Shown one piece after another: positions 1-64,000 of a stretch of 64,000 nt of DNA. Below the pieces are notes generated by a model. It was not told the origin of the DNA, did no database searches, and saw only the letters and a program-made list of their open reading frames with translations. Each line of letters begins with the position of its first letter. Position 1 is the stretch's first letter. A program made the position numbers and the translations under genes. Origin of the DNA: Celeribacter sp. PS-C1. GTDB lineage: Bacteria > Pseudomonadota > Alphaproteobacteria > Rhodobacterales > Rhodobacteraceae. Location of the stretch: NCBI RefSeq assembly GCF_019429625.1, contig NZ_JAHXRW010000004.1, positions 248,001 through 312,000 of the forward strand, read 5' to 3'.

Positions 1-29
1 GAATGCCTCTATCTCCGCCGCCCTTGCCA

Positions 30-1667
30 CTACCTCTGAGGAAATCCCAAAGATTTCAGAGCGCCATGCAATTCCTGGTACTTGCGCGGGTTTTTGATTG
101 GAAAGGCCTTGAAGAAAGCGTCGATCGTCGCATCGCTTCTGCGCGCCCGGGTCTCACTGGCCCAGTAAAGGGCTTTCTCCTCATGTCCCGCTACCTGATG
201 GATCGCCGCGGCAAAGGCGCTGATCAGATAGTGTGCGCCGGGTGTGCGGGCGCCCTGCTCGGCCCAATAGGCGCCCTCTTCCATATTATCTTGATGAAAA
301 TGCGCGATCCCCTTTGCGCTGAGCATCGCATACCGGAACGGATCAAGCGGGCTCAGCGTGACCGACCGTTTGAGATTGCCCAGCGCCTGCCCTCCATCTC
401 CGGCCATGATGTCCGCCCACACATGAGCATAGAACCCCTGTGCAAAGCTGGGGCTCAGGCTGACCGACCGCTCGAGCCAGGACTGTCCCGCCAAAGGATC
501 TCCGCGTAGCCAGTTGGCGCGACCAAAGGTGAAATTGGCGAAAGGATCCAGAGGATCAAGTTCAAGGCTGCGCTCCGCGTGCCTCTGGGCATCCTCGATG
601 GATTTTGGCCGATCATTGCTATAGCGCAGGAAAGCGTCCTGAAAGCTAACGAAAGACCGGGCCGCGTGGGCGCGGGCGAAATGCGGGTCAAGCTCGGTCG
701 CGCGCCGAAAATAATCGGCGGCAGTGGCATTGTCTGCTTTGTTAAAACGGTAAGCGTGCTGCAGGCCCAGATGATAAAGAGACCAAGCGTCCAAGTCCGA
801 AGGTGAGCGGAGATGCGCCAACTGGGCCTCGTGCTGGGGCACATGCAGCTCCAAGGCCGAGACAACAAGCGCTACGATCCTCTCCCGAATTTCATGAACA
901 TCGTCGATTTTACCCGACAGCCGATCCCCCCAGACCACTTGAGCGGTCTCGGCATCCACAAGCTCCACCGCGATGCCTAAGGAGCGGCCGAGCAGTTCCA
1001 CTTCGCCCGACAGGACATAGGTGACACCAAGCGCAGCACGGATCGTGTCGATATCTTGTGCAGGCGGTCGAAAACGGAAACTCGACCCACGCGCGATGAC
1101 CGAGAGCCAGCGCAGGCGGGAGAGCGTCGAAATCAGTTCACCGGGGATCGCATCTGCGATGGTGCCAAAGGCTTCGGATATACCGATCAGATCGAAGGGC
1201 AGCACCGCAAGCGTCGGTTTGCGATCAACAGGCCCAGCCGTCTCTGACGGCCCCTCCACCTCGTGTTCCTCGACGCTGACCAACGTCGTGCGAGTCGTCG
1301 GGATAACCCGCACCTCCGTCCCAAATCGAAATCCTCGCCCGTGCACGGTTCGAATGTAGCGCTGCTGTTTGCCATCGTCGCCAAGCGCACGGCGCAGGGA
1401 TTTGATGACGGTTGAGACGGCGGCATCCGAAATGAAACGCCCTTCCCAGACCTTTTCGATAAGCTCATCCCTTGCGACCAGCCGCTCGGCGTTCTGCACA
1501 AGATGACCGAGGACCGCGTAAGCCATGGGTTCCATCGACACGGCTTCTTCGCCGTGGCGCAACTCGCCACGGTCGAGATCCAATACGAAGTCATCGAAAG
1601 CGTAGTGCACCTCGTCACCACCAGCCAAACCCCAAGTATCCTCATAAAATACCCACGCCATCCTCAA
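30..1667 (-). CDS. winged-helix regulator with TolB-like and TPR region
   Basis: A 545-residue cytoplasmic transcription factor with no receiver domain. Residues about 20-118 form an OmpR/CadC-type winged helix, with the recognition-helix area around DAAVSTVIKSLRRALGD and the wing around RTVHGRGFRF. Residues about 150-280 resemble the TolB-like segment of adenylate-cyclase/TPR regulators (LAVLPFDLIG, YVLSGEV). The remainder is TPR-like (ATELDPHFARAHA, SLELDPLDPFANF). It is divergent from the OsmC/monooxygenase operon across about 225 bases, so it is the obvious candidate regulator of that operon (inference). No transmembrane segment is evident, unlike true CadC. A start two codons downstream is also possible. 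Confidence 0.85.
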   Translation of the reverse strand: MRMAWVFYEDTWGLAGGDEVHYAFDDFVLDLDRGELRHGEEAVSMEPMAYAVLGHLVQNAERLVARDELIEKVWEGRFISDAAVSTVIKSLRRALGDDGKQQRYIRTVHGRGFRFGTEVRVIPTTRTTLVSVEEHEVEGPSETAGPVDRKPTLAVLPFDLIGISEAFGTIADAIPGELISTLSRLRWLSVIARGSSFRFRPPAQDIDTIRAALGVTYVLSGEVELLGRSLGIAVELVDAETAQVVWGDRLSGKIDDVHEIRERIVALVVSALELHVPQHEAQLAHLRSPSDLDAWSLYHLGLQHAYRFNKADNATAADYFRRATELDPHFARAHAARSFVSFQDAFLRYSNDRPKSIEDAQRHAERSLELDPLDPFANFTFGRANWLRGDPLAGQSWLERSVSLSPSFAQGFYAHVWADIMAGDGGQALGNLKRSVTLSPLDPFRYAMLSAKGIAHFHQDNMEEGAYWAEQGARTPGAHYLISAFAAAIHQVAGHEEKALYWASETRARRSDATIDAFFKAFPIKNPRKYQELHGALKSLGFPQR

Positions 1668-1892
1668 GACGACAAGAGAATTCTCCAGCTATTGCTAGGT
1701 CATCGGAACACACACCGAGATCACAACAAGGGAGAAAGACCTCAAAACCCGACGAACGACGCTCAGCGCACCGTGCAGAATCACGGGCCAATTCGCGAGG
1801 TTCGGCACCAGCACAAAGTGGCGGGATCGCCGTCACAACTTACCCAACCCAACCAAACACCCATCAAAAAAATCCATCAGGAAGGACATCCA
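1668..1892. promoter_or_regulatory. divergent intergenic region of the OsmC operon
   Basis: These 225 bases separate the divergent regulator from the OsmC gene and must hold promoters for both. Near the OsmC start an AGGAAGGA ribosome-binding site is visible around 1879-1886. I could not identify a convincing -35/-10 pair or operator palindrome by eye. Confidence 0.45.
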
Positions 1893-2450
1893 ATGCAAAC
1901 CACCACCACAGTTTCAAACGGCGTCGACACCGAAGCCCTCATCGGCGCACGCGGCGCATTCGAACAAATGCCCGAAGCGGCCGCCTTCAAATTCCGCAGC
2001 ACCTGCGAGTGGAACGAAGGCACCAACAACGTTAACCTGATCAACGGCTACTTTGGCCTCGGTGAGAACCACGAGCGCAAACAGACTTTCCGCATCGAAA
2101 GTGATCACCCCGCGGTTTTCGCCGCCGCCGACCGTGCTCCGACCCCGCCGGAAATCGTGCTCGCAGCCCTTGCCAGCTGCCTCACCGGCGGTGTTGCCGC
2201 CGTCGCCCAACATCGCGGCATCCAATTGCACAAGATGCGTGCTATGGTGGAAGGCGACATCGACGTGCGCGGCATCCTTGGTATGGACGGCGATATCCGC
2301 AATGGCTTCTCGGACATTCGCGTGACCTTTGAGATCGACGCCGACGCAACCGAAGACGAAATCCGTGCGCTGGTCGCCCAGTCGCAAAAGCGCTCCGCCG
2401 TGTTCGATATCCTCACCAACCCGACGAACGTCAATGTGACGGTCGCCTGA
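1893..2450 (+). CDS. OsmC family protein (single-cysteine variant)
   Basis: A 185-residue OsmC/Ohr-fold protein. I chose the ATG at 1893 because AGGAAGGA lies just upstream; the open frame reaches back to 1503, but that part overlaps the divergent regulator. The family core is seen at residues 80-110 (RAPTPPEIVLAALASCLTGG), with the first conserved cysteine at C96. Classical OsmC proteins use a second cysteine in the C-terminal helix, and here that position appears to be Ser158 (QKRSAVFDIL). Peroxidase chemistry by the usual Cys pair is therefore doubtful; binding or carrying an acyl or thiol group is an alternative. It is the first gene of a five-gene operon. Confidence 0.88.
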   Translation: MQTTTTVSNGVDTEALIGARGAFEQMPEAAAFKFRSTCEWNEGTNNVNLINGYFGLGENHERKQTFRIESDHPAVFAAADRAPTPPEIVLAALASCLTGGVAAVAQHRGIQLHKMRAMVEGDIDVRGILGMDGDIRNGFSDIRVTFEIDADATEDEIRALVAQSQKRSAVFDILTNPTNVNVTVA

Positions 2451-2478
2451 TCCGCCCGGTCCGACAGGAGGCAATCCA

Positions 2479-3714
2479 ATGAAACATATCGGAACTCTCA
2501 TCATCGGCGCCGGTCAGGCCGGTCTCGCGATGAGCCGCTGCTTGTCGGACCGTGGCATCCGTCACGTCATTCTGGAACGTGGCAAGGTAGCAAATTCGTG
2601 GAGCCACGAACGCTGGGACAGCCTGCGGCTCCTCACCCCCAACTGGCAAAGTCGGCTGCCCGGCTTTGCCTATGACGGCCCCGACCCGGACGGTTTCATG
2701 TCCATGCCCGAGGTCGTTCGTTATCTCGAAACCTATGCCGAGGCGAGCAAGGCGCCTGTCGAAGAGCACACCAAAGTTCGTGCTGTCTCACCCTCCGGCA
2801 GCGGCTATCTCGTGGAAACCGACCGTGGCACCTGGCGTTGCGAAACACTTATCCTCGCCACGGGCGCCTGCAACATAGCCTCTGTTCCTGCGCTCTCAGG
2901 CGATATTTCCAAGGAAATCGACCAGATCACCTCGCTCGCGTATCGCAACCCCGGCCAATTGGCAGACGGCGGTGTTCTCGTTGTCGGCGCCTCTGCGACT
3001 GGCGTCCAGCTTGCCGCTGAGATCCGTGCGGCGGGTCATGATGTGATCCTCTCCACCGGAGAGCACATCCGGATGCCGCGGCATTACCGCGGTCGTGACA
3101 TTCAATGGTGGATGGAGGCCGGAGGCATTCACGCGACCCCAATCGACGAGGTCGACGATGTCAATCGCGCCCGGAGCGTCCCGTCGCTGCAACTGATCGG
3201 CTCTCACGACCGTCAGTTCTGTGACCTCGCCTCCCTGTCCGACGCTGGCGTCGAGATCGTCGGTCGGCTCGGCGGCGTTCGCGATGGTATGGCGCTTTTC
3301 TCCGGCGCGCTTGCCAATCACTGTGCCCTGTCTGATCTGAAGATGAACCGCCTGCTCGACGCGCTCGACCTGTGGGCGGAGGACAACGCGGTGCCAAACA
3401 TCGGCGCCATCGAACGCTTTGCGAGCACACCAGTCCCAAGCCCCTCGCGTCTGATGATGCCGCTGTCGGACGGACGGATCAAAACGATCCTCTGGGCGAC
3501 AGGCTTTCGGCCCGACTACAGCTGGCTCAACCTGCCGGTCTTTGATCGTAAGGGCGCGCTCATGCACGACCGAGGCATTGTCGCACCGGGCCTCTATATT
3601 CTCGGCCTCCCGTTCATGCGCCGCCGCAATTCCGCGCTGATCGACGGTGTCGGTCACGATGCCGCAACGCTTGCCGATCACATTCTCATTCAACGCGGTC
3701 GCTCGGCGGCCTGA
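2479..3714 (+). CDS. FAD-dependent flavoprotein monooxygenase-like protein
   Basis: A 411-residue two-dinucleotide-binding-domain flavoprotein. GAGQAG at residues 10-15 is the FAD Rossmann motif, and GASATG at 170-175 is the NAD(P)H Rossmann motif. LILATGAC near residue 130 and ILWATGFRPDYSW near 335 are the ATG-type motifs of flavin-containing monooxygenases and related oxidoreductases. The family adds one oxygen atom to soft N or S nucleophiles or to ketones; the substrate here is unknown. An AGGAGG sequence lies about seven bases before the ATG. It sits between two OsmC-like genes in a tight operon, so a sulfur nucleophile is an attractive inference, not a demonstrated substrate. Confidence 0.85.
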   Translation: MKHIGTLIIGAGQAGLAMSRCLSDRGIRHVILERGKVANSWSHERWDSLRLLTPNWQSRLPGFAYDGPDPDGFMSMPEVVRYLETYAEASKAPVEEHTKVRAVSPSGSGYLVETDRGTWRCETLILATGACNIASVPALSGDISKEIDQITSLAYRNPGQLADGGVLVVGASATGVQLAAEIRAAGHDVILSTGEHIRMPRHYRGRDIQWWMEAGGIHATPIDEVDDVNRARSVPSLQLIGSHDRQFCDLASLSDAGVEIVGRLGGVRDGMALFSGALANHCALSDLKMNRLLDALDLWAEDNAVPNIGAIERFASTPVPSPSRLMMPLSDGRIKTILWATGFRPDYSWLNLPVFDRKGALMHDRGIVAPGLYILGLPFMRRRNSALIDGVGHDAATLADHILIQRGRSAA

Positions 3715-3726
3715 TAGGAGACTTCC

Positions 3727-4299
3727 ATGACGACTCTCTCAAAGATCAAATCCCAAGAGCCCCCGAAGCGGGATCAGGTGATCCGCGATGCACAGAACGC
3801 TGTTATCGACAGGATGTCTCAGGACCTTGAGGCCGCTTGCAGCACATTGGTGACCACCGGACGGATCGAAGAAGGTCTCGCCTGTCATGTCACCCAGGGC
3901 AAATTCGAAGCCATGCTCGACTTGGGGCGCGGGATGGGCGGTGATGCCGCTGGACCCAGCCCCGGCTTCTTTGCCCGCGCCGCCGTCGTCGGCTGCGTCG
4001 GAATGGGCGTCAAAATGCTGGCCGCCCGCGAAGGGTTCGTCTTCCGTTCGCTCGAGGTCACCATCGAATGCGACTTCGATGATGCTGCGCTCATGGGACT
4101 AAGCCCGCGCACCGCGGCGCCGCTCATGTCGCGCATTCGGATCGAAATCGACACCGGCGATGATCCTGCCGCCGTTGATGACCTGGTCGAACGCGCCCTC
4201 GCGATGGACCCCTGGTTCCTCGCGCTTCGCGACGCCCAAGTCGTCCAACATGAAGTTCACCTCACCGCTCCCGCGTCGGAACAGGTTTCGGCCACGTGA
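3727..4299 (+). CDS. second OsmC-like protein
   Basis: A 190-residue protein that I read as a divergent OsmC-fold member. GPSPGFF at about residues 77-83 followed by AAVVGCVGMGVKM, with C90, matches the OsmC central helix. A strand pattern (LEVTIECDFDD) follows. The second catalytic cysteine position is not conserved (DPWFLALRD). It differs strongly from the OsmC protein at the head of the operon, so the two are distant relatives rather than a recent duplication. It starts 12 bases after the flavoprotein stop, and its stop overlaps a possible GTG start of the next gene. Function unknown. Confidence 0.72.
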   Translation: MTTLSKIKSQEPPKRDQVIRDAQNAVIDRMSQDLEAACSTLVTTGRIEEGLACHVTQGKFEAMLDLGRGMGGDAAGPSPGFFARAAVVGCVGMGVKMLAAREGFVFRSLEVTIECDFDDAALMGLSPRTAAPLMSRIRIEIDTGDDPAAVDDLVERALAMDPWFLALRDAQVVQHEVHLTAPASEQVSAT

Positions 4300-4331
4300 C
4301 GCTTTCCAAACGCACAAAGGATACCAAGACC

Positions 4332-5840
4332 ATGCATAGCACCACAATTTCCCGCGAGATCGCCCAGCCGAAAGCTTCTATCCTCGATACCATCGGCGAC
4401 ACCCCGATCATCCGCATCAACCGGCTTGGCCCCGATCACGTCGATCTTTTCGTTAAGGTCGAAGCCTTTAATCCCGGAGGGTCAATCAAGGATCGTTTTG
4501 CTCTTGCCGCCATTGAGGCCGCAGAGGCGAGCGGAGAGTTGAAACCCGGCCAGACGATCGTCGAGGCGACCTCGGGCAATACCGGGATCGGCCTTGCTCT
4601 GGTCTGCGCGGCCAAGGGCTACCCGCTCGTCGTCACAATGGCGGAAAGCTTTAGCGTCGAACGGCGCAAGCTGATGCGGTTTCTCGGCGCCAAAGTGGTG
4701 CTGACCCCTGCGGCTCAGAAAGGCACCGGCATGCTGGCAAAGGCCGAAGAACTGGCGCGTGAACATGGCTGGTTCCTTGCCCGTCAATTCGAAAACGAAG
4801 CCAATGCGGACATGCATTCCCGTACCACGGCGCGCGAAATTGTCGACGCTTTCGGCGGCACAGGCCCCGATATCTGGGTGAGCGGGTTTGGCACCGGCGG
4901 GACCTTGAAGGGCGTGAGCCGCGTGCTCCGCGCCGAATGTCCGCACACAAGGATCATAGTGGCCGAACCTGACAATGTCCCGATGCTTCAAAGCGGGATC
5001 GCGCAGGTTCGTGACGCAGAGGGGCGCCCCGCAAGCCATCCGTCGTTTCGCCCGCATCTCATGCAGGGCTGGTCGCCGGATTTCATTGCGAAGCTTGCCG
5101 AAGATGCCGTCATGGCGGGGGCCGTCGACCAGTATCAACCTGTTTCAGGCAACGCCGCCTTGCAGGCTGCCCGTGATCTGGCCGCGAAAGAAGGGATCTT
5201 CTGCGGCATTAGCTCCGGTGCAACTTTTGCCGCCGCCTTGCAGGTCGCTGAAACCGCGCCTGCCGGGTCCAAGATCCTCGCAATGCTTCCCGACACCGGC
5301 GAACGCTATATGACCACCGTCCTCTTTGATGAGGTTGGCGAAGACATGAGCGAGGAGGAACTTGAGATTTCGCGCTCCACGCCGGGTGCTCGCTTTGATG
5401 TCGCCGCCCCCGCTCCTGCACCCGCCGCAGCAGCGCCCGCTCCGTCGTGCAAACCAGAAGCGGCCGCGATGGTCGATGACATCGTCGCGGAGCATCCGGT
5501 CGTCATGTTCGTACTTGAATGGTGCGAGTTTAGCTGGTCCGTGCGCAAACTCTTTGCCGCCGCCGGCATCCCCTACCACGCCGTGGAACTCGACGCTGCC
5601 GTGATGCAGAAAGACAATCTTGGTGGCGAGTTGCGTGCAGCCCTTGGCGTCAAAGCCGGAGCACCAACAATCCCACAAATCTTTGTCGGCGGAGAACATG
5701 TCGGCGGCGCAACGGATACCTTCGATGGCTTTAAGGACGGTTCGATGACCGAGCGCCTTGCCGCCGCCGGTGTTCCCTTTGACGCTTCCAAAACAACCGA
5801 TCCCTACGGCTACCTGCCGAGCTGGATGTACCCGAGGTGA
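4332..5840 (+). CDS. cysteine synthase fused to a glutaredoxin domain
   Basis: About 502 residues. Residues 15-340 are an O-acetylserine sulfhydrylase-type PLP enzyme: GGSIKDRFAL with the Schiff-base lysine K53, EATSGNTGIGLAL substrate loop, GTGGTLKG phosphate-binding loop, and GISSGATFAA. A Pro/Ala linker of about 25 residues leads to a glutaredoxin domain at about 380-490, with the active-site segment WCEFSW (C398, S401, a CxxS monothiol form) and TIPQIFVGG at the glutathione-binding position. I chose the ATG at 4332, which has AAAGGA ten bases upstream. A GTG at 4296, overlapping the previous stop, would add 12 residues. The fusion suggests glutathione-linked thiol delivery to or from the beta-replacement active site (inference). 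Confidence 0.93.
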   Translation: MHSTTISREIAQPKASILDTIGDTPIIRINRLGPDHVDLFVKVEAFNPGGSIKDRFALAAIEAAEASGELKPGQTIVEATSGNTGIGLALVCAAKGYPLVVTMAESFSVERRKLMRFLGAKVVLTPAAQKGTGMLAKAEELAREHGWFLARQFENEANADMHSRTTAREIVDAFGGTGPDIWVSGFGTGGTLKGVSRVLRAECPHTRIIVAEPDNVPMLQSGIAQVRDAEGRPASHPSFRPHLMQGWSPDFIAKLAEDAVMAGAVDQYQPVSGNAALQAARDLAAKEGIFCGISSGATFAAALQVAETAPAGSKILAMLPDTGERYMTTVLFDEVGEDMSEEELEISRSTPGARFDVAAPAPAPAAAAPAPSCKPEAAAMVDDIVAEHPVVMFVLEWCEFSWSVRKLFAAAGIPYHAVELDAAVMQKDNLGGELRAALGVKAGAPTIPQIFVGGEHVGGATDTFDGFKDGSMTERLAAAGVPFDASKTTDPYGYLPSWMYPR

Positions 5841-5846
5841 GTCATC

Positions 5847-7271
5847 ATGAATATGCCGCGCCGCCCCGCAGACCATGCTTCGGACGATCTCCTCGTACGA
5901 ACTTCCCGCTATTGTCAGGCCTATCGCACGCGCCAGCGTCCGATTGACCCGACGGTGACACCATCTCAGCTTAGAGAAAGTTTCTGTCTGCCTCTCAGCG
6001 AGCACGGGGAGCCTGCCGCTACCGTGATCGAAGACCTGATCGCAGCGGCGGAACCCGGACTGGTCGGCAGCACTGACCCCAATTTCTTTGCCTGGGTGAT
6101 CGGCGGCTCCGACCCGGTCGGCGTGGCGGCAGATTGGTTGACCAGCACCTGGGGCCAGAATGCGGCTATTTATCAGTCCTCGCCTGCGGCAGCCGTCGCG
6201 GAAGAAGCAGTGGCGAGCTGGCTTCTGGACCTTCTTGATCTCCCCCGAGCAAGTTCCGTCGGGTTGGTCAACGGGGCGACAATGGCAACTTTTGTTGGCC
6301 TCGCCGCCGCACGAGATGAGGTCCTCCGGCGGCATGGCCACGACTACGCAACCAATGGATTGCAGGGGGCGCCACTGGTCCGCATCTACTTGAGCGACGA
6401 TGCCCATGTCGCCAATTACGCGGCTCTGCGCCAGCTTGGCTTCGGCGAAGTCAACATCCACAAGCTACCGTCAAATGCTGCTGGGCTTATGCGCGCAGGT
6501 GACCTGGCGCGGGCGATGGAGGAACATGTTGGCCCGAAAATCGTCATCGCACAGGCGGGGCATATCAACTCGGGCGGGTTTGAGCCGCTCGCGGAGATCG
6601 CAAACATTGCCCGCACGCATGATGCCTGGATGCATGTCGATGGCGCATTCGGGCTTTGGGCACGGGCCTCTACCGCTCATCAACATCTGACTGACGGGGC
6701 CGAACTTGGCGACAGCTGGTCCGTGGATGGACATAAATGGCTTCAGATCCCCTATGCGTCAGGTTTTGCCATTGTGCGGCACCCGGACGCACATCGCCGC
6801 GCGATGAGCATGAATGCCGGCTACCTCAATAGTGGCGAAAATGACGGACGCAGCCCATCGGCCTATGTGCCCGAGCTGTCCAGACGCGCAAAAGGGTTTG
6901 CGGCATGGGCTGTCCTGAGACATTTGGGACGACAGGGTATCGAAGACCTCGTCGAGCGCCATTGCGCGGCGGCAAAAAATCTCGCCTCGCGTATCGAACA
7001 GATCGACGGCCTCTCTGTCTTAAATGAAGTCACACTCAACCAAATCATCGTCGGCTGCGAAGACCAAAACCTCGAAGACCGTCTCATTCCCGCACTCAGC
7101 ACACAGTTGAATGAACGCCAGCGCAGTTTCGTCAGAACCGCACGTTGGAAAGGCCGGACGATCCTGAGACTCTCGATCATTTCAAAAGACACGGAAACGC
7201 GTCACACCAGTTCTTTGGCGAATGAAATTGCCACAGCATGGCAGATCGTTACGGCAGACGCGCACGCGTAA
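5847..7271 (+). CDS. PLP-dependent group II decarboxylase
   Basis: A 474-residue fold-type I enzyme of the DDC/glutamate decarboxylase/cysteine sulfinate decarboxylase superfamily. WMHVDGAFG contains Asp265, which contacts the PLP nitrogen. SWSVDGHKW contains the Schiff-base Lys297. FFAWVIGGSDP and TWGQNAAIY near residues 75-105 match the N-terminal substrate region. The family decarboxylates aromatic or acidic amino acids; the substrate cannot be read from sequence. It begins six bases after the cysteine-synthase fusion and closes the operon. A product of that enzyme, a substituted or oxidised cysteine, is therefore a reasonable candidate substrate, by inference only. Confidence 0.88.
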   Translation: MNMPRRPADHASDDLLVRTSRYCQAYRTRQRPIDPTVTPSQLRESFCLPLSEHGEPAATVIEDLIAAAEPGLVGSTDPNFFAWVIGGSDPVGVAADWLTSTWGQNAAIYQSSPAAAVAEEAVASWLLDLLDLPRASSVGLVNGATMATFVGLAAARDEVLRRHGHDYATNGLQGAPLVRIYLSDDAHVANYAALRQLGFGEVNIHKLPSNAAGLMRAGDLARAMEEHVGPKIVIAQAGHINSGGFEPLAEIANIARTHDAWMHVDGAFGLWARASTAHQHLTDGAELGDSWSVDGHKWLQIPYASGFAIVRHPDAHRRAMSMNAGYLNSGENDGRSPSAYVPELSRRAKGFAAWAVLRHLGRQGIEDLVERHCAAAKNLASRIEQIDGLSVLNEVTLNQIIVGCEDQNLEDRLIPALSTQLNERQRSFVRTARWKGRTILRLSIISKDTETRHTSSLANEIATAWQIVTADAHA

Positions 7272-7415
7272 ACAGATGCTATCTGTCGAATTCAACCCTG
7301 TCTCTTCATAGACAGCAAAGCTGTCCCTTATGCCTCGCAGAAACAGTGCCACTCGGCGAGAGCGGCGGCGTGGTTTACTTTGTAGCTTAGTCTTGAGGTG
7401 AGGCTTCGCTCCGAG
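7271..7415 (+). repeat. diverged direct repeat, copy A
   Basis: Aligns without gaps to 8831-8940 over its first 110 positions at about 73% identity (80 of 110 counted by eye). The core 7321-7380 is 48/60 identical. Similarity continues with small gaps to about 7415. It begins at the stop codon of the decarboxylase gene. No intact reading frame is shared by the copies. It may be a remnant of a dispersed intergenic element. Confidence 0.7.
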
Positions 7416-7517
7416 TTGAACGGGTTGTAGATGGAAGTGAGCGGACGACGACAACGAAGTAAATCTCAGTCCTTCATAGTAGCGGGCTCAAAAAAGTCCG
7501 TTTCTTCGGCCCCCTTC

Positions 7518-7760
7518 TCAACAGCCGTCCTCATTCGGGAAGTTTTTGAAATCCATCGGCGTCCCGCCTTCGGCATTGATTTTCAAAACAGAAATCTGGC
7601 TTTCAATCGCCTCAAAGCTTGTTGCGTCCTCAACGCTCCAAACTTTATTCAAAGCGTCCTCGCAGGGCGTTTGTGAGCGGGCTTCAGATGCGGCAAATGA
7701 CAAGAGCACACCGAAGGCGGAGACTGTTAAGGTTGAGATGGTTCTCTGAACAATTGTCAT
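7518..7760 (-). CDS. small exported protein of unknown function
   Basis: An 80-residue protein. I chose the ATG at 7760 because AGGAAGGAG lies about eight bases upstream and the following residues form a signal peptide: hydrophobic TLTVSAFGVLLSFAASEARS with a plausible cleavage site near residue 25. The mature part of about 55 residues has a cysteine near each end (PCED and the C-terminal DGC), which could form a disulfide in the periplasm. The gene follows the rhodanese gene on the same strand after 92 bases, so cotranscription is likely. I recognise no family. Confidence 0.65.
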   Translation of the reverse strand: MTIVQRTISTLTVSAFGVLLSFAASEARSQTPCEDALNKVWSVEDATSFEAIESQISVLKINAEGGTPMDFKNFPNEDGC

Positions 7761-7852
7761 TTCGACGCTCCTTCCTTGATCTTGCCCCGCAGAGGCAGGC
7801 GATATGCTTTTGCATGCTTTTTGACCGGACCTGAGTGCTTCGCAATTTGCGA

Positions 7853-8452
7853 TTACTTCAAATCGCTCGGATAGACTTGCTCCGGCGCGATCGAATAACT
7901 CCAATCGAGACCCGCATTTTTCCAACCGTTCACCGCGCGGTGTCCGCGTTCAATGCCATCTTTCGCTTTGTCACCTTCAAAGCCGTCAATGACGGAATAA
8001 ACCTGTGTATAGCCAAGCTCATAGATGATGTTGGCGGCTTTCGCGCTTCGAGAGCCGGAGCGACAGATGATGACGATTGGCGCATCATCCGGCAGGTCAA
8101 GTGTCTCGGCATAATCAAGAAAGTCGAACTCAAACGAAGGGTTCGGCTCCAGATCATAGCTGCGCTTCTCTGGATCGTAATGAGCCGTCTCTGGCATCAC
8201 CATCAAAGGGATATGAACATTCACCCTTTCAGGAATGCCAACAAAAGAAACTTCCGGACGACTACGAACGTCAATCAAGAGAACGTCGTCGTTTTTCAAA
8301 ACTTCGAATGCCTCAGAAGCCGTCAGGTAAAGCGCCGCTTTGGTGCGTTTCGTGTCAGGGATATTCTGAGTGTCGTCGGCGAGTACGGGATATGCAAGAA
8401 AGCCAGCAATAAGCCCGAGCGTTGCGCTGACAGCGGCAGTAGAGCAAGCCAT
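7853..8452 (-). CDS. exported rhodanese-domain protein
   Basis: A 199-residue protein with an N-terminal signal peptide (hydrophobic stretch ending near PVLADD, about residue 26) and one rhodanese domain. VLLIDVRSRPEVSFVGIP matches the entry strand, and IICRSGSRSAKAA holds the catalytic loop with C130. Such proteins transfer sulfane sulfur or handle persulfides; the signal peptide places it in the periplasm. A GGAG ribosome-binding site precedes the start. A 12-bp inverted repeat lies 17 bases upstream. Its location beside the thiol operon may be functional, but direct repeats flank the segment, so it may also be an independent insertion. Confidence 0.88.
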   Translation of the reverse strand: MACSTAAVSATLGLIAGFLAYPVLADDTQNIPDTKRTKAALYLTASEAFEVLKNDDVLLIDVRSRPEVSFVGIPERVNVHIPLMVMPETAHYDPEKRSYDLEPNPSFEFDFLDYAETLDLPDDAPIVIICRSGSRSAKAANIIYELGYTQVYSVIDGFEGDKAKDGIERGHRAVNGWKNAGLDWSYSIAPEQVYPSDLK

Positions 8453-8468
8453 AGCTTTGTCTCCATTT

Positions 8469-8518
8469 CAGCGGGCACTCACGACTCTAAAACACACCAC
8501 GCACACGAGTGCCCGCTG
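8469..8518 (-). promoter_or_regulatory. 12-bp perfect inverted repeat in the rhodanese leader
   Basis: The arm 8469-8480 (CAGCGGGCACTC) is exactly complementary to 8507-8518, with a 26-base spacer. It lies 17 bases upstream of the rhodanese ATG, next to its ribosome-binding site. In RNA it would be a strong stem-loop; in DNA it could be a two-site operator. No U-tract follows, so it is not a typical terminator. Confidence 0.6.
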
Positions 8519-8830
8519 TCCGAAAGGGATGCAAAGATGTGATTGAAAGCGTCTTAGGCCAAGAGACTTACGCTAGGTAATGTAACAGAATCGTGAGTTT
8601 TGAGCAAGGTTTCCATCCTCCGCCCCCCCCTATTTCACGCTCAGGCCACAACCATGAATGCCATTGATCGGCTTTAAAATGGAACAGCAAGATGCTTGAT
8701 AAAAAATGAGCATGTGCGAGAAATCAAAGTGTTGCTCCTCATATGCTGGCTAAACGATGAGACGCCTCATGCCTGCACCTGAGGCAGACACGCGATTGAT
8801 CGCATATTGGGAACTAGGCCATATTCCGCT

Positions 8831-8975
8831 GAATGGTGCTACCAGACGAATTCGAACTAGTCCGGGCATGGACCGCATAGCTGCCCCTTATGCCGCGCAG
8901 AGACCGCGCCACTCTGCGAGAGCTGCGGCAAGGTTCGATTTGAAAAGGTTATAGAGCGAGGCGTTCGCGGCGGAG
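8831..8975 (+). repeat. diverged direct repeat, copy B
   Basis: Direct repeat of 7271-7415, in the same orientation 1560 bases downstream. Together the copies flank the rhodanese/small-protein pair. The segment CTTATGCCGCGCAG is nearly identical in both. It lies about 100 bases from the end of the PEP synthase gene. Confidence 0.7.
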
Positions 8976-9073
8976 AACGCCTGAAAACTCTGATCGAAAT
9001 GCCACTGCCAACGGCTCGGCCGCATTCCGTCGGCGCGGCGCAGTGAGGAAACCAGCATTGAGGTTCCGCTAGG

Positions 9074-11470
9074 CTACAAAACGCCTTCGGCTCCCGCCAC
9101 GTTCTCCTTGACGGCAAGGTAACTGTCGGGCGTGACCGAAATCGTGTCGATCCCAGCTTTCACCAGCAAGCGGGCGAAATCCGGGTCATTGCTGGGGGCC
9201 TGACCGCACAGTCCCACCTTGCGCCCCGCAGCGTGGGCTTTGGCGATCACCGTTTCGATCATCCACATCACTGCCGGATCACGTTCGTTGAATTGCGGAG
9301 CAAGCGCTTCGGAATCCCGGTCGATCCCCAAGGTCAGCTGTGTCAGGTCGTTCGACCCGATTGAAAAGCCGTCAAAGCGCTCGGCAAAGGCTTCGGCGCT
9401 GATCACATTCGAAGGTATCTCGCACATGACATAGACTTGAAGGCCGCCCTCTCCGCGCTTGAGCCCATTCTCCGCCATGATCTCGAGGACGCGGTCCGCC
9501 TCGTCCAAAGTGCGGCAGAAGGGGATCATCACGATCACATTGTCGAAGCCTTTCTCTTCGCGCAGCTTCTTGATGGCGCGGCACTCCAAGGCAAACCCAT
9601 CTTTATAGCCGTCCGAATAGTAGCGCGAGGCACCACGGAAGCCGATCATCGGGTTCGCTTCTTCGGGTTCAAACATCCGCCCGCCCATCAGATCAGCGTA
9701 TTCGTTGGTCTTGAAATCGCTCATCCGGATGATTGTCGGGTTCGGGTAATAGACCGCCGCGATCCGAGCCAGCCCCATAGACAGTTTATCGACGAAATAA
9801 TCCCGACGATCCGCGTAACTTTTGGTCAGCGCATCGACCGCCTTTTGATCTTCTACGTCAAGTTGGTCATGGCGCGTCAGAGCCAGCGGATGAACTTTCA
9901 CCTCGTTGCTCACGACGAACTCCATCCGGGCAAGTCCCACGCCATCCGTCGGCAGCCGCCACCACCGCATCGCGGCAGACGGGTTGGCAAGGTTGAGCAT
10001 CACTTTGGTCCTTGTCACAGGCACGTCGTCCAAAGGGACCTCCTGCACTGTCACATCCGCCTTGCCGGCATAGATCAGGCCGTCTTCCCCCTCGGCACAG
10101 GACACCGTGACCATCTGATGATCATGCAGGACTTTCGTGGCATTGCCCGTACCGACAATGGCAGGCACGCCAAGCTCGCGGCTGATGATCGCCGCGTGCG
10201 AGGTCCGGCCCCCGTGATCCGTTACGATCGCGGAGGCGCGTTTCATGATCGGCACCCAATCAGGGTCCGTGGTCGAGGTCACCAGAACTGCGCCATCGAC
10301 GAAGCGGTCGATGTGTTCCGCCGTCTCGATGATGCAAACTTCACCACTGGCCACTGCGGCTCCGACACTGAGGCCTTTGGCGAGGACCTCACCTCGATTT
10401 TCCAGCGTGTAGGATTTCATCGCGCCGGAGTTGGCATGCGATTGCACGGTCTCAGGCCGGGCCTGTACGATGTACAAAAGCCCGTCTTCCCCATCGCGCG
10501 CCCATTCCATGTCCATCGGGCAGCCGTAATGGGTTTCAATTGACACCGCAGCGCGCGCCAGTTCCAAGATCTCCGCATCTGTCAGAACGATCTGTTCCCG
10601 CTCGGATTTCGATGTGGGCACATTGCGTGTGGCAACGGTGTCATCGGCGCCATAAATCATCTTAATCTCTTTGGCGCCCAGCGCCTTGTGGATGATGGGC
10701 GTGGTTTCGGGTCGGTTCAGGAAGGGTTTGTACACCTGATACTCATCGGGGCTCACCGCGCCCTGCACGACGTTTTCTCCCAAACCCCAAGCTGCGTTGA
10801 TCAACACGACCTTGTCGAAACCGCTCTCAGTATCGAGAGAGAACATGACGCCCGATCCGCCAATGTCAGAGCGCACCATCTGCTGAACACCGATCGACAA
10901 GGCCACCTCCAGATGATCGAAGCCTTTCAGTTCGCGGTAAGTGATCGCCCGATCGGTAAAGAGAGAGGCGTAACATTTACGGCAGGCGGTCAGCAGGGCC
11001 TCCTCTCCGACGACATTCAAAAACGTCTCCTGTTGACCCGCGAAACTTGCATCCGGAAGATCCTCTGCCGTCGCGGACGACCGCACAGCCACCGACGGAT
11101 TTTCCCGCCCGACACGTTTCCCCAATGCGCGGTAAGCCTCGCGGATGTCGGCCTCAATCTCAGCGGGCCAGACACCGGAACGGATGATCGTTCGGATCGC
11201 AGCCCCCGCCTCTGCCAAGGTCGCTCGACCGTCGGACAGCTTCTCCAGTTCCTCTTTCATTCCCCTGCCAAAATCATTGGCTTCCAGATATTTGCGATAA
11301 GCCCCAGAGGTTGTCGCGAACCCCGGCGGCACACGAATACCCGCGGCTGTCAGAGATTGAAGCATCTCGCCGAGAGAGGAGTTTTTCCCTCCGACCTTGG
11401 CAACATCCTCCCGTTTCAAATGCTCAAGCCAAATCAGTGATTGGCCGGTGTCACGGTTGCTTTGATCCAT
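9074..11470 (-). CDS. ppsA: phosphoenolpyruvate synthase
   Basis: About 798 residues, close to the usual 790-800. It converts pyruvate, ATP and water to PEP, AMP and phosphate for gluconeogenesis. The N-terminal ATP-grasp domain shows KVGGKNSSLGEM and RSSATAEDLPDASFAGQQ. The swivelling phosphohistidine domain has GGRTSHAAIISREL with H425. The C-terminal PEP/pyruvate barrel has GSNDLTQLTLG and the catalytic GLCGQAPS loop. I chose the start at 11470, where GAGAGGAGA is well spaced; ATGs at 11476 and 11524 are in frame. It is divergent from the N-ATPase operon, so the two may share control in the 224-base gap. Confidence 0.95.
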   Translation of the reverse strand: MDQSNRDTGQSLIWLEHLKREDVAKVGGKNSSLGEMLQSLTAAGIRVPPGFATTSGAYRKYLEANDFGRGMKEELEKLSDGRATLAEAGAAIRTIIRSGVWPAEIEADIREAYRALGKRVGRENPSVAVRSSATAEDLPDASFAGQQETFLNVVGEEALLTACRKCYASLFTDRAITYRELKGFDHLEVALSIGVQQMVRSDIGGSGVMFSLDTESGFDKVVLINAAWGLGENVVQGAVSPDEYQVYKPFLNRPETTPIIHKALGAKEIKMIYGADDTVATRNVPTSKSEREQIVLTDAEILELARAAVSIETHYGCPMDMEWARDGEDGLLYIVQARPETVQSHANSGAMKSYTLENRGEVLAKGLSVGAAVASGEVCIIETAEHIDRFVDGAVLVTSTTDPDWVPIMKRASAIVTDHGGRTSHAAIISRELGVPAIVGTGNATKVLHDHQMVTVSCAEGEDGLIYAGKADVTVQEVPLDDVPVTRTKVMLNLANPSAAMRWWRLPTDGVGLARMEFVVSNEVKVHPLALTRHDQLDVEDQKAVDALTKSYADRRDYFVDKLSMGLARIAAVYYPNPTIIRMSDFKTNEYADLMGGRMFEPEEANPMIGFRGASRYYSDGYKDGFALECRAIKKLREEKGFDNVIVMIPFCRTLDEADRVLEIMAENGLKRGEGGLQVYVMCEIPSNVISAEAFAERFDGFSIGSNDLTQLTLGIDRDSEALAPQFNERDPAVMWMIETVIAKAHAAGRKVGLCGQAPSNDPDFARLLVKAGIDTISVTPDSYLAVKENVAGAEGVL

Positions 11471-13597
<2,127 letters not shown>

Positions 13598-13601
<4 letters not shown>

Positions 13602-13882
13602 CACAGCCGCATGCCGTAAAAGACGAAGTCGAAGATGCCGCCCTTCAAGCCGTTGATCGAGCCCGGTTGGGCCACGACGACCCGGAGCCGTCCTTGGGGG
13701 CGCGGTTGGGACAAATCGGCATTCTTGGCTGGGCCATCGTCACACCGATGCTTTTGGGCATCGTTCTGGGGCGTTTCGCGGATCGGCATCTGGAAACCGG
13801 CATCTTCTTTACAGCCCCCGCGATTTTCATCGGCGCGGCGATCGGGTTTCACGCAGCCTGGAAGTGGATGCATCATCAATGA
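13598..13882 (+). CDS. atpQ: N-ATPase accessory membrane protein AtpQ
   Basis: A 94-residue protein overlapping the atpC stop by four bases. Residues 1-38 are acidic and hydrophilic. Two membrane helices follow, about 40-60 (IGILGWAIVTPMLLGIVLG) and 68-88 (GIFFTAPAIFIGAAIGF). This is the AtpI/AtpZ-like small subunit found third in N-ATPase operons and thought to help c-ring assembly or ion supply. The identification rests mainly on operon position plus the two-helix pattern, because proteins this small diverge quickly. Confidence 0.85.
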
Positions 13883-14151
13883 GCTTTTCTGTTTCACTCT
13901 TTGCGCTTGGGATCGTCGTCGGCTTCGTCTTGGGGCTGATCCATTTCGCCAGCCTCAAACGCGTCACCGCGCTCTACCTCGCTGACGGTCCGGTCTGGCG
14001 CGCGATAGGATTGCAAGTGCTGAGATTGGCCGTCCTGGCCGTTGCTTTGATCCTTATGGCGCGCCAAGGCGCCGTACCGCTTTTCGCGACGCTTGTCGGG
14101 CTCCTCCTCGCCCGCACTCTGGTCCTGCGTCGAGCCAAAATGGAGGCGTGA
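13879..14151 (+). CDS. atpR: N-ATPase accessory membrane protein AtpR
   Basis: A 90-residue hydrophobic protein starting at the ATGA overlap with atpQ. Three predicted membrane segments are visible: about 3-24, 38-56 (LQVLRLAVLAVALILMARQ) and 59-78. This is the N-ATPase-specific AtpR position, directly before subunit a; the two small proteins occur together only in this ATPase class. A conserved-looking arginine (VLRLAV) lies within a helix, a feature reported as typical of AtpR and proposed to interact with the c-ring. The exact function is not established. Confidence 0.83.
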   Translation: MSFSVSLFALGIVVGFVLGLIHFASLKRVTALYLADGPVWRAIGLQVLRLAVLAVALILMARQGAVPLFATLVGLLLARTLVLRRAKMEA

Positions 14152-14855
14152 TGGATAACCCGCTCACTCTTGATCCGCTCTTTCATCTGGGTCCCGTGCC
14201 GATCACCGCACCCGTAGCGGTGACTTGGGCCATCATGGTTGCTCTTGCACTGTTTTCTCTGTTGGCAACGCGCCATCTCAAATTGCACCCCGGCAAAATG
14301 CAAACGGTTTTGGAAGGTTTCGTCACGACCATCGACGGACAGGTGCGGGACACGATGAACCGCGATCCAGCCCCTTACCGTGCGCTGATTGGGACGATCT
14401 TTTTGTTTGTTCTGATTGCCAACTGGTCCTCTCTGATCCCCGGCATCGAACCGCCAACCGCGCATCTCGAAACCGACGCGGCACTGGCCTTGGTCGTATT
14501 CATCGCCACCATCGCCTATGGCATTTCCGGGCGAGGGTTGCGCGGCTATCTAGCGACCTTTGCCGAACCGAGCTGGGTGATGATCCCGCTCAATCTGATC
14601 GAACAGATCACCCGGACCTTTTCACTCATCGTGCGTCTTTTCGGCAATGTGATGAGCGGCGTTTTCGTGGTCGGCATCGTCTTGTCGCTGGCGGGGCTGT
14701 TCGTGCCAATTCCGTTGATGGCGCTCGACTTGCTGACCGGCGCAGTGCAGGCCTATATTTTTGCGGTGCTTGCCACGGTGTTCATCGGCGCCGCTGTCGG
14801 GGAGCAACCGAGGAAGGACAGCGATCCAAAGAATAAGGAGGACATGACACCATGA
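14151..14855 (+). CDS. atpB: N-ATPase subunit a
   Basis: A 234-residue polytopic Fo subunit that forms the ion half-channels against the c-ring. The diagnostic helix is TRTFSLIVRLFGNVMSG at about residues 157-173, with the essential arginine in VRLFGN. The N-terminal HLGPVPITAPV and the C-terminal LLTGAVQAYIFAVLATVFIG also fit the family. I chose ATG at 14151 (TGATG junction with atpR); a GTG at 14148 would add one residue. The sequence ends in a charged tail (RKDSDPKNKED), which doubles as an AAGGAGG-like ribosome-binding region for atpE. Confidence 0.93.
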   Translation: MDNPLTLDPLFHLGPVPITAPVAVTWAIMVALALFSLLATRHLKLHPGKMQTVLEGFVTTIDGQVRDTMNRDPAPYRALIGTIFLFVLIANWSSLIPGIEPPTAHLETDAALALVVFIATIAYGISGRGLRGYLATFAEPSWVMIPLNLIEQITRTFSLIVRLFGNVMSGVFVVGIVLSLAGLFVPIPLMALDLLTGAVQAYIFAVLATVFIGAAVGEQPRKDSDPKNKEDMTP

Positions 14856-15100
14856 CCGGAAATCTCATTGAAATCGTCTCGATACTGGCAGCTGCCATTG
14901 CGGTCAGTTTTGGCGCCATAGGGCCAGCTTTGGCCGAGGGGCGTGCCGTGGCCGCAGCCATGGACGCAATCGCCCGGCAACCCGAGGCGGCTGGAACGCT
15001 CAGCCGGACGCTCTTCGTCGGCCTCGCCATGATTGAAACCATGGCGATCTACACCTTGGTGATTGCCCTGCTGGTGCTTTTCGCGAACCCCTTCGTCTGA
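14852..15100 (+). CDS. atpE: N-ATPase subunit c (Na+-type ion ligands)
   Basis: An 82-residue two-helix c subunit. Aligned by eye to the Ilyobacter tartaricus Na+ c-ring, E29 in GPALAEGR takes the place of Gln32, E62 of Glu65, T63 of Ser66 and Y67 of Tyr70 (MIETMAIYTLVIALL). The Na+ site side-chain ligands are therefore present, with an extra carboxylate in helix 1. This arrangement, two acidic residues per hairpin, is known for N-ATPases and supports Na+ rather than H+ coupling. The ATG overlaps the atpB stop, and a strong AAGGAGG precedes it. Confidence 0.95.
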   Translation: MTGNLIEIVSILAAAIAVSFGAIGPALAEGRAVAAAMDAIARQPEAAGTLSRTLFVGLAMIETMAIYTLVIALLVLFANPFV

Positions 15101-15113
15101 AAGGCACACAGCC

Positions 15114-15848
15114 ATGACCATTGATTGGTGGACCTTGGGGCTTCAGACCATCAATGCGCTTGTCTTGATCTGGATTTTGGCGCGGTTCCTGTTTCGCCCG
15201 GTGTCTCAAATCATCGCCAAGCGGCAGGCTGCTGCACAGGCCGATCTGGATGCCGCACAACAGGCGCGTTCTGACGCCGAAACCGCATTGGCTGAGGCAC
15301 GACGAGAGGCCGCGCGCCTGATCCAGGATCGGGCGAAGGTGCTCAAGCACAGCCATGATGCCGCGGAAAAGGCGATGCAGCATCAACTTGAATTGGCCCG
15401 CCAAGATGCCGAGAAAGTGCGTGCCGCGGCAGAAGAAGACATCGCGAAGCGGCGCGCAGCGGCAGATGCGGAGATGAAACATCAGGCAACGATCTTGGCC
15501 GCGGACATTGCCGGTCGATTGATGACACGCCTGCCGGACGAAGCCCGTATCGAGGGGTTTACTGAGGGTTTGATCCAGTCAATTGCCGACTTGCCGGACG
15601 TCACCCGCGACGGGATCGGCGTAAACGGCCCGATCCCACTGCGAGCCGCACGGAAGCTGAGCGCGCATGAGGCGGCACGGATCAAGGCGCGGCTCTCCGA
15701 GGTTTTGGGGCGCGACGTAGAGATCAGCATGAGCACCGATCCAGATCTTTTGGCCGGTCTCGAAATCGATGCAGATCACGCCATCCTGCGCAACCATCTT
15801 CGGGCTGATCTTGAACGGATCAAAGCGGAGTTAACCGCCGATGACTGA
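15114..15848 (+). CDS. atpF: N-ATPase subunit b with delta-like C-terminus
   Basis: 244 residues, longer than the usual 155-175 residue b subunit. An N-terminal membrane helix ([19 protein letters not shown]) is followed by [10 protein letters not shown] and a long charged coiled coil to about residue 130. Residues about 180-240 ([28 protein letters not shown]) resemble the C-terminal end of the delta/OSCP subunit. No separate atpH lies in the operon, so the peripheral stalk appears to combine b and delta functions. Start at 15114 chosen by AAGG nine bases upstream; the frame extends to 15063 within atpE. Confidence 0.92.
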
Positions 15849-17373
15849 TCATCCTGTTTTTGCCAATTGGCTCGACGAGAGACGCCGAAAACTGGCGCGC
15901 ACCGGGCTGGCTCCGGAGACCGAAGTGGTGGGGCGTGTCGAGCGGGTGGCCGATGGAATCGCCCGAGTGACAGGTCTGCCGGATGCGACGCTTGGTGCCT
16001 TGTTTCGGTTCGAAAGCGGCGGCTACGGTTTTGCGCATGGGTTGGGGCGCGATGACATCGATGTCGTACTTTTAGATGATGCAACAGGCGTCGAGGCCGG
16101 GCAAAAGGTTATCGACACAGGTGAGGTGCTGCGTGTGCCCGTGGGCGAGGCGTTGTTGGGACGCATCGTTGATCCTTTGGGGCGCCCCCTTGATGGAGGT
16201 CCTGCGCCCCATACCGAAGAACGCCACCCGATCGAGCGGCCCGCGCCCTCGATTATCGAGCGCGATCTTGTCTCTGAACCTTTGGAAACCGGGACATTGG
16301 TTGTCGACAGTCTCTTCGCGCTTGGACGGGGACAACGCGAATTGATTGTGGGAGACCGAGCGACGGGTAAAACTGCCCTCGCGGTCGATGCGATCATCAA
16401 TCAAAAGGACACGGATGTGATCTGTGTCTATGTCGCCGTGGGACAACGGGCGACGGCCGTCGAACGGGTCGTGGCGGCGGTGCGCGAACATGGCAACATC
16501 GCGCGCTGTCTCTTTGTGGTCGGCGGGGCGGCGTCGGCGCCGGGGCTGCAATGGATTGCCCCTTTTGCCGGGATGACCATGGCCGAATACTTTCGCGACA
16601 AGGGACAGAACGCCCTGATCGTATTCGACGACCTTACCCAACATGCGATGACGCACCGTGAACTGGCTTTGCTCACCCGCGAACCGCCGGGCCGGGAAGC
16701 TTATCCGGGGGACATTTTCTACCTGCATGCGCGTCTTCTGGAGCGGGCGGCAAAACTGTCCAAGGAATTGGGGGGCGGATCTTTGACCGCTCTCCCGATC
16801 GCGGAGACAGATGGCGGCAATCTGTCTGCCTATATCCCGACCAACCTCATTTCGATCACCGATGGACAGATCGTGCTCAGTTCTCATTTGTTCGCCGCCA
16901 ATCAGCGGCCAGCGGTCGATGTGGGTCTCTCGGTCAGCCGTGTCGGCGGCAAGGCACAGAAAAAGGCTTTGCGCGCCGTTTCGGGGCGCGTCAGGCTCGC
17001 GTTTGCGCAGTTTCTGGAGTTGGAAATGTTCACCCGTTTCGGCGGCATTTCCAATCCGCGCGTGACAAAGCAAATTGCCCGAGGCGAACGGATCAGAACG
17101 CTTTTGACCCAACCGCGCTATGCGGGGTTACGCCTTGTCGATCAGGTGGCCCTGTTGGCTGCCCTCGCGGACGGAGCGCTTGACGACTGTGAGCCGAAAG
17201 ATATCCCTGAGTTGCGCCGCCGCTTGCCCTCGGCCTTGGATGAACGGGCGAAAGTGGCCGTTCAAAGGGTCACCTGTGAGGGCACTTTGCCGGATGAGGC
17301 GCGGTCCGCCTTGGTGGCGGTTGTGACAGGACTTGTCCATGAGATTGCGGGACAGAAAGGCGGTGCTCGATGA
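15841..17373 (+). CDS. atpA: N-ATPase subunit alpha
   Basis: A 510-residue non-catalytic nucleotide-binding subunit. The P-loop GDRATGKT lies at residues 171-178, with [14 protein letters not shown] before it and VSVSR-type [11 protein letters not shown] after it. ISITDGQI and the [13 protein letters not shown] segment fit the alpha C-terminal domain. It overlaps the end of atpF by eight bases. It forms the hexameric head with the atpD product. No feature suggests loss of function. Confidence 0.96.
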
Positions 17374-18221
17374 GTGCCGCCTACTCCGATGTTGCCGCCC
17401 GCATTGAAACGGTTCACAAATTGGAAGCCGTGATCGCCGCCATGCGCGGCATTGCCGCCGCCCGGGTTCAGGAAGCGCACGCGCATACACGAAGCATCCG
17501 CACCTATGCCACCACGATTGGGGATGCCATTGGTCATGCCCTGAGTTTCGTGCCGCTTCATGACAAACCGCCAAATGACACCGAAGAGACGCGCCATGTG
17601 GTCGTGCTTTTGACCGCCGAACAGGGGTTTGCAGGCGCCTTTAGTGAGGCAGTGTTTGCCGCGGCAGCTCCGGCGTTCGAGGGCGCATATGAGCTTTTGC
17701 TGATCGGAGGCCGCGGCCTTGAGATAAGCGCCGAACACGGCCGCGACGTCAGTTGGTCTGCCTCGATGATTGCGCATCCGGCAGAGACCTCCGGGCTTGC
17801 CACTCGGATTACTGATGCAATCTATGCACGCCTTGCCAAAGGCGATGTGTCCCACGTGTCGATCATACATTCTGAACCGGGCGAAGCGGGGCAGATCGAA
17901 ATGAAGGTGAGCCGGTTGGTGCCCTTTGACTATGGCCGTTTTACGATCGCGGACACATTGGTCCCGCCGCGTTTGACCCTGCCACCGGAACAGCTTTTGG
18001 AACGTTTGGTCGAGGAATATCTCTTCGCGGAAGTGAGTGAGGCGGTCATGTTGTCCTTTGCCGCCGAAAACGAAGCACGGATGCGGGCGATGATTGCGGC
18101 GCATGACAATGTGGTCGCCTCGCTTGAAACACTTGTCGCCGCATCGCGCCGACTGCGCCAACAGGAGATCACCGAAGAAATCGTCGAGCTCGCCACAGGC
18201 AGCATAACGCAGGACGCCTGA
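17370..18221 (+). CDS. atpG: N-ATPase subunit gamma
   Basis: A 283-residue central-stalk subunit, last gene of the ATPase cluster, starting at an ATGA overlap with atpA. The N-terminal helix [20 protein letters not shown] and the C-terminal helix [31 protein letters not shown] are the two long helices that form the rotating shaft. The middle is a Rossmann-like domain ([17 protein letters not shown]). Gamma subunits of N-ATPases are divergent, and only the terminal helices are well conserved here. Confidence 0.92.
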
Positions 18222-18250
18222 CACTCACCCACACGGAGAAAGGAAGTCAC

Positions 18251-19225
18251 ATGTCCCGTTCAGATGGAACCGACCACAAACCTTTTCCCGCATCAGAGCT
18301 GTGTCGCGATGCGCAATTGCCGTGGTGTCGCCCGAAATCCGAAGATGAGGACAGGCTTGCCCCCGATCTGGTACGGGCGATCATGGCTCATCCGAATTAC
18401 CGGCAAGCCGATGAGGACGTGAACTTCCTGAACCGGGGCGACATGCGCGGGACCCGGCTACAATTGGACTATCAAAAGGCGGAGACGCTTTTACATGAAC
18501 ATGGCATCGCGCATTCCATCGTGGTCTTTGGCGGCACACGCATCTCAGAACCTGCGGCCGCGCAAGCCCACGTGGCGTCCCTCACGTCGCAACATGATGC
18601 GGAGCCAGACAACGAAGACTTGAAAAAGCGCCTGAGCATCGCCAAGCGCATTGCCGCGAAAAGTGTCTATTATGATATCGCCCGCGACTTTGGAAATATT
18701 GTCGGACGATATAGCGGCGAAGAGGACAATCGGTTGGTGATCGTAACGGGTGGCGGTCCCGGCCTGATGGAAGCCGCCAACCGGGGCGCGCATGACGCGG
18801 GCGCCAAGTCCATCGGCCTCAATATCACCCTGCCTCACGAACAATTTCCGAACCCCTATGTGACGCCCGGGCTCTGTGTGCAATTTCGATATTTCGCCCT
18901 GCGCAAATTGCATTTTCTGTTGCGGGCTCGTGCGCTCGTGGTGTTCCCGGGCGGGTTCGGAACTCTGGACGAATTGTTCGAAACACTCACACTGATCCAG
19001 ACTCGAAAGATTGCGCCCGTGCCGGTCATTCTGGTGGGCAAGTCTTATTGGTCGCGGGTCTTCGACATTGATTTTCTCGTCGACGAAGGGGTCATTGATC
19101 CGGAAGATCGCAATCTGTTCTGGTTTGCCGAAACCGCTGAAGAAATCTGGGAGGATATCGTCAGATGGTATGATCGCTCGGGGAAGCTCTTTGTCGCCTC
19201 CCCCTCTGCTGACCCAATTTCCTAA
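18251..19225 (+). CDS. LOG-family (TIGR00730-type) protein
   Basis: A 324-residue Rossmann-fold protein. VTGGGPGLMEAANRGA and VFPGGFGTLDELFE are the two signature loops of the lysine-decarboxylase-like/LOG family, whose characterised members cleave nucleoside monophosphates such as cytokinin ribotides. The N-terminal 100 residues before the core are an extension beyond the usual 190-residue LOG protein. AGAAAGGAAG precedes the ATG. It follows atpG by 29 bases and precedes the metallo-hydrolase gene by 11, so all are probably one transcript. A link to nucleotide turnover under energy stress is inference. Confidence 0.88.
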   Translation: MSRSDGTDHKPFPASELCRDAQLPWCRPKSEDEDRLAPDLVRAIMAHPNYRQADEDVNFLNRGDMRGTRLQLDYQKAETLLHEHGIAHSIVVFGGTRISEPAAAQAHVASLTSQHDAEPDNEDLKKRLSIAKRIAAKSVYYDIARDFGNIVGRYSGEEDNRLVIVTGGGPGLMEAANRGAHDAGAKSIGLNITLPHEQFPNPYVTPGLCVQFRYFALRKLHFLLRARALVVFPGGFGTLDELFETLTLIQTRKIAPVPVILVGKSYWSRVFDIDFLVDEGVIDPEDRNLFWFAETAEEIWEDIVRWYDRSGKLFVASPSADPIS

Positions 19226-19236
19226 AGGAGGAGCCC

Positions 19237-20616
19237 ATGAAACTGTCATTTCACGGAGCGGCACATCAGGTGACCGGATCATGCCATTTGTTGGAATGCG
19301 GCGGGCGAAAGATCTTGATAGATTGCGGGATGTTCCAAGGCAGCAGCGAGTTGCATGAAAGCAATGCCGCGGACTTTGGATTTGAGCCGCGCGAGATCGA
19401 CGCAGTGCTATTGACCCATGCGCATCTGGACCATTGTGGGCGACTGCCCTTACTGGTGAAACGCGGCTTTCGGGGAGAGATCATAGCGACATCCGCGACA
19501 AAGGACTTGGCCCGGCTCGTGATGATGGACTCGGCACATCTTCATGAAGAGGAAGCGCGCCGACATCATCGCCACGGTTTGCACGGCGGGCCTCATGAGG
19601 CGCTGTACGACACGATGGATGCACTTGATGCCGTGGACCGGTTCGGGCGCGTGGCGAAGTTAAAACAAGCCATTCACCTTTTCCCGGGCATTACCGCGAC
19701 ATTTTATGATGCGGGACATATTTTGGGATCGTCTTCGATACTGGTCTCTCTGACGGAAAATGGACGCACGCGCAAAATCCTGTTCTCGGGGGATATCGGT
19801 CCCAACAACCGCCCGCTTCTGAATGATCCGGATCCGCCGTCGGATGCCGATATCGTCGTGATGGAAACCACCTATGGTGATCGAAACCACCGTCCGCTGG
19901 ACGCATCAATCACCGAGTTCCTAGAGGCCATTCAACAAGCCGATGCGCGGGGCGGGAATGTGATCATCCCGACCTTCGCGATGGAACGGGCGCAGGAGCT
20001 TTTGTGGTTTTTGCGGCAGGGGATGCAGTCGGGCGAAATCCGTAAATCGCTCAAAGTGTTTCTCGATTCTCCGATGGCGATTTCCGCGACACGCATTTTT
20101 GCGCGCCATCAAGAAGCCATGCGTCCAGAACTGGCGGCGCTTATGGACAAGGGGATCGATCCCTTCAAACTTCCTGATCTGCATTTCACTCAGGAGACCC
20201 AAGAATCAATGGGGCTGAACCGCATTCGTTCCGGCGCCGTCATTATGGCAGGGTCAGGGATGTGTACGGGCGGCCGGGTGCGTCACCATTTGCGCCATAA
20301 CCTTCCGCACTCGGATTGTAGCGTGATCTTTGTTGGTTATGCCGCCGAAGGCACATTGGCCCGGATCATCATTGATGGGGCCCGAGAGGTGAAACTCTTT
20401 GGCGATCTGGTACCGGTGAAGGCGAAAATTCATACAATCAACGGCTTTTCGGCCCATGCCGATGCAGACGATCTCAAACATTGGCTTGCACGTACAGGAC
20501 ACCCAGAGCGGATATTTCTCGTCCACGGGGAAGAGAAAGCGATGCAAAAATTTGCTCAGGGTCTCAATCCGAAGACAGTGGAAACACCGAGGTATCATGC
20601 GACTTACGAACTTTGA
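19237..20616 (+). CDS. beta-CASP metallo-beta-lactamase-fold hydrolase
   Basis: A 459-residue protein of the RNA-processing exonuclease/Ysh1-like class. THAHLDHCGRLP (HAHLDH at 61-66) is the metal-binding signature, DAGHILGSS supplies motif 3, and FSGDIG motif 4. The beta-CASP part shows NVIIPTFAMERAQE, GSGMCTGGRV and NGFSAHADADDLKHW. Homologues act as RNases or nucleases; the substrate is not known here. AAAGGAGGAG precedes the ATG. It is the last gene of the ATPase-LOG-hydrolase string. Similar hydrolases are often found beside stress and anaerobiosis genes, which is context only. Confidence 0.9.
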   Translation: MKLSFHGAAHQVTGSCHLLECGGRKILIDCGMFQGSSELHESNAADFGFEPREIDAVLLTHAHLDHCGRLPLLVKRGFRGEIIATSATKDLARLVMMDSAHLHEEEARRHHRHGLHGGPHEALYDTMDALDAVDRFGRVAKLKQAIHLFPGITATFYDAGHILGSSSILVSLTENGRTRKILFSGDIGPNNRPLLNDPDPPSDADIVVMETTYGDRNHRPLDASITEFLEAIQQADARGGNVIIPTFAMERAQELLWFLRQGMQSGEIRKSLKVFLDSPMAISATRIFARHQEAMRPELAALMDKGIDPFKLPDLHFTQETQESMGLNRIRSGAVIMAGSGMCTGGRVRHHLRHNLPHSDCSVIFVGYAAEGTLARIIIDGAREVKLFGDLVPVKAKIHTINGFSAHADADDLKHWLARTGHPERIFLVHGEEKAMQKFAQGLNPKTVETPRYHATYEL

Positions 20617-20921
20617 AATCAGCGAGGCACAGGCAGTTTTGAGACGAAAGGAGTTATGTCAGATTAAATGGATTGGCCAACTGTTGAGTGTTCTGGCGCT
20701 TCCTTGCGTTACGCCCGGCAAGGTCTTTCCCTGACAGGACAAGTATTCCCATCTGGCAGAGAACGGGTCGAGAAACGGCACGTTAAGCCGATTGCGCGGA
20801 CGGGAAATATTCAAACAGTTCTAGGAAGTAAAACGTCTCAGTTCCCGGCACGGCTTCGTAAGCGACGGAAAAGCCGGGGAAATCACAGCCAAGTTTGCAT
20901 GGGGATTTTACACTAGGGTAA
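20617..20921. other. 305-base region without recognisable gene
   Basis: Lies between the metallo-hydrolase stop and the 3' end of tRNA-Ser. No ribosome-binding site, convincing coding frame or strong terminator was seen. Confidence 0.5.
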
Positions 20922-21011
20922 TGGCGGAGAGGAAGGGATTCGAACCCTCGAGACGGTTCCCCGCCTACACACTTTCCAGGCGTGCGCCTTCGACCACTCG
21001 GCCACCTCTCC
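20922..21011 (-). tRNA. tRNA-Ser (anticodon GGA)
   Basis: A 90-base class II tRNA on the minus strand with CCA encoded. Acceptor strands GGAGAGG and CCTCTCC pair fully. The anticodon loop CTGGAAA gives anticodon GGA at 20975-20977. The T-loop GGTTCGAATCC and a long variable arm (GCGGGGAACCGTC) are typical of tRNA-Ser. It lies downstream of alaX on the same strand. Confidence 0.97.
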
Positions 21012-21035
21012 GCCGGCGTCTATAGTGGAGATCGT

Positions 21036-21054
21036 GGGGGGGGTGCAACCCCCC
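21036..21054 (-). other. G/C-tract hairpin between alaX and tRNA-Ser
   Basis: Six G (21038-21043) can pair with six C (21049-21054) around TGCAA. No U-tract follows on the minus strand. It may weakly separate the alaX transcript from the tRNA, or be incidental. Confidence 0.35.
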
Positions 21055-21142
21055 GATTGGAAGAAAATGAATGTTTTTTAACGTTCCGCAAAACCGCCTT
21101 AGCACAGACGGGACTTTTCACCATAAAAACAAGGAGATGAAC

Positions 21143-21895
21143 TCAATCCAACAGGATCGACACACGGCGATTGTCGCGGCCTTTTTTCTCGAGCTTGCCA
21201 ATGCGGATACGGCCGATTTCAGAGGTGCGCGCCACATGCGTGCCGCCGCAGGGTTGCAGGTCAATCTGATCCCGCCCCTGCCCGATCCGAACCAGCCTCA
21301 CGCGCCCCTGCGTCTGGGTCTGCCCGGTCGGCGGCATGACCGACATAGTCTTCACAATCGCCGGATTGGCGATCAGCTCTTCGTCAGTGATCCAATCCTC
21401 TGAGACGACCAGATCGCGCTCGATCAGCGCGTTTAACTCGTCTTCGAGCGCCTGTTTATCTGCGATGGGCTCCGGCATCTGGAAATCCAGCCGGCCCCTC
21501 TCCGCACCAATCGCCCCGCCCGTCACGGGATAAGGCAGAACGACGGACAACAGATGCAGCGCGGTGTGGATTCGCATGTGGTGATGACGACGCATCCAGT
21601 CGAGGCGCTGGGTCACTGTGGTGCCGATGGGCGGCAGAGGCGCAGGTTCGGCGGGAATCAAGACGATCTCGTCGCGGGCGCTGTTGGGCGCGCCTTTCAC
21701 CGTCGTGGCAATGGTCAGACCACCGCTCACGCCCCCTTCAGACCAATCCAACCGCCCGCTGTCGCCGGGCTGGCCGCCTCCGGTGGGATAAAAGACCGTG
21801 CGATCCAACACCACGCCCCCCTCGGAAGTGTGGCGCAGCACCTTGGCCTCGGCCTCTTGCAGATAGGCATCCTCGCGAAACAACAGCGCCGTCAT
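21143..21895 (-). CDS. alanyl-tRNA editing protein (AlaX-type)
   Basis: A 250-residue stand-alone editing domain that hydrolyses mischarged Ser- or Gly-tRNA(Ala). The N-terminal part has TVFYPTGGGQPGDSG, which marks the longer AlaX-M form. The zinc site is HTALHLL (HxxxH) and CGGTH. Its ATG overlaps the stop of the mechanosensitive-channel gene by four bases, and the tRNA-Ser gene lies just downstream. The proximity to a serine tRNA is suggestive, since serine is the amino acid AlaX removes, but may be chance. Confidence 0.93.
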   Translation of the reverse strand: MTALLFREDAYLQEAEAKVLRHTSEGGVVLDRTVFYPTGGGQPGDSGRLDWSEGGVSGGLTIATTVKGAPNSARDEIVLIPAEPAPLPPIGTTVTQRLDWMRRHHHMRIHTALHLLSVVLPYPVTGGAIGAERGRLDFQMPEPIADKQALEDELNALIERDLVVSEDWITDEELIANPAIVKTMSVMPPTGQTQTQGRVRLVRIGQGRDQIDLQPCGGTHVARTSEIGRIRIGKLEKKGRDNRRVSILLD

Positions 21896-24354
21896 GTGCT
21901 GTCCCCGTCCGCGTCGCCCTCCGCATCCTCGTTGAAATCCTTGTCCTCGAGCATCCGAGAATCCACCTTGCTGGGCGCCTCATCCGCTGCGCTCTCAGTT
22001 GTCTGAACCGGATTTGTTGCTGCCGGTTTTGGCGACAGTACCTCGGGGTTGCGAAGCCAGATGTCGCGCTGCGCAAAGGGAATTTCGATGCCTTCCTCGG
22101 CAAAGCGTTTCGCGATAGCGTGGTTGATGTCGTTTTTCACGGCCACAATATAGGTCACATCGCGCAGGATCGCGCGGATCTCGAACTCCAGCGCATCTGC
22201 GCCGAAATTCAGGAACAAGACCTGCGGCGCCGGGTTCATCGCGACCATCGGCTGGTCCTCGGCGATCTCCCGCAGGATCGCCTCGACCTTGCGCGTGTCG
22301 GTACCATAGGCGACGCCCACAGGAACGATCACCCGACCGATGAGATTGCCGCGCGTGTAGTTGGTCACTTGGTTGGAAATCAGATCGGCGTTCGGCACGA
22401 TCAGGTCGGTCTTGTCAAAGGTCTCGACCCGCGTCGAACGCACGGAAATGTCACGCACGAAACCCATCTGGCCGTTGCCCACATCAATCCAGTCACCTTC
22501 CGAAATCGGGCGCTCGATCAACAGAATGATGCCGGAGACAAAGTTCTGCACGATGTTCTGAAGGCCGAAACCGATGCCGAGAGACAGCGCACCGGCGACA
22601 ATCGCCAGCGCCGAAAGGTCAATCCCCGCTGAAACAATGGCAATGATGCCGGACAGAAAGACGCCAAGATATCCGGCGCCCGCGATGATCGCATTCTGAC
22701 CACCCTTGTCGAGTTTGGTTTTCGGCAGCACGGTGCTTCTGAGCGCCGCCTTGAACAGGCGCGTGGCGGCGAGGCCAATCATGAAGACGATGACAAAGGT
22801 CACGAACACGCCGGGCGAGATGGTCACACCGCCCAAGGACACGCCCTCGTTGATCTGCACCCAAAGTTCCAAGAGCTGATCTTCACGCATACCCCAGATC
22901 AGCGCGAAAAACGGCAGGGAGAGAACGACAATCAGGAAGGAGGTTAAAACCGGGATAAGCGCCTCTTTTGCGCTCTCCTCTTGACGGGTCACTAGCGCAT
23001 AGAGGTCGTAGCCGAGCCGCGAGAGCACCGCGACAAAACCCATGAGACCGAGCGAGCGCAAGAGCGGGAAAACGATGCTTTTCGCCGCTTCCATATAGCC
23101 CGTCGCCGCCAAGAGCACCGCAATTACCGAGGCAATCAGCACGATGCGGGCGATGGTTTGCAGGATCAAAGAGCCAAAGCCCTGCCCCTCCACCGGGGTC
23201 TCGGATGGCTCTTCTTCGGAGGCTGTTGCCTTAGATGGTGCCAGAATTCGCGCCAGTCGGAACAGGGCAAACCCCGCGACCACCACCAGAGGGAAGGTCA
23301 GAACCGCCAAGGTGGCAGGTGTGTAATTGTCGATATCCGCCAGCTCGATCAGCACATCGTTGAGTACCGACATCATGCCCGCCAAAGCGCCCATGGTCAT
23401 CGCCTCGACGCGGCGCACGGCGCCCAGATCGAGGATCGGTTCTTCTGTCTCCGTGGCGTAGAAAAGACGCCCGGCGATCCAGCGCCAGAAGAAATACACT
23501 AGGCCGATTTGCGGGATCGCCGACATCACAACAGTGGCGCGTGGGCCCAAAGCGCCCGTCAGCGTCGCCGCAACGTAAATCGAAACCAAACCGATCAGCG
23601 GCATCAGAATTTGTAGCAAAGAGGCCAGGAAGCCAGTGACGCCTTTGCCTGCCTCCCCCGAGACACGGCGGCGCACCCATGCGGTGATATTTTCCGACCA
23701 ATGCCGCCCGCGCGTGATGAAAATCAGCGCCACCAAAAGCGTGAGCCCGATCATCGCGCCATTGGTTTTCAAGGTGCTGCGCCCGGTTTGCGAGCCGGCG
23801 TTCTCGACAATCGACGTCCAGCCCGTGACGCCAGTCTGTGCCAGCGCACTAAAGGCCGCGGGCCAGAGCGTCGGGTTGAGCGGGCTTGGACCGAGGCTCA
23901 TCAGCGCATCGGCCTGCCGCTCAGTCAGGGTCTTGTCGATTTCCGAAATCAGCCCGTTGGCGCGGGTATAAGCCTCTTCGGCCGCTTTGATCGGCGCTTG
24001 CGCGCTCTCCAGTTGGCTGTTCAGTTCCCGGCGGCGCTGAGCGATCTCCGCGCTTTCCGTTTCGCCCTCGGCCGGTGCTGCGCCTAGGGCCTCGATCTGA
24101 GCCTTCAGCGTCTCAATTCTCGTGGAATTTACGCCCTCGGCGGAGAGAAAGCTTTCGCGCCAGGTCACGAGCGCGTCCCGCAAGTCCTCCAGCGCGGCGT
24201 TCGAGGTGTCGCCTGCGGAAATCTGCTTTTCCGCGGCGCTGGCCTCGCGTTCCCATTGATTGTAATCGGGAGAAGACCCGTCCTGCGCCACTGCCGACAA
24301 CGGCAGGGCCAGAACGAGAATCAGAATAAAGCGGCGTAGGAACTGTCTGATCAT
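21892..24354 (-). CDS. MscS-family mechanosensitive channel with DUF3772-like N-terminus
   Basis: An 820-residue inner-membrane protein. Signal peptide at residues 1-23, then a periplasmic helical region to about 190 (DUF3772-like), then about ten membrane segments. The MscS core begins at about 590: LSLGIGFGLQNIVQNFVSG is the pore-lining helix 3, and PISEGDWIDVGN and DLIVPNADLISNQVTNYTR form the beta domain. The last 50 residues are acidic and disordered. It relieves turgor after hypo-osmotic shock. It overlaps cysK upstream and alaX downstream by four bases each, an odd functional mix in one coupled operon. Confidence 0.93.
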   Translation of the reverse strand: MIRQFLRRFILILVLALPLSAVAQDGSSPDYNQWEREASAAEKQISAGDTSNAALEDLRDALVTWRESFLSAEGVNSTRIETLKAQIEALGAAPAEGETESAEIAQRRRELNSQLESAQAPIKAAEEAYTRANGLISEIDKTLTERQADALMSLGPSPLNPTLWPAAFSALAQTGVTGWTSIVENAGSQTGRSTLKTNGAMIGLTLLVALIFITRGRHWSENITAWVRRRVSGEAGKGVTGFLASLLQILMPLIGLVSIYVAATLTGALGPRATVVMSAIPQIGLVYFFWRWIAGRLFYATETEEPILDLGAVRRVEAMTMGALAGMMSVLNDVLIELADIDNYTPATLAVLTFPLVVVAGFALFRLARILAPSKATASEEEPSETPVEGQGFGSLILQTIARIVLIASVIAVLLAATGYMEAAKSIVFPLLRSLGLMGFVAVLSRLGYDLYALVTRQEESAKEALIPVLTSFLIVVLSLPFFALIWGMREDQLLELWVQINEGVSLGGVTISPGVFVTFVIVFMIGLAATRLFKAALRSTVLPKTKLDKGGQNAIIAGAGYLGVFLSGIIAIVSAGIDLSALAIVAGALSLGIGFGLQNIVQNFVSGIILLIERPISEGDWIDVGNGQMGFVRDISVRSTRVETFDKTDLIVPNADLISNQVTNYTRGNLIGRVIVPVGVAYGTDTRKVEAILREIAEDQPMVAMNPAPQVLFLNFGADALEFEIRAILRDVTYIVAVKNDINHAIAKRFAEEGIEIPFAQRDIWLRNPEVLSPKPAATNPVQTTESAADEAPSKVDSRMLEDKDFNEDAEGDADGDST

Positions 24355-25397
24355 ACCCCTTCGTATACGTCAGGCAGATCACGCGGTCCACGGTCAAGCC
24401 ATTCGGGCACAGGAAGTTGTTTTTCCTTGAGGAACTCCGGGTTGAACAGCTTGGACTGATAGCGCGTGCCATAGTCGCACAGAATGGTGACGATCGTATG
24501 CCCCGGCCCCATCTCGCGCGCCATGCGCATGGCGCCCGCGACGTTGATGCCCGAGGAACCGCCAACACAGAGACCTTCGTGTTCCAACAGATCAAAGACA
24601 ACCGGAAGCGCCTCTTCGTCCGGGATTTGATAGGCGAAATCCGGGGTGAATCCTTCGAGGTTGGCGGTGATCCGCCCCTGCCCGATGCCCTCGGTGATCG
24701 AGCCGCCTTCGGATTTCAACTCGCCGGTTTTGTAGTAGCTATAGAGTGCGGCCCCCATCGGATCGGCAAGACCGATCTTCACGCCCTTGGGCTGAAGCGC
24801 CATGCCAACGCCCGCAAACGTCCCGCCGGAGCCCACCGCACAGATAAAGCCATCGACCTTGCCGCCGGTCTGATCCCAGATCTCCGGGCCCGTCGTTTCG
24901 ATATGCGCCTGGCGGTTCGCGACGTTGTCGAACTGATTGGCCCAAATAACGCCATTTGGTTCGCTTTGTGCAAGTTTAGCGGCCAGACGCTCGGAATAGC
25001 GCACGTAATTGTTCGGATTCTTATAGGGTGCAGCGGGTACTTGAACGAGTTCCGCACCTGCGAGACGGATCATATCCTTTTTCTCTTGGGACTGCGTCTC
25101 CGGAATCACGATGACGGTGCGAAAGCCCAAAGCAGAGCCCACAAGCGCCAGACCGATGCCGGTGTTGCCCGCCGTCCCTTCGACGATCGTGCCGCCGGGT
25201 TTCAGCGTGCCCTTCGCGAGCGCGTCCTGAATGATGAACAAAGCGGCGCGGTCCTTGACCGACTGGCCTGGGTTCATAAATTCCGCCTTGCCGTAAATCT
25301 CACAGCCGGTCGCCTCCGACGGGCCTTTGAGCCGGATCAGGGGCGTGTTGCCGATGCTGTCGATCATATCGCGTTTCAGGGCAGAAGGAGCAGACAT
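24351..25397 (-). CDS. cysK: cysteine synthase A
   Basis: A 348-residue O-acetylserine sulfhydrylase that makes L-cysteine from O-acetylserine and sulfide. SIGNTPLIRL, NPGQSVKDRAALF with the PLP lysine, VEGTAGNTGIGLAL, GSGGTFAGVG and GGSSGINVAGA are in family order. The C-terminus extends a little beyond the usual 310-325 residues. I chose the ATG at 25397, with AAAGGATA upstream; an in-frame ATG at 25445 lacks one. This is the probable housekeeping enzyme, distinct from the fusion at 4332-5840. Confidence 0.94.
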   Translation of the reverse strand: MSAPSALKRDMIDSIGNTPLIRLKGPSEATGCEIYGKAEFMNPGQSVKDRAALFIIQDALAKGTLKPGGTIVEGTAGNTGIGLALVGSALGFRTVIVIPETQSQEKKDMIRLAGAELVQVPAAPYKNPNNYVRYSERLAAKLAQSEPNGVIWANQFDNVANRQAHIETTGPEIWDQTGGKVDGFICAVGSGGTFAGVGMALQPKGVKIGLADPMGAALYSYYKTGELKSEGGSITEGIGQGRITANLEGFTPDFAYQIPDEEALPVVFDLLEHEGLCVGGSSGINVAGAMRMAREMGPGHTIVTILCDYGTRYQSKLFNPEFLKEKQLPVPEWLDRGPRDLPDVYEGV

Positions 25398-25548
25398 AGA
25401 TATATCCTTTAAATCTCGCAGTCCCTGAATGTGTAGGACGTGCATTCCGCGAACTCAAGACAGCGCCAGAGAGACAGGGAGGCTGTTCCGTTTTTTCACA
25501 AAATGCCGGAACGTGCGTTTGCCGGAAGCTGCTGCACCGCGCGGATTT

Positions 25549-26928
25549 TCACCCTCGCAAAGCGCCGTCGCGTGGTGTCAGTTTCAGCCAGACGCCCTCT
25601 TTCGAGCGCACCGTCAGATGCGCGACGGGCACGGGCGTCTTGTCGGCAACGGTCTCGACGCGAAAAGCACGCAGCATGAGCGCGAGGAAAAGCGGCCCCT
25701 CGACCATGGCAAAGCCCGCACCGGTGCAGACCCGAGGCCCCGAAGAAAACGGGATATAGGCATCGCGCAAACAGATTTTACCGTTCTCGGTTTTGAACCG
25801 ATCCGGGTCGAATTCATCCGGGCGGTCCCAAAAAATCTCATGCCGCCCAAGGTGCCAAGGCGAGAGCACGATCTGCGCGCCTTTGGGCACGTCGCGTTCG
25901 CGAAGCCGCACCGGACATTTCGCCTCACGCACCATCATGGGCACCGGTGGGTAGAGCCGCAGCGTTTCGCGGAACACATCTTTGGTAAAGCGCAGTTTCG
26001 AGAGATCGGAGAATGTCGGCGCTTCGGGCAAGCTCAGTGCCTCCTCGGCAACACGGTCCTGAACCTTCGGATTCGCCGCCAAAAGCCAAAGCGCCCAAGC
26101 CAGCGCCGTGGCCGAAGTTTCATGCCCCGCGAGGAAAAAGATCGCCACCTGATCAACCATCTCGTCGGTGTCGAACCGCGCGCCAGTCTGCGGGTCGGCG
26201 GTGGTCATGATCTTCGTTGCCAGATCATCCGGCGCCGTTCCTGCCTCGATCTCCGCCATCCGTTGCGAGGTCAGATCGGTGATCAGCTTGCGGATCGCCT
26301 TGGCGCCCTCGCGCGTGCGCTTGCGATGAAACCTGGGCAGCCATGTAGGCAACGGGATGAAGGCGGCGATGTTGAGAATGGGCTGGGCGCGTTGATAGCC
26401 TTGGAATTCCTCAAAGACTTTCGAGGCGGTGTCATGGGTGATCGGGATCGAGAACAGCGTGCGGAAAATCACATCCGCCGCGCCCTCGGAGGCATAGGGT
26501 TCAATATCGAGCGGACCCTTTTGGTCCCTGACCTGATCCCTGATCCGCGCCACCATCGCCTGCCCTGCCCCAAGCATCGCCGGAAACGTGTCTTTGAGCC
26601 GCCCACCCTCAAACGCCGGATCGATGATGCGGCGTTGTTTGAGCCAAGTCTCGCCGTTGGTCAGAAACACCGAATTGCCGAGCAAGGGCCGCAGCCCCTC
26701 AGCCACACGCCCCGATTTGGGAAAATTCATCGGCTCCTCATTGAGCACGCGTTTCACCAAAGAGGGCTGATTGACCAGAAAGCTGCGGAAAAACGGCGTC
26801 TTATATTCCGCCATCCAGGCGCGATAGAGCTTGGCCGGTTGCGCCGAAAGAATGTCCTTGCGGAACAGTTTGACGTAATTGCGCAGGCTGGTTTTCTCGG
26901 GGCGCGGGGTGGGTTTTGGCGGGATCAT
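25549..26928 (-). CDS. cytochrome P450
   Basis: A 459-residue soluble P450. The I-helix oxygen-activation motif AGHETSA, the K-helix FRETLRLYPPVP, and the heme loop FSSGPRVCTGAGFA with thiolate Cys401 are all present. The sequence type resembles the CYP102/CYP4-like long-chain hydroxylases rather than camphor-type enzymes, but the substrate is unknown. No ferredoxin or reductase gene adjoins it. The ATG overlaps the stop of the alpha/beta hydrolase gene by four bases, so the two are translationally coupled and may act on the same lipid or ester. Confidence 0.95.
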   Translation of the reverse strand: MIPPKPTPRPEKTSLRNYVKLFRKDILSAQPAKLYRAWMAEYKTPFFRSFLVNQPSLVKRVLNEEPMNFPKSGRVAEGLRPLLGNSVFLTNGETWLKQRRIIDPAFEGGRLKDTFPAMLGAGQAMVARIRDQVRDQKGPLDIEPYASEGAADVIFRTLFSIPITHDTASKVFEEFQGYQRAQPILNIAAFIPLPTWLPRFHRKRTREGAKAIRKLITDLTSQRMAEIEAGTAPDDLATKIMTTADPQTGARFDTDEMVDQVAIFFLAGHETSATALAWALWLLAANPKVQDRVAEEALSLPEAPTFSDLSKLRFTKDVFRETLRLYPPVPMMVREAKCPVRLRERDVPKGAQIVLSPWHLGRHEIFWDRPDEFDPDRFKTENGKICLRDAYIPFSSGPRVCTGAGFAMVEGPLFLALMLRAFRVETVADKTPVPVAHLTVRSKEGVWLKLTPRDGALRG

Positions 26929-28187
26929 CGCGCGCCCTCCGGTGCCATCTCTGTGAACTTATTGGCCGGTGTGTCGATCCGCGAGGGGCTTGGCATAGCC
27001 TCCGCAAATCTCGCGGCCAGAGTTTTGCCGCCAACGGTGATTTTGAAATAGTCGTAGTCGCCGGGCCGATCAAAAGCGCAGAGATATTGGAAATGCCGCC
27101 GGAAGAAACGGCGCTTCATCGTGGCCTGTTTCTCGGGGCTGAGCGTCTGAGTGAAGGCGGCGGAGATCACCAGCGGCCATTTCTGACCTTCGGGGGCGAC
27201 ACCGGAAACCTTGATCGGATCGCAGAGCGCGAAAGAGCACGGATCACCCGGCGCTGTAACATCGAGCCAGAACACCTCGTCCCGCGTCGAGAGATAGGCC
27301 AGATCGCGGCGCAGCACCTTGGCTTCCGGCAGGTAGGACACCATCGGGACCACATGACCGAGGGTGAGAAAGGACAGAACGGGCCCTTTCTCAGGCACCT
27401 CGCCCGCGCGGATCAGATCGGCCAGAATCGACACACCCAAATGCGCACCGGAGCTATGTCCGACGAGCAGAACCTCATCCCAGTCTTGTGTGAGAGCTTC
27501 TGCGATCTCGGCGCGAAACTTGGCCATGCGGGCGTCGAGCATTGGCGGATTGGCCCCGCACCAGCGCGCCGAAAAGCCGTAATCGTGCATCAGGTAATAA
27601 GCGAAGAGCTTGCCGTCTTTCGCCTTGAACCAGCGCAACAGCGTATAACCCGCAACCAGTCCGAGCGCGAAGCCCGCCCAAGTCGCCCCGATGAGACCCG
27701 CGATCCAAGTGAGTGCCCAGACAAGCAACAGCGCGAGCACCAGCTGAGCCAGCAACACACCTATCGGGTAAAGCGCCGCAATCACCGGCCCGCGCCTGAG
27801 CTTCATCAGGCGAAACAGCGCGCCGGTCGAGATGTAGATCCAGGTGGTGCGCAACAGGATCAGATAGGTGCGGAAAACCCCCGCCTCCATGCTGTCCTGC
27901 ACAATATCAGACCAGACGAGCACGTCGATCTCGCTGTGGGTCTGGCTCCCCTCGATCTCGCCACGGGCGGTCCAACCGAAATTACCGCCTTTTTTCGGAG
28001 AAAGAGACAAACTGTATCCGGAGATTTCTGCCTGCGCGGCGCCCTCCTTGCGATACAGCTCGCGGTAGCGGCGCGGTGGAATGGGGTCGTATCCGGGGAT
28101 GTAGAACACCCGCCGTCGCCTCACCTCATGCCCCTGATCGCTCATACCGAAAACCTTCAACGTTTCCGGAACACTAGCGTGGGTCAT
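26925..28187 (-). CDS. membrane-associated alpha/beta-hydrolase-like protein
   Basis: A 420-residue protein of unknown substrate. RRVFYIPGYDP near residue 27 resembles an oxyanion-hole strand. Residues about 133-185 contain two hydrophobic helices, an insertion into the fold. VLLVGHSSGAHLG holds a GxSxG nucleophile elbow with Ser245. Charged segments such as FWLDVTAPGDPC follow, and an HFQYLCAFDRPGDYDYFK region near the end may carry the catalytic acid and histidine. It lies 18 bases after ccdA and is coupled to the P450 gene. An esterase or lipase role is inference. Confidence 0.72.
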   Translation of the reverse strand: MTHASVPETLKVFGMSDQGHEVRRRRVFYIPGYDPIPPRRYRELYRKEGAAQAEISGYSLSLSPKKGGNFGWTARGEIEGSQTHSEIDVLVWSDIVQDSMEAGVFRTYLILLRTTWIYISTGALFRLMKLRRGPVIAALYPIGVLLAQLVLALLLVWALTWIAGLIGATWAGFALGLVAGYTLLRWFKAKDGKLFAYYLMHDYGFSARWCGANPPMLDARMAKFRAEIAEALTQDWDEVLLVGHSSGAHLGVSILADLIRAGEVPEKGPVLSFLTLGHVVPMVSYLPEAKVLRRDLAYLSTRDEVFWLDVTAPGDPCSFALCDPIKVSGVAPEGQKWPLVISAAFTQTLSPEKQATMKRRFFRRHFQYLCAFDRPGDYDYFKITVGGKTLAARFAEAMPSPSRIDTPANKFTEMAPEGAR

Positions 28188-28205
28188 AAGAGAATTTAAG
28201 CCCTT

Positions 28206-28958
28206 TTAGCCGAGCTGGCTGAGCGCCGGGAAGGTTTCCAAAAGCCAATAAGACAGACGCGAGAAGGCGCCGGTGACCATCAGCAGACCGACGAGCAAAA
28301 GAAGCCCGCCCATGATCTTCTCAATGAGGCCCATGTGGCGTTTCAGGCGATTCATCAGACCGACTGCGCGGGTGATGAAAATCGCGGACAAAAGGAAAGG
28401 CAGCCCCAGCCCGACCGCATAGGTCGCCAAAAGCGTGGTGCCGCGCGAGACCGACCCCTCGGAGGCCGCCATCGACAGGATCGCGCCCAGTTGCGGCCCG
28501 ATGCAAGGTGTCCAGCCAAAGGCAAACGCGAGACCCAGGACGTATGCGCCCAGAGCGGTGCCGCCCTTGTCGCCTGCGTCAAGACGCGCTTCGCGGTCGA
28601 GGATCGGAATGCGAAAGACGGAGAGAAAATGCAGGCCCAAAATGATGATCACGACACCTGAGATGCGCGCGAAAAGCACCTGATTTTTCAGAAAAAACAT
28701 ACCGAAGGCCGAGGCCGTGAAGCCCATGAACAGAAAGACCGTCGACAGCCCCAGAACGAACATCAAAGCGGGCAAGATCGCCTTGCGCGAGGCTTTACCG
28801 CCGCCCGTGAGTTCCCCCATGGAAATCCCGGACATATAGGCCAGATAGGGCGGCACGATGGGCAGGACGCAGGGGCTCAGAAAAGACACCATCCCCGCCG
28901 CGAGTGCGACGAGCATGGAGGGCAGAAGCGTGGCGTCAAAGAGATCAATTCCGAACAT
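28206..28958 (-). CDS. ccdA: CcdA/DsbD-type thiol-disulfide transmembrane protein
   Basis: A 250-residue inner-membrane protein with six predicted helices. GMVSFLSPCVLPIVPPYLAYMSG is the first conserved cysteine/proline helix. FGWTPCIGPQLGAIL is the second, repeat-related half with the partner cysteine. CcdA carries electrons from cytoplasmic thioredoxin to periplasmic proteins, classically for cytochrome c maturation. It heads a three-gene minus-strand run with the hydrolase and the P450. There is no cytochrome c biogenesis gene nearby. Confidence 0.93.
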   Translation of the reverse strand: MFGIDLFDATLLPSMLVALAAGMVSFLSPCVLPIVPPYLAYMSGISMGELTGGGKASRKAILPALMFVLGLSTVFLFMGFTASAFGMFFLKNQVLFARISGVVIIILGLHFLSVFRIPILDREARLDAGDKGGTALGAYVLGLAFAFGWTPCIGPQLGAILSMAASEGSVSRGTTLLATYAVGLGLPFLLSAIFITRAVGLMNRLKRHMGLIEKIMGGLLLLVGLLMVTGAFSRLSYWLLETFPALSQLG

Positions 28959-29075
28959 GTTTTGCTCATGCCACAGGAAAGTCGTTCTGACCAGCGTTGT
29001 GACTGTCGCAGCGGCTCACATTCTCGTTTGCGCCTGTCGGGCTCGCGTTCGCATATCGGGCAGGTGGGCAAATGA

Positions 29076-29103
29076 AAGCGGCCGGGACTGTGCCCGGCCG
29101 CTT
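29076..29103 (-). terminator. rho-independent terminator of rne
   Basis: An 11-bp GC-rich stem (AAGCGGCCGGG / CCCGGCCGCTT) with a six-base loop, followed on the minus strand by a short T-rich stretch. It lies 21 bases after the RNase E stop. Confidence 0.8.
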
Positions 29104-29123
29104 CATATCATTCCGTCGCTATC

Positions 29124-32100
29124 TCAGCGGCTCCACCAGCCCCTGCGCTTCGGCTTATCGGCCTCAGGCTCGGCTTCGGCATTGGCGGCCTCTGTTACGG
29201 GCTCAGGCTCTGCTGCGACCGCTGGGGCCTCCGGCTCTGCCGGGCTCTCTGCTACAGGTTCAGGCGCAGTTTCAGCCGCAGTCTCGACAACTGTCTCGAC
29301 CTCAGCAGACACCTCTGCCACCGGCGCCTCCACAACCTCAGCCACTGGCTCCGGCGCAGCCTCTGCCGTCACCTCTTCCGAAGTGACCTCAGGCGAAGCC
29401 TCAACGGCCGGTTGCTCTGCAACTTCTGCCGCAGCCTTTTCCGCCTCAGCCGCAGCTTTCGCAGCCTTATCGGCCTCGATCTCCGCCTTGGTGCGACGCT
29501 TGCGCTTGGGCTTCGGCGCCTCTTCTGCAGCGGCCTCACCTGTGGCTTCCGCAGCAGGCTCCTCGGCCTTATTGCGACGGGTGCGGGTGCGCTTCGGCTT
29601 TTCTTCGACAGGCGCTTCTGCGGCCTCTTCCGATGCTTCGGCACTCCCCTCAGAAGCCGCCTCTTGGGCAGGCTCTGCCTTTTTGCGGCGGCTGCGGGTG
29701 CGTTTCTTCGGTGCCTCTTCGGCCGGGTTGGCCTCAGAATTGTCGTCAGAGCTTTCCTGAGCGGCCTCGGCCTCTTTCGGGGCCTCCGCAGCCTCTTCAG
29801 AGGTTTCACCCTCAGCGTTTTCGCCCTGCTCGGACCCGTTCTCACCATTTTCATCGCGCGACTTGCGACGACGACGACGACGACGACGTTTCTTCGGCTT
29901 TTGGTCCTCAGAGGTCTCTTCCGCAGTCTCAGCGGCGCCCTCTTCGGCCTCGTTCACCTCATCCTCGACCTGATCCTCGGCTTCGTCTTCGTCGTAATCC
30001 GACATCAGATCGGCGGAAGCGGAGATCACCGTCGTGCTCACTTCCGGCACCACGCGGGTCGCGGTTTTAAAGCGCTCGATCGTGAAATCCGGCGAGATCA
30101 AGAACGGATCGGCTTCGATGCGGATCGCCATGCCATAGCGCGCTTCGATCTGGGCGATCATTTCGCGTTTCTGGTTCATCAGATAGTTGACGATGGCCAC
30201 CGGCGCCTTGAGCAGCACCTCGCGGGAGCGCTTGCGCGTCCCCTCTTCTTCCAACTGACGCAGGATGGACAGCGCCATGTTGTCATCAGAACGGATCAGA
30301 CCGGTGCCGTGACAATGCGCACAGGGCTGGGTCGTCGCCTCCAACATGCCGGGGCGCAGACGCTGACGCGACATTTCCAACAGACCAAAGCCCGAGATGC
30401 GGCCGACCTGGATGCGCGCGCGATCGGTTTTCAGCTTGTCTTTCAGACGCTTCTCGACCGCCGTGTTGTTGCGGCGCTCTTCCATGTCAATGAAGTCGAT
30501 GACGATCAGACCGGCGAGGTCGCGCAGACGGGCCTGACGCGCCACCTCTTCGGCGGCCTCCAGGTTGGTCTTGAGTGCGGTGTCCTCGATCGAGCCCTCT
30601 TTCGTGGCGCGGCCCGAGTTCACGTCCACAGCGACCAAGGCTTCGGTCACGTCGATCACGATGTAGCCGCCGGATTTGAGCTGAACCACCGGGTTGAACA
30701 TGCCCGCGAGGTAGCTTTCGACCTGATAGCGCGCAAAGAGCGGCAATTGGTCGGCGTAATGTTTCACGTTCTTGGCGTGGGACGGCATGATCATGCGCAT
30801 GAAGTCCTTGGCCTCGCGATAGCCCATCTCGCCTTCAACAAAGACCTCATCGATGTCCTTGTTATAGAGGTCGCGGATCGAACGCTTGATCAGGTCGCCT
30901 TCCTCGTAAATCTTCGCCGGTGCGGAAGATTTGAGAGTCAGTTCGCGGATCTGTTCCCACATCCGTTTGAGATAGTCGTAATCGCGTTTGATCTCCGTCT
31001 TGGTGCGCTGAGCGCCCGCCGTGCGGATGATCAGGCCAGCGCCCTGCGGCACTTCCAACTCGCCTGCGATCTCTTTGAGTTTCTTGCGGTCTGCGGCGTT
31101 GGTGATCTTGCGCGAAATGCCCCCACCACGCGCGGTGTTCGGCATCAGAACGCAGTAGCGACCAGCAAGCGACAGGTAGGTGGTCAGAGCCGCGCCTTTG
31201 TTCCCGCGCTCTTCCTTAACGACCTGCACCAGCATGACCTGACGCACTTTGACGACTTCTTGGATCTTATACTTGCGCGGCCGCGGCTTGCGCTTCGGGC
31301 GCACTTCCTCGTCGGTGTCGTCGTCAGCGACGCTCTCGATGGAATCGTCCTTCTCGGCGGCGGTTTCTTCGTCGTCACCATCTTCGTCGTCGGACTCGTC
31401 ATCAGAGTCGTCCGCGTCGTCGGAAGCGTCTTCCTGCGCGGTCTCATCGTCAGAATCGTCGCTGTCCAAGACCGCTTCCTCGGCTTCCGGCGCATCTTCC
31501 GGTTCTTCGACCGGCGTTTCCTGCACGGTGAAGGCAGGCGATGTGCCCTCTTCGACGGTCGCCTCGTTGGTGTCTTCCGAAATGTCTTCCGCCTGCGGCT
31601 CGTCTGCGATCAGCGCATCCGCCTCGGAGCCTTCGGGTTCGATCACATCCATGCCCGAGACCGACGCAGCGTTTTCAGCCTCTGCCACATCTTCTGCAGG
31701 CAGATCGACCTCTTTGGTCTCCACGGCGTCTTCGCTTTTGACCTCTTCGGCCCGAACTTCATCAGATTTTGAGCGCGACCGCGAGCGGCGGCGACGAGAG
31801 CGTTTCGGCTTCTCGTCTTCCTCTTCCTGAGCTTTTGCGTAGGCCAGCTCTTCGGCCAACAGGGCCTCACGATCCGCGACCGGGATCTGATAGTAATCCG
31901 GGTGGATTTCCGAGAACGCCAAGAAGCCGTGGCGGTTGCCGCCGTAATCGACGAAAGCCGCCTGCAGCGACGGCTCGACGCGCGTTACTTTTGCGAGGTA
32001 GATGTTGCCAGCAAGCTGGCGTTTGTTTTCCGATTCAAAGTCGAATTCCTCGACCTTGTTTCCGTCGACCACCACAACGCGGGTTTCCTCCGCGTGGGTG

Positions 32101-32126
32101 GCGTCGATGAGCATTTTCTTTGCCAT
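29124..32126 (-). CDS. rne: ribonuclease E/G
   Basis: A 1000-residue endoribonuclease, scaffold of the RNA degradosome. Residues 1-50 and about 285-340 are the two halves of the S1 domain, split by an acidic and Arg-rich low-complexity insertion of about 190 residues (RSRRRRSRSRSKS, DDSDDESDDED), which is common in alphaproteobacteria. The catalytic core has GGYIVIDVTEALVAVDVNSG and DFIDMEERRNN with Mg2+-binding aspartates, and CAHCHGTG is the zinc link. The C-terminal 300 residues are Ala/Glu/Arg-rich and disordered. An unbroken Arg run is encoded by a trinucleotide repeat at 29866-29888. The upstream leader region is over 700 bases long. Confidence 0.95.
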   Translation of the reverse strand: MAKKMLIDATHAEETRVVVVDGNKVEEFDFESENKRQLAGNIYLAKVTRVEPSLQAAFVDYGGNRHGFLAFSEIHPDYYQIPVADREALLAEELAYAKAQEEEDEKPKRSRRRRSRSRSKSDEVRAEEVKSEDAVETKEVDLPAEDVAEAENAASVSGMDVIEPEGSEADALIADEPQAEDISEDTNEATVEEGTSPAFTVQETPVEEPEDAPEAEEAVLDSDDSDDETAQEDASDDADDSDDESDDEDGDDEETAAEKDDSIESVADDDTDEEVRPKRKPRPRKYKIQEVVKVRQVMLVQVVKEERGNKGAALTTYLSLAGRYCVLMPNTARGGGISRKITNAADRKKLKEIAGELEVPQGAGLIIRTAGAQRTKTEIKRDYDYLKRMWEQIRELTLKSSAPAKIYEEGDLIKRSIRDLYNKDIDEVFVEGEMGYREAKDFMRMIMPSHAKNVKHYADQLPLFARYQVESYLAGMFNPVVQLKSGGYIVIDVTEALVAVDVNSGRATKEGSIEDTALKTNLEAAEEVARQARLRDLAGLIVIDFIDMEERRNNTAVEKRLKDKLKTDRARIQVGRISGFGLLEMSRQRLRPGMLEATTQPCAHCHGTGLIRSDDNMALSILRQLEEEGTRKRSREVLLKAPVAIVNYLMNQKREMIAQIEARYGMAIRIEADPFLISPDFTIERFKTATRVVPEVSTTVISASADLMSDYDEDEAEDQVEDEVNEAEEGAAETAEETSEDQKPKKRRRRRRRRKSRDENGENGSEQGENAEGETSEEAAEAPKEAEAAQESSDDNSEANPAEEAPKKRTRSRRKKAEPAQEAASEGSAEASEEAAEAPVEEKPKRTRTRRNKAEEPAAEATGEAAAEEAPKPKRKRRTKAEIEADKAAKAAAEAEKAAAEVAEQPAVEASPEVTSEEVTAEAAPEPVAEVVEAPVAEVSAEVETVVETAAETAPEPVAESPAEPEAPAVAAEPEPVTEAANAEAEPEADKPKRRGWWSR
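29866..29888 (-). repeat. CGA trinucleotide repeat in rne
   Basis: Seven CGA units plus a partial one, encoding an arginine run in the disordered tail of RNase E. Slippage by whole units would keep the frame. Confidence 0.85.
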
Positions 32127-32833
32127 TGAATTTGTCTTCCGGCACCCGAAACGGGCGCGCCCCTCCTGAAAGAAGCGTCACAGGTTTCCGGGTGATGTTT
32201 TGGGGCGAGCGGGTCGGCAGAGGCAGCGGTCGCAAACGGACGGCGGCCAAAGGGCCCCGTGTCTGCGTTTCTTCGTGCCTGTGCGCGTTGCATCGCGTTT
32301 CTTCTCCGGCGCATCGCGTGATCTCTGTCACTCTTGCGCCCATTTAAATCCCGCTTGTCCTGATAAGGAGTGTTCGGGACGGTTCGTGCCGAGGTTTTGT
32401 CATTCCATGCGGCGGTATCGGTCTGTTCTGCGGGCGGCGCCTTACAGTCGATCGTTTTCGCGACCCCGGGCCTCCAACACACGCATACAGCGAATCTTTC
32501 ACACGCGGTTTCCGGGCGGGAATGCCACCGGACCTGCGTTCTTATATCAGTAGTGATGCATGTGCCTTTAGACAACACGCAAATTCATGGAAACGACATT
32601 TTCGCCCTTGGAAACCCGGCATCAAGACGTTTCGCCGCAAAAAATAGCGCCAGACCACCCGACGAAAGCCTTCTCACCTGCGCACCGAAAAGCGGTTTCA
32701 ATGTGCAATCAAACAGAGGTCGGGTGCTGCGCTGCACATAAGTTTCACTGTTTATTTTCGCTCAAAAAACTAGATTGACCATCAACACTTAGCAAAAAAG
32801 CGCAGAACTCTGCGCAACCCGAAAGGATGTATC
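32127..32833. other. 707-base intergenic region: rne leader and FMN-reductase promoter
   Basis: The part next to rne is GC-rich and probably contains its promoter and a long 5' untranslated region. E. coli rne has a long autoregulatory leader, which is the precedent. The part before 32834 is AT-rich and holds the palindrome at 32800-32815. Open frames across the region lack ribosome-binding sites and family resemblance. Confidence 0.5.
32800..32815 (+). promoter_or_regulatory. perfect palindrome before the FMN reductase gene
   Basis: GCGCAGA-AC-TCTGCGC lies 18 bases before the ATG at 32834 and directly before the AAAGGA ribosome-binding site. It could be an operator, or an RNA hairpin (six pairs, AACT loop) that limits ribosome access. 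Confidence 0.5.
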
Positions 32834-33382
32834 ATGACCCGTATCGCTGTTCTCGTTGGCTCGCTCCGTAAGGACTCTCAGACCCTTAAGCTCGCCAAAG
32901 CGCTCACCAAAATCGCCCCTGAGGGCCTTGAATTCGATTTCGTCGAGATCGGCGACCTGCCGTTTTTCAACGAAGATCTCGACACCGACACGCCGCCCGC
33001 CTCCTGGGTGCGCTTCCGCAAAGAGATCAAAGCCGCTGATGGTGTGCTTTTCGTGACCCCGGAATATAACCGCTCCATGCCCGCCGCGATCAAAAACGCG
33101 CTGGATGTGGGTTCTCGCCCCTATGGCGACAGCGCCTGGACGGGCAAACCCGCCGGCATCGTGACCGCAAGCCCGTCGGGCATCGGCGGTTTCGGCGCCA
33201 ACCACCACCTGCGCCAGCCGCTGGTGTTCCTCAATATGCCCGCCATGCAACAGCCCGAGGCCTATATCGGCAACCTTTGGAACCTCTTTGACGAGGACGG
33301 CAAGATCGTCACCGAAGGCACCGAGGATTTCCTCAAATCCTGGCTCGAAGCCTATGCGAAATGGGTGGCAGACCACATCTGA
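32834..33382 (+). CDS. NAD(P)H-dependent FMN reductase
   Basis: A 182-residue flavodoxin-fold enzyme of the SsuE/ArsH/YieF group. VLVGSLRKDSQTLKLA at residues 6-21 is the FMN phosphate loop, and TPEYNRSMPAAIKNALD is the family signature. PSGIGGFGANHHLRQPL lines the flavin site. Members reduce FMN, quinones or chromate using NADPH in the cytoplasm. It stands alone with its own terminator and a palindromic leader. Confidence 0.93.
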   Translation: MTRIAVLVGSLRKDSQTLKLAKALTKIAPEGLEFDFVEIGDLPFFNEDLDTDTPPASWVRFRKEIKAADGVLFVTPEYNRSMPAAIKNALDVGSRPYGDSAWTGKPAGIVTASPSGIGGFGANHHLRQPLVFLNMPAMQQPEAYIGNLWNLFDEDGKIVTEGTEDFLKSWLEAYAKWVADHI

Positions 33383-33404
33383 GGCTCCCTCGCTCAGATA
33401 TAAG

Positions 33405-33433
33405 AAAGGCGTCCCATGCGGGGCGCCTTTTTT
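33405..33433. terminator. bidirectional terminator between FMN reductase and dctD
   Basis: AAAGGCG-TCCC-ATGC-GGGG-CGCCTTT forms an eleven-pair stem with a G-T pair. Six T follow on the plus strand, and the A-tract gives Ts on the minus strand. The flanking genes converge here. Confidence 0.88.
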
Positions 33434-33466
33434 GATGTTTACGGGTTTTGATGTTCAGGGCCCAGC

Positions 33467-34801
33467 TCAGAGATAATCCGAGCGTTGCAATCCGTATTTG
33501 GCCATTTTCTCATTCAGCGTCCGGCGCGGCAGGCACAGCTCGTCCATCACCGCCACGATCGAACCCTTGTGGCGGCGCATCGTGTTGTCGATCAACATGC
33601 GCTCAAAGGCCTCGACATATTCCTTCAAAGGCTTGCCCTCGGTGGTCATCGTCTGCTGCTCCGGCGCGTCAGATTCCGACAGCAGAAGCGAGGTGATCGA
33701 GCCAGACCCGCGACGGCTTTGCAGCACCGAGCGTTCGGCAACATTGATCAGTTGACGGATGTTGCCCGGCCAAGGCGCCTGCAACAATTGGGCCGCCTCC
33801 TGCGCGGAGACCTCCGGCGCGTCGCAGCCGTATTCCTCGGCAAATTGCTGAGAAAGCTGCGTAAACAGCAACAGGATGTCTTCTCCACGCGAGCGCAGCG
33901 GCGGCGTGGTGATCTTCATCGCGGCGAGACGGAAATAGAGGTCGGGACGTAGCGCAGACTCACAGGTCCGCCCCTGTTCCTGAAGGTTACAGATCGCGAT
34001 GATGCGCGTCTCCGGCGGCGTGCCCTGTTCGTCGATCCACTTCAAGAGACGCGCCTGAAGCGTCATTGGCATGGCCTCGATGTCTTCAAGCACCAAGGTC
34101 CCGCCCCGCGCTTCCTCAATGAGCGGTTGAATTTGCCCGTCCGGGTCCGGCCCAAAGAGCCGCCGCGTCAAATCGGCCTCGTCGCGCCCCGCGCAGGCGA
34201 AGGTGATGAATTTCTTCGAGGCCCGCGTGCCGACCGCATGCAAAGCGTGGGCGACCAAGGTCTTGCCCGTCCCCGTCTCGCCATCGATCAACACATGCCC
34301 GTCAGCCTGGCCGAGATCGAGAATGTCCTCGCGCAGCCGCTCCATCACCGGAGACGCACCGATGAGTTTGTTCATGATGCCGGTGCCGTCAGACAATTCG
34401 CGGCGCAAGGCCCGATTGTCGAGCGTCAAACGCCGGGCGTTGGTGGCTTTCTTTGCCAGTTCCGTCATCCGGTCCGGGTTGAACGGTTTTTCAAGGAAAT
34501 CAAACGCCCCGATCCGCATCGCCTCCACCGCCATCGGCACATCGCCGTGGCCGGTGATCATGATGACCGGCAACCCGCTGTCGGTGCTCATCAGCTTTTT
34601 GAGAAACTGCATGCCATCCATGCCGGGCATCTTGATGTCGGTGATGACCACACCCGGATAATCGGGGCCCAAAGATTTGACCGCATCTTCCGCGCTGGAA
34701 AATGTCTCCGTGTCAAAGCCCGACAGCGCCAGCCATTGACTGATGGATTGGCGCATATCTTGTTCGTCATCGACGATCGCGATCTTCATTGCCGTCGCCA
34801 T
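33467..34801 (-). CDS. dctD: DctD-type response regulator without GAFTGA
   Basis: A 444-residue NtrC-family regulator, presumably for C4-dicarboxylate transport. Receiver residues 5-120 have the phospho-acceptor D55 (VVITDIKMPG). The AAA+ domain has the Walker A GETGTGKT at 174-181 and VLEDIEAMP as Walker B. The stretch at 215-233 (LFGPDPDGQIQP then EEARGG), where sigma-54 activators carry GAFTGA, has no such motif. The C-terminal helix-turn-helix is Fis-like (GSIVAVMDELCLPRRTLNEK). Loss of GAFTGA implies it does not open sigma-54 promoters; R. capsulatus NtrC, which also lacks it and works with sigma-70, is the precedent. Confidence 0.9.
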   Translation of the reverse strand: MATAMKIAIVDDEQDMRQSISQWLALSGFDTETFSSAEDAVKSLGPDYPGVVITDIKMPGMDGMQFLKKLMSTDSGLPVIMITGHGDVPMAVEAMRIGAFDFLEKPFNPDRMTELAKKATNARRLTLDNRALRRELSDGTGIMNKLIGASPVMERLREDILDLGQADGHVLIDGETGTGKTLVAHALHAVGTRASKKFITFACAGRDEADLTRRLFGPDPDGQIQPLIEEARGGTLVLEDIEAMPMTLQARLLKWIDEQGTPPETRIIAICNLQEQGRTCESALRPDLYFRLAAMKITTPPLRSRGEDILLLFTQLSQQFAEEYGCDAPEVSAQEAAQLLQAPWPGNIRQLINVAERSVLQSRRGSGSITSLLLSESDAPEQQTMTTEGKPLKEYVEAFERMLIDNTMRRHKGSIVAVMDELCLPRRTLNEKMAKYGLQRSDYL

Positions 34802-34877
34802 GGGTGTTCTTCCTTTTTCTTGTAGCCCGTTGGGCTAAACGTCTCAGAGAGCCGATTGGTTCCCAAAATTCTGTCGT

Positions 34878-36650
34878 TTATTCCGCCGCGTGCTGTGCCT
34901 CGCGCGACAGCGGAAGCACCATCTCAAAGGCCGCGCCGCCCGTTGGCCGGTTGCGCGCCATCAGACGCCCGCCCAGTTCGGCCACGATCCCCGAGGAGAT
35001 CGCAAGGCCCAGCCCGACCCCGTCACCCGGCGCCTTGGTGGTGTAGAAAGGCTCGAAGAGATCGTCGAGGTTTTCGATGCCTGTACCGTTGTCACGCACG
35101 GTCACACTTGCTTGAGTGCCGCCCAAAACGCCGCCGGTGACCATGATCTCGATCTGCGGCTCCTCGGAGGCTTTGCTGGCGTCAAAAGCGTTGCGCAACA
35201 GATTCACCAGCACCTGCTCCAACCGCACGCGGTCGCCGTCGACCATGACAGGTTCGGGCGGCAGGCTTTTGATGATCTCCACCGCGCCCTGACGGAACTG
35301 CGGCTCCATCATCGAGAGCGCCGAGGACACGCAATCGCGCAGGTCGATCTCCTGCAATTGATCCGAGCCTTTGCGGGCGTAGGATTTCAACTGTTTGGTG
35401 ATCGCGCCCATGCGTTCGATCAGATCGTCGATCCGCCCGAAAGAGGCCAAAGCCTCCTCCGAGCGCTTGCGTTTGATCAACAGCCGCGCGCCTGCAAGAT
35501 AGGTTTTCATCGCGGCCAGTGGTTGGTTCAACTCGTGACTGACAGCTGCGGACATCTCGCCCAACACCGCCAATTTCGACGATTGCGCCAAGGTCTGCTC
35601 CGCGACTTCAAGGCTCTTCTCTGCGCGTTTGCGTTCGGCGATCTCGCGTTGCAGGGCCGCGTTCAACTGGCGCAGCTCGGCGCTTTCGCGTTGGAACAGA
35701 CCCGCACGCGACACGGCACGACGCGAGGTCATGTAGAAAGCGCCGGAGAGAAGAATGGCAAAGCCCATGATCTCAAGCGCCAGAAAGCCGTTCACCCGTT
35801 CGCGCACCGAGGCGTAGGTGGTGAACGACGTCATGCGCCAGCCGCGAAACGGAATACGGCTTTCCAGACGCATCACCGCCTCGCCACCCAAATAGGTCTC
35901 ATCCGGGCTTGCCGACCAATCCGTCGTCAGCTGAAACGCGCGTTCGATGGCGGTGGGCGCATCGCGGGTGGCCAAGGCCTCGCTTTCAGATTTCGAGCGC
36001 CAGCGCGGTTCGGTCGAGAGGATGATATTGCCCTCGGAATTAACCACGATCACCGCATCCGAAATGCCCGCCCAGCTTTTCTCGAACTTGGCGAGGTCAA
36101 CCTTGACGACGATGACACCTGCGAGTGACCCGTTGACGTCGATCCGGCGCGAATAGGTGAATTCATAGGCGCCATTGTCGAGTTGCAGCGCCTTGAAAAT
36201 CGTGTCGTTCGAGCGCAGGGCATCGACAAAATTCGGGCTTTGGCGGTTGTTCGTACCCAAAAGCGAGCGATCCGTGGCCGCGACCACCCGGCCGGTTTCG
36301 TCCAACAACGTGATCCCCGCCGCGCCGATCTCGTCGACATAGGTGATCAGGTGTTGCGAGGTCTGCTGAAAATCATTCGAGGTGAGCGCGCCAACCAGCA
36401 CCGGGTCGCGCGACAAAAGTGTCGGCACGATGGAGTTTCGCTGCAACTCACTCATCAGGTTACCCGCGTAAAGCGCCTGACGCACCTCGGCGCGGTTGCG
36501 GGTCACGGTGGTGTAGCGCTCGGTCAGGAACAGGTTCGACACCCAGACCACACCCACTGCGGCCATGACAAAACCGACCAAGGCCAGACGCCCGGTCCAG
36601 CCCATGGTACGGGATCTTCCCGCTTCAGATTTTCCCCCGGTGTCACTCAT
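34878..36650 (-). CDS. dctB: DctB-type sensor histidine kinase
   Basis: A 590-residue kinase. A membrane helix at about 20-38 leads into a periplasmic double-PAS/dCache sensor domain to about 290 (GRVVAATDRSLLGTNNRQSP), followed by a second membrane helix at about 292-310 (LEIMGFAILLSGAFYMTS) and a coiled coil. SHELNQPLAAMKTYLAGA contains the phosphorylated His372. RDNGTGIENLDDLFEPF and GVGLGLAIS are the ATP-binding N and G boxes. It precedes dctD by 76 bases. DctB senses succinate, malate and fumarate; no dctPQM transporter genes lie in the window. Confidence 0.92.
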   Translation of the reverse strand: MSDTGGKSEAGRSRTMGWTGRLALVGFVMAAVGVVWVSNLFLTERYTTVTRNRAEVRQALYAGNLMSELQRNSIVPTLLSRDPVLVGALTSNDFQQTSQHLITYVDEIGAAGITLLDETGRVVAATDRSLLGTNNRQSPNFVDALRSNDTIFKALQLDNGAYEFTYSRRIDVNGSLAGVIVVKVDLAKFEKSWAGISDAVIVVNSEGNIILSTEPRWRSKSESEALATRDAPTAIERAFQLTTDWSASPDETYLGGEAVMRLESRIPFRGWRMTSFTTYASVRERVNGFLALEIMGFAILLSGAFYMTSRRAVSRAGLFQRESAELRQLNAALQREIAERKRAEKSLEVAEQTLAQSSKLAVLGEMSAAVSHELNQPLAAMKTYLAGARLLIKRKRSEEALASFGRIDDLIERMGAITKQLKSYARKGSDQLQEIDLRDCVSSALSMMEPQFRQGAVEIIKSLPPEPVMVDGDRVRLEQVLVNLLRNAFDASKASEEPQIEIMVTGGVLGGTQASVTVRDNGTGIENLDDLFEPFYTTKAPGDGVGLGLAISSGIVAELGGRLMARNRPTGGAAFEMVLPLSREAQHAAE

Positions 36651-36713
36651 ACTTAGAGATTACGCGCCCGTGGGCATCGCCCGCAAGGGGAAGCCATCAG
36701 CCCACAAAGCAGC

Positions 36714-36737
36714 AACGCCCCCGATTGGGGGCGTTTT
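36714..36737 (-). terminator. probable terminator after purQ
   Basis: AACGCCCCC-GATT-GGGGGCGTT makes a perfect nine-pair stem 30 bases beyond the purQ stop. The U-tract is poor on the minus strand and better (TTTT) on the plus strand. Confidence 0.7.
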
Positions 36738-36766
36738 GAGCAAATTCTTGCCGGAAAACAAAGGTG

Positions 36767-37435
36767 TCAGGCGGAAACCACCGCATCGATCAGCGAGGTG
36801 AAGAAATGCTTGCCATCTTCATTGCCATGCGCGGGCTCTGCGGCGCGCTCCGGGTGCGGCATCATGCCGAGCACGCGGCGGTTTTCCGAGACGATGCCGG
36901 CGATGTCGCGCTTGGAGCCGTTCGGGTTGTTGACATAGCGGAACGCCACCCGACCTTCGCCTTCGAGCATGTCGAGCGTATCCTCGTCGGCGGTGAAATT
37001 GCCGTCATGGTGCGCGATCGGAATGCCAATGTGCTGGCCCTGCGTGTAGGCAGAGGTATAGGGGCTGTCGGTGGTTTCGACCGAGAGATCCACTGTGCGG
37101 CAGATGTATTTCAAACCGGCGTTGCGCAACAGCGCACCCGGCAAAAGCCGCGCCTCGGTCAGCACCTGAAAGCCGTTGCAGATGCCAAAAGCGTAGCCGC
37201 CACGTTCGACGTGGGCTTTGAGTGCTTTGGTGATCGGCGAGTTGGCCGCAATTGCCCCACAACGCAGGTAGTCGCCGTAGGAAAAGCCGCCCGGAACACC
37301 GATCACATCGACACCGGCCGGAAGATCGGCCTCTTTGTGCCAGACCATGGTGACATCGGCGCCCGCATTTTTGAGCGCCATATACATGTCGCGGTCACAG
37401 TTGGAACCGGGGAATTGCAGAACGGCGGCTTTCAT
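36767..37435 (-). CDS. purQ: phosphoribosylformylglycinamidine synthase subunit PurQ
   Basis: A 222-residue class I glutamine amidotransferase that supplies ammonia to PurL for FGAM formation in purine synthesis. The catalytic triad is C86 in [10 protein letters not shown] with H194 and E196 in MMPHPERA. I chose the ATG at 37435 because AAGGAG lies nine bases upstream; the longer frame to 37687 overlaps the methyltransferase gene end. PurQ works with PurS, encoded at 38666-38896. The two genes are separated by a homocysteine methyltransferase gene, which is unusual. Confidence 0.96.
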
Positions 37436-37562
37436 CGAGGAGCTCCTTGGCAGCATGAGCGGCAGATAACTTGGGGCCTGATACGCCGAGGTGGCGCTTG
37501 GATCAAGTGTGATCCGACGCCGAACCTCGCGCGAACTGAATTTGTCGCTCCAGCGGCCTCCC

Positions 37563-38528
37563 TTACGCGGGCTGCAGATCCTGTCGCGCCTCGCGGACAT
37601 AGTGTGCAATTCGGTCGAAATGCTTGTCCCATGTGCCGCAGCACCCGCCGAGAATATCAACAGACGGATAGGCGCGCGCCAGATCACCCATCATCTGGCC
37701 AAGTTCTTCAGGGTCGCCCTCTTCGATATGCCCCAACTGACAGAGCGAAATCTTGTCCATCTTCGCGGCGTTCGGGCGCAAAGACCGCAAGCGCCCTTTC
37801 CACACCCCCGCCTCCAGCGCGGGCGCAAATTCCACGGGATGCGAACAATTGATCCCGTAGGAATCGGGCTTTGCGTCTCCTGTCTCGGCATCCGTCGCCT
37901 CAATGGCCGCTTTGAGCGTCGGACCGGACTTCAGTCTGTGGGTGCTGTCGAGCGTGAAGGAGATGTTCACCGGCAAGCCCGCCGCTGCCGCAGCGCGACT
38001 AATTCCGACAGCTTCGGGAACATTGTTGAGTGTCGCCGCCCAAACGATATCGACGTCACAGTCCTTGAGCGTCGCCAACTGTGTGCTGTGATAGTCTTCA
38101 GCCTCCTCGGCCGTGATATTGCGGTTCAACTCATAGGCGTCGCCGCGCGGCCCGACACAGCCTGCTATCGCGATAACAGGGATATCATCCTGATAAGGCG
38201 CAGACACATCTCTCAGAAAATCGATACACTTCTGCTGCATCTCCACGAGGCCCTCAGGCGAATACCCGAGTTTTTCGGCCCAATCGGGGCTCGCACGGTA
38301 ATCGAACCCCGCCATCAGAGCGCCGAACCCGTAGCGTGCCGCCACATCGAGGTAGCGCCGATACATATCGCGCATATCCTCGACCGCCTCCGGTTTATCC
38401 ATGAGTTCGAACATCGCGAATTCTCGGAGTTTGTGCCCGTGGCGATACATGATCTCCGTCTCGACGCCGCCCTCGGCGAGATAGATCAACCCGTCCTGCC
38501 GTGGAAAAGTAACTCCTAGATTTGCCAT
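37563..38528 (-). CDS. homocysteine S-methyltransferase family protein
   Basis: A 321-residue Zn-dependent methyltransferase barrel. [16 protein letters not shown] opens the family fold. Zinc ligands are C228 (GINCSHP) and C296/C297 (GGCCGTWD). Known members transfer methyl groups from betaine, S-methylmethionine or related donors to homocysteine. It is only distantly similar to the second homologue at 42741-43733 and has a different zinc-loop context. It sits between purS (with its own terminator) and purQ. Methyl-donor specificity cannot be deduced. Confidence 0.9.
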
Positions 38529-38612
38529 CTCCCCCTCCTCCGCTTTGATCCGAAGAGTTTACCACAGACGGCAGGTTTCTCGAAATTTCCCCAAATCTCT
38601 TGCACAAAACGA

Positions 38613-38639
38613 AAAAACCGCCCCCGAAGGAGCGGTTTT
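38613..38639 (-). terminator. rho-independent terminator of purS
   Basis: AAAACCGC...GCGGTTTT with a partly paired GC centre, followed on the minus strand by a run of T. It lies 26 bases after the purS stop and separates purCS from the methyltransferase gene. Confidence 0.85.
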
Positions 38640-38665
38640 CGAAAGGTTGCGAAGCAGACTCAGGC

Positions 38666-38896
38666 TTACAGCAATTCCACCCGGTAGCTTTCGATCACCG
38701 TGTTGGCGAGCAGTTTCTCGCACATTTCGTTGATCGTCGCTTCGGTGGTGCCATCGGCCAAATCGAGCTCGATCACCTTGCCCTGACGGACTTCGTTCAC
38801 GCCGTCAAAACCAAGCGCACCCAGCGCGTGTTGCACGGCGGCGCCTTGGGGGTCCAGAACACCGTTTTTCAGCATAACAAAAACGCGGGCTTTCAT
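38666..38896 (-). CDS. purS: phosphoribosylformylglycinamidine synthase subunit PurS
   Basis: A 76-residue PurS, the small bridging subunit that assembles PurL and PurQ. KARVFVMLKNGVLDPQGAAVQHAL at the start is the family signature, and LGFDGVNEVRQGKVIEL follows. Length agrees with the usual 78-85 residues. AGAGGA precedes the ATG. It follows purC by 33 bases on the same strand, so the two are one transcript, ended by the terminator at 38613-38639. Confidence 0.95.
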   Translation of the reverse strand: MKARVFVMLKNGVLDPQGAAVQHALGALGFDGVNEVRQGKVIELDLADGTTEATINEMCEKLLANTVIESYRVELL

Positions 38897-38929
38897 GGGG
38901 TTATCCTCTTTCGGGCAGTCTTTGAAAGT

Positions 38930-39691
38930 TCAGTTGATCAGCGTCGGCTTATCGCCGATCGGGCCATTCGTCGGCAAAACACCCAGACGACGCGCCACTT
39001 CGGTGTAGGCATCGGTCAGCGAGCCGAGATCGCGGCGGAACACATCCTTGTCGAGCTTCTGCCCGCTTTCGATGTCCCACAGGCGGCAGCTGTCAGGCGA
39101 GATTTCATCGGCCACGATCAGACGCATGAAATCGCCATCCCAGACACGACCGATCTCGATTTTGAAGTCGATCAGCTTGATGCCCACGCCATACATCACA
39201 CCGGACATATAGTCGTTGACGCGCAGCGCAAGTGCGACGATGTCGTCGAGGTCCTGCTGAGAGGCCCAGCCGAAGGCGATGATATATTCCTCGGGCACCA
39301 GCGGATCGCCCAGAGCGTCGTCCTTGTAGGAGAACTCGATGATCGGGCGCGGCAGGCGCATGCCCTCTTCGAGGCCGAGGCGTTTCGCCATGGAGCCGGC
39401 GGCATAATTGCGCACGATGACTTCGAGCGGGATGATCTCGCACTGGCGGATCAGCTGCTCGCGCATATTTAGGCGCTTGATGAAGTGGTTCGGGATGCCC
39501 AGAGACGTCAGGCCGGTCATGAAAAACTCGGACAAGCGGTTGTTGAGAACGCCCTTGCCTTCGATCGTCGCCTTTTTCTCGGCGTTGAACGCGGTGGCGT
39601 CATCCTTGAAATACTGCACCAGAGTGCCCGGTTCCGGACCTTCGTAGAGCGTTTTCGCTTTGCCTTCGTAGATTTTCTTGCGGCGCGCCAT
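38930..39691 (-). CDS. purC: SAICAR synthase
   Basis: A 253-residue phosphoribosylaminoimidazole-succinocarboxamide synthase. [14 protein letters not shown] is the ATP-binding N-terminal hairpin, [16 protein letters not shown] and [13 protein letters not shown] line the substrate site, and DFKIEIGR and [14 protein letters not shown] complete the family pattern. It catalyses the eighth step of IMP synthesis. It is divergent from the DUF1476 gene and upstream of purS. Confidence 0.97.
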
Positions 39692-39938
39692 GGGGCCTCC
39701 AAAAGCTAGTGGGGCCGGGAATCGATGCGACCGGCCACTTCAGATGCGCTCTTTAGGGCAAGGCGGGCGTCGGGGCAAGGTGGGCTGCAAATCTGATCTA
39801 CAATTGTCGCCGGAGATCGACATGGTGTCGGGTTTTAATTTCGCCCAGAATTTCAACGAAACATTGATCTAGCTCCTTGCTCCCCCCATGTCGGGCGGGC
39901 ATAATCTGAACCAAAGGTTGAATGAGGAGAAGCCAGCC

Positions 39939-40250
39939 ATGACCACTTTCGACGAACGTGAAGCTGCGTTTGAAAGCAAATATGCCCATGACTCTGCGGC
40001 TCAGTTTCGCGCCGAATCCCGCGCCAACAAGAAACTCGCTGTTTGGGCTGCCGAGAAACTCGGGAAATCTTCGGCAGACCTCGATGAATACATCAAAGAA
40101 GTGATCCGCGCGGATATGAAAGAGGCCGGCTTTGAAGACGTGCTCACCAAAGTCGCCGAGGATCTCGGCGGCACTGCGGATATGCAGGAGTTGCGCACAC
40201 TTTACACCGGTTTCCTCAGTGAAGCCAAAGCCGAGCTGGCAGAAGGCTAA
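39939..40250 (+). CDS. DUF1476 protein, F1-ATPase zeta inhibitor
   Basis: A 103-residue protein matching the alphaproteobacterial DUF1476 family, whose Paracoccus denitrificans member is the zeta subunit that blocks reverse rotation of the housekeeping F1Fo-ATPase. MTTFDEREAAFESKYAHD is the conserved, inhibitory N-terminus, followed by a helical bundle (AQFRAESRANKKLAVWAAEKLG). I chose the ATG at 39939 with GAGGAG nine bases upstream. Zeta is known for the regular ATP synthase; whether it also binds the N-ATPase encoded at 11695-18221 is an open question. Confidence 0.92.
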   Translation: MTTFDEREAAFESKYAHDSAAQFRAESRANKKLAVWAAEKLGKSSADLDEYIKEVIRADMKEAGFEDVLTKVAEDLGGTADMQELRTLYTGFLSEAKAELAEG

Positions 40251-40586
40251 GCCTCCGCTTCACAGCATCATCGCCATATCGTCACTGCAACGTGACGCCC
40301 TGAGAGGCCTGCAACCCGCGTGCAGGCCTTGTTCTCATAAAATCTCTCCCAATATCCGCTAGGACGCCCCTATCGCAGGTCGCGTCAAAGCCACGCCCCC
40401 GTCCCGATCCGGAACGGTCTGATGGCTTTAATCGAATATTGGGAATATGCGCTTAAGGCTTTCAAAAACACCTCAGCGCTTCATGGAACGTGTGCCTCAT
40501 AGAGACACGCCCCTGAAAGGTGTATCCCACGGGCTGCTGCCTTGGCCGCTCCGACAGGCCCAAAGGTCGACAAAGGAAGACCGCTC
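40251..40586. other. 336-base intergenic region
   Basis: Holds the terminator at 40305-40336 and the upstream region of the MprF-like gene. A weak hairpin GTCAC/GTGAC lies at 40281-40296. No gene is seen. Confidence 0.55.
40305..40336 (+). terminator. terminator of the DUF1476 gene
   Basis: AGGCCTGCA-ACCCGCG-TGCAGGCCT is a perfect nine-pair stem, followed by TTGTTCTC. It lies about 55 bases beyond the stop. Confidence 0.75.
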
Positions 40587-42650
40587 ATGCGACACAGTCA
40601 GATCGAGATCGAGGACGCCCTCACACGATCGTCCATCCTGAGCCCGCCTTTGGATGAGGCCGCGACGCCTGCACCGTTGGATCACCCCACGGATCGCCCT
40701 ACGGATCGACAAGGCGACCGCAAAGGCCTCTCCAAACTCCTCGGCAAACAGATGGTGCCGCTGGCCGTCATGGTGTTTTTCGCCTGGCTGTTGTGGGAAA
40801 AAGTCGCGCATCTCGACATGAAAGCGGTGTTTGCCACCGTCGCCACGGTCACCCCCGGTCAATGGGGCCTCGCGGGGCTGGCCACACTCGCCAGTTTCTG
40901 GGCCGTCGGCCAATACGACCGGGTGCTCCACGCCCAACTTGGCACCGGCATTTCCGACAGTTCCGCCCGCAGTTCCGGCATCGTCGCCATCGGCCTGTCG
41001 CAGGCGCTCGGCTTCGGCGCGCTGACCGGCACACTCATCCGCTGGCGCATGCTCCCCGAACTAACGTTGTGGCAAGCGGCGCGGTTGTCCGGCGCCGTGG
41101 CTCTGTCGTTCCTCATGGGCTGGGCTGTGGTGGCCACCATGGCGCTTGTGGTGTTTCAACCCGAAGTGCCGTGGATGGAAACACTGGCAATCGGCGCCAT
41201 CGCGCTTTTCCTCACGCTGGCCGCGCTCTCGATCTACCCGCCGCGTGCCTTGGTCCGCCTGCCCTGGCCCTCGATCAAGACCATGGTCACCGTCGTTGGC
41301 CTCGCCGCCATCGACACGATCTGCGCGGGCCTCGCGCTCTATGTGCTTTTGCCCGATCACCTATTGCTGCCTCTCGGCCATACCGTGTCGGCCTATCTCT
41401 TTTCTCTCGGCGCCGGTCTGATCAGTTCGACCCCCGGCGGTGTTGGTCCGTTTGAGGCCACATTGGCGTCCCTGCTGCCTGCGATCCCGCTTGAGCCACT
41501 TCTGGGTGCCGTGGTCGCCTTTCGCTTGATCTACTACGGGGTGCCCGCCGCAATTTCGGCGCTGTTCGTTTTGCGGGGGCCGCGTCGCTGCAATCTGGCG
41601 CGCGAGCCGCATCTGGTGAAAACCTCCCCCTCGCCTTACCTGCCGCCGCAACTCGAAGCGCAGATTTTCGCAGCTCCGCGCGCCGAAGCCGGACTCTTGC
41701 GCACTCGTGATTTCTCTCTTTTATCCGCAGCCGACGGCACGCCCCTTGGGTTGGCCTCGCCGATTGGGCAATCGCTGGTGATGCTCTCTGATCCGATTTC
41801 TCCGCAGTGTCCCGGCCAAACCCGCACCGCCCTTTCCCGTGCCGCCTCACGCCGTTACCGGATGCCCGCGATCTACAAATGCGGTGCCCGCATGGCCGCC
41901 TCCGCCCGCTGTGCAGGCTGGCAAGTGCTACCCACCGCCGAAGAAGCCTGGCTCGCGCCTGCAGAGTTCAACCTCGAAGGCTCCAAAACCCGGCAGCTGA
42001 GACGCGTCCTGCGCAAGGCCGAAGAGGGACGCATCCGTGTCACCGAAGGCACGCGCAATCTGCCACTCGACCAAATGGACCGCGTGGCCGCCGAATGGCT
42101 GGCGATGCGCGGCCAAGAGCGCGGCTTTTCTATGGGCACCTATGATCGCGATTATATTTCCTGTCAGCGGGTGTTCTTGGGATGGCAAGGCACCAATCTC
42201 GTGGCCTTTGTCAGTTTTCATGAGAGCCGCAGCGAGATGACACTTGATCTGATGCGCTCCGGCGAAGCCGCGCCCGATGGCTCGATCCAGCTTTTGATCG
42301 TCAAAGCCATTGAGGTCGCCCGTTCACAAGGCGTGCCCCGCCTGTCCTTGGCCGCCGTGCCATGGCAAGGCGAAGATCGTGATCCGCTGACCTGCTGGCT
42401 GCGGCAAAAATTCCTGACCCGCTCCGGTGCAGCTGGGTTGCGCCGGTTCAAATTGGCCTTCGCCCCACATTGGGAAACGCTTTATCTGGCTGCACCCACG
42501 CGACTGGCACTCACTGTCGCTGGCATCGACATCCTGCGCCGCGTGACCGCGCCGCCGCCGAAAGTGACCGCAAACCCGATGAAAGCCGCCCGCTCCGCCA
42601 CTCACCCGACCTTGCGTTTCTCCAAGCTTCTGGGGCGCCGCCGCAAATGA
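40587..42650 (+). CDS. MprF-like phosphatidylglycerol aminoacyltransferase
   Basis: About 687 residues. The N-terminal half has about eight membrane helices of the LPG-synthase/flippase type (LGFGALTGTLIRWR; LISSTPGGVGPFEATLASLLP). The C-terminal half from about residue 370 is the cytoplasmic DUF2156 acyltransferase-fold domain (LEGSKTRQLRRVLRKAEEGRI; EWLAMRGQERGFSMG). The family transfers lysine or another amino acid from tRNA to phosphatidylglycerol, lowering surface charge. I chose the ATG at 40587 with AAAGGAAGA upstream; a TTG at 40542 is in frame. The amino acid used cannot be read from sequence. Confidence 0.88.
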   Translation: MRHSQIEIEDALTRSSILSPPLDEAATPAPLDHPTDRPTDRQGDRKGLSKLLGKQMVPLAVMVFFAWLLWEKVAHLDMKAVFATVATVTPGQWGLAGLATLASFWAVGQYDRVLHAQLGTGISDSSARSSGIVAIGLSQALGFGALTGTLIRWRMLPELTLWQAARLSGAVALSFLMGWAVVATMALVVFQPEVPWMETLAIGAIALFLTLAALSIYPPRALVRLPWPSIKTMVTVVGLAAIDTICAGLALYVLLPDHLLLPLGHTVSAYLFSLGAGLISSTPGGVGPFEATLASLLPAIPLEPLLGAVVAFRLIYYGVPAAISALFVLRGPRRCNLAREPHLVKTSPSPYLPPQLEAQIFAAPRAEAGLLRTRDFSLLSAADGTPLGLASPIGQSLVMLSDPISPQCPGQTRTALSRAASRRYRMPAIYKCGARMAASARCAGWQVLPTAEEAWLAPAEFNLEGSKTRQLRRVLRKAEEGRIRVTEGTRNLPLDQMDRVAAEWLAMRGQERGFSMGTYDRDYISCQRVFLGWQGTNLVAFVSFHESRSEMTLDLMRSGEAAPDGSIQLLIVKAIEVARSQGVPRLSLAAVPWQGEDRDPLTCWLRQKFLTRSGAAGLRRFKLAFAPHWETLYLAAPTRLALTVAGIDILRRVTAPPPKVTANPMKAARSATHPTLRFSKLLGRRRK

Positions 42651-42740
42651 GACCGTTGCAGCGCCAGTTTTCGCGGAGACACTTTGCCTCCAGCCGAGAA
42701 AGGCTTTAGGACATCCGACATTGCATTTTCCGGAGACCAC

Positions 42741-43733
42741 ATGCCCGCTACGCATACCGACACCGTGTTGAGCCGCCTTCTGGCCTCCCGCGACTGGCTC
42801 TTGGCCGATGGCGCGATGGCGACGTCTCTCTACGACATGGGGCTGGTGCGAGGCATGGCGCCGGAGATGTGGAATTTAGACAGACCGGAGTGCGTCCTGA
42901 CGGTGCACAAAGACTCGATCGCCGCAGGGGCAGACATTCTGCTGACCAATAGCTCTGGTGGCACCTCGGCGCGGCTGAAACCCATTGGCGCCAAAGGTCA
43001 GGTCTTTGAAATCAACAAAACCGCAGCCGCCTTGGCCCGCCAAGCCGCCGACGCAACCACACACCCGGTGGTCGTTGCGGGCACTATGGGACCGACCGGA
43101 GAGATTTTGGCCCCGATGGGCACACTCTCCCACGAGGCTGCCGTAGAGATGTTTTTTGATCAGGCGCAAGCGCTGAAAGCCGGCGGCGTCAACATAGCCT
43201 GGATCGAAACCATGTCTTCGCTCGAGGAATTGACCGCCGCCGCAAAAGGCGCCAGCGAGGCGGGGCTCGCATGGGTCGGGACGATGAGTTTCGACACGGG
43301 CGGCGCGACGATGATGGGCGTCACCCCGGCGCAGCTCTCAGCGCTGGTGGAAAATATGGCGCCGCCGCCTCTGGCCTACGGCGCGAACTGCGGTGCGGGG
43401 CCCTCCGCTGTGGTGCGCAGCGTTCTGGACCTGACCGCCCGCGCGCCCGAATGCCCCATCGTGGCCAAGGCCAACGCCGGTCTGCCGCGTGTTATCGAGG
43501 ACAAACTGCGCTACGATGTTACGCGAGAGACGATGGCCGATTACGCTCTACTGGCGCGTGATGCGGGCGCACAGATCATTGGCGGATGCTGTGGCACCTC
43601 GCCCGCACATCTCAAAGCCATGAAACAAGCCTTGGAGAGCACCCCCAAAGGCCCCCGTCCAACGCTTGAACAGGTGGTGGCACGCCTTGGGCCGTTTTCG
43701 GCCAAAGCGGACAGTGCCGAGGACGCGTTTTAA
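42741..43733 (+). CDS. bmt: betaine--homocysteine S-methyltransferase
   Basis: A 330-residue Zn-dependent methyltransferase resembling the Bmt of marine Rhodobacteraceae, which methylates homocysteine with glycine betaine. LLADGAMATSLYDMG opens the barrel; the zinc ligands are C217 (GANCGAGPS) and C283/C284 (GGCCGTSP). ATG at 42741 with CGGAG five bases upstream. The stop overlaps the end of the convergent radical-SAM gene by four bases. It is the better candidate of the two homologues in the window for betaine use. Confidence 0.9.
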   Translation: MPATHTDTVLSRLLASRDWLLADGAMATSLYDMGLVRGMAPEMWNLDRPECVLTVHKDSIAAGADILLTNSSGGTSARLKPIGAKGQVFEINKTAAALARQAADATTHPVVVAGTMGPTGEILAPMGTLSHEAAVEMFFDQAQALKAGGVNIAWIETMSSLEELTAAAKGASEAGLAWVGTMSFDTGGATMMGVTPAQLSALVENMAPPPLAYGANCGAGPSAVVRSVLDLTARAPECPIVAKANAGLPRVIEDKLRYDVTRETMADYALLARDAGAQIIGGCCGTSPAHLKAMKQALESTPKGPRPTLEQVVARLGPFSAKADSAEDAF

Positions 43734-44854
43734 AACAGGCTCAGTTGATCGCCGGGTTTCGGCGGCACGGAGAACAGGTCGCAGCGCAGAGGCGTCCCCT
43801 CGCGCGTGAGCCCCGTGCGGTTCAACGCGATCTCGAAGCGTTTCAACATCAGTTCCGCCCATTCGCCCTCGCCCTGCATCCGCGTGCCGAAGCTGCTGTC
43901 GTTGGCCTTGCCGCCACGCAACTCGCGCACCCGGTTCATCACCCGCGCGGCGCGATCCGGCACATGGGTTTCAAGCCATTCCTCGAACAGAGGCGCGACC
44001 TCCAGAGGCAAGCGCAGCATAATATAGGCCGCCGCTTTGGCCCCGTGGGTGGCCGCCGCAGTCAGAATGGCCTCCAACTCATGATCGGTGAGCGCGGGAA
44101 TGACCGGCGCGACCATGACGCGGACCGGAATGCCCGCCTCCGCGAGCGCACGTATGGTTTTCAGCCGCCGAGCAGGCACCGGCGCTCGAGGTTCCAACTG
44201 ACGTGACAGGCGCGAGCCCAGCGTGGTCACCGACACGCCGACATGCACCAGGCCTTTCGCGGCCATCGGCGCCAAAATATCGATGTCGCGCTCGATCAGC
44301 GTGCCTTTGGTGACGATGGTCACCGGGTGATTGTGCTCCGCGAGCACCTCGAGAATGCTGCGCATGATGCGGTCACGCGCCTCGATGGGTTGATAGGGAT
44401 CGGTGTTGGTGCCCAAGGCAATCGGCGCGACCTCATAGCTTTTGGCCGCAAGTTCACGCCGCAAAACCTGCGCCGCGCCGAGTTTGCGCGTCAGCCGGGT
44501 TTCGAAATCCAATCCCGGCGACAGACCGAGATAGGCATGGCTCGGGCGGGCAAAACAGTAAGAACAGCCGTGTTCGCAGCCGCGATAGGGGTTGATCGAA
44601 CGGTCGAAGGGAATGTCTGGACTGTCGTTGCGGGTGATGATCTTGCGCGGGCGTTCGTCCACAGTGGTGGTGCGCATCACGCTTTGCTCCAACTCCGCAT
44701 CCCAACCGTCGATGAAGGTTTCGCGAGCGAGACGCTCGAACCTCCCGGCGGCATTGGACGTGCTGCCACGGGCCTTGGGCACCAGCCCCAAAGGCAGGGT
44801 CTCGTCGAAAAAATCACTCGAACAAACGGTGGAGATTCTGGATTCGTGGCTCAT
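43730..44854 (-). CDS. PA0069-family radical SAM protein
   Basis: A 374-residue radical SAM enzyme. GCEHGCSYCFAR contains the CxxxCxxC cluster ligands, preceded by INPYRGCEHG, a motif shared with spore photoproduct lyase-like and Rv2578c/PA0069 proteins. IALGTNTDPYQPIE and VTKGTLIERDIDIL follow. The C-terminal part ends with RKPGDQLSLF-like residues typical of the family. The substrate is unknown. It is convergent with bmt. Confidence 0.9.
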   Translation of the reverse strand: MSHESRISTVCSSDFFDETLPLGLVPKARGSTSNAAGRFERLARETFIDGWDAELEQSVMRTTTVDERPRKIITRNDSPDIPFDRSINPYRGCEHGCSYCFARPSHAYLGLSPGLDFETRLTRKLGAAQVLRRELAAKSYEVAPIALGTNTDPYQPIEARDRIMRSILEVLAEHNHPVTIVTKGTLIERDIDILAPMAAKGLVHVGVSVTTLGSRLSRQLEPRAPVPARRLKTIRALAEAGIPVRVMVAPVIPALTDHELEAILTAAATHGAKAAAYIMLRLPLEVAPLFEEWLETHVPDRAARVMNRVRELRGGKANDSSFGTRMQGEGEWAELMLKRFEIALNRTGLTREGTPLRCDLFSVPPKPGDQLSLF

Positions 44855-44913
44855 GCCTCAAGCATGAACAAAAAGAGAACATTTGCCAAGTAGAGAACTT
44901 GGCCCTACCGTCC

Positions 44914-45324
44914 TCAGGACGCTTTTTGCGCGGTCTCTATGATGCGCTCAACCATGGCGCGCAGACCGTTGGAACGCTGCGACGACAGGTGTTCGTCGAG
45001 GCCCAGTCGCGCGAGCTCGGCGGGCGCATCGGTGGTCAGCACCTCGGAGACAGTCAATCCGGCAAACAATTCATGCAAAATGGCAATCAGGCCTTGCACG
45101 ATCATCGCGTCCGAGGCGCCTTGGAACTCGAATTTACCGCCCTCGATCGTCGGCACCAGCCAGACCTGCGAGGCGCAGCCCTCGACCTTGGTCGCGGGGA
45201 CTTTGAAGGCGTCATCCAATGGTGGAAAGGCCTTGCCCATTTCAATCACATGACGATAGCGGTCCTCCCAATCGTCCAGAAACTCAAAGGTTTCGACAAT
45301 CTCTTCGAACTTCTCTTGCGCCAT
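44914..45324 (-). CDS. sufE: SufE-like sulfur acceptor
   Basis: A 136-residue protein that accepts persulfide sulfur from the cysteine desulfurase SufS and passes it to SufBCD. The active cysteine is C50 in KVEGCASQVW, the family signature, preceded by GKAFPPLDDAFK. I chose the ATG at 45324, which matches family length; the frame is open to 45438. The other suf genes are not in the window. Confidence 0.93.
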   Translation of the reverse strand: MAQEKFEEIVETFEFLDDWEDRYRHVIEMGKAFPPLDDAFKVPATKVEGCASQVWLVPTIEGGKFEFQGASDAMIVQGLIAILHELFAGLTVSEVLTTDAPAELARLGLDEHLSSQRSNGLRAMVERIIETAQKAS

Positions 45325-45490
45325 GATCGGACCCTCGGTTTTGCTGCCAAATTCACATAAGCCGTTGCCCGGCAAAGGTCCAGTCCGCCGCCTTTGTCCT
45401 GCGTTTTGAGCCGGGGCGCTGCAACGCGGGCTTTTCAATAGGGGGCTTTTCGGGTAGCCCTTTCATCACGAAGGTGTAAGGGAGAAGCCG

Positions 45491-45991
45491 ATGCGGCGTC
45501 AGGTGATCATTTCGGGGCTGGTTCTGTCACTCATGGCGGGGTGCGCCACAGTGAAAGAGTCGCGATTCAATCCGCTCAACTGGTTCGGCAAATCTGAATC
45601 CGTTGCGGTCGATCAGAATGGTCAGAACGTCACTGTGCTCAAAACTCTCGCCCCCCGCAAAGGCTACCCGGTCTTTGTCGACACCCGCCCGCTGGCGCCT
45701 CAGATCATTGAGATGCAGATGGTCAAATCCGCCTCCGGCGCGATTGTGACCGCGACCGCCGCCCTGCCCTCTTCCGGCTATTATGACGCCGAACTGGTCG
45801 CCGTGCCGTCCGAGAGCGCCGACACATTGGTGTTCGATTTCCGTCTGCGCGCGCCGTCGCAAAGCGCCCCTGCGGGCACGGCCGCACAGCGTCAGATCAC
45901 GGCCGCGAAGTCGCTGTCGAATGCAGACATCGCAGGCATTCGCACTGTAATCGTGCGCGGCGCGGATGGGGCACGTCAGGTCCGGCGCTAA
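45491..45991 (+). CDS. putative lipoprotein
   Basis: A 166-residue protein with a lipoprotein signal peptide: VLSLMAGC gives a lipobox with Cys at residue 19. The mature sequence (ESRFNPLNWFGKSESV) resembles a family of Rhodobacteraceae lipoproteins of unknown function. It is predicted to be anchored to the outer or inner membrane facing the periplasm. AAGGGAGAAG precedes the ATG. No operon partner is evident. Confidence 0.8.
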   Translation: MRRQVIISGLVLSLMAGCATVKESRFNPLNWFGKSESVAVDQNGQNVTVLKTLAPRKGYPVFVDTRPLAPQIIEMQMVKSASGAIVTATAALPSSGYYDAELVAVPSESADTLVFDFRLRAPSQSAPAGTAAQRQITAAKSLSNADIAGIRTVIVRGADGARQVRR

Positions 45992-46082
45992 CTGCGTCGC
46001 AAAGTCGTGTCCCTGAGCGGCTTTACATCCCGACCAACGCGGAGCATGCTGCGTCTTTGACCAACCAGTTAAAGGCACGCAT

Positions 46083-47033
46083 ATGTCGGATTTCCCGCGC
46101 AAAATCATCATCGACACGGATCCTGGACAGGATGACGCCATGGCGATCCTTCTGGCGCTTGGCTCGCCCGAGGAGATCGACCTTTTGGGCATCGTCGCTG
46201 TCGCGGGCAATGTGCCGATCGAGCGCACTTCCGAGAACGCGCGAAAAATTTGCGAAGTGGCCGGGCGACCCGATGTGTTGGTTTTCGCGGGCTGTGACAG
46301 GCCGATGGCACACACGCTGGTGACCGCCGAACACGTGCACGGCAAAACCGGCCTCGACGGGATCGAATTGCCGACACCGACGATGCCTTTGCAAAAGCAG
46401 CACGGCGTGGATTTCATCATCGAGACGCTACGCCGCGAGGCCCCCGGCACGGTGACGCTTTGTCCGATGGGGCCTTTGACGAACATCGCGACGGCTTTTG
46501 AAAAAGCCCCGGATATTGTCGAGCGCGTGCAGGAAATCGTCCTGATGGGCGGCGCCTATTTTGAGGTTGGCAACATCACCCCCGCCGCCGAGTTCAACAT
46601 CTACGTCGATCCGGAAGCCGCCGATATTGTGTTCAAATCCGGCGTAAAGCTGACGGTGATGCCGCTGGATGCCACCCACAAGGTGCTGGTCACCGCACCG
46701 CGTTTGCAGGCGTTCAAGGAGTTTGGCAATCACCTTGGCGAGGTGGTCGCGGGTTGGCTCGACTTTTTTGAGCGCTTCGACATCGAGAAATACGGCTCTA
46801 AGGGTGGCCCGCTGCACGACCCGACGGTGATCGCCTATCTGATCAAACCGGGGCTGTTCTCCGGGCGCTTCATCAATGTCGAGATTGAAACCCAGTCGAA
46901 ACTGACCCGCGGCATGACCGTTGCCGATTGGTGGGGCGTCACGGATCGCCCGAAGAATGCGATGTTCATGGGGGATGCGGATGCGGATGGGTTCTTTGAT
47001 CTATTGACGGAGCGCGTGCGACGTCTGGGATGA
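46083..47033 (+). CDS. nucleoside hydrolase
   Basis: A 316-residue inosine-uridine-preferring nucleoside hydrolase-like enzyme. IIIDTDPGQDDAMAILLAL holds the Ca2+-binding aspartates, and VLMGGAYFEVGNITPAAEFNIYVDPEAADIV is the second metal and substrate loop. HDPTVIAYLI near the end supplies the catalytic acid region. It cleaves the N-glycosidic bond for nucleoside salvage. The substrate preference is not visible. Confidence 0.93.
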   Translation: MSDFPRKIIIDTDPGQDDAMAILLALGSPEEIDLLGIVAVAGNVPIERTSENARKICEVAGRPDVLVFAGCDRPMAHTLVTAEHVHGKTGLDGIELPTPTMPLQKQHGVDFIIETLRREAPGTVTLCPMGPLTNIATAFEKAPDIVERVQEIVLMGGAYFEVGNITPAAEFNIYVDPEAADIVFKSGVKLTVMPLDATHKVLVTAPRLQAFKEFGNHLGEVVAGWLDFFERFDIEKYGSKGGPLHDPTVIAYLIKPGLFSGRFINVEIETQSKLTRGMTVADWWGVTDRPKNAMFMGDADADGFFDLLTERVRRLG

Positions 47034-47075
47034 ATGAGTATTTGCGCCAAGAAGAAGACGCACTAGGTTAGGCGC

Positions 47076-48476
47076 ATGACCCAGTTCGACAATTCCTATG
47101 CCCGCCTGCCGAAAGAGTTTCACACGAGGATCGCGCCGGAGCTTTCGCCCGCGCCCGAGGTGATGCTGTGGAATGCGCCTTTGGCGGAGGCTTTGGGCGT
47201 GTCCGATTGGGATGCGCCGATGCTTGCGGGCAATGTCATCCCCGAGGGCGCCGATCCGATTGCGCAGGTCTATGCCGGGCATCAGTTCGGCGGCTGGTCG
47301 CCGCAACTGGGCGATGGGCGGGCGGTGCTTTTGGGGGAAGTGCTCACAGAGGATGGCCGCTTTGACATCCACCTCAAAGGCGCGGGGCGCACGCCCTATT
47401 CGCGCAATGGCGATGGACGGGCGTGGATCGGGCCGGTGCTGCGTGAATATATCGTCAGTGAATTCATGCATGCGGCGGGTGTGCCGACGACACGGGCTTT
47501 AGCGGCTCTGCGCACTGGTGCAAGGGTGCAACGTGAGCGCGCCTACCCCGGCGGGCTTTTGGTGCGCATTGCGTCCAGCCACATCCGAGTTGGCACCTTT
47601 CAGTATTTCACCGCACGCGGCGACGAGGCCTCTGTCAAAATTTTGACCGACCATGTCCGCGCGCGGCATTACCCGCAGGCCAAAGATACGCTGGAGCTTT
47701 ACGCCGAAATCGTCAAAGCGCAGGCGCGATTGATCGCCAAATGGATGGGGCTTGGCTTTGTCCACGGTGTGATGAACACGGACAATATGGCAGTGTCGGG
47801 CGAGACGATTGACTACGGCCCGTGCGCCTTTATCGACGGCTATTCGCCTAAGGCGGTCTATAGCTCCATCGACCAGTTCGGGCGCTATGCCTATGAGCAA
47901 CAGCCCTCGATTGCGCATTGGAATTTGGCGCAATTGGGGTCGTGTTTCGTGCCGCAAATGGAGGAAGAGCTGGGCGGGCAGCACAAGGCGATTGATGCGC
48001 TGACCGAGGTGCTGAATGCTTTTCCGGAGGCCTATCAGGCGGAATGGCGCGCGGTGTTTGGCGCAAAACTTGGGATTGCCGATCCGAATGAGGCGGATTT
48101 GCCGCTCATTCAGGACCTCTTGGGCCTGATGGCCAAGGATGGCGCGGATTTCACGAATACGTTCAGAGGCTTGCTAGACGGCTCTGCGCGGGATTGGATG
48201 TTGGACCGGGAGGCGTTTGATGCCTGGACCCCGCGTTGGGAGGCACGGCGTTCTGAGGCTTGGCAAGAGATCATCGCCAAGGCAAGCCCCACCGTCATCC
48301 CGCGCAATCACCGGATCGAAGAGGCCATTCAAGCCGCTCTTGAGGGCGACGATCGCAAGGCGGAGCGTCTGGCGCGGGTGCTGAGCAATCCTTTCGATTT
48401 GGCGGAAGACGATCAGGATTTGACGCATCCGCCGACCGAAGATCAGATGGTGCACAAGACGTTCTGCGGAACTTGA
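47076..48476 (+). CDS. selO: SelO-type protein adenylyltransferase (YdiU)
   Basis: A 466-residue pseudokinase-fold AMPylase. YAGHQFGGWSPQLGDGRAVLLGE binds the flipped nucleotide. LKGAGRTPYSRNGDGRAW and FVHGVMNTDNMAVSGETIDYGPCAF are the conserved catalytic blocks. SelO AMPylates proteins, including redox proteins, in response to oxidative stress. The protein ends in FCGT, so cysteine occupies the place of the selenocysteine of eukaryotic SelO. Its stop is four bases from the end of the convergent gene. Confidence 0.94.
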   Translation: MTQFDNSYARLPKEFHTRIAPELSPAPEVMLWNAPLAEALGVSDWDAPMLAGNVIPEGADPIAQVYAGHQFGGWSPQLGDGRAVLLGEVLTEDGRFDIHLKGAGRTPYSRNGDGRAWIGPVLREYIVSEFMHAAGVPTTRALAALRTGARVQRERAYPGGLLVRIASSHIRVGTFQYFTARGDEASVKILTDHVRARHYPQAKDTLELYAEIVKAQARLIAKWMGLGFVHGVMNTDNMAVSGETIDYGPCAFIDGYSPKAVYSSIDQFGRYAYEQQPSIAHWNLAQLGSCFVPQMEEELGGQHKAIDALTEVLNAFPEAYQAEWRAVFGAKLGIADPNEADLPLIQDLLGLMAKDGADFTNTFRGLLDGSARDWMLDREAFDAWTPRWEARRSEAWQEIIAKASPTVIPRNHRIEEAIQAALEGDDRKAERLARVLSNPFDLAEDDQDLTHPPTEDQMVHKTFCGT

Positions 48477-48480
48477 TCTC

Positions 48481-49170
48481 TCACTTCGAGCGATATTTCC
48501 CGAACAACCGCTTGTTGCGGGTGATGAAATCCCGGATCAGGCTGGCGAAAGGCGTGTCGCGGTCGAAAGCCACATAGATCGCGCCTGACACAGCCCCCAC
48601 AAGGCCGCCGCCTGCATCGACGATCAGGTCCCACATCGTGTCCTGAAGGCCGGATTTCTGCATATTCGTGCCAAACGCCTGATCCATCGTATACTCGAAA
48701 ATCTCCCAGATCGCGCCGATGGACATGGCGAAACAAAAGGCGAAGAGCCCCATCGCCCATGGGGGAGCGGCGTAGCGGTCGCCTTGGAACAGCATAAAAA
48801 TCGCAATGAACCCCACAAGGCCAAAGCCCAGCGCCGAGCCGCCATGCAGCACGATGTCCCACCACCAGTAGCGATTGTAGAAATCGCCCACCTCGCCCAA
48901 AAACAGCGTCGCGAAGATGAAAAGCACGATCCCCGCCATGAAAGAGCGAGGGATGTAGATGTGAAAGCGGCGCGCGAAGATCATCGGCATGAGCGTCAGC
49001 CCGAATGTGCCCAGCGCGATGAAAGACGAGGTGTAGCGCGCTGCCACGAGACCCGCGACGAATTCCGCCAAAAGCGCAACCCAAACGAGGCGCATCACCA
49101 AAGGCTGGCTGCGGGCCTTGGCCATCAGATCTTGCAAGCGCTCTTTGAGGGGCCTCTTTTGGTGCGTCAC
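48481..49170 (-). CDS. YjdF/DUF2238-like membrane protein
   Basis: A 229-residue inner-membrane protein with six to seven helices. WWDIVLHGGSALGFGLVGF, AIWEIFEYTMDQAFG and DTMWDLIVDAGGGLVGA are polar motifs inside helices, similar in layout to YjdF-type DUF2238 proteins. Function unknown. It is divergent from the phosphatase-fold gene with only 37 bases between the starts. A second protein with the same motif layout is encoded at 57325-57924. Confidence 0.7.
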   Translation of the reverse strand: MTHQKRPLKERLQDLMAKARSQPLVMRLVWVALLAEFVAGLVAARYTSSFIALGTFGLTLMPMIFARRFHIYIPRSFMAGIVLFIFATLFLGEVGDFYNRYWWWDIVLHGGSALGFGLVGFIAIFMLFQGDRYAAPPWAMGLFAFCFAMSIGAIWEIFEYTMDQAFGTNMQKSGLQDTMWDLIVDAGGGLVGAVSGAIYVAFDRDTPFASLIRDFITRNKRLFGKYRSK

Positions 49171-49207
49171 GGGTGAAATCCTTGTCCTGAATGCCTATGT
49201 TAACCAG

Positions 49208-49915
49208 ATGATACCGAAAGTGGAAACCGGCGCCCTGCGCCTCGCCTCTTATAATCTGCGCAAATGCAAAGGCACGGATGGCAAACGCGCGCCCGGACGG
49301 GTGTTGGACGTGATCAACAGCCTTGAGGCCGATGTGATCGCGCTGCAAGAAGCCGATCTGCGCCTGGGGCCGCGCCCGGCCGCGTTACCCTCTCGGATGA
49401 TCGACACGCACACGGATTTCAGGCCTCTGCCCGTCAACACCTCGCCTGTCTCCGTCGGCTGGCATGGCAACGCGATCCTTGTGCGCAAAGGGGCCTTGGT
49501 CGAGGCGGTGCATCGTTTTGATCTGCCGGGGCTGGAGCCGCGCGGGTCTGTGGCGGTCGACCTGCCCAATCTGCGGGTCGTGGGCGTGCATCTGGGCCTG
49601 TTGCGCAGCTCCCGCCAGAAACAGCTTCACGCCATTCGCGCGCATCTGGCCAAGCTCGACGACCGTCCAACCGTCATCTTGGGCGATTTCAACGAGTGGT
49701 CCCGCACGCAGGGCCTCGATCCGCTGCGCGACGCCTTCGACATCCATGCGCCCGGACGGTCGTTTCATGCCTCGCGCCCGATGGCGGCCCTTGACCGCAT
49801 CGCCTTTATGCACACGCTCGAGATGCGGGATGCGGGCGTGGCGGAGACCGTGTTGTCGCGCCAAGCCTCCGATCACTTACCGATATGGGCCGATTTGCGC
49901 CTAAAAAGCCCCTGA
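49208..49915 (+). CDS. endonuclease/exonuclease/phosphatase-fold protein
   Basis: A 235-residue DNase I-like metal-dependent hydrolase. RLASYNLRKCKG at the start supplies the first Mg2+ ligand, VIALQEADL the second, VILGDFNEWS the third, and ASDHLPIWADL the catalytic Asp-His pair. Substrates in this fold include nucleic acids and phosphoesters of lipids or inositols; none can be assigned. I chose the ATG at 49208 because the start of the domain lies directly after it, though its ribosome-binding site is weak. Confidence 0.85.
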   Translation: MIPKVETGALRLASYNLRKCKGTDGKRAPGRVLDVINSLEADVIALQEADLRLGPRPAALPSRMIDTHTDFRPLPVNTSPVSVGWHGNAILVRKGALVEAVHRFDLPGLEPRGSVAVDLPNLRVVGVHLGLLRSSRQKQLHAIRAHLAKLDDRPTVILGDFNEWSRTQGLDPLRDAFDIHAPGRSFHASRPMAALDRIAFMHTLEMRDAGVAETVLSRQASDHLPIWADLRLKSP

Positions 49916-50003
49916 CAAGCGCCTGATCTGACGGGAAACTTTCCACGTTCCCCTACCGTGCCTGCGAAAGCGGTATGCGATAATCTGTGGTGTGCTTTGC
50001 CAG

Positions 50004-50034
50004 AAATCGTCTTAAACCAGAGGCAAGACGATTT
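50004..50034 (+). promoter_or_regulatory. inverted repeat in the antiporter leader
   Basis: AAATCGTCTT (50004-50013) is perfectly complementary to AAGACGATTT (50025-50034), with an 11-base loop. It ends 26 bases before the antiporter ATG. A T-run overlaps the 3' arm, so it can be read as an attenuator-like hairpin or an operator; as a terminator of the upstream gene it would lie 88 bases past the stop. Confidence 0.55.
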
Positions 50035-50060
50035 TAAGGTTCCCCTTCAAGGTTTCCCCC

Positions 50061-51326
50061 ATGACACTTCTGCAAATCACCTCGCTTCTGATCGTGCTCG
50101 CCGGCGCTTTTGGAGCGATCAACTACCTGTTTTTGAAACTGCCCTCCTCCATCGGCATTCTCGTCGTGGCCCTGATCGCCTCTCTCGCAGTGATCGGCCT
50201 CGACGTGATTTACCCCGCCTCTCAGGTCGAAGAGACCATCCGCGCCGAGGTCATGGCGATTGATTTCTCCGACGCGCTTTTGGAGGGGATGTTGGGACTG
50301 TTGCTCTTTGCAGGCGCGCTTCATGTGAAGGTCTCCGATCTCAGGGCGCAGTGGAAGCCGGTGTTTCTCATGGCGACCTTGGGCGTGGCGCTGTCCACGG
50401 CCGTCGTCGGCGCGGGCTTTAGCTGGCTGACCGGCATGCCTTTGTTGATTGCGCTGACCTTTGGAGCGCTCATTTCTCCGACAGATCCGGTGGCGGTGCT
50501 GGGGGTGTTGCGTCAGGCGTCCCTGCCCAAGAACCTCGAAACCAAGATCGCGGGCGAGAGCCTATTCAACGATGGCGTGGGCTATGTGGTCTATCTGGTG
50601 CTCGTCGGGCTGGCCTTTGCCGGCACAGGCCACGGGGAAAGCCACGGGCCCGAGAATGCCGTCGAAGGCGCGCTCTGGCTCTTTGCCCAAGAAGCCATCG
50701 GTGGTGCGCTCTTGGGCCTTGTACTGGGCTGGCTGACCTTTCGTGTGATGCGGTTGATTGATGACTACGCTTTGGAGGTGCTGATCACCTTGGGGCTTGC
50801 GTTTGGCGGCTATGAATTGGCAGTCGCGCTGCATGTCTCAGCACCGATCATGGCAGTCTGTGCCGGTCTTTTGATCGGGGATGTGGGCGCAAAATACGGC
50901 ATGTCCGAAGAGACCCGCCGCTATGTCGATGCCTTCTGGAAGATGATCGACGAAATCCTGAACGCCATCCTCTTCCTGATGATCGGCTTTGAAGTCTTTG
51001 CCGTCGCGTTCGACACCACCTCCGTCATCGGCGGGCTCATGGCCATCGTGCTGGCACTCCTAGCGCGGCTCACGGCGGTGGCGATCCCGGTTCTGATGCT
51101 CAAACCCTTCTCGAATTTTTCGAAGGGCACCATTCCGATCATGACCTGGGGCGGGCTCAAAGGCGGGATTTCCGTCGCCCTCGCCCTGTCTTTGCCGGAC
51201 AGCGAATGGAAGCCGCTGATCCTGACGGCGACCTATATCGTCGTGGTGTTTTCGATCATCGTCCAGGGCCTCACCGTCGCTGCCGTCGCCAAACGTGTCG
51301 GCCCTGAACCGGAGTTGGATGTATGA
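50061..51326 (+). CDS. CPA1-family Na+(K+)/H+ antiporter
   Basis: A 421-residue inner-membrane protein with about 12 helices. ALISPTDPVAVLGVLRQ and GESLFNDGVGYVVYL carry the conserved Asp pair region of NhaP-type exchangers. GGLKGGISVALALSLP near the end is the conserved arginine-helix region of CPA1. It expels sodium or potassium for protons. A sodium role would complement a Na+-coupled N-ATPase in the same genome (inference). The phzF start overlaps its stop by four bases. Confidence 0.92.
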   Translation: MTLLQITSLLIVLAGAFGAINYLFLKLPSSIGILVVALIASLAVIGLDVIYPASQVEETIRAEVMAIDFSDALLEGMLGLLLFAGALHVKVSDLRAQWKPVFLMATLGVALSTAVVGAGFSWLTGMPLLIALTFGALISPTDPVAVLGVLRQASLPKNLETKIAGESLFNDGVGYVVYLVLVGLAFAGTGHGESHGPENAVEGALWLFAQEAIGGALLGLVLGWLTFRVMRLIDDYALEVLITLGLAFGGYELAVALHVSAPIMAVCAGLLIGDVGAKYGMSEETRRYVDAFWKMIDEILNAILFLMIGFEVFAVAFDTTSVIGGLMAIVLALLARLTAVAIPVLMLKPFSNFSKGTIPIMTWGGLKGGISVALALSLPDSEWKPLILTATYIVVVFSIIVQGLTVAAVAKRVGPEPELDV

Positions 51327-52156
51327 CCCGCTACCTGACCTATGACGTCTTCACCGACCGCGCCTTCGGCGGCAATCCTCTGGCCGTGGTGCCCGACGCG
51401 GGTGCCCTGCCCGAAGAGCAGCTGCAAAAGATCGCGCGCGAGTTCAACTACTCTGAGACCGTGTTTCTCTTCCCGCCCGAGAACGCCGGGAACACCGCGC
51501 GGCTCAGGATTTTCACGCCGACGATGGAGATGCCCTTTGCCGGTCACCCGACCATCGGCGCGGCTGTGGCGCTCTCGGAACTTGGTCACGGGCCGGAGTT
51601 GCGGCTTGAATTGAAGGTCGGATTGATCACGGCGAAGGTGGCGGACGGCAAAGCGGAATTCACTGCCACCCAGCCACTGAAAACCTTTGCTCATCCCGAC
51701 CCCGCTCTGGTCGCCAAAGCGCTGGGACTGGCAGAGAGCGATCTTAAATCCGCGCCGGTGATGGCGGGGATTGGGCTGCCCACGACATTCACAGAGCTAA
51801 CCTCCCGCGCAGCTTTGGCGCGCATCACCTGCGATATTGCCACCTTTCGCGAAGGCCACGCCCGTTACCAGACGGAACATGATTTTGCTCAAGCGGCTTA
51901 TTGGCGCGATGGTGATACGGTTCACATGCGCATGTTTGCACCTCTGGACAACATCCCCGAGGACCCCGCGACGGGCTCCGCTGCAGCCGCGCTTGGGCGT
52001 CTGTTCCAAGAGCGTGTCGGCAATGATGTCACGATGACAATCCATCAGGGCGACGATATGGGCCGCCCCTCGCGCATTTCGGTGCATGCGACACCCGACG
52101 GTGTCACCATCGGCGGTCAGGCGATCCGCATGATGGAGGGCACCCTAGTCTTTTAA
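51323..52156 (+). CDS. PhzF-family epimerase/isomerase
   Basis: A 277-residue protein with the two-lobed PhzF/diaminopimelate-epimerase-like fold. VFTDRAFGGNPLAVVPDA and FNYSETVFLFPP contain the catalytic glutamate E46 region. FAGHPTIGAAVAL and DPATGSAAAALG are the paired glycine-rich loops of the family. The substrates of non-phenazine members are unknown. It is coupled to the antiporter gene by an ATGA overlap and ends in a strong terminator. Confidence 0.93.
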   Translation: MTRYLTYDVFTDRAFGGNPLAVVPDAGALPEEQLQKIAREFNYSETVFLFPPENAGNTARLRIFTPTMEMPFAGHPTIGAAVALSELGHGPELRLELKVGLITAKVADGKAEFTATQPLKTFAHPDPALVAKALGLAESDLKSAPVMAGIGLPTTFTELTSRAALARITCDIATFREGHARYQTEHDFAQAAYWRDGDTVHMRMFAPLDNIPEDPATGSAAAALGRLFQERVGNDVTMTIHQGDDMGRPSRISVHATPDGVTIGGQAIRMMEGTLVF

Positions 52157-52202
52157 GGCTCAGCCCGATTGAGGGCCGCAACAATTGCGAGCAATTCGCA
52201 AA

Positions 52203-52233
52203 AGCGGGCTGGACCAATCCGGCCCGTTTTTTT
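52203..52233 (+). terminator. terminator of the antiporter-phzF operon
   Basis: CGGGCTGGA-CCAA-TCCGGCCCG forms a nine-pair stem followed by seven T. Confidence 0.9.
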
Positions 52234-52266
52234 ACTTTTAGGTCGAACACCTGAGCCGGAGTCCCC

Positions 52267-52677
52267 ATGACCGACACGATCCTGACGCGTTGCGAGGCCA
52301 AAGGCCTGCGCCTGACAGAGCAACGCCGCGTCATCGCCTCTGTGCTCGAAGAGGCGGCGGATCACCCGGATGTCGAGGAGCTTTACGCCCGCGCCTCCGA
52401 AAAGGATCCGAAAATCTCGCTCGCCACAGTTTACCGCACGGTGAAGCTGTTCGAAGAGCGCGGCATTTTGGACAAGCTCGAATTCGGCGACGGACGCGCC
52501 CGCTATGAGGCGGCGGACCGGGCGCATCACGACCACCTGATCGATATGGAAACCGGGCAGGTCATCGAATTTGTCGACCCCGAAATCGAAGCGCTTCAGG
52601 AAAAGATCGCGGAGCGTCTTGGGTTCGATCTCAAAGGCCATCGCCTCGAACTTTTCGGCGTGCGCAAAAAGGGCTGA
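52267..52677 (+). CDS. Fur-family metal-responsive repressor (Fur/Mur-like)
   Basis: A 136-residue repressor. The N-terminal winged helix contains RLTEQRRVIASVLEEAADH and SLATVYRTVKLFEERGI. HHDHLIDMETGQVIEFVDPEIEAL is the metal-binding dimerisation part. The CxxC structural zinc pair present in E. coli Fur is absent; DMETG stands at the first cysteine position. Alphaproteobacterial homologues often sense manganese (Mur) rather than iron, and the heme-binding features of Irr are not seen. Which metal it senses remains open. Confidence 0.88.
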   Translation: MTDTILTRCEAKGLRLTEQRRVIASVLEEAADHPDVEELYARASEKDPKISLATVYRTVKLFEERGILDKLEFGDGRARYEAADRAHHDHLIDMETGQVIEFVDPEIEALQEKIAERLGFDLKGHRLELFGVRKKG

Positions 52678-52789
52678 CAAGAAAGGCTGAGTGGTTTCGC
52701 CCTCCCCCGTCTGCGGCTTTGGACGCCTCACAGAGCTTGCCGCTTGGGTGTCCTCCCCGCTAGGTCTGGGAAAACACTCAGGACCCACC

Positions 52790-53698
52790 ATGCACAACCT
52801 CCGCGCCATTCTTATGATCATCGGCTCCATGGCCTTTTTCACCGTGGAGGACATGTTCATCAAACAGCTGTCCAAGACTTTGCCGGTGGGACAGGTGCTG
52901 TTGTGCGTCGCCTTCGGGGGCGCGAGCGCCTTTTTGATCTGGGCTTTGGTGCGTCGTGACCCGATCTTGGCGGCGCGCAACTGGCGTCCGGTGATCTTGC
53001 TGCGCGCTGCGACCGAAGCCGTGGCCTCCGTCTCCTTCGTCACCGCGCTGTCGCGGGTCGATATTTCCACGGTCGGCGCCGTGTTCCAATCCATGCCGCT
53101 GGTGGTCACGCTGGGCGCCGCGCTGTTTCTGGACGAGCGCGTCGGCTGGCGACGGTGGAGCGCGATTGGCGTGGGGTTTGCCGGCGTGTTGATGATCATC
53201 CGCCCGGGGCTGACGGCCTTTGAACCGCAGGTGCTTTGGGTGCTGATCACGGTCGCTGCCGTGGCCACGCGCGATCTAATGACACGAGTTATGGACGTGG
53301 CGGTGCCCTCCTCGGTGGTGTCGTTTCAGGCTTTCCTCGCCGTGATCCCGGCCGCAATGTTCAATCTCTGGATCTCCGGCGACAGCGCCGCCGCCTTTAC
53401 CCCATCTTTAACCGCCATGACCCTCATGGCGATTTCCGCGGGCGTGCTGGGTTATGCGCTGATCGTTGCGGGCATGCGCATTGGCGATGCCTCCGCCGTC
53501 ACACCGTTTCGCTATGCACGGCTCGTCTTCACGATGATTGGCGGCATTCTGGTCTTTGGCGAACGGCCCGACCTGATGACCTATCTCGGCTCTGCGCTGA
53601 TCATCGCCTCCGGGCTCTACAGCTTCTTGCGCGAACGCAAACTCGCGCGGCTCGACCGCGAGACGCTGATCGCCGATCTCGAAGCGCCCCGGATTTGA
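52790..53698 (+). CDS. DMT-superfamily (EamA) transporter
   Basis: A 302-residue inner-membrane protein with about ten helices in two EamA repeats. SFVTALSRVDISTVGAVFQ and ALFLDERVGWRRW end the first repeat, and TPFRYARLVFTMIGGILVFGERPD closes the second. The substrate is unknown; members export or import small metabolites. I chose the ATG at 52790; the open frame extends upstream to 52691 without a ribosome-binding site. Confidence 0.92.
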   Translation: MHNLRAILMIIGSMAFFTVEDMFIKQLSKTLPVGQVLLCVAFGGASAFLIWALVRRDPILAARNWRPVILLRAATEAVASVSFVTALSRVDISTVGAVFQSMPLVVTLGAALFLDERVGWRRWSAIGVGFAGVLMIIRPGLTAFEPQVLWVLITVAAVATRDLMTRVMDVAVPSSVVSFQAFLAVIPAAMFNLWISGDSAAAFTPSLTAMTLMAISAGVLGYALIVAGMRIGDASAVTPFRYARLVFTMIGGILVFGERPDLMTYLGSALIIASGLYSFLRERKLARLDRETLIADLEAPRI

Positions 53699-53815
53699 TC
53701 CCTGTTTTAGCGCCATTTTAGAATGCGCCGTTTTCAAAGAGTTGGCCGATGTTAGCGCATGGGTTGTTGACCTATACGCCCCGGCTGGTATCAAGCAGGC
53801 GACTGGCCCGCTTAA

Positions 53816-55117
<1,302 letters not shown>

Positions 55118-55141
55118 TCTTCAACGCTTTACGAATTAGAG

Positions 55142-55169
55142 AAGCCCCGCCAGATTGGTGGGGCTTTTT
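55142..55169 (+). terminator. terminator of eno
   Basis: AAGCCCCGCCA-GAT-TGGTGGGGCTT forms an eleven-pair stem (one G-T) followed by a T-rich tail. Confidence 0.9.
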
Positions 55170-55186
55170 GTTTTAGGGAGAATTAT

Positions 55187-55945
55187 ATGCGGCTTTGTTA
55201 CTATACACCTTCGAAGCATTTGATTTCGACGCTTCAAAACAAGCATTTAAAGGTCTCTCGCTTCAACAAATGCAATGACATTTTCGAACTCGGAAACTTT
55301 CGTATTCCTTACGATACTGACTTGACGAAGCGCCAAGAAGCTCGCCGCCCAATTCGAGATTGGAGCAACCGAATGGACGCACAATACGGCCTTATATGTT
55401 TCTCAGATAACCATTACTCCCCTCTTATGTGGGCACATTATGCGGATCGAAACCGCGGAGCATGTTTAGTATTTGATTACCATCCCGAGAAATCGAGAGG
55501 AAAACTAGTTAGAGTCGAATACAAGGCGAGCCGCGAAGAAATCTTACCCGACGAGACCGTCGGTCTGCCTGAAACCAATATTTTTGGGCTAAGCGATGCA
55601 GAGCTTCAAAGATGCTTTGCAACCAAGCAAAGCCAATGGTCCTATGAAAAGGAGCATCGGCTAATCGTTAACCTCGAAGAGATGAAAACTGAGAGGGATA
55701 ACCATTTCTTTGATTGGGGAAATTCTCTAAAATTAAAAGAAGTTTATGTAGGTTCTAATCCAAATATTTGCACGAAAGCTCTAGAGACATCTGTAGACGG
55801 ACGCGTGATCCTAAAACAGAAAAGAGCGGGTTTCGGAGAATATCAAGTCGTTACCCAACAAGATAAAAAACTATGGAAAGCGGCAAAATGCTCCTCTAAA
55901 AGTTGCTGTTTGTCGAAGAAAAGTAACGATGAGGGCTGCGCCTAA
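55187..55945 (+). CDS. DUF2971 family protein, probably acquired
   Basis: A 252-residue cytoplasmic protein. SDNHYSPLMWAHYADRNRGACLVFDY is the DUF2971 signature, and WSYEKEHRLIV is the second conserved block. Function unknown; members often sit in accessory regions. Codon use is visibly AT-richer than the neighbours, with many AAA, ATT and TTT codons, which suggests recent transfer. The C-terminal tail is Cys/Lys/Ser-rich (CSSKSCCLSKKS). It starts 18 bases after the eno terminator, and its own promoter is not obvious. Confidence 0.8.
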   Translation: MRLCYYTPSKHLISTLQNKHLKVSRFNKCNDIFELGNFRIPYDTDLTKRQEARRPIRDWSNRMDAQYGLICFSDNHYSPLMWAHYADRNRGACLVFDYHPEKSRGKLVRVEYKASREEILPDETVGLPETNIFGLSDAELQRCFATKQSQWSYEKEHRLIVNLEEMKTERDNHFFDWGNSLKLKEVYVGSNPNICTKALETSVDGRVILKQKRAGFGEYQVVTQQDKKLWKAAKCSSKSCCLSKKSNDEGCA

Positions 55946-55975
55946 ACGGGCCTCAACATTGCCACCCTCCCCCCA

Positions 55976-56515
55976 TTACTGCCCCATCATCCTTTCATGC
56001 ACGGCCATCATTCCCCGTTCCGCCATATCCGACACTTCGCCCGCATGAACATGAAGTGCGGCGACAATCTCCGGATCGTCTGAGGTTTGCACCACCACAA
56101 TCCCCTCCTCCGTCACCTCAATCTCCGTCTCAATCGCGCCGGTACGGGCAAAAAAGATGTTGAGCGTGGGGGATTGAACGAAGACCTGCGGGTCACGTCC
56201 CTCTTCCACCCGTGCGGTCATGCCGACGACGTGGCTCACGAGTGCGGCCATCACCTCAGGGTCAGTTGAACCGGTTACGGTCCGGATGCCGTTGGGGAGG
56301 TTTTCAACCTCACGGGTCAAAGTGGTGAAGCCCTTGAACATCACCTCCATCTCGCGGCTTTCCTGCACCGTTGCGTCCCGACCGCGCAGGCCCGGCATAT
56401 TGATCTCGTCATGCCCCGTCGCGCCATGCATATGCGGGTCCGATTGCGCCATGATCATCTGAGGAAGGAGGCCAAAGGCCACAGAAAAAACCATAGAGAG
56501 GGCGGGTCTGCGCAT
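55976..56515 (-). CDS. exported protein with internal repeat, unknown function
   Basis: A 179-residue protein with a signal peptide (LSMVFSVAFGLLPQMIMAQ). The mature part contains HMHGATGHDE near the N-terminus, then two similar segments: GSTDPEVMAALVSHVVGMTARVE and SDDPEIVAALHVHAGEVSDMAE. This suggests an internal duplication with conserved histidines, possibly metal-binding. I do not recognise a named family. It is convergent with the DUF2971 gene. Confidence 0.75.
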   Translation of the reverse strand: MRRPALSMVFSVAFGLLPQMIMAQSDPHMHGATGHDEINMPGLRGRDATVQESREMEVMFKGFTTLTREVENLPNGIRTVTGSTDPEVMAALVSHVVGMTARVEEGRDPQVFVQSPTLNIFFARTGAIETEIEVTEEGIVVVQTSDDPEIVAALHVHAGEVSDMAERGMMAVHERMMGQ

Positions 56516-56628
56516 GGGACGGTCCTAGGTCTTGTGGGTGTTTAAAATCTTGTAGCACAGGAAAGTTCACCAGCGCATCACGATCTGAACAGCTTGTAAA
56601 TCCTGCGCGTCTGCGTCACCTTCCCGCC

Positions 56629-57255
56629 ATGACCACAGCTTCCCTTTCCAGCCCGCTTCCCTGCCCACTTGAGGATGGCATCCACGAGTTGCCCTCCGGC
56701 AAGCTCGCCGCGATTGTCACCTATCTCGAAATGTTCGCCCGACCGGAACCGCGACCCGCGCCGGAGCAGCCGGGATTGGAACTGGTGCGTCATGAGGCGC
56801 CCGATCACGAATGGTATCGTGCGCTCTACCGTCGTGTGGGCGAGGATTGGCTTTGGTTTTCGCGGATGTATATGGCGGATGAGGCGCTTGCCGCGATCCT
56901 GACGCACCCGGATGTCGAGGTCTATTCCGTGCGGAAAGACGGCACGGACCTTGGGCTTCTCGAGTTGGATTTCCGTGATCCGGACAACACCGAACTGGCT
57001 TTTTTCGGTTTGGACGACAGCCTGATCGGGGGCGGCACCGGGCGGTGGTTGATGGAGCACGCGCTGGACAAGGCTTTTTCTCGCCCGATCAAACGGTTTT
57101 TTGTCCACACCTGCACCCTCGACAGCCCGCAGGCCGTGGGGTTCTACATCCGGTCGGGCTTTACCCCCTATGGCCGCGCCATCGAGGTGATGGATGATCC
57201 ACGCATGAACGGCCCGCTTGCAGAAACCGCTGCGCCACAGATCCCGAGGATTTGA
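56629..57255 (+). CDS. GNAT-family N-acetyltransferase
   Basis: A 208-residue acetyltransferase. GLLELDFRDPDNTELAFFGL is the central beta strand pair, and LIGGGTGRWLMEHAL holds the acetyl-CoA pyrophosphate-binding loop (GGGTGRW). TCTLDSPQAVGFYIRSGF is the C-terminal motif B region. The acceptor is unknown. It lies 69 bases before the YjdF-like gene on the same strand, which may be cotranscribed. Confidence 0.9.
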   Translation: MTTASLSSPLPCPLEDGIHELPSGKLAAIVTYLEMFARPEPRPAPEQPGLELVRHEAPDHEWYRALYRRVGEDWLWFSRMYMADEALAAILTHPDVEVYSVRKDGTDLGLLELDFRDPDNTELAFFGLDDSLIGGGTGRWLMEHALDKAFSRPIKRFFVHTCTLDSPQAVGFYIRSGFTPYGRAIEVMDDPRMNGPLAETAAPQIPRI

Positions 57256-57324
57256 GCCAAATCGAATTCCCTCTTTCTTTTCCGTTTTCTCCAAAGGATG
57301 ATCGGTCAAAGAGGAGGAATTGCT

Positions 57325-57924
57325 ATGGGTCCAATCACCCGCGCAGAGAAACAGGTCGGCCTATTCACCGCGATCTATGTCATCGGGTTCACGCTTTGGT
57401 TCTTTGCCATCGGGAATTTCGAATTCGTGATCTATGTGTTGACCATGCTGATCCTGATCGGCCTGGTCGCTACCAGCCTGCGCAAGGTCGAATACCCTCC
57501 CTGTCTCCTCTGGGCGCTCACGCTTTGGGGGCTTTTGCACATGGCTGGCGGTGGCGTTCCGGTGAACGGGTCGGTACTCTATACGCTTGAACTGATCCCC
57601 TTTGTCAGCGATGGCGAAATGACCATTCTGAAATACGATCAGCTGGTCCATGCCTACGGCTTTGGTGTCGCCGCATGGCTGTTGTGGCACATCATGACCC
57701 ACGCATTTCCCGTGCTCAAAGGCACGAAAACCGCCTTTGTCCTGCCGGTACTGGGCGCGATGGGGTTGGGCGCGCTCAATGAGATCATCGAATTTTCCGC
57801 CGTGCTTATGGTGCCGGACACCAATGTCGGCGGCTATATCAACACCGCGCTTGATCTTGTGTTCAATGCCATCGGAGCGGTGATCGCGATGATGATCGTC
57901 ACCTCCGTCAAGCGCGACAGCTGA
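57325..57924 (+). CDS. YjdF/DUF2238-like membrane protein
   Basis: A 199-residue inner-membrane protein with about six helices. YDQLVHAYGFGVAAWLLWH, NEIIEFSAVLM and YINTALDLVFNAIGAVIAMM are the polar in-membrane motifs, parallel to those in the protein at 48481-49170. I chose the ATG at 57325 because AGAGGAGGA lies directly upstream; an ATG at 57298 is in frame. Function unknown. A terminator follows. Confidence 0.8.
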   Translation: MGPITRAEKQVGLFTAIYVIGFTLWFFAIGNFEFVIYVLTMLILIGLVATSLRKVEYPPCLLWALTLWGLLHMAGGGVPVNGSVLYTLELIPFVSDGEMTILKYDQLVHAYGFGVAAWLLWHIMTHAFPVLKGTKTAFVLPVLGAMGLGALNEIIEFSAVLMVPDTNVGGYINTALDLVFNAIGAVIAMMIVTSVKRDS

Positions 57925-57931
57925 TGCAAAA

Positions 57932-57956
57932 AGACCCCTCATTGAGGGGCCTTTTC
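57932..57956 (+). terminator. terminator of the YjdF-like gene
   Basis: CCCCTC-ATT-GAGGGG makes a compact six-pair stem followed by CCTTTTC, eight bases past the stop codon. Confidence 0.75.
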
Positions 57957-58010
57957 ATACAAGTTCACCTTTTAAAACCGTACAGGATCACTGGTTACTG
58001 AAAACGGGGT

Positions 58011-58286
58011 TTAGGGGCATTTCGCCGTGTAGTAGGTGCCGTCGCCGTTGGAGTAGGCACAGGTCGCAGCACTTGCGTCCTTGGCGACAAGAGCGCCGGC
58101 AGCAGCACCGCCCAAGGTGGCCAGAACGGTCCATTCATCGTTGGAACCAAGCGCATCAGCGGTGATGTAGCCCAGACCAGCACCGGCAGCAGCGCCCATC
58201 GCGGTGCTCGTGTCGGTGTTGCTCATCTGACAAGCGGCGAGCGTCGGCGCGGCAAAGGCCATCGCCAGAAGGATTTTCTTGGACAT
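58011..58286 (-). CDS. small glycine-zipper lipoprotein
   Basis: A 91-residue protein. Residues 1-19 form a lipoprotein signal with the lipobox TLAAC (Cys19). MGAAAGAGLGYITADALG and LGGAAAGALVAKDA are glycine-zipper helices that probably sit in or against a membrane. The C-terminal CAYSNGDGTYYTAKC has two cysteines that may form a disulfide. It is similar in style to outer-membrane SlyB/Rick17kDa-type proteins. A 7-bp inverted repeat lies just upstream of the start. Confidence 0.85.
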   Translation of the reverse strand: MSKKILLAMAFAAPTLAACQMSNTDTSTAMGAAAGAGLGYITADALGSNDEWTVLATLGGAAAGALVAKDASAATCAYSNGDGTYYTAKCP

Positions 58287-58297
58287 GGAAGTCTCCC

Positions 58298-58323
58298 GTT
58301 GATCTTATTGCTGTGGGATCAAC
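58298..58323 (-). promoter_or_regulatory. inverted repeat upstream of the glycine-zipper gene
   Basis: GTTGATC (58298-58304) and GATCAAC (58317-58323) are exact complements, with a 12-base spacer. It lies 11 bases before the start of the minus-strand lipoprotein gene. It could be an operator or a leader hairpin. The spacing does not fit an FNR site. Confidence 0.45.
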
Positions 58324-58405
58324 CTCGGCGCCGCCGAAATGGTTCCTAAAAAAGTGACCAAAACGTAAAAAATCGTGAGAGAAATCAAGGCAAGCATCTG
58401 AAATC

Positions 58406-58846
58406 ATGATAAAAGAACTTTCCGCAGACGAGATCATCGTGAAGCTCGATCTGGCCCCACACCCCGAAGGTGGGCACTATCGCCAGACCTGGATCGCCGA
58501 AACCGAAGAGGACGCACGCGCCACAGGGACTTGCATCTATTTCCTGCTCAAGGCGGGCGAGCAAAGCCATTGGCACCGGGTCGATGCCGCGGAAATCTGG
58601 CACTACTATGCGGGCGCCCCTTTGGTGCTCTCAATGGCGGAAACTGCGGCAGGCCCTGCGCGAGATGTGATCCTCGGGCCGAATTTGGCGACCGGCGAAA
58701 CGCCCCAGCTGATCGTGCCGCCACATCATTGGCAGGCGGCCAAGACGACCGGGGACTGGACCCTTGTTGGCTGCACGGTCTCACCCGGATTTCGGTTCGA
58801 AGGATTCGAATTGGCGCCGGAGGGTTTCGACATTCCGCGTGCCTGA
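58406..58846 (+). CDS. cupin-fold DUF985 protein
   Basis: A 146-residue single-domain cupin. LDLAPHPEGGHYRQTW is the DUF985 signature. GEQSHWHRVDAAEIWHYYAGAPL contains the metal-binding histidines. PPHHWQAAKTTGDWTLVGCTVSPGF forms the second cupin motif. The family includes proteins of unknown function, possibly sugar or metal binding. It is divergent from the glycine-zipper gene. Confidence 0.9.
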   Translation: MIKELSADEIIVKLDLAPHPEGGHYRQTWIAETEEDARATGTCIYFLLKAGEQSHWHRVDAAEIWHYYAGAPLVLSMAETAAGPARDVILGPNLATGETPQLIVPPHHWQAAKTTGDWTLVGCTVSPGFRFEGFELAPEGFDIPRA

Positions 58847-58878
58847 TTAGTGCCTTGCGTGAGATAGTTTCGAGTTAC

Positions 58879-58903
58879 GGGGAATACTGTCGCATTATTC
58901 CCC
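58879..58903. promoter_or_regulatory. inverted repeat GGGGAATA-N9-TATTCCCC
   Basis: Perfect eight-pair repeat 32 bases beyond the cupin stop. No T-tract follows, so it is a weak terminator at best. It lies between convergent genes. Confidence 0.45.
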
Positions 58904-58955
58904 ACAGATTTCGCTAAATGGTAAGGTTTTCCAGACTGGCTTAAAAATGACGTTA

Positions 58956-58977
58956 GGTTAACTTAAACGTGTTAACC
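58956..58977. promoter_or_regulatory. inverted repeat GGTTAAC-N8-GTTAACC
   Basis: Perfect seven-pair repeat in the same convergent intergenic region, followed by an eight-G tract at 58984-58991. Role unknown. Confidence 0.4.
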
Positions 58978-59112
58978 AGTGTCGGGGGGGGAACCAGTGA
59001 CCACACGTTTTCCCATTGTTCCGAGTTTTGGACCCGGCAGATTTGCGTCTCGCAAACTGTCGGGTTTCGTTCTCCTCCCATTTTCTCCTTCCGGACTTTA
59101 AGGGCTTAGCGA

Positions 59113-60231
59113 TCACTCCGCAGTCGCAGACGCGACATCTGGCCGCGAGATACGCCCACCCCCGATCGCCGCACGCACACCCGTGGTCGAAGGCGCAGAT
59201 GTCGGCATCCCATACATCACCCGCACCGCAAGATAGGCGAAAGCCTGCGCCTCAAGCATATCGCCATCAAGCCCCACGTCTTCGACCGGCAGGACGGGAC
59301 ACTCTACCCCCGCTTTGAGCATCGTCATAAGCGTCGCGTTGTGCCGCCCGCCGCCGGTGACATAGAGCGCCGAGGGTGGCGTCGGGCAATGGTCCATGGC
59401 GCGCGCAACAGAGGCGGCAGCAAAGGCGGTCAGGGTGGCGGCGGCATTCGCGTCGGAGAGCGGTTCGACCGCCTCGAGAACCCCGTGAAAATCGTTCCGG
59501 TCCAGAGATTTCGGAGGCATCTTGTAAAAATAGGGATGTTCCAGCCCCTGCGCCACGATCTCCATCTCCGGCTGCCCCGTGGAGGCAAGTGCGCCATTAG
59601 CGTCATGGGTTTCGCCCCGACGCGCGCGCATCAGATCGTTGACCGGCGCGTTCGCAGGACCAGTATCGAAGGCCAGCAACGCACCCGTCGCAGCAGGATC
59701 CGCCGCAGTTGGGTCAACCCAAGTGAGATTGCCGACACCCCCGAGATTGAGAAACACCACCGGCGCGGTGGCACCGATGTAGCGCGCCAAAGCGTGATGG
59801 TAGAACGGCGCCAGAGGCGCGCCCTGCCCGCCCATTTCGACATCCGAGGAGCGGAAATCCCAAACGACGGGAACCCCCGTGACCTCCGCCAAAACCGACC
59901 CGTCGCCCGCTTGATAGGTCCGCCCCTCGTCGGGCGCGTGGTTTAAGGTCTGGCCATGAAAGCCGATCAACTCAAAGCCCTCAAGCCCGGACAAGGCCTC
60001 GGCGTGCGCCGTCTCGATCAGCTCGGTCAGCTCATTCGAGGCCTGCCAGGTGCCAAGTTCGGCGCGGAACATCTCTTGCTCAGGCTCCGAATAGCCGCGA
60101 AACGTACTCTCGCCGAACTCGAAAATTTCGACACCATCGGTTTTCAACACCGCCACATCCACCCCGTCCAGAGACGTGCCGGACATACATCCGGCGGCCC
60201 AGATCGGAGACTTCTTACCCTGACTGCTCAT
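59113..60231 (-). CDS. anmK: anhydro-N-acetylmuramic acid kinase
   Basis: A 372-residue sugar kinase that opens and phosphorylates 1,6-anhydro-MurNAc during cell-wall recycling. [17 protein letters not shown] is the ATP phosphate-binding start, [17 protein letters not shown] and [23 protein letters not shown] the substrate region, and [11 protein letters not shown] and VTGGGRHN complete the hexokinase-type fold. I chose the ATG at 60231 with AAGGGAAAGAG upstream. The open frame reaches 60807, but that would overlap tyrS, which is on the other strand. Confidence 0.95.
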
Positions 60232-60303
60232 CACACTCTTTCCCTTTGGTGCGCACCCCGATATATCAGGCCCCGCTGACCCTTTGAACGGAAAATGTGA
60301 CAG

Positions 60304-61557
60304 ATGACCTACCATCCCAAATCGGAATTCCTGCGCGTGATCATCGAGCGCGGGTTCTTGGCCGATTGCACCAATTTGCAAGAGCTGGACGACGCGCTGA
60401 ACAACGGGATGGTGACCGCCTATATCGGCTATGACGCCACGGCGAAATCGCTGCACGTCGGGCATCTGTTGAACATCATGCTGCTGCGCTGGTTCCAGAA
60501 GACCGGCAACAAGCCGATTACGCTGATGGGCGGCGGCACGACGAAGGTGGGCGATCCGTCTTTCCGCTCCGACGAGCGCCCGTTGTTGGGGCCGGAACAG
60601 ATCGACGAGAACATCGCGGGCATGCAGCAGGTGTTCGACCGCTACCTCGATTACGCGGATGAGGGCAACGGCGCGCTGATGCGCAACAACTCCGAGTGGC
60701 TCGACGCGTTGAACTACCTTGATTTCCTGCGCGACATCGGGCGGCATTTCTCGGTCAACCGAATGTTGTCGTTTGAGAGCGTGAAATCGCGTCTGGATCG
60801 AGAGCAATCGCTGTCCTTCCTCGAATTCAACTACATGATTTTGCAGGCGTATGACTTCCTTGAGCTAAACCGCCGTTATGGCTGTCTCTTGCAGATGGGT
60901 GGCTCGGATCAGTGGGGCAATATCGTCAACGGCATCGACCTGACGCGTCGTGTGCTCGACAATGAAATCTACGGCCTGACCACTCCGCTTCTGACCACCT
61001 CGGATGGCCGCAAGATGGGCAAATCCCAAGGCGGCGCGGTCTGGCTCAATGCCGATATGCTGTCGCCCTACGAGTTCTGGCAGTTCTGGCGCAACACCAC
61101 GGACGCCGACACCGGCCGCTTCCTCAAGCTCTACACCGATCTGCCGGTCGAAGAGTGCGAGCGTCTAGGCGCGCTTGAAGGCTCCGAGATCAACGAAGCC
61201 AAGATCATTCTCGCCAATGAAGTCACCTCGCTTCTGCACGGCGTCGAGGCTGCGCAGGCGGCAGAGGCCACCGCGCGCGAAGTGTTCGAGAAAGGCGGCG
61301 TGGGCGATGACCTTCCGACCGTGGAACTGGCGGCGTCCGACATCGGCGACGGCATTTCCATCGTGCAGCTTTTCGTTAAATCCGGCCTCGCCGACAGCGG
61401 CAAAGCAGCGAAGCGCCTCTTTGCCGAGGGCGGCGCCAAGGTGAATGACGAAGATCACAAAGATGCTGGCCTCTTGGTCACCACCGAGATGCTCAAAGAG
61501 CCGATGAAACTCTCAGCGGGCAAAAAGCGCCACGCTTTGGTGGTTTGCAAGGGCTAA
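60304..61557 (+). CDS. tyrS: tyrosyl-tRNA synthetase
   Basis: A 417-residue class I synthetase. The HIGH-type motif is HVGH at residues 51-54, and KMGKS is at 237-241. [11 protein letters not shown] and [13 protein letters not shown] line the tyrosine pocket. A C-terminal S4-like RNA-binding domain ([13 protein letters not shown]-type, [13 protein letters not shown]) completes the usual length. It is divergent from anmK across about 70 bases and ends at a strong hairpin. Confidence 0.97.
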
Positions 61558-61584
61558 GGCCCTGTTCGAGCAACGACACAAAAC

Positions 61585-61614
61585 AAAACCGCGCAGCATT
61601 TGCGCGGTTTTGTG
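61585..61614 (+). terminator. terminator of tyrS
   Basis: AAAACCGCGCA-GCATT-TGCGCGGTTTT is a perfect eleven-pair stem with A and T tracts on both sides, 27 bases past the stop. Confidence 0.9.
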
Positions 61615-61672
61615 ATATTAAATGACCCTGATATTCATGGATTTTTTGCGTTTTTGGGCGCAGAATACACGC

Positions 61673-62539
61673 ATGAAGAGAGTCGCTTTCCTTCCCCTTG
61701 TTCTTATGGGCCTCGTCAACACGGCGCAGGCACAGTCTTTTGACGCCGGCCAATGGATCACCGGCGACGGCTGGATCGCGCTTGGCGCCTCCACCGTCGA
61801 CACAAAAGATGCGTGGCTCGGGGGCGATGGCACTTGGACGACCGCTTGGGACGGGCTTGGGCTCAGCTTCGGGGCATTCGGCACCTTGGGTCGCGAACAT
61901 GAAACCTACGCAGCGCTGAGCTATAGCCTCAGTTCCGGCGCCCGGTTCGAGATCGGCAACCCCCGCCCTGCTTATGATCAATTCGCCCGACCGCTGCTCT
62001 CTGACGTGATGCTGCCGGAAGCGCTGATGCGCACCGACACGGGTTTTAGCCGCCTGACCGACGGCACGATCACCGAGGACGACTATCTGCCCTATGGCGT
62101 GAGCTATCAAAACGCAGGCATCGCGACCTCTCTGCATTATGTCGATGAGTATGACGCCACGGTGCTGGGTCTCGGCGGCGCGTGGCAGAGCGGCGCATGG
62201 CAGTTCGAAGTGGCGCTGGAATATGTTGATGGCGACACGAATGACGCCAACGCCAAGCTACAAGGGCGCTATGAATTGGGAGCGGGCGAGATGTCCGGCA
62301 CGCTGTCCTACAATGAGGCCAACGACGCCCCTGCGGCGGTGGAACTGGCCTATCGCCACCAAGTGACGGATAGACTGTCTTTGACCGAGCTGATCTCCGT
62401 GCCCTTCGAGGAACCGGAAGACGGCGTGGCGCTTTTGGGGGCGAATATCTACCTGCGCGGCTCGACATCTTTGGACCTGTCGGGCGGCTATGGCGCGGGG
62501 GATGGATTGGCCTCTGCCGCGCTCAGGTTCGAGTTTTAA
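61673..62539 (+). CDS. putative outer-membrane beta-barrel protein
   Basis: A 288-residue exported protein. The signal peptide is FLPLVLMGLVNTAQAQ with AxA cleavage near residue 20. Alternating polar/hydrophobic strands (LGLGGAWQSGAWQFEVALEY, SLDLSGGYGAGDGLASAAL) and a C-terminal aromatic residue (RFEF) are typical of outer-membrane barrels. I do not recognise a named family. I chose the ATG at 61673 because the signal peptide starts there. Confidence 0.75.
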   Translation: MKRVAFLPLVLMGLVNTAQAQSFDAGQWITGDGWIALGASTVDTKDAWLGGDGTWTTAWDGLGLSFGAFGTLGREHETYAALSYSLSSGARFEIGNPRPAYDQFARPLLSDVMLPEALMRTDTGFSRLTDGTITEDDYLPYGVSYQNAGIATSLHYVDEYDATVLGLGGAWQSGAWQFEVALEYVDGDTNDANAKLQGRYELGAGEMSGTLSYNEANDAPAAVELAYRHQVTDRLSLTELISVPFEEPEDGVALLGANIYLRGSTSLDLSGGYGAGDGLASAALRFEF

Positions 62540-62558
62540 ATCCGAAAGACAGACATGA

Positions 62559-62586
62559 AAAAGGGCGCCCGAGAGCGCCCTTTTCT
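62559..62586. terminator. bidirectional terminator
   Basis: AAAAGGGCGC-CCGAGA-GCGCCCTTTT, a ten-pair stem with A and T tracts, between the convergent barrel-protein and cyclophilin genes. Confidence 0.9.
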
Positions 62587-62605
62587 ATTGATGGACAGTT
62601 ACAAC

Positions 62606-63163
62606 TCAGTCCGTAACGGTGACAGACGTCATCACATCCGGCTCACCGATGACGGCGCCGTTCGGACCGGTGCCGCGTTTGATCTGATTTACCACATCCA
62701 TGCCCGAGGTCACCTTGCCGACCACGGTGTATTGACCGTCGAGATGCGGCGCGGGGGCGAACATGATAAAGAACTGCGCATTGGCGGAGTTCGGGTTCTG
62801 GCTTCGCGCCATGCCAACGACGCCGGTGTCAAAGGACTGATCCGAGAACTCAGCCTTCAGGTCGGGATAGGTCGACCCACCGCGCCCGGCCATTTGCATC
62901 GAGAAATCGGCTGCGCCCATCTTGCCATATTGCACATCGCCGGTCTGGGCCATGAAGCCGTCGATCACGCGGTGAAATACAACATTGTCATAGGCGCCTT
63001 CGTTGGCGAGCTTGGTGATTTGTTCGACATGGCCCGGAGCCACATCATCGAACAGGTCGATATGGACAACGCCATTGGCCTCACCCGAGACGGTGATGTC
63101 GAGACCGGTTGCAAAAGCCGGCCCCGCCGCCAGAGCGGCGATCAGGGTGAGCGATTTAAGCAT
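62606..63163 (-). CDS. exported cyclophilin-type peptidyl-prolyl isomerase
   Basis: A 185-residue isomerase with a signal peptide (SLTLIAALAAGPAFATG). VVFHRVIDGFMAQTGD is the active-site strand, and SQNPNSANAQFFIMF the second signature. It catalyses cis-trans proline isomerisation of exported proteins in the periplasm. Its start overlaps the end of the cytoplasmic paralogue by eight bases, so the two are cotranscribed. Confidence 0.95.
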   Translation of the reverse strand: MLKSLTLIAALAAGPAFATGLDITVSGEANGVVHIDLFDDVAPGHVEQITKLANEGAYDNVVFHRVIDGFMAQTGDVQYGKMGAADFSMQMAGRGGSTYPDLKAEFSDQSFDTGVVGMARSQNPNSANAQFFIMFAPAPHLDGQYTVVGKVTSGMDVVNQIKRGTGPNGAVIGEPDVMTSVTVTD

Positions 63164-63662
63164 CGGCGGCCACTTTCATGGAGATCATCGCATCCGGATA
63201 CATCGGCGGCTCGCCACGGGTGATCTTGTCGACGGCGTCCATGCCGGAGATCACGCGGCCATAGACCGTGTACTGACGGTTCAGGAAGTGGTTGTCGGAA
63301 AAGTTGATGAAGAACTGCGAGTTGGCGGAGTTCGGGTTTTGCGAACGCGCCGCACCGATGGTGCCGCGATCATGCGGAATGCCGGAGAATTCGGCCGGAA
63401 GATCCGGCAGATCAGAGCCGCCGGTGCCTGCGCGACGCAGCTCGAAATCCTTGTTTTGGTTGCCGAATTTCACGTCGCCGGTCTGCGCCATGAAACCGTC
63501 GATCACGCGATGGAACACCACGCCGTCATAAGCGCCGGAACGGGCCAGTTCTTTCATCCGCTCGCAATGCTTAGGCGCGATGTCGGGCAGAAGCTCAATG
63601 ACCACTTCGCCGCCTTCGAGCGTGATGATGATCGTGTTTTCAGGGTCTTTGATGTCGGCCAT
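63156..63662 (-). CDS. cytoplasmic cyclophilin-type peptidyl-prolyl isomerase
   Basis: A 168-residue isomerase without a signal peptide. VVFHRVIDGFMAQTGD, ARSQNPNSANSQFFINF and YGRVISGMDAVDKI are the family motifs. I chose the ATG at 63662 because GGAGGAGCC lies directly upstream; the frame extends further without such a site. It is upstream of, and overlaps, the exported paralogue. The pgk start lies 202 bases away on the other strand. Confidence 0.95.
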   Translation of the reverse strand: MADIKDPENTIIITLEGGEVVIELLPDIAPKHCERMKELARSGAYDGVVFHRVIDGFMAQTGDVKFGNQNKDFELRRAGTGGSDLPDLPAEFSGIPHDRGTIGAARSQNPNSANSQFFINFSDNHFLNRQYTVYGRVISGMDAVDKITRGEPPMYPDAMISMKVAADA

Positions 63663-63864
63663 GACTGGCTCCTCCGAATAGAAAACCGTCTGCAAAACGG
63701 TCAAAATTTGCCGCAGTTTAATCTGCGTAGAGGGCAAGGGAAAGGGCGATCTCGCCTCTCCTTTCCCGGATCGCGCCCGTGAGCGGTCACGGCGGTTGAC
63801 GAAGCGGTGATCAGAGTTCAAACAAGTGTCAGATGTCAAAACCTCCCCGAAAGGACCGACTGCT

Positions 63865-64000
63865 ATGGCTTGGAAAACCCTCGATGATATGGAGCTGGCC
63901 GGCAAGGTCGTGCTGACCCGCGTGGACATCAACGTGCCCGTGGCCGATGGCAAGGTGACCGACGCCACGCGGATCGAGCGGATCAAGCCGACCATCGACG
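63865..64000 (+). CDS. pgk: phosphoglycerate kinase, 5' part
   Basis: The first 45 codons of pgk run off the window end. [16 protein letters not shown] is the N-terminal substrate-binding signature with the key Arg and Asp, and [12 protein letters not shown] follows. GAAAGGA lies before the ATG. The enzyme generates ATP in glycolysis or runs in reverse in gluconeogenesis. Confidence 0.93.

Follow-up and report, generated by a model that had tools for sequence, protein, structure and literature searches.

A perfect inverted repeat ahead of a rhodanese gene in Celeribacter sp. PS-C1 as a possible lineage-specific leader stem-loop

What role, if any, does a perfect inverted repeat play immediately ahead of a rhodanese gene in Celeribacter sp. 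PS-C1? Within the window, that is, the whole stretch of 64,000 nucleotides that was analysed, the arms CAGCGGGCACTC at 8469-8480 and GAGTGCCCGCTG at 8507-8518, as read on the plus strand, are complementary at 12 of 12 positions (100%) across a spacer of 26 nt. The original prediction of a perfect 12-bp inverted repeat with a 26-base spacer in a rhodanese leader is thus borne out, both by the exact match of the arms and by the Pfam Rhodanese domain of the product, although the gap between the repeat and the ATG amounts to 16 bases rather than the 17 claimed. Read along the minus strand, the leader consists of CAGCGGGCACTC, the 26-nt spacer, GAGTGCCCGCTG, AAATGGAGACAAAGCT and the ATG (Table 1). 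The answer we favour, with a probability of roughly 45%, is a lineage-specific 5'-leader stem-loop that, judging from the fold predictions, might have a slight influence on the stability or translation of the mRNA, at most one of tuning. Under this model, the repeat is probably transcribed, within the rhodanese leader; it would then form a stable stem-loop of 12-15 bp, finishing 4 nt ahead of the Shine-Dalgarno-like GGAGA; the stem-loop would have arisen in this lineage alone; and, as a generic cis-acting leader hairpin, it would slow mRNA decay or slightly tune ribosome loading.

Table 1. Features of the rhodanese gene and its leader, in window coordinates
Feature	Position	Strand	Basis
Stem 5' arm, in the orientation of the presumed rhodanese mRNA (CAGCGGGCACTC)	8507..8518	-	sequence, repeat search
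Spacer, 26 nt; ends able to extend the RNA stem by one G-C pair and two G-U pairs	8481..8506	-	repeat search, fold
Stem 3' arm (GAGTGCCCGCTG)	8469..8480	-	sequence, repeat search
GGAGA, Shine-Dalgarno-like; 4 nt past the stem, 7 nt ahead of the ATG	8460..8464	-	read from sequence
Weak promoter-like stretch TTGCTC, 17 nt, TACATT; hypothetical	8579..8607	-	by eye
Rhodanese-domain protein, 199 aa; N terminus signal-peptide-like (by eye)	7853..8452	-	Pfam Rhodanese, E 3.1e-11

Perfect repeats with arms of 12 or more and a spacer of 3-60 occur twice in the window, in the rhodanese leader and at 61583-61613. A set of 150 simulated 64-kb sequences (order-2 Markov) held 0.39 such repeats on average, with at least one in 28% of the sequences and at least two in 7%, and mononucleotide shuffles of the 130-nt leader held such a repeat in 14 of 40,000 cases. 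The claim that chance occurrence is low therefore stands for this leader but falls for the window as a whole. The position of the repeat in the rhodanese leader is only moderately unusual, given that more than a quarter of the simulated windows hold such a repeat whereas very few leader shuffles do, and for the whole window the repeat is unremarkable; because it was picked by a reader scanning the whole window, the chance argument is weaker still. These frequencies bear directly on the view that the repeat is a functionless, neutral accident, which arose by chance or when a template-switch mutation made a near-palindrome perfect. The simulated windows speak for such an accident, as does the lack of the stem in all 39 folded homologue leaders and of the exact 10-base-arm pattern in all 393 other family genomes; conversely, if some dozens of leaders in each window are roughly allowed for, the shuffle frequency still comes to an estimated one or a few per cent, and we consider a neutral origin somewhat unlikely. 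The second repeat, with 13-bp arms and a 5-nt loop, is the longest perfect short-spaced inverted repeat of the window, and may be a terminator because its arms start or finish in A/T-rich runs (ACAAAAC and GTTTTGT).

The rhodanese-leader repeat itself is not an intrinsic terminator, as the absence of a U-tract after the stem on either strand indicates: the stem is followed by AAATGGAGAC on the minus strand and by TCCGAAAGGG on the plus strand. In this respect, the original prediction held. A terminator scan, which covers loops of 3-8 only, found none. We also considered and rejected a terminator of the upstream gene for a PEP-utilising enzyme, the stop of which, at 9074, lies more than 550 nt upstream of the stem, again with no U-tract. 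A comparison of positions 7000-9300 with 4227 Rfam families gave no match at the gathering score; the sole match up to E 5 was RF01360 at 8518-8549 on the plus strand, which scored 19.6 bits where the gathering score is 39.

When the minus strand was folded as RNA over 61 nt, a stem of 15 pairs, two of them G-U, was predicted at -27.1 kcal/mol, with a z-score of -3.76 and 0 of 200 shuffles as good; over 91 nt, the z-score was -2.86 (1 of 200 shuffles as good), and over the 136-nt leader it was -1.04 (33 of 200), so that the fold of the longer leader is not more stable than those of the shuffles. The mean pairing probability of the 3' arm was 0.99-1.00 in all six predicted fragments that contain the repeat, and in the four fragments that reach further upstream the outermost C-G pair yields to a neighbouring helix, so that 14 pairs remain. 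For the plus strand, the RNA fold has 12 pairs at -23.5 kcal/mol with a z-score of -5.80, and because this is stronger than the score of the minus strand, folding does not prove a role in the mRNA.

The original prediction had also proposed an RNA stem that controls ribosome access. The stem is physically plausible, as its folding suggests; control of access by the repeat is not supported, because the Shine-Dalgarno GGA is predicted to be paired with or without it. Pairing of GGA was 0.96-1.00 in all seven fragments, with differing partners, including the one fragment that lacks the repeat, where its partner is the beginning of the gene (0.96-0.99). In the four fragments starting at 8545 or 8575, the partner of GGA is a UCC that lies upstream, below the stem. 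Shuffled flanks gave equally good pairing between GGA and the 5' flank in 509 of 2000 cases, and in 1054 of 1500 when 33 nt of coding sequence was included. A longer, repeat-specific hairpin that sequesters the Shine-Dalgarno sequence was accordingly rejected, given that both the fragment without the repeat and the shuffled flanks pair GGA as well.

The spacer and the 3' arm are also crossed by a short reading frame, from a GTG at 8506 through 12 codons (VCVVCFRVVSAR, with two Cys) to a stop at the end of the stem. This frame could conceivably encode a leader peptide, in which case a ribosome moving along it, or stalling at its Cys codons, would open the stem or preserve it. Other bacteria have cysteine-coded attenuators, and the existence of the frame, with a stop where the 3' arm ends, fits this arrangement. 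However, by eye, there is no ATG and no clear Shine-Dalgarno sequence before the GTG, short frames are frequent by chance, and the repeat that the frame spans appears in none of the 39 folded homologue leaders; we therefore regard a leader peptide as very improbable. Even more doubtful is an elaboration in which the two-Cys peptide, translated through the 3' arm, would form a lineage-specific sulfur or cysteine switch, with the supply of cysteine or persulfide setting the opening of the stem and the amount of rhodanese.

A comparison with related leaders had been proposed as a check, and its outcome went against conservation, the first of the two findings named in advance as refuting the original prediction. 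For the rhodanese itself, matches at E <= 0.001 were found in 10 of the 41 relatives searched, including its own genome, and in none of the 19 other genomes of the genus, and matches at E <= 1e-30 in 19 of 394 family genomes (again counting its own). A scan of genome contigs yielded 21 homologue loci, the best five of which are 62-68% identical over the best segment. We folded 39 homologue leaders over 70 nt, with 100 shuffles each, and the stem appeared in none of them. The window's own leader had the lowest z-score (-3.12), and the five of the 39 homologues with z-scores of -2 or below form other structures. With the stem formed in none of the homologue leaders folded, neither covariation nor a sign of selection is seen. 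The folded set comprises 21 leaders (L038-L058) and 18 further loci, the latter folded over 70 nt only; it leaves out as duplicates L059, L060, L061, L063 and L065, which equal L039, L042, L043, L045 and L046, respectively, to judge by their N termini or upstream sequence, which are identical, and lies apart from the weaker homologues L004-L013. Start codons of the homologues were picked by hand, those of L044, L055 and L062 being uncertain. In a search for exact repeats (arms of at least 8, spacer of 3-60) up to 250 nt upstream of 21 homologues, the longest arms were 9, compared with 12 here; this search covered 21 of the 39 leaders, among them L047 and L052 with shorter upstream sequence and L050 with a run of N.

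Furthermore, the pattern GCGGGCACTC-N16-36-GAGTGCCCGC, with exact 10-base arms, occurs in a single genome among the 394 of the family, namely, the window's own; these genomes are an even sample of a larger family and were scanned for exact 10-base arms only. At the DNA level, comparison of positions 8400-8900 with the 19 other genus genomes gave one non-self match, which lies outside the repeat: 28 nt at 8777-8804, 89% identical to a place in one genome of the genus (L037, E 0.006). By the folds of the 39 homologue leaders and the scan of the 394 family genomes, the leader is not a conserved structured RNA of the riboswitch-like kind.

Transcription of the repeat hinges on the location of the promoter. 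If the promoter-like stretch (Table 1) is real, the repeat lies inside the transcribed leader. A promoter scan found none. An expectation-maximisation motif search on 21 leaders (the window's and 20 homologues) scored 86.4 compared with 69.2-72.1 in six shuffled sets, which were seeded more coarsely than the real set, and its sites were scattered and inconsistent. The similarity among the leaders of the window and five near homologues (65) was not above that of 40 shuffled sets (mean 64.4, maximum 67). A conserved upstream promoter was rejected on the strength of this simpler similarity test, and we take the promoter-like stretch as a guess because the motif sites are inconsistent and the similarity is no better than in the shuffles.

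The same repeat can be read as DNA. In this case, the arms would be operator half-sites 38 bp apart, centre to centre, at which a repressor, possibly one responsive to persulfide, would block the rhodanese promoter or act as a roadblock to transcription. The arms are exact in DNA, and the genome encodes ArsR-type regulators, with nine matches to PF01022. Of five probes picked for their conspicuous repeats and tested in PMC10451225, four were bound by the ArsR-type SoxR from Hyphomicrobium, a precedent that is compatible with an operator. There is also an inverted match at 11 of 12 positions between 8477-8488, in the 3' arm and spacer, and 8587-8598, in the presumed promoter region, which could be due to chance. 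The genome has two sites with the looser pattern GGCACTC-N8-38-GAGTGCC and none with its reversed control, but the second of the two lies within a coding frame that looks, by eye, like that of an M48-type peptidase. The arm is not enriched: with at most one mismatch it has 22 genome matches, two of them the arms themselves, compared with 39 for the reversed control. All nine ArsR-type matches lie outside the window, and a gene of the CsoR family was not found in the genome by a search that finds matches in 6 of 14 control genomes. Among the Pfam-scanned neighbours, which are not every ORF of the window, a DNA-binding regulator domain occurs only in the ORF at 30-1667, the nearest seen, and none lies within 1503-11524. 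The lack of leader similarity above shuffles among the five near homologues likewise speaks against an operator.

Taken together, these observations lend little support to the operator that had been proposed: ArsR-type regulators exist, but the one other similar site lies in a coding frame, the arm is not enriched, and neither a regulator domain among the neighbours scanned within 1503-11524 nor a CsoR-family gene was found. Neither similar sites before other genes nor an adjacent cognate repressor, as would mark the operator of a regulon repressor, was found. The repeat may nevertheless be a degenerate site or the target of a single-target repressor encoded elsewhere; overall, we hold an operator to be unlikely. 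A dispersed repeat or the end of a mobile element was considered separately and rejected, given that the genome shows no enrichment of the arm and that 8440-9080 has no second copy; by eye, no direct repeat flanks the 50 bp.

The neighbourhood of the rhodanese gene includes genes for a FAD-dependent oxidoreductase, two OsmC-like proteins, a PLP enzyme-glutaredoxin fusion, a decarboxylase and a PEP-utilising enzyme. The fusion, at 4296-5840, joins a PLP-dependent (cysteine-synthase-like) enzyme to a glutaredoxin domain and adjoins the two OsmC-like genes and the FAD-dependent oxidoreductase gene, forming a thiol-related cluster. The flanking decarboxylase has matches in none, and the flanking PEP-utilising enzyme in five, of the 19 other genus genomes. 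Divergent from the latter gene is what looks like an ATP synthase cluster (11695-18221), with b/OSCP-like and gamma-like Pfam matches and, by eye, a beta-like frame at 11695-13122. Compared with plasmids, positions 7800-8900 gave no match at E 1e-5; at E 0.01, a stretch outside the repeat (8835-8947) matches one plasmid. These 113 bp are 74% like an unannotated stretch of a Roseovarius indicus plasmid, which has argE on one side and a type IV conjugative-transfer gene on the other, and are possibly a remnant of mobile DNA.

For a leader stem-loop, then, we count the predicted pairing of the 3' arm and the z-score of the 61-nt minus-strand fold; the predicted extension of the minus-strand stem by G-U pairs, compared with 12 pairs on the plus strand; the placement of the repeat shortly before the ATG and apparently downstream of the sole promoter-like stretch seen by eye; and the uniqueness of the exact arm, which has no other occurrence in the genome. 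Against it stand the homologue leaders, all of which lack the stem, the stronger plus-strand score, the unexceptional 136-nt fold, the pairing of the Shine-Dalgarno sequence regardless of the repeat and the negative promoter scan. If functional, the stem would be a further example of a local leader hairpin, here one that tunes a rhodanese. The case also carries a caution: a perfect 12-bp leader repeat may be genuine and well positioned although none of the homologous leaders examined has it.

With the operators of the sulfane-sulfur-responsive ArsR-family repressors SqrR, BigR, SoxR and sHdrR, the locus shares an inverted repeat before a sulfur-metabolism gene in an alphaproteobacterium, but here neither an adjacent regulator nor a second intergenic site was found. 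In bacteria, 5'-leader stem-loops can stabilise the mRNA or modulate ribosome loading, as in the E. coli ompA leader. Unlike leaders of the ompA type, the stem described here is not conserved in the homologue leaders examined; what it has in common with them is a stable predicted stem-loop in a presumed leader, near the Shine-Dalgarno sequence.
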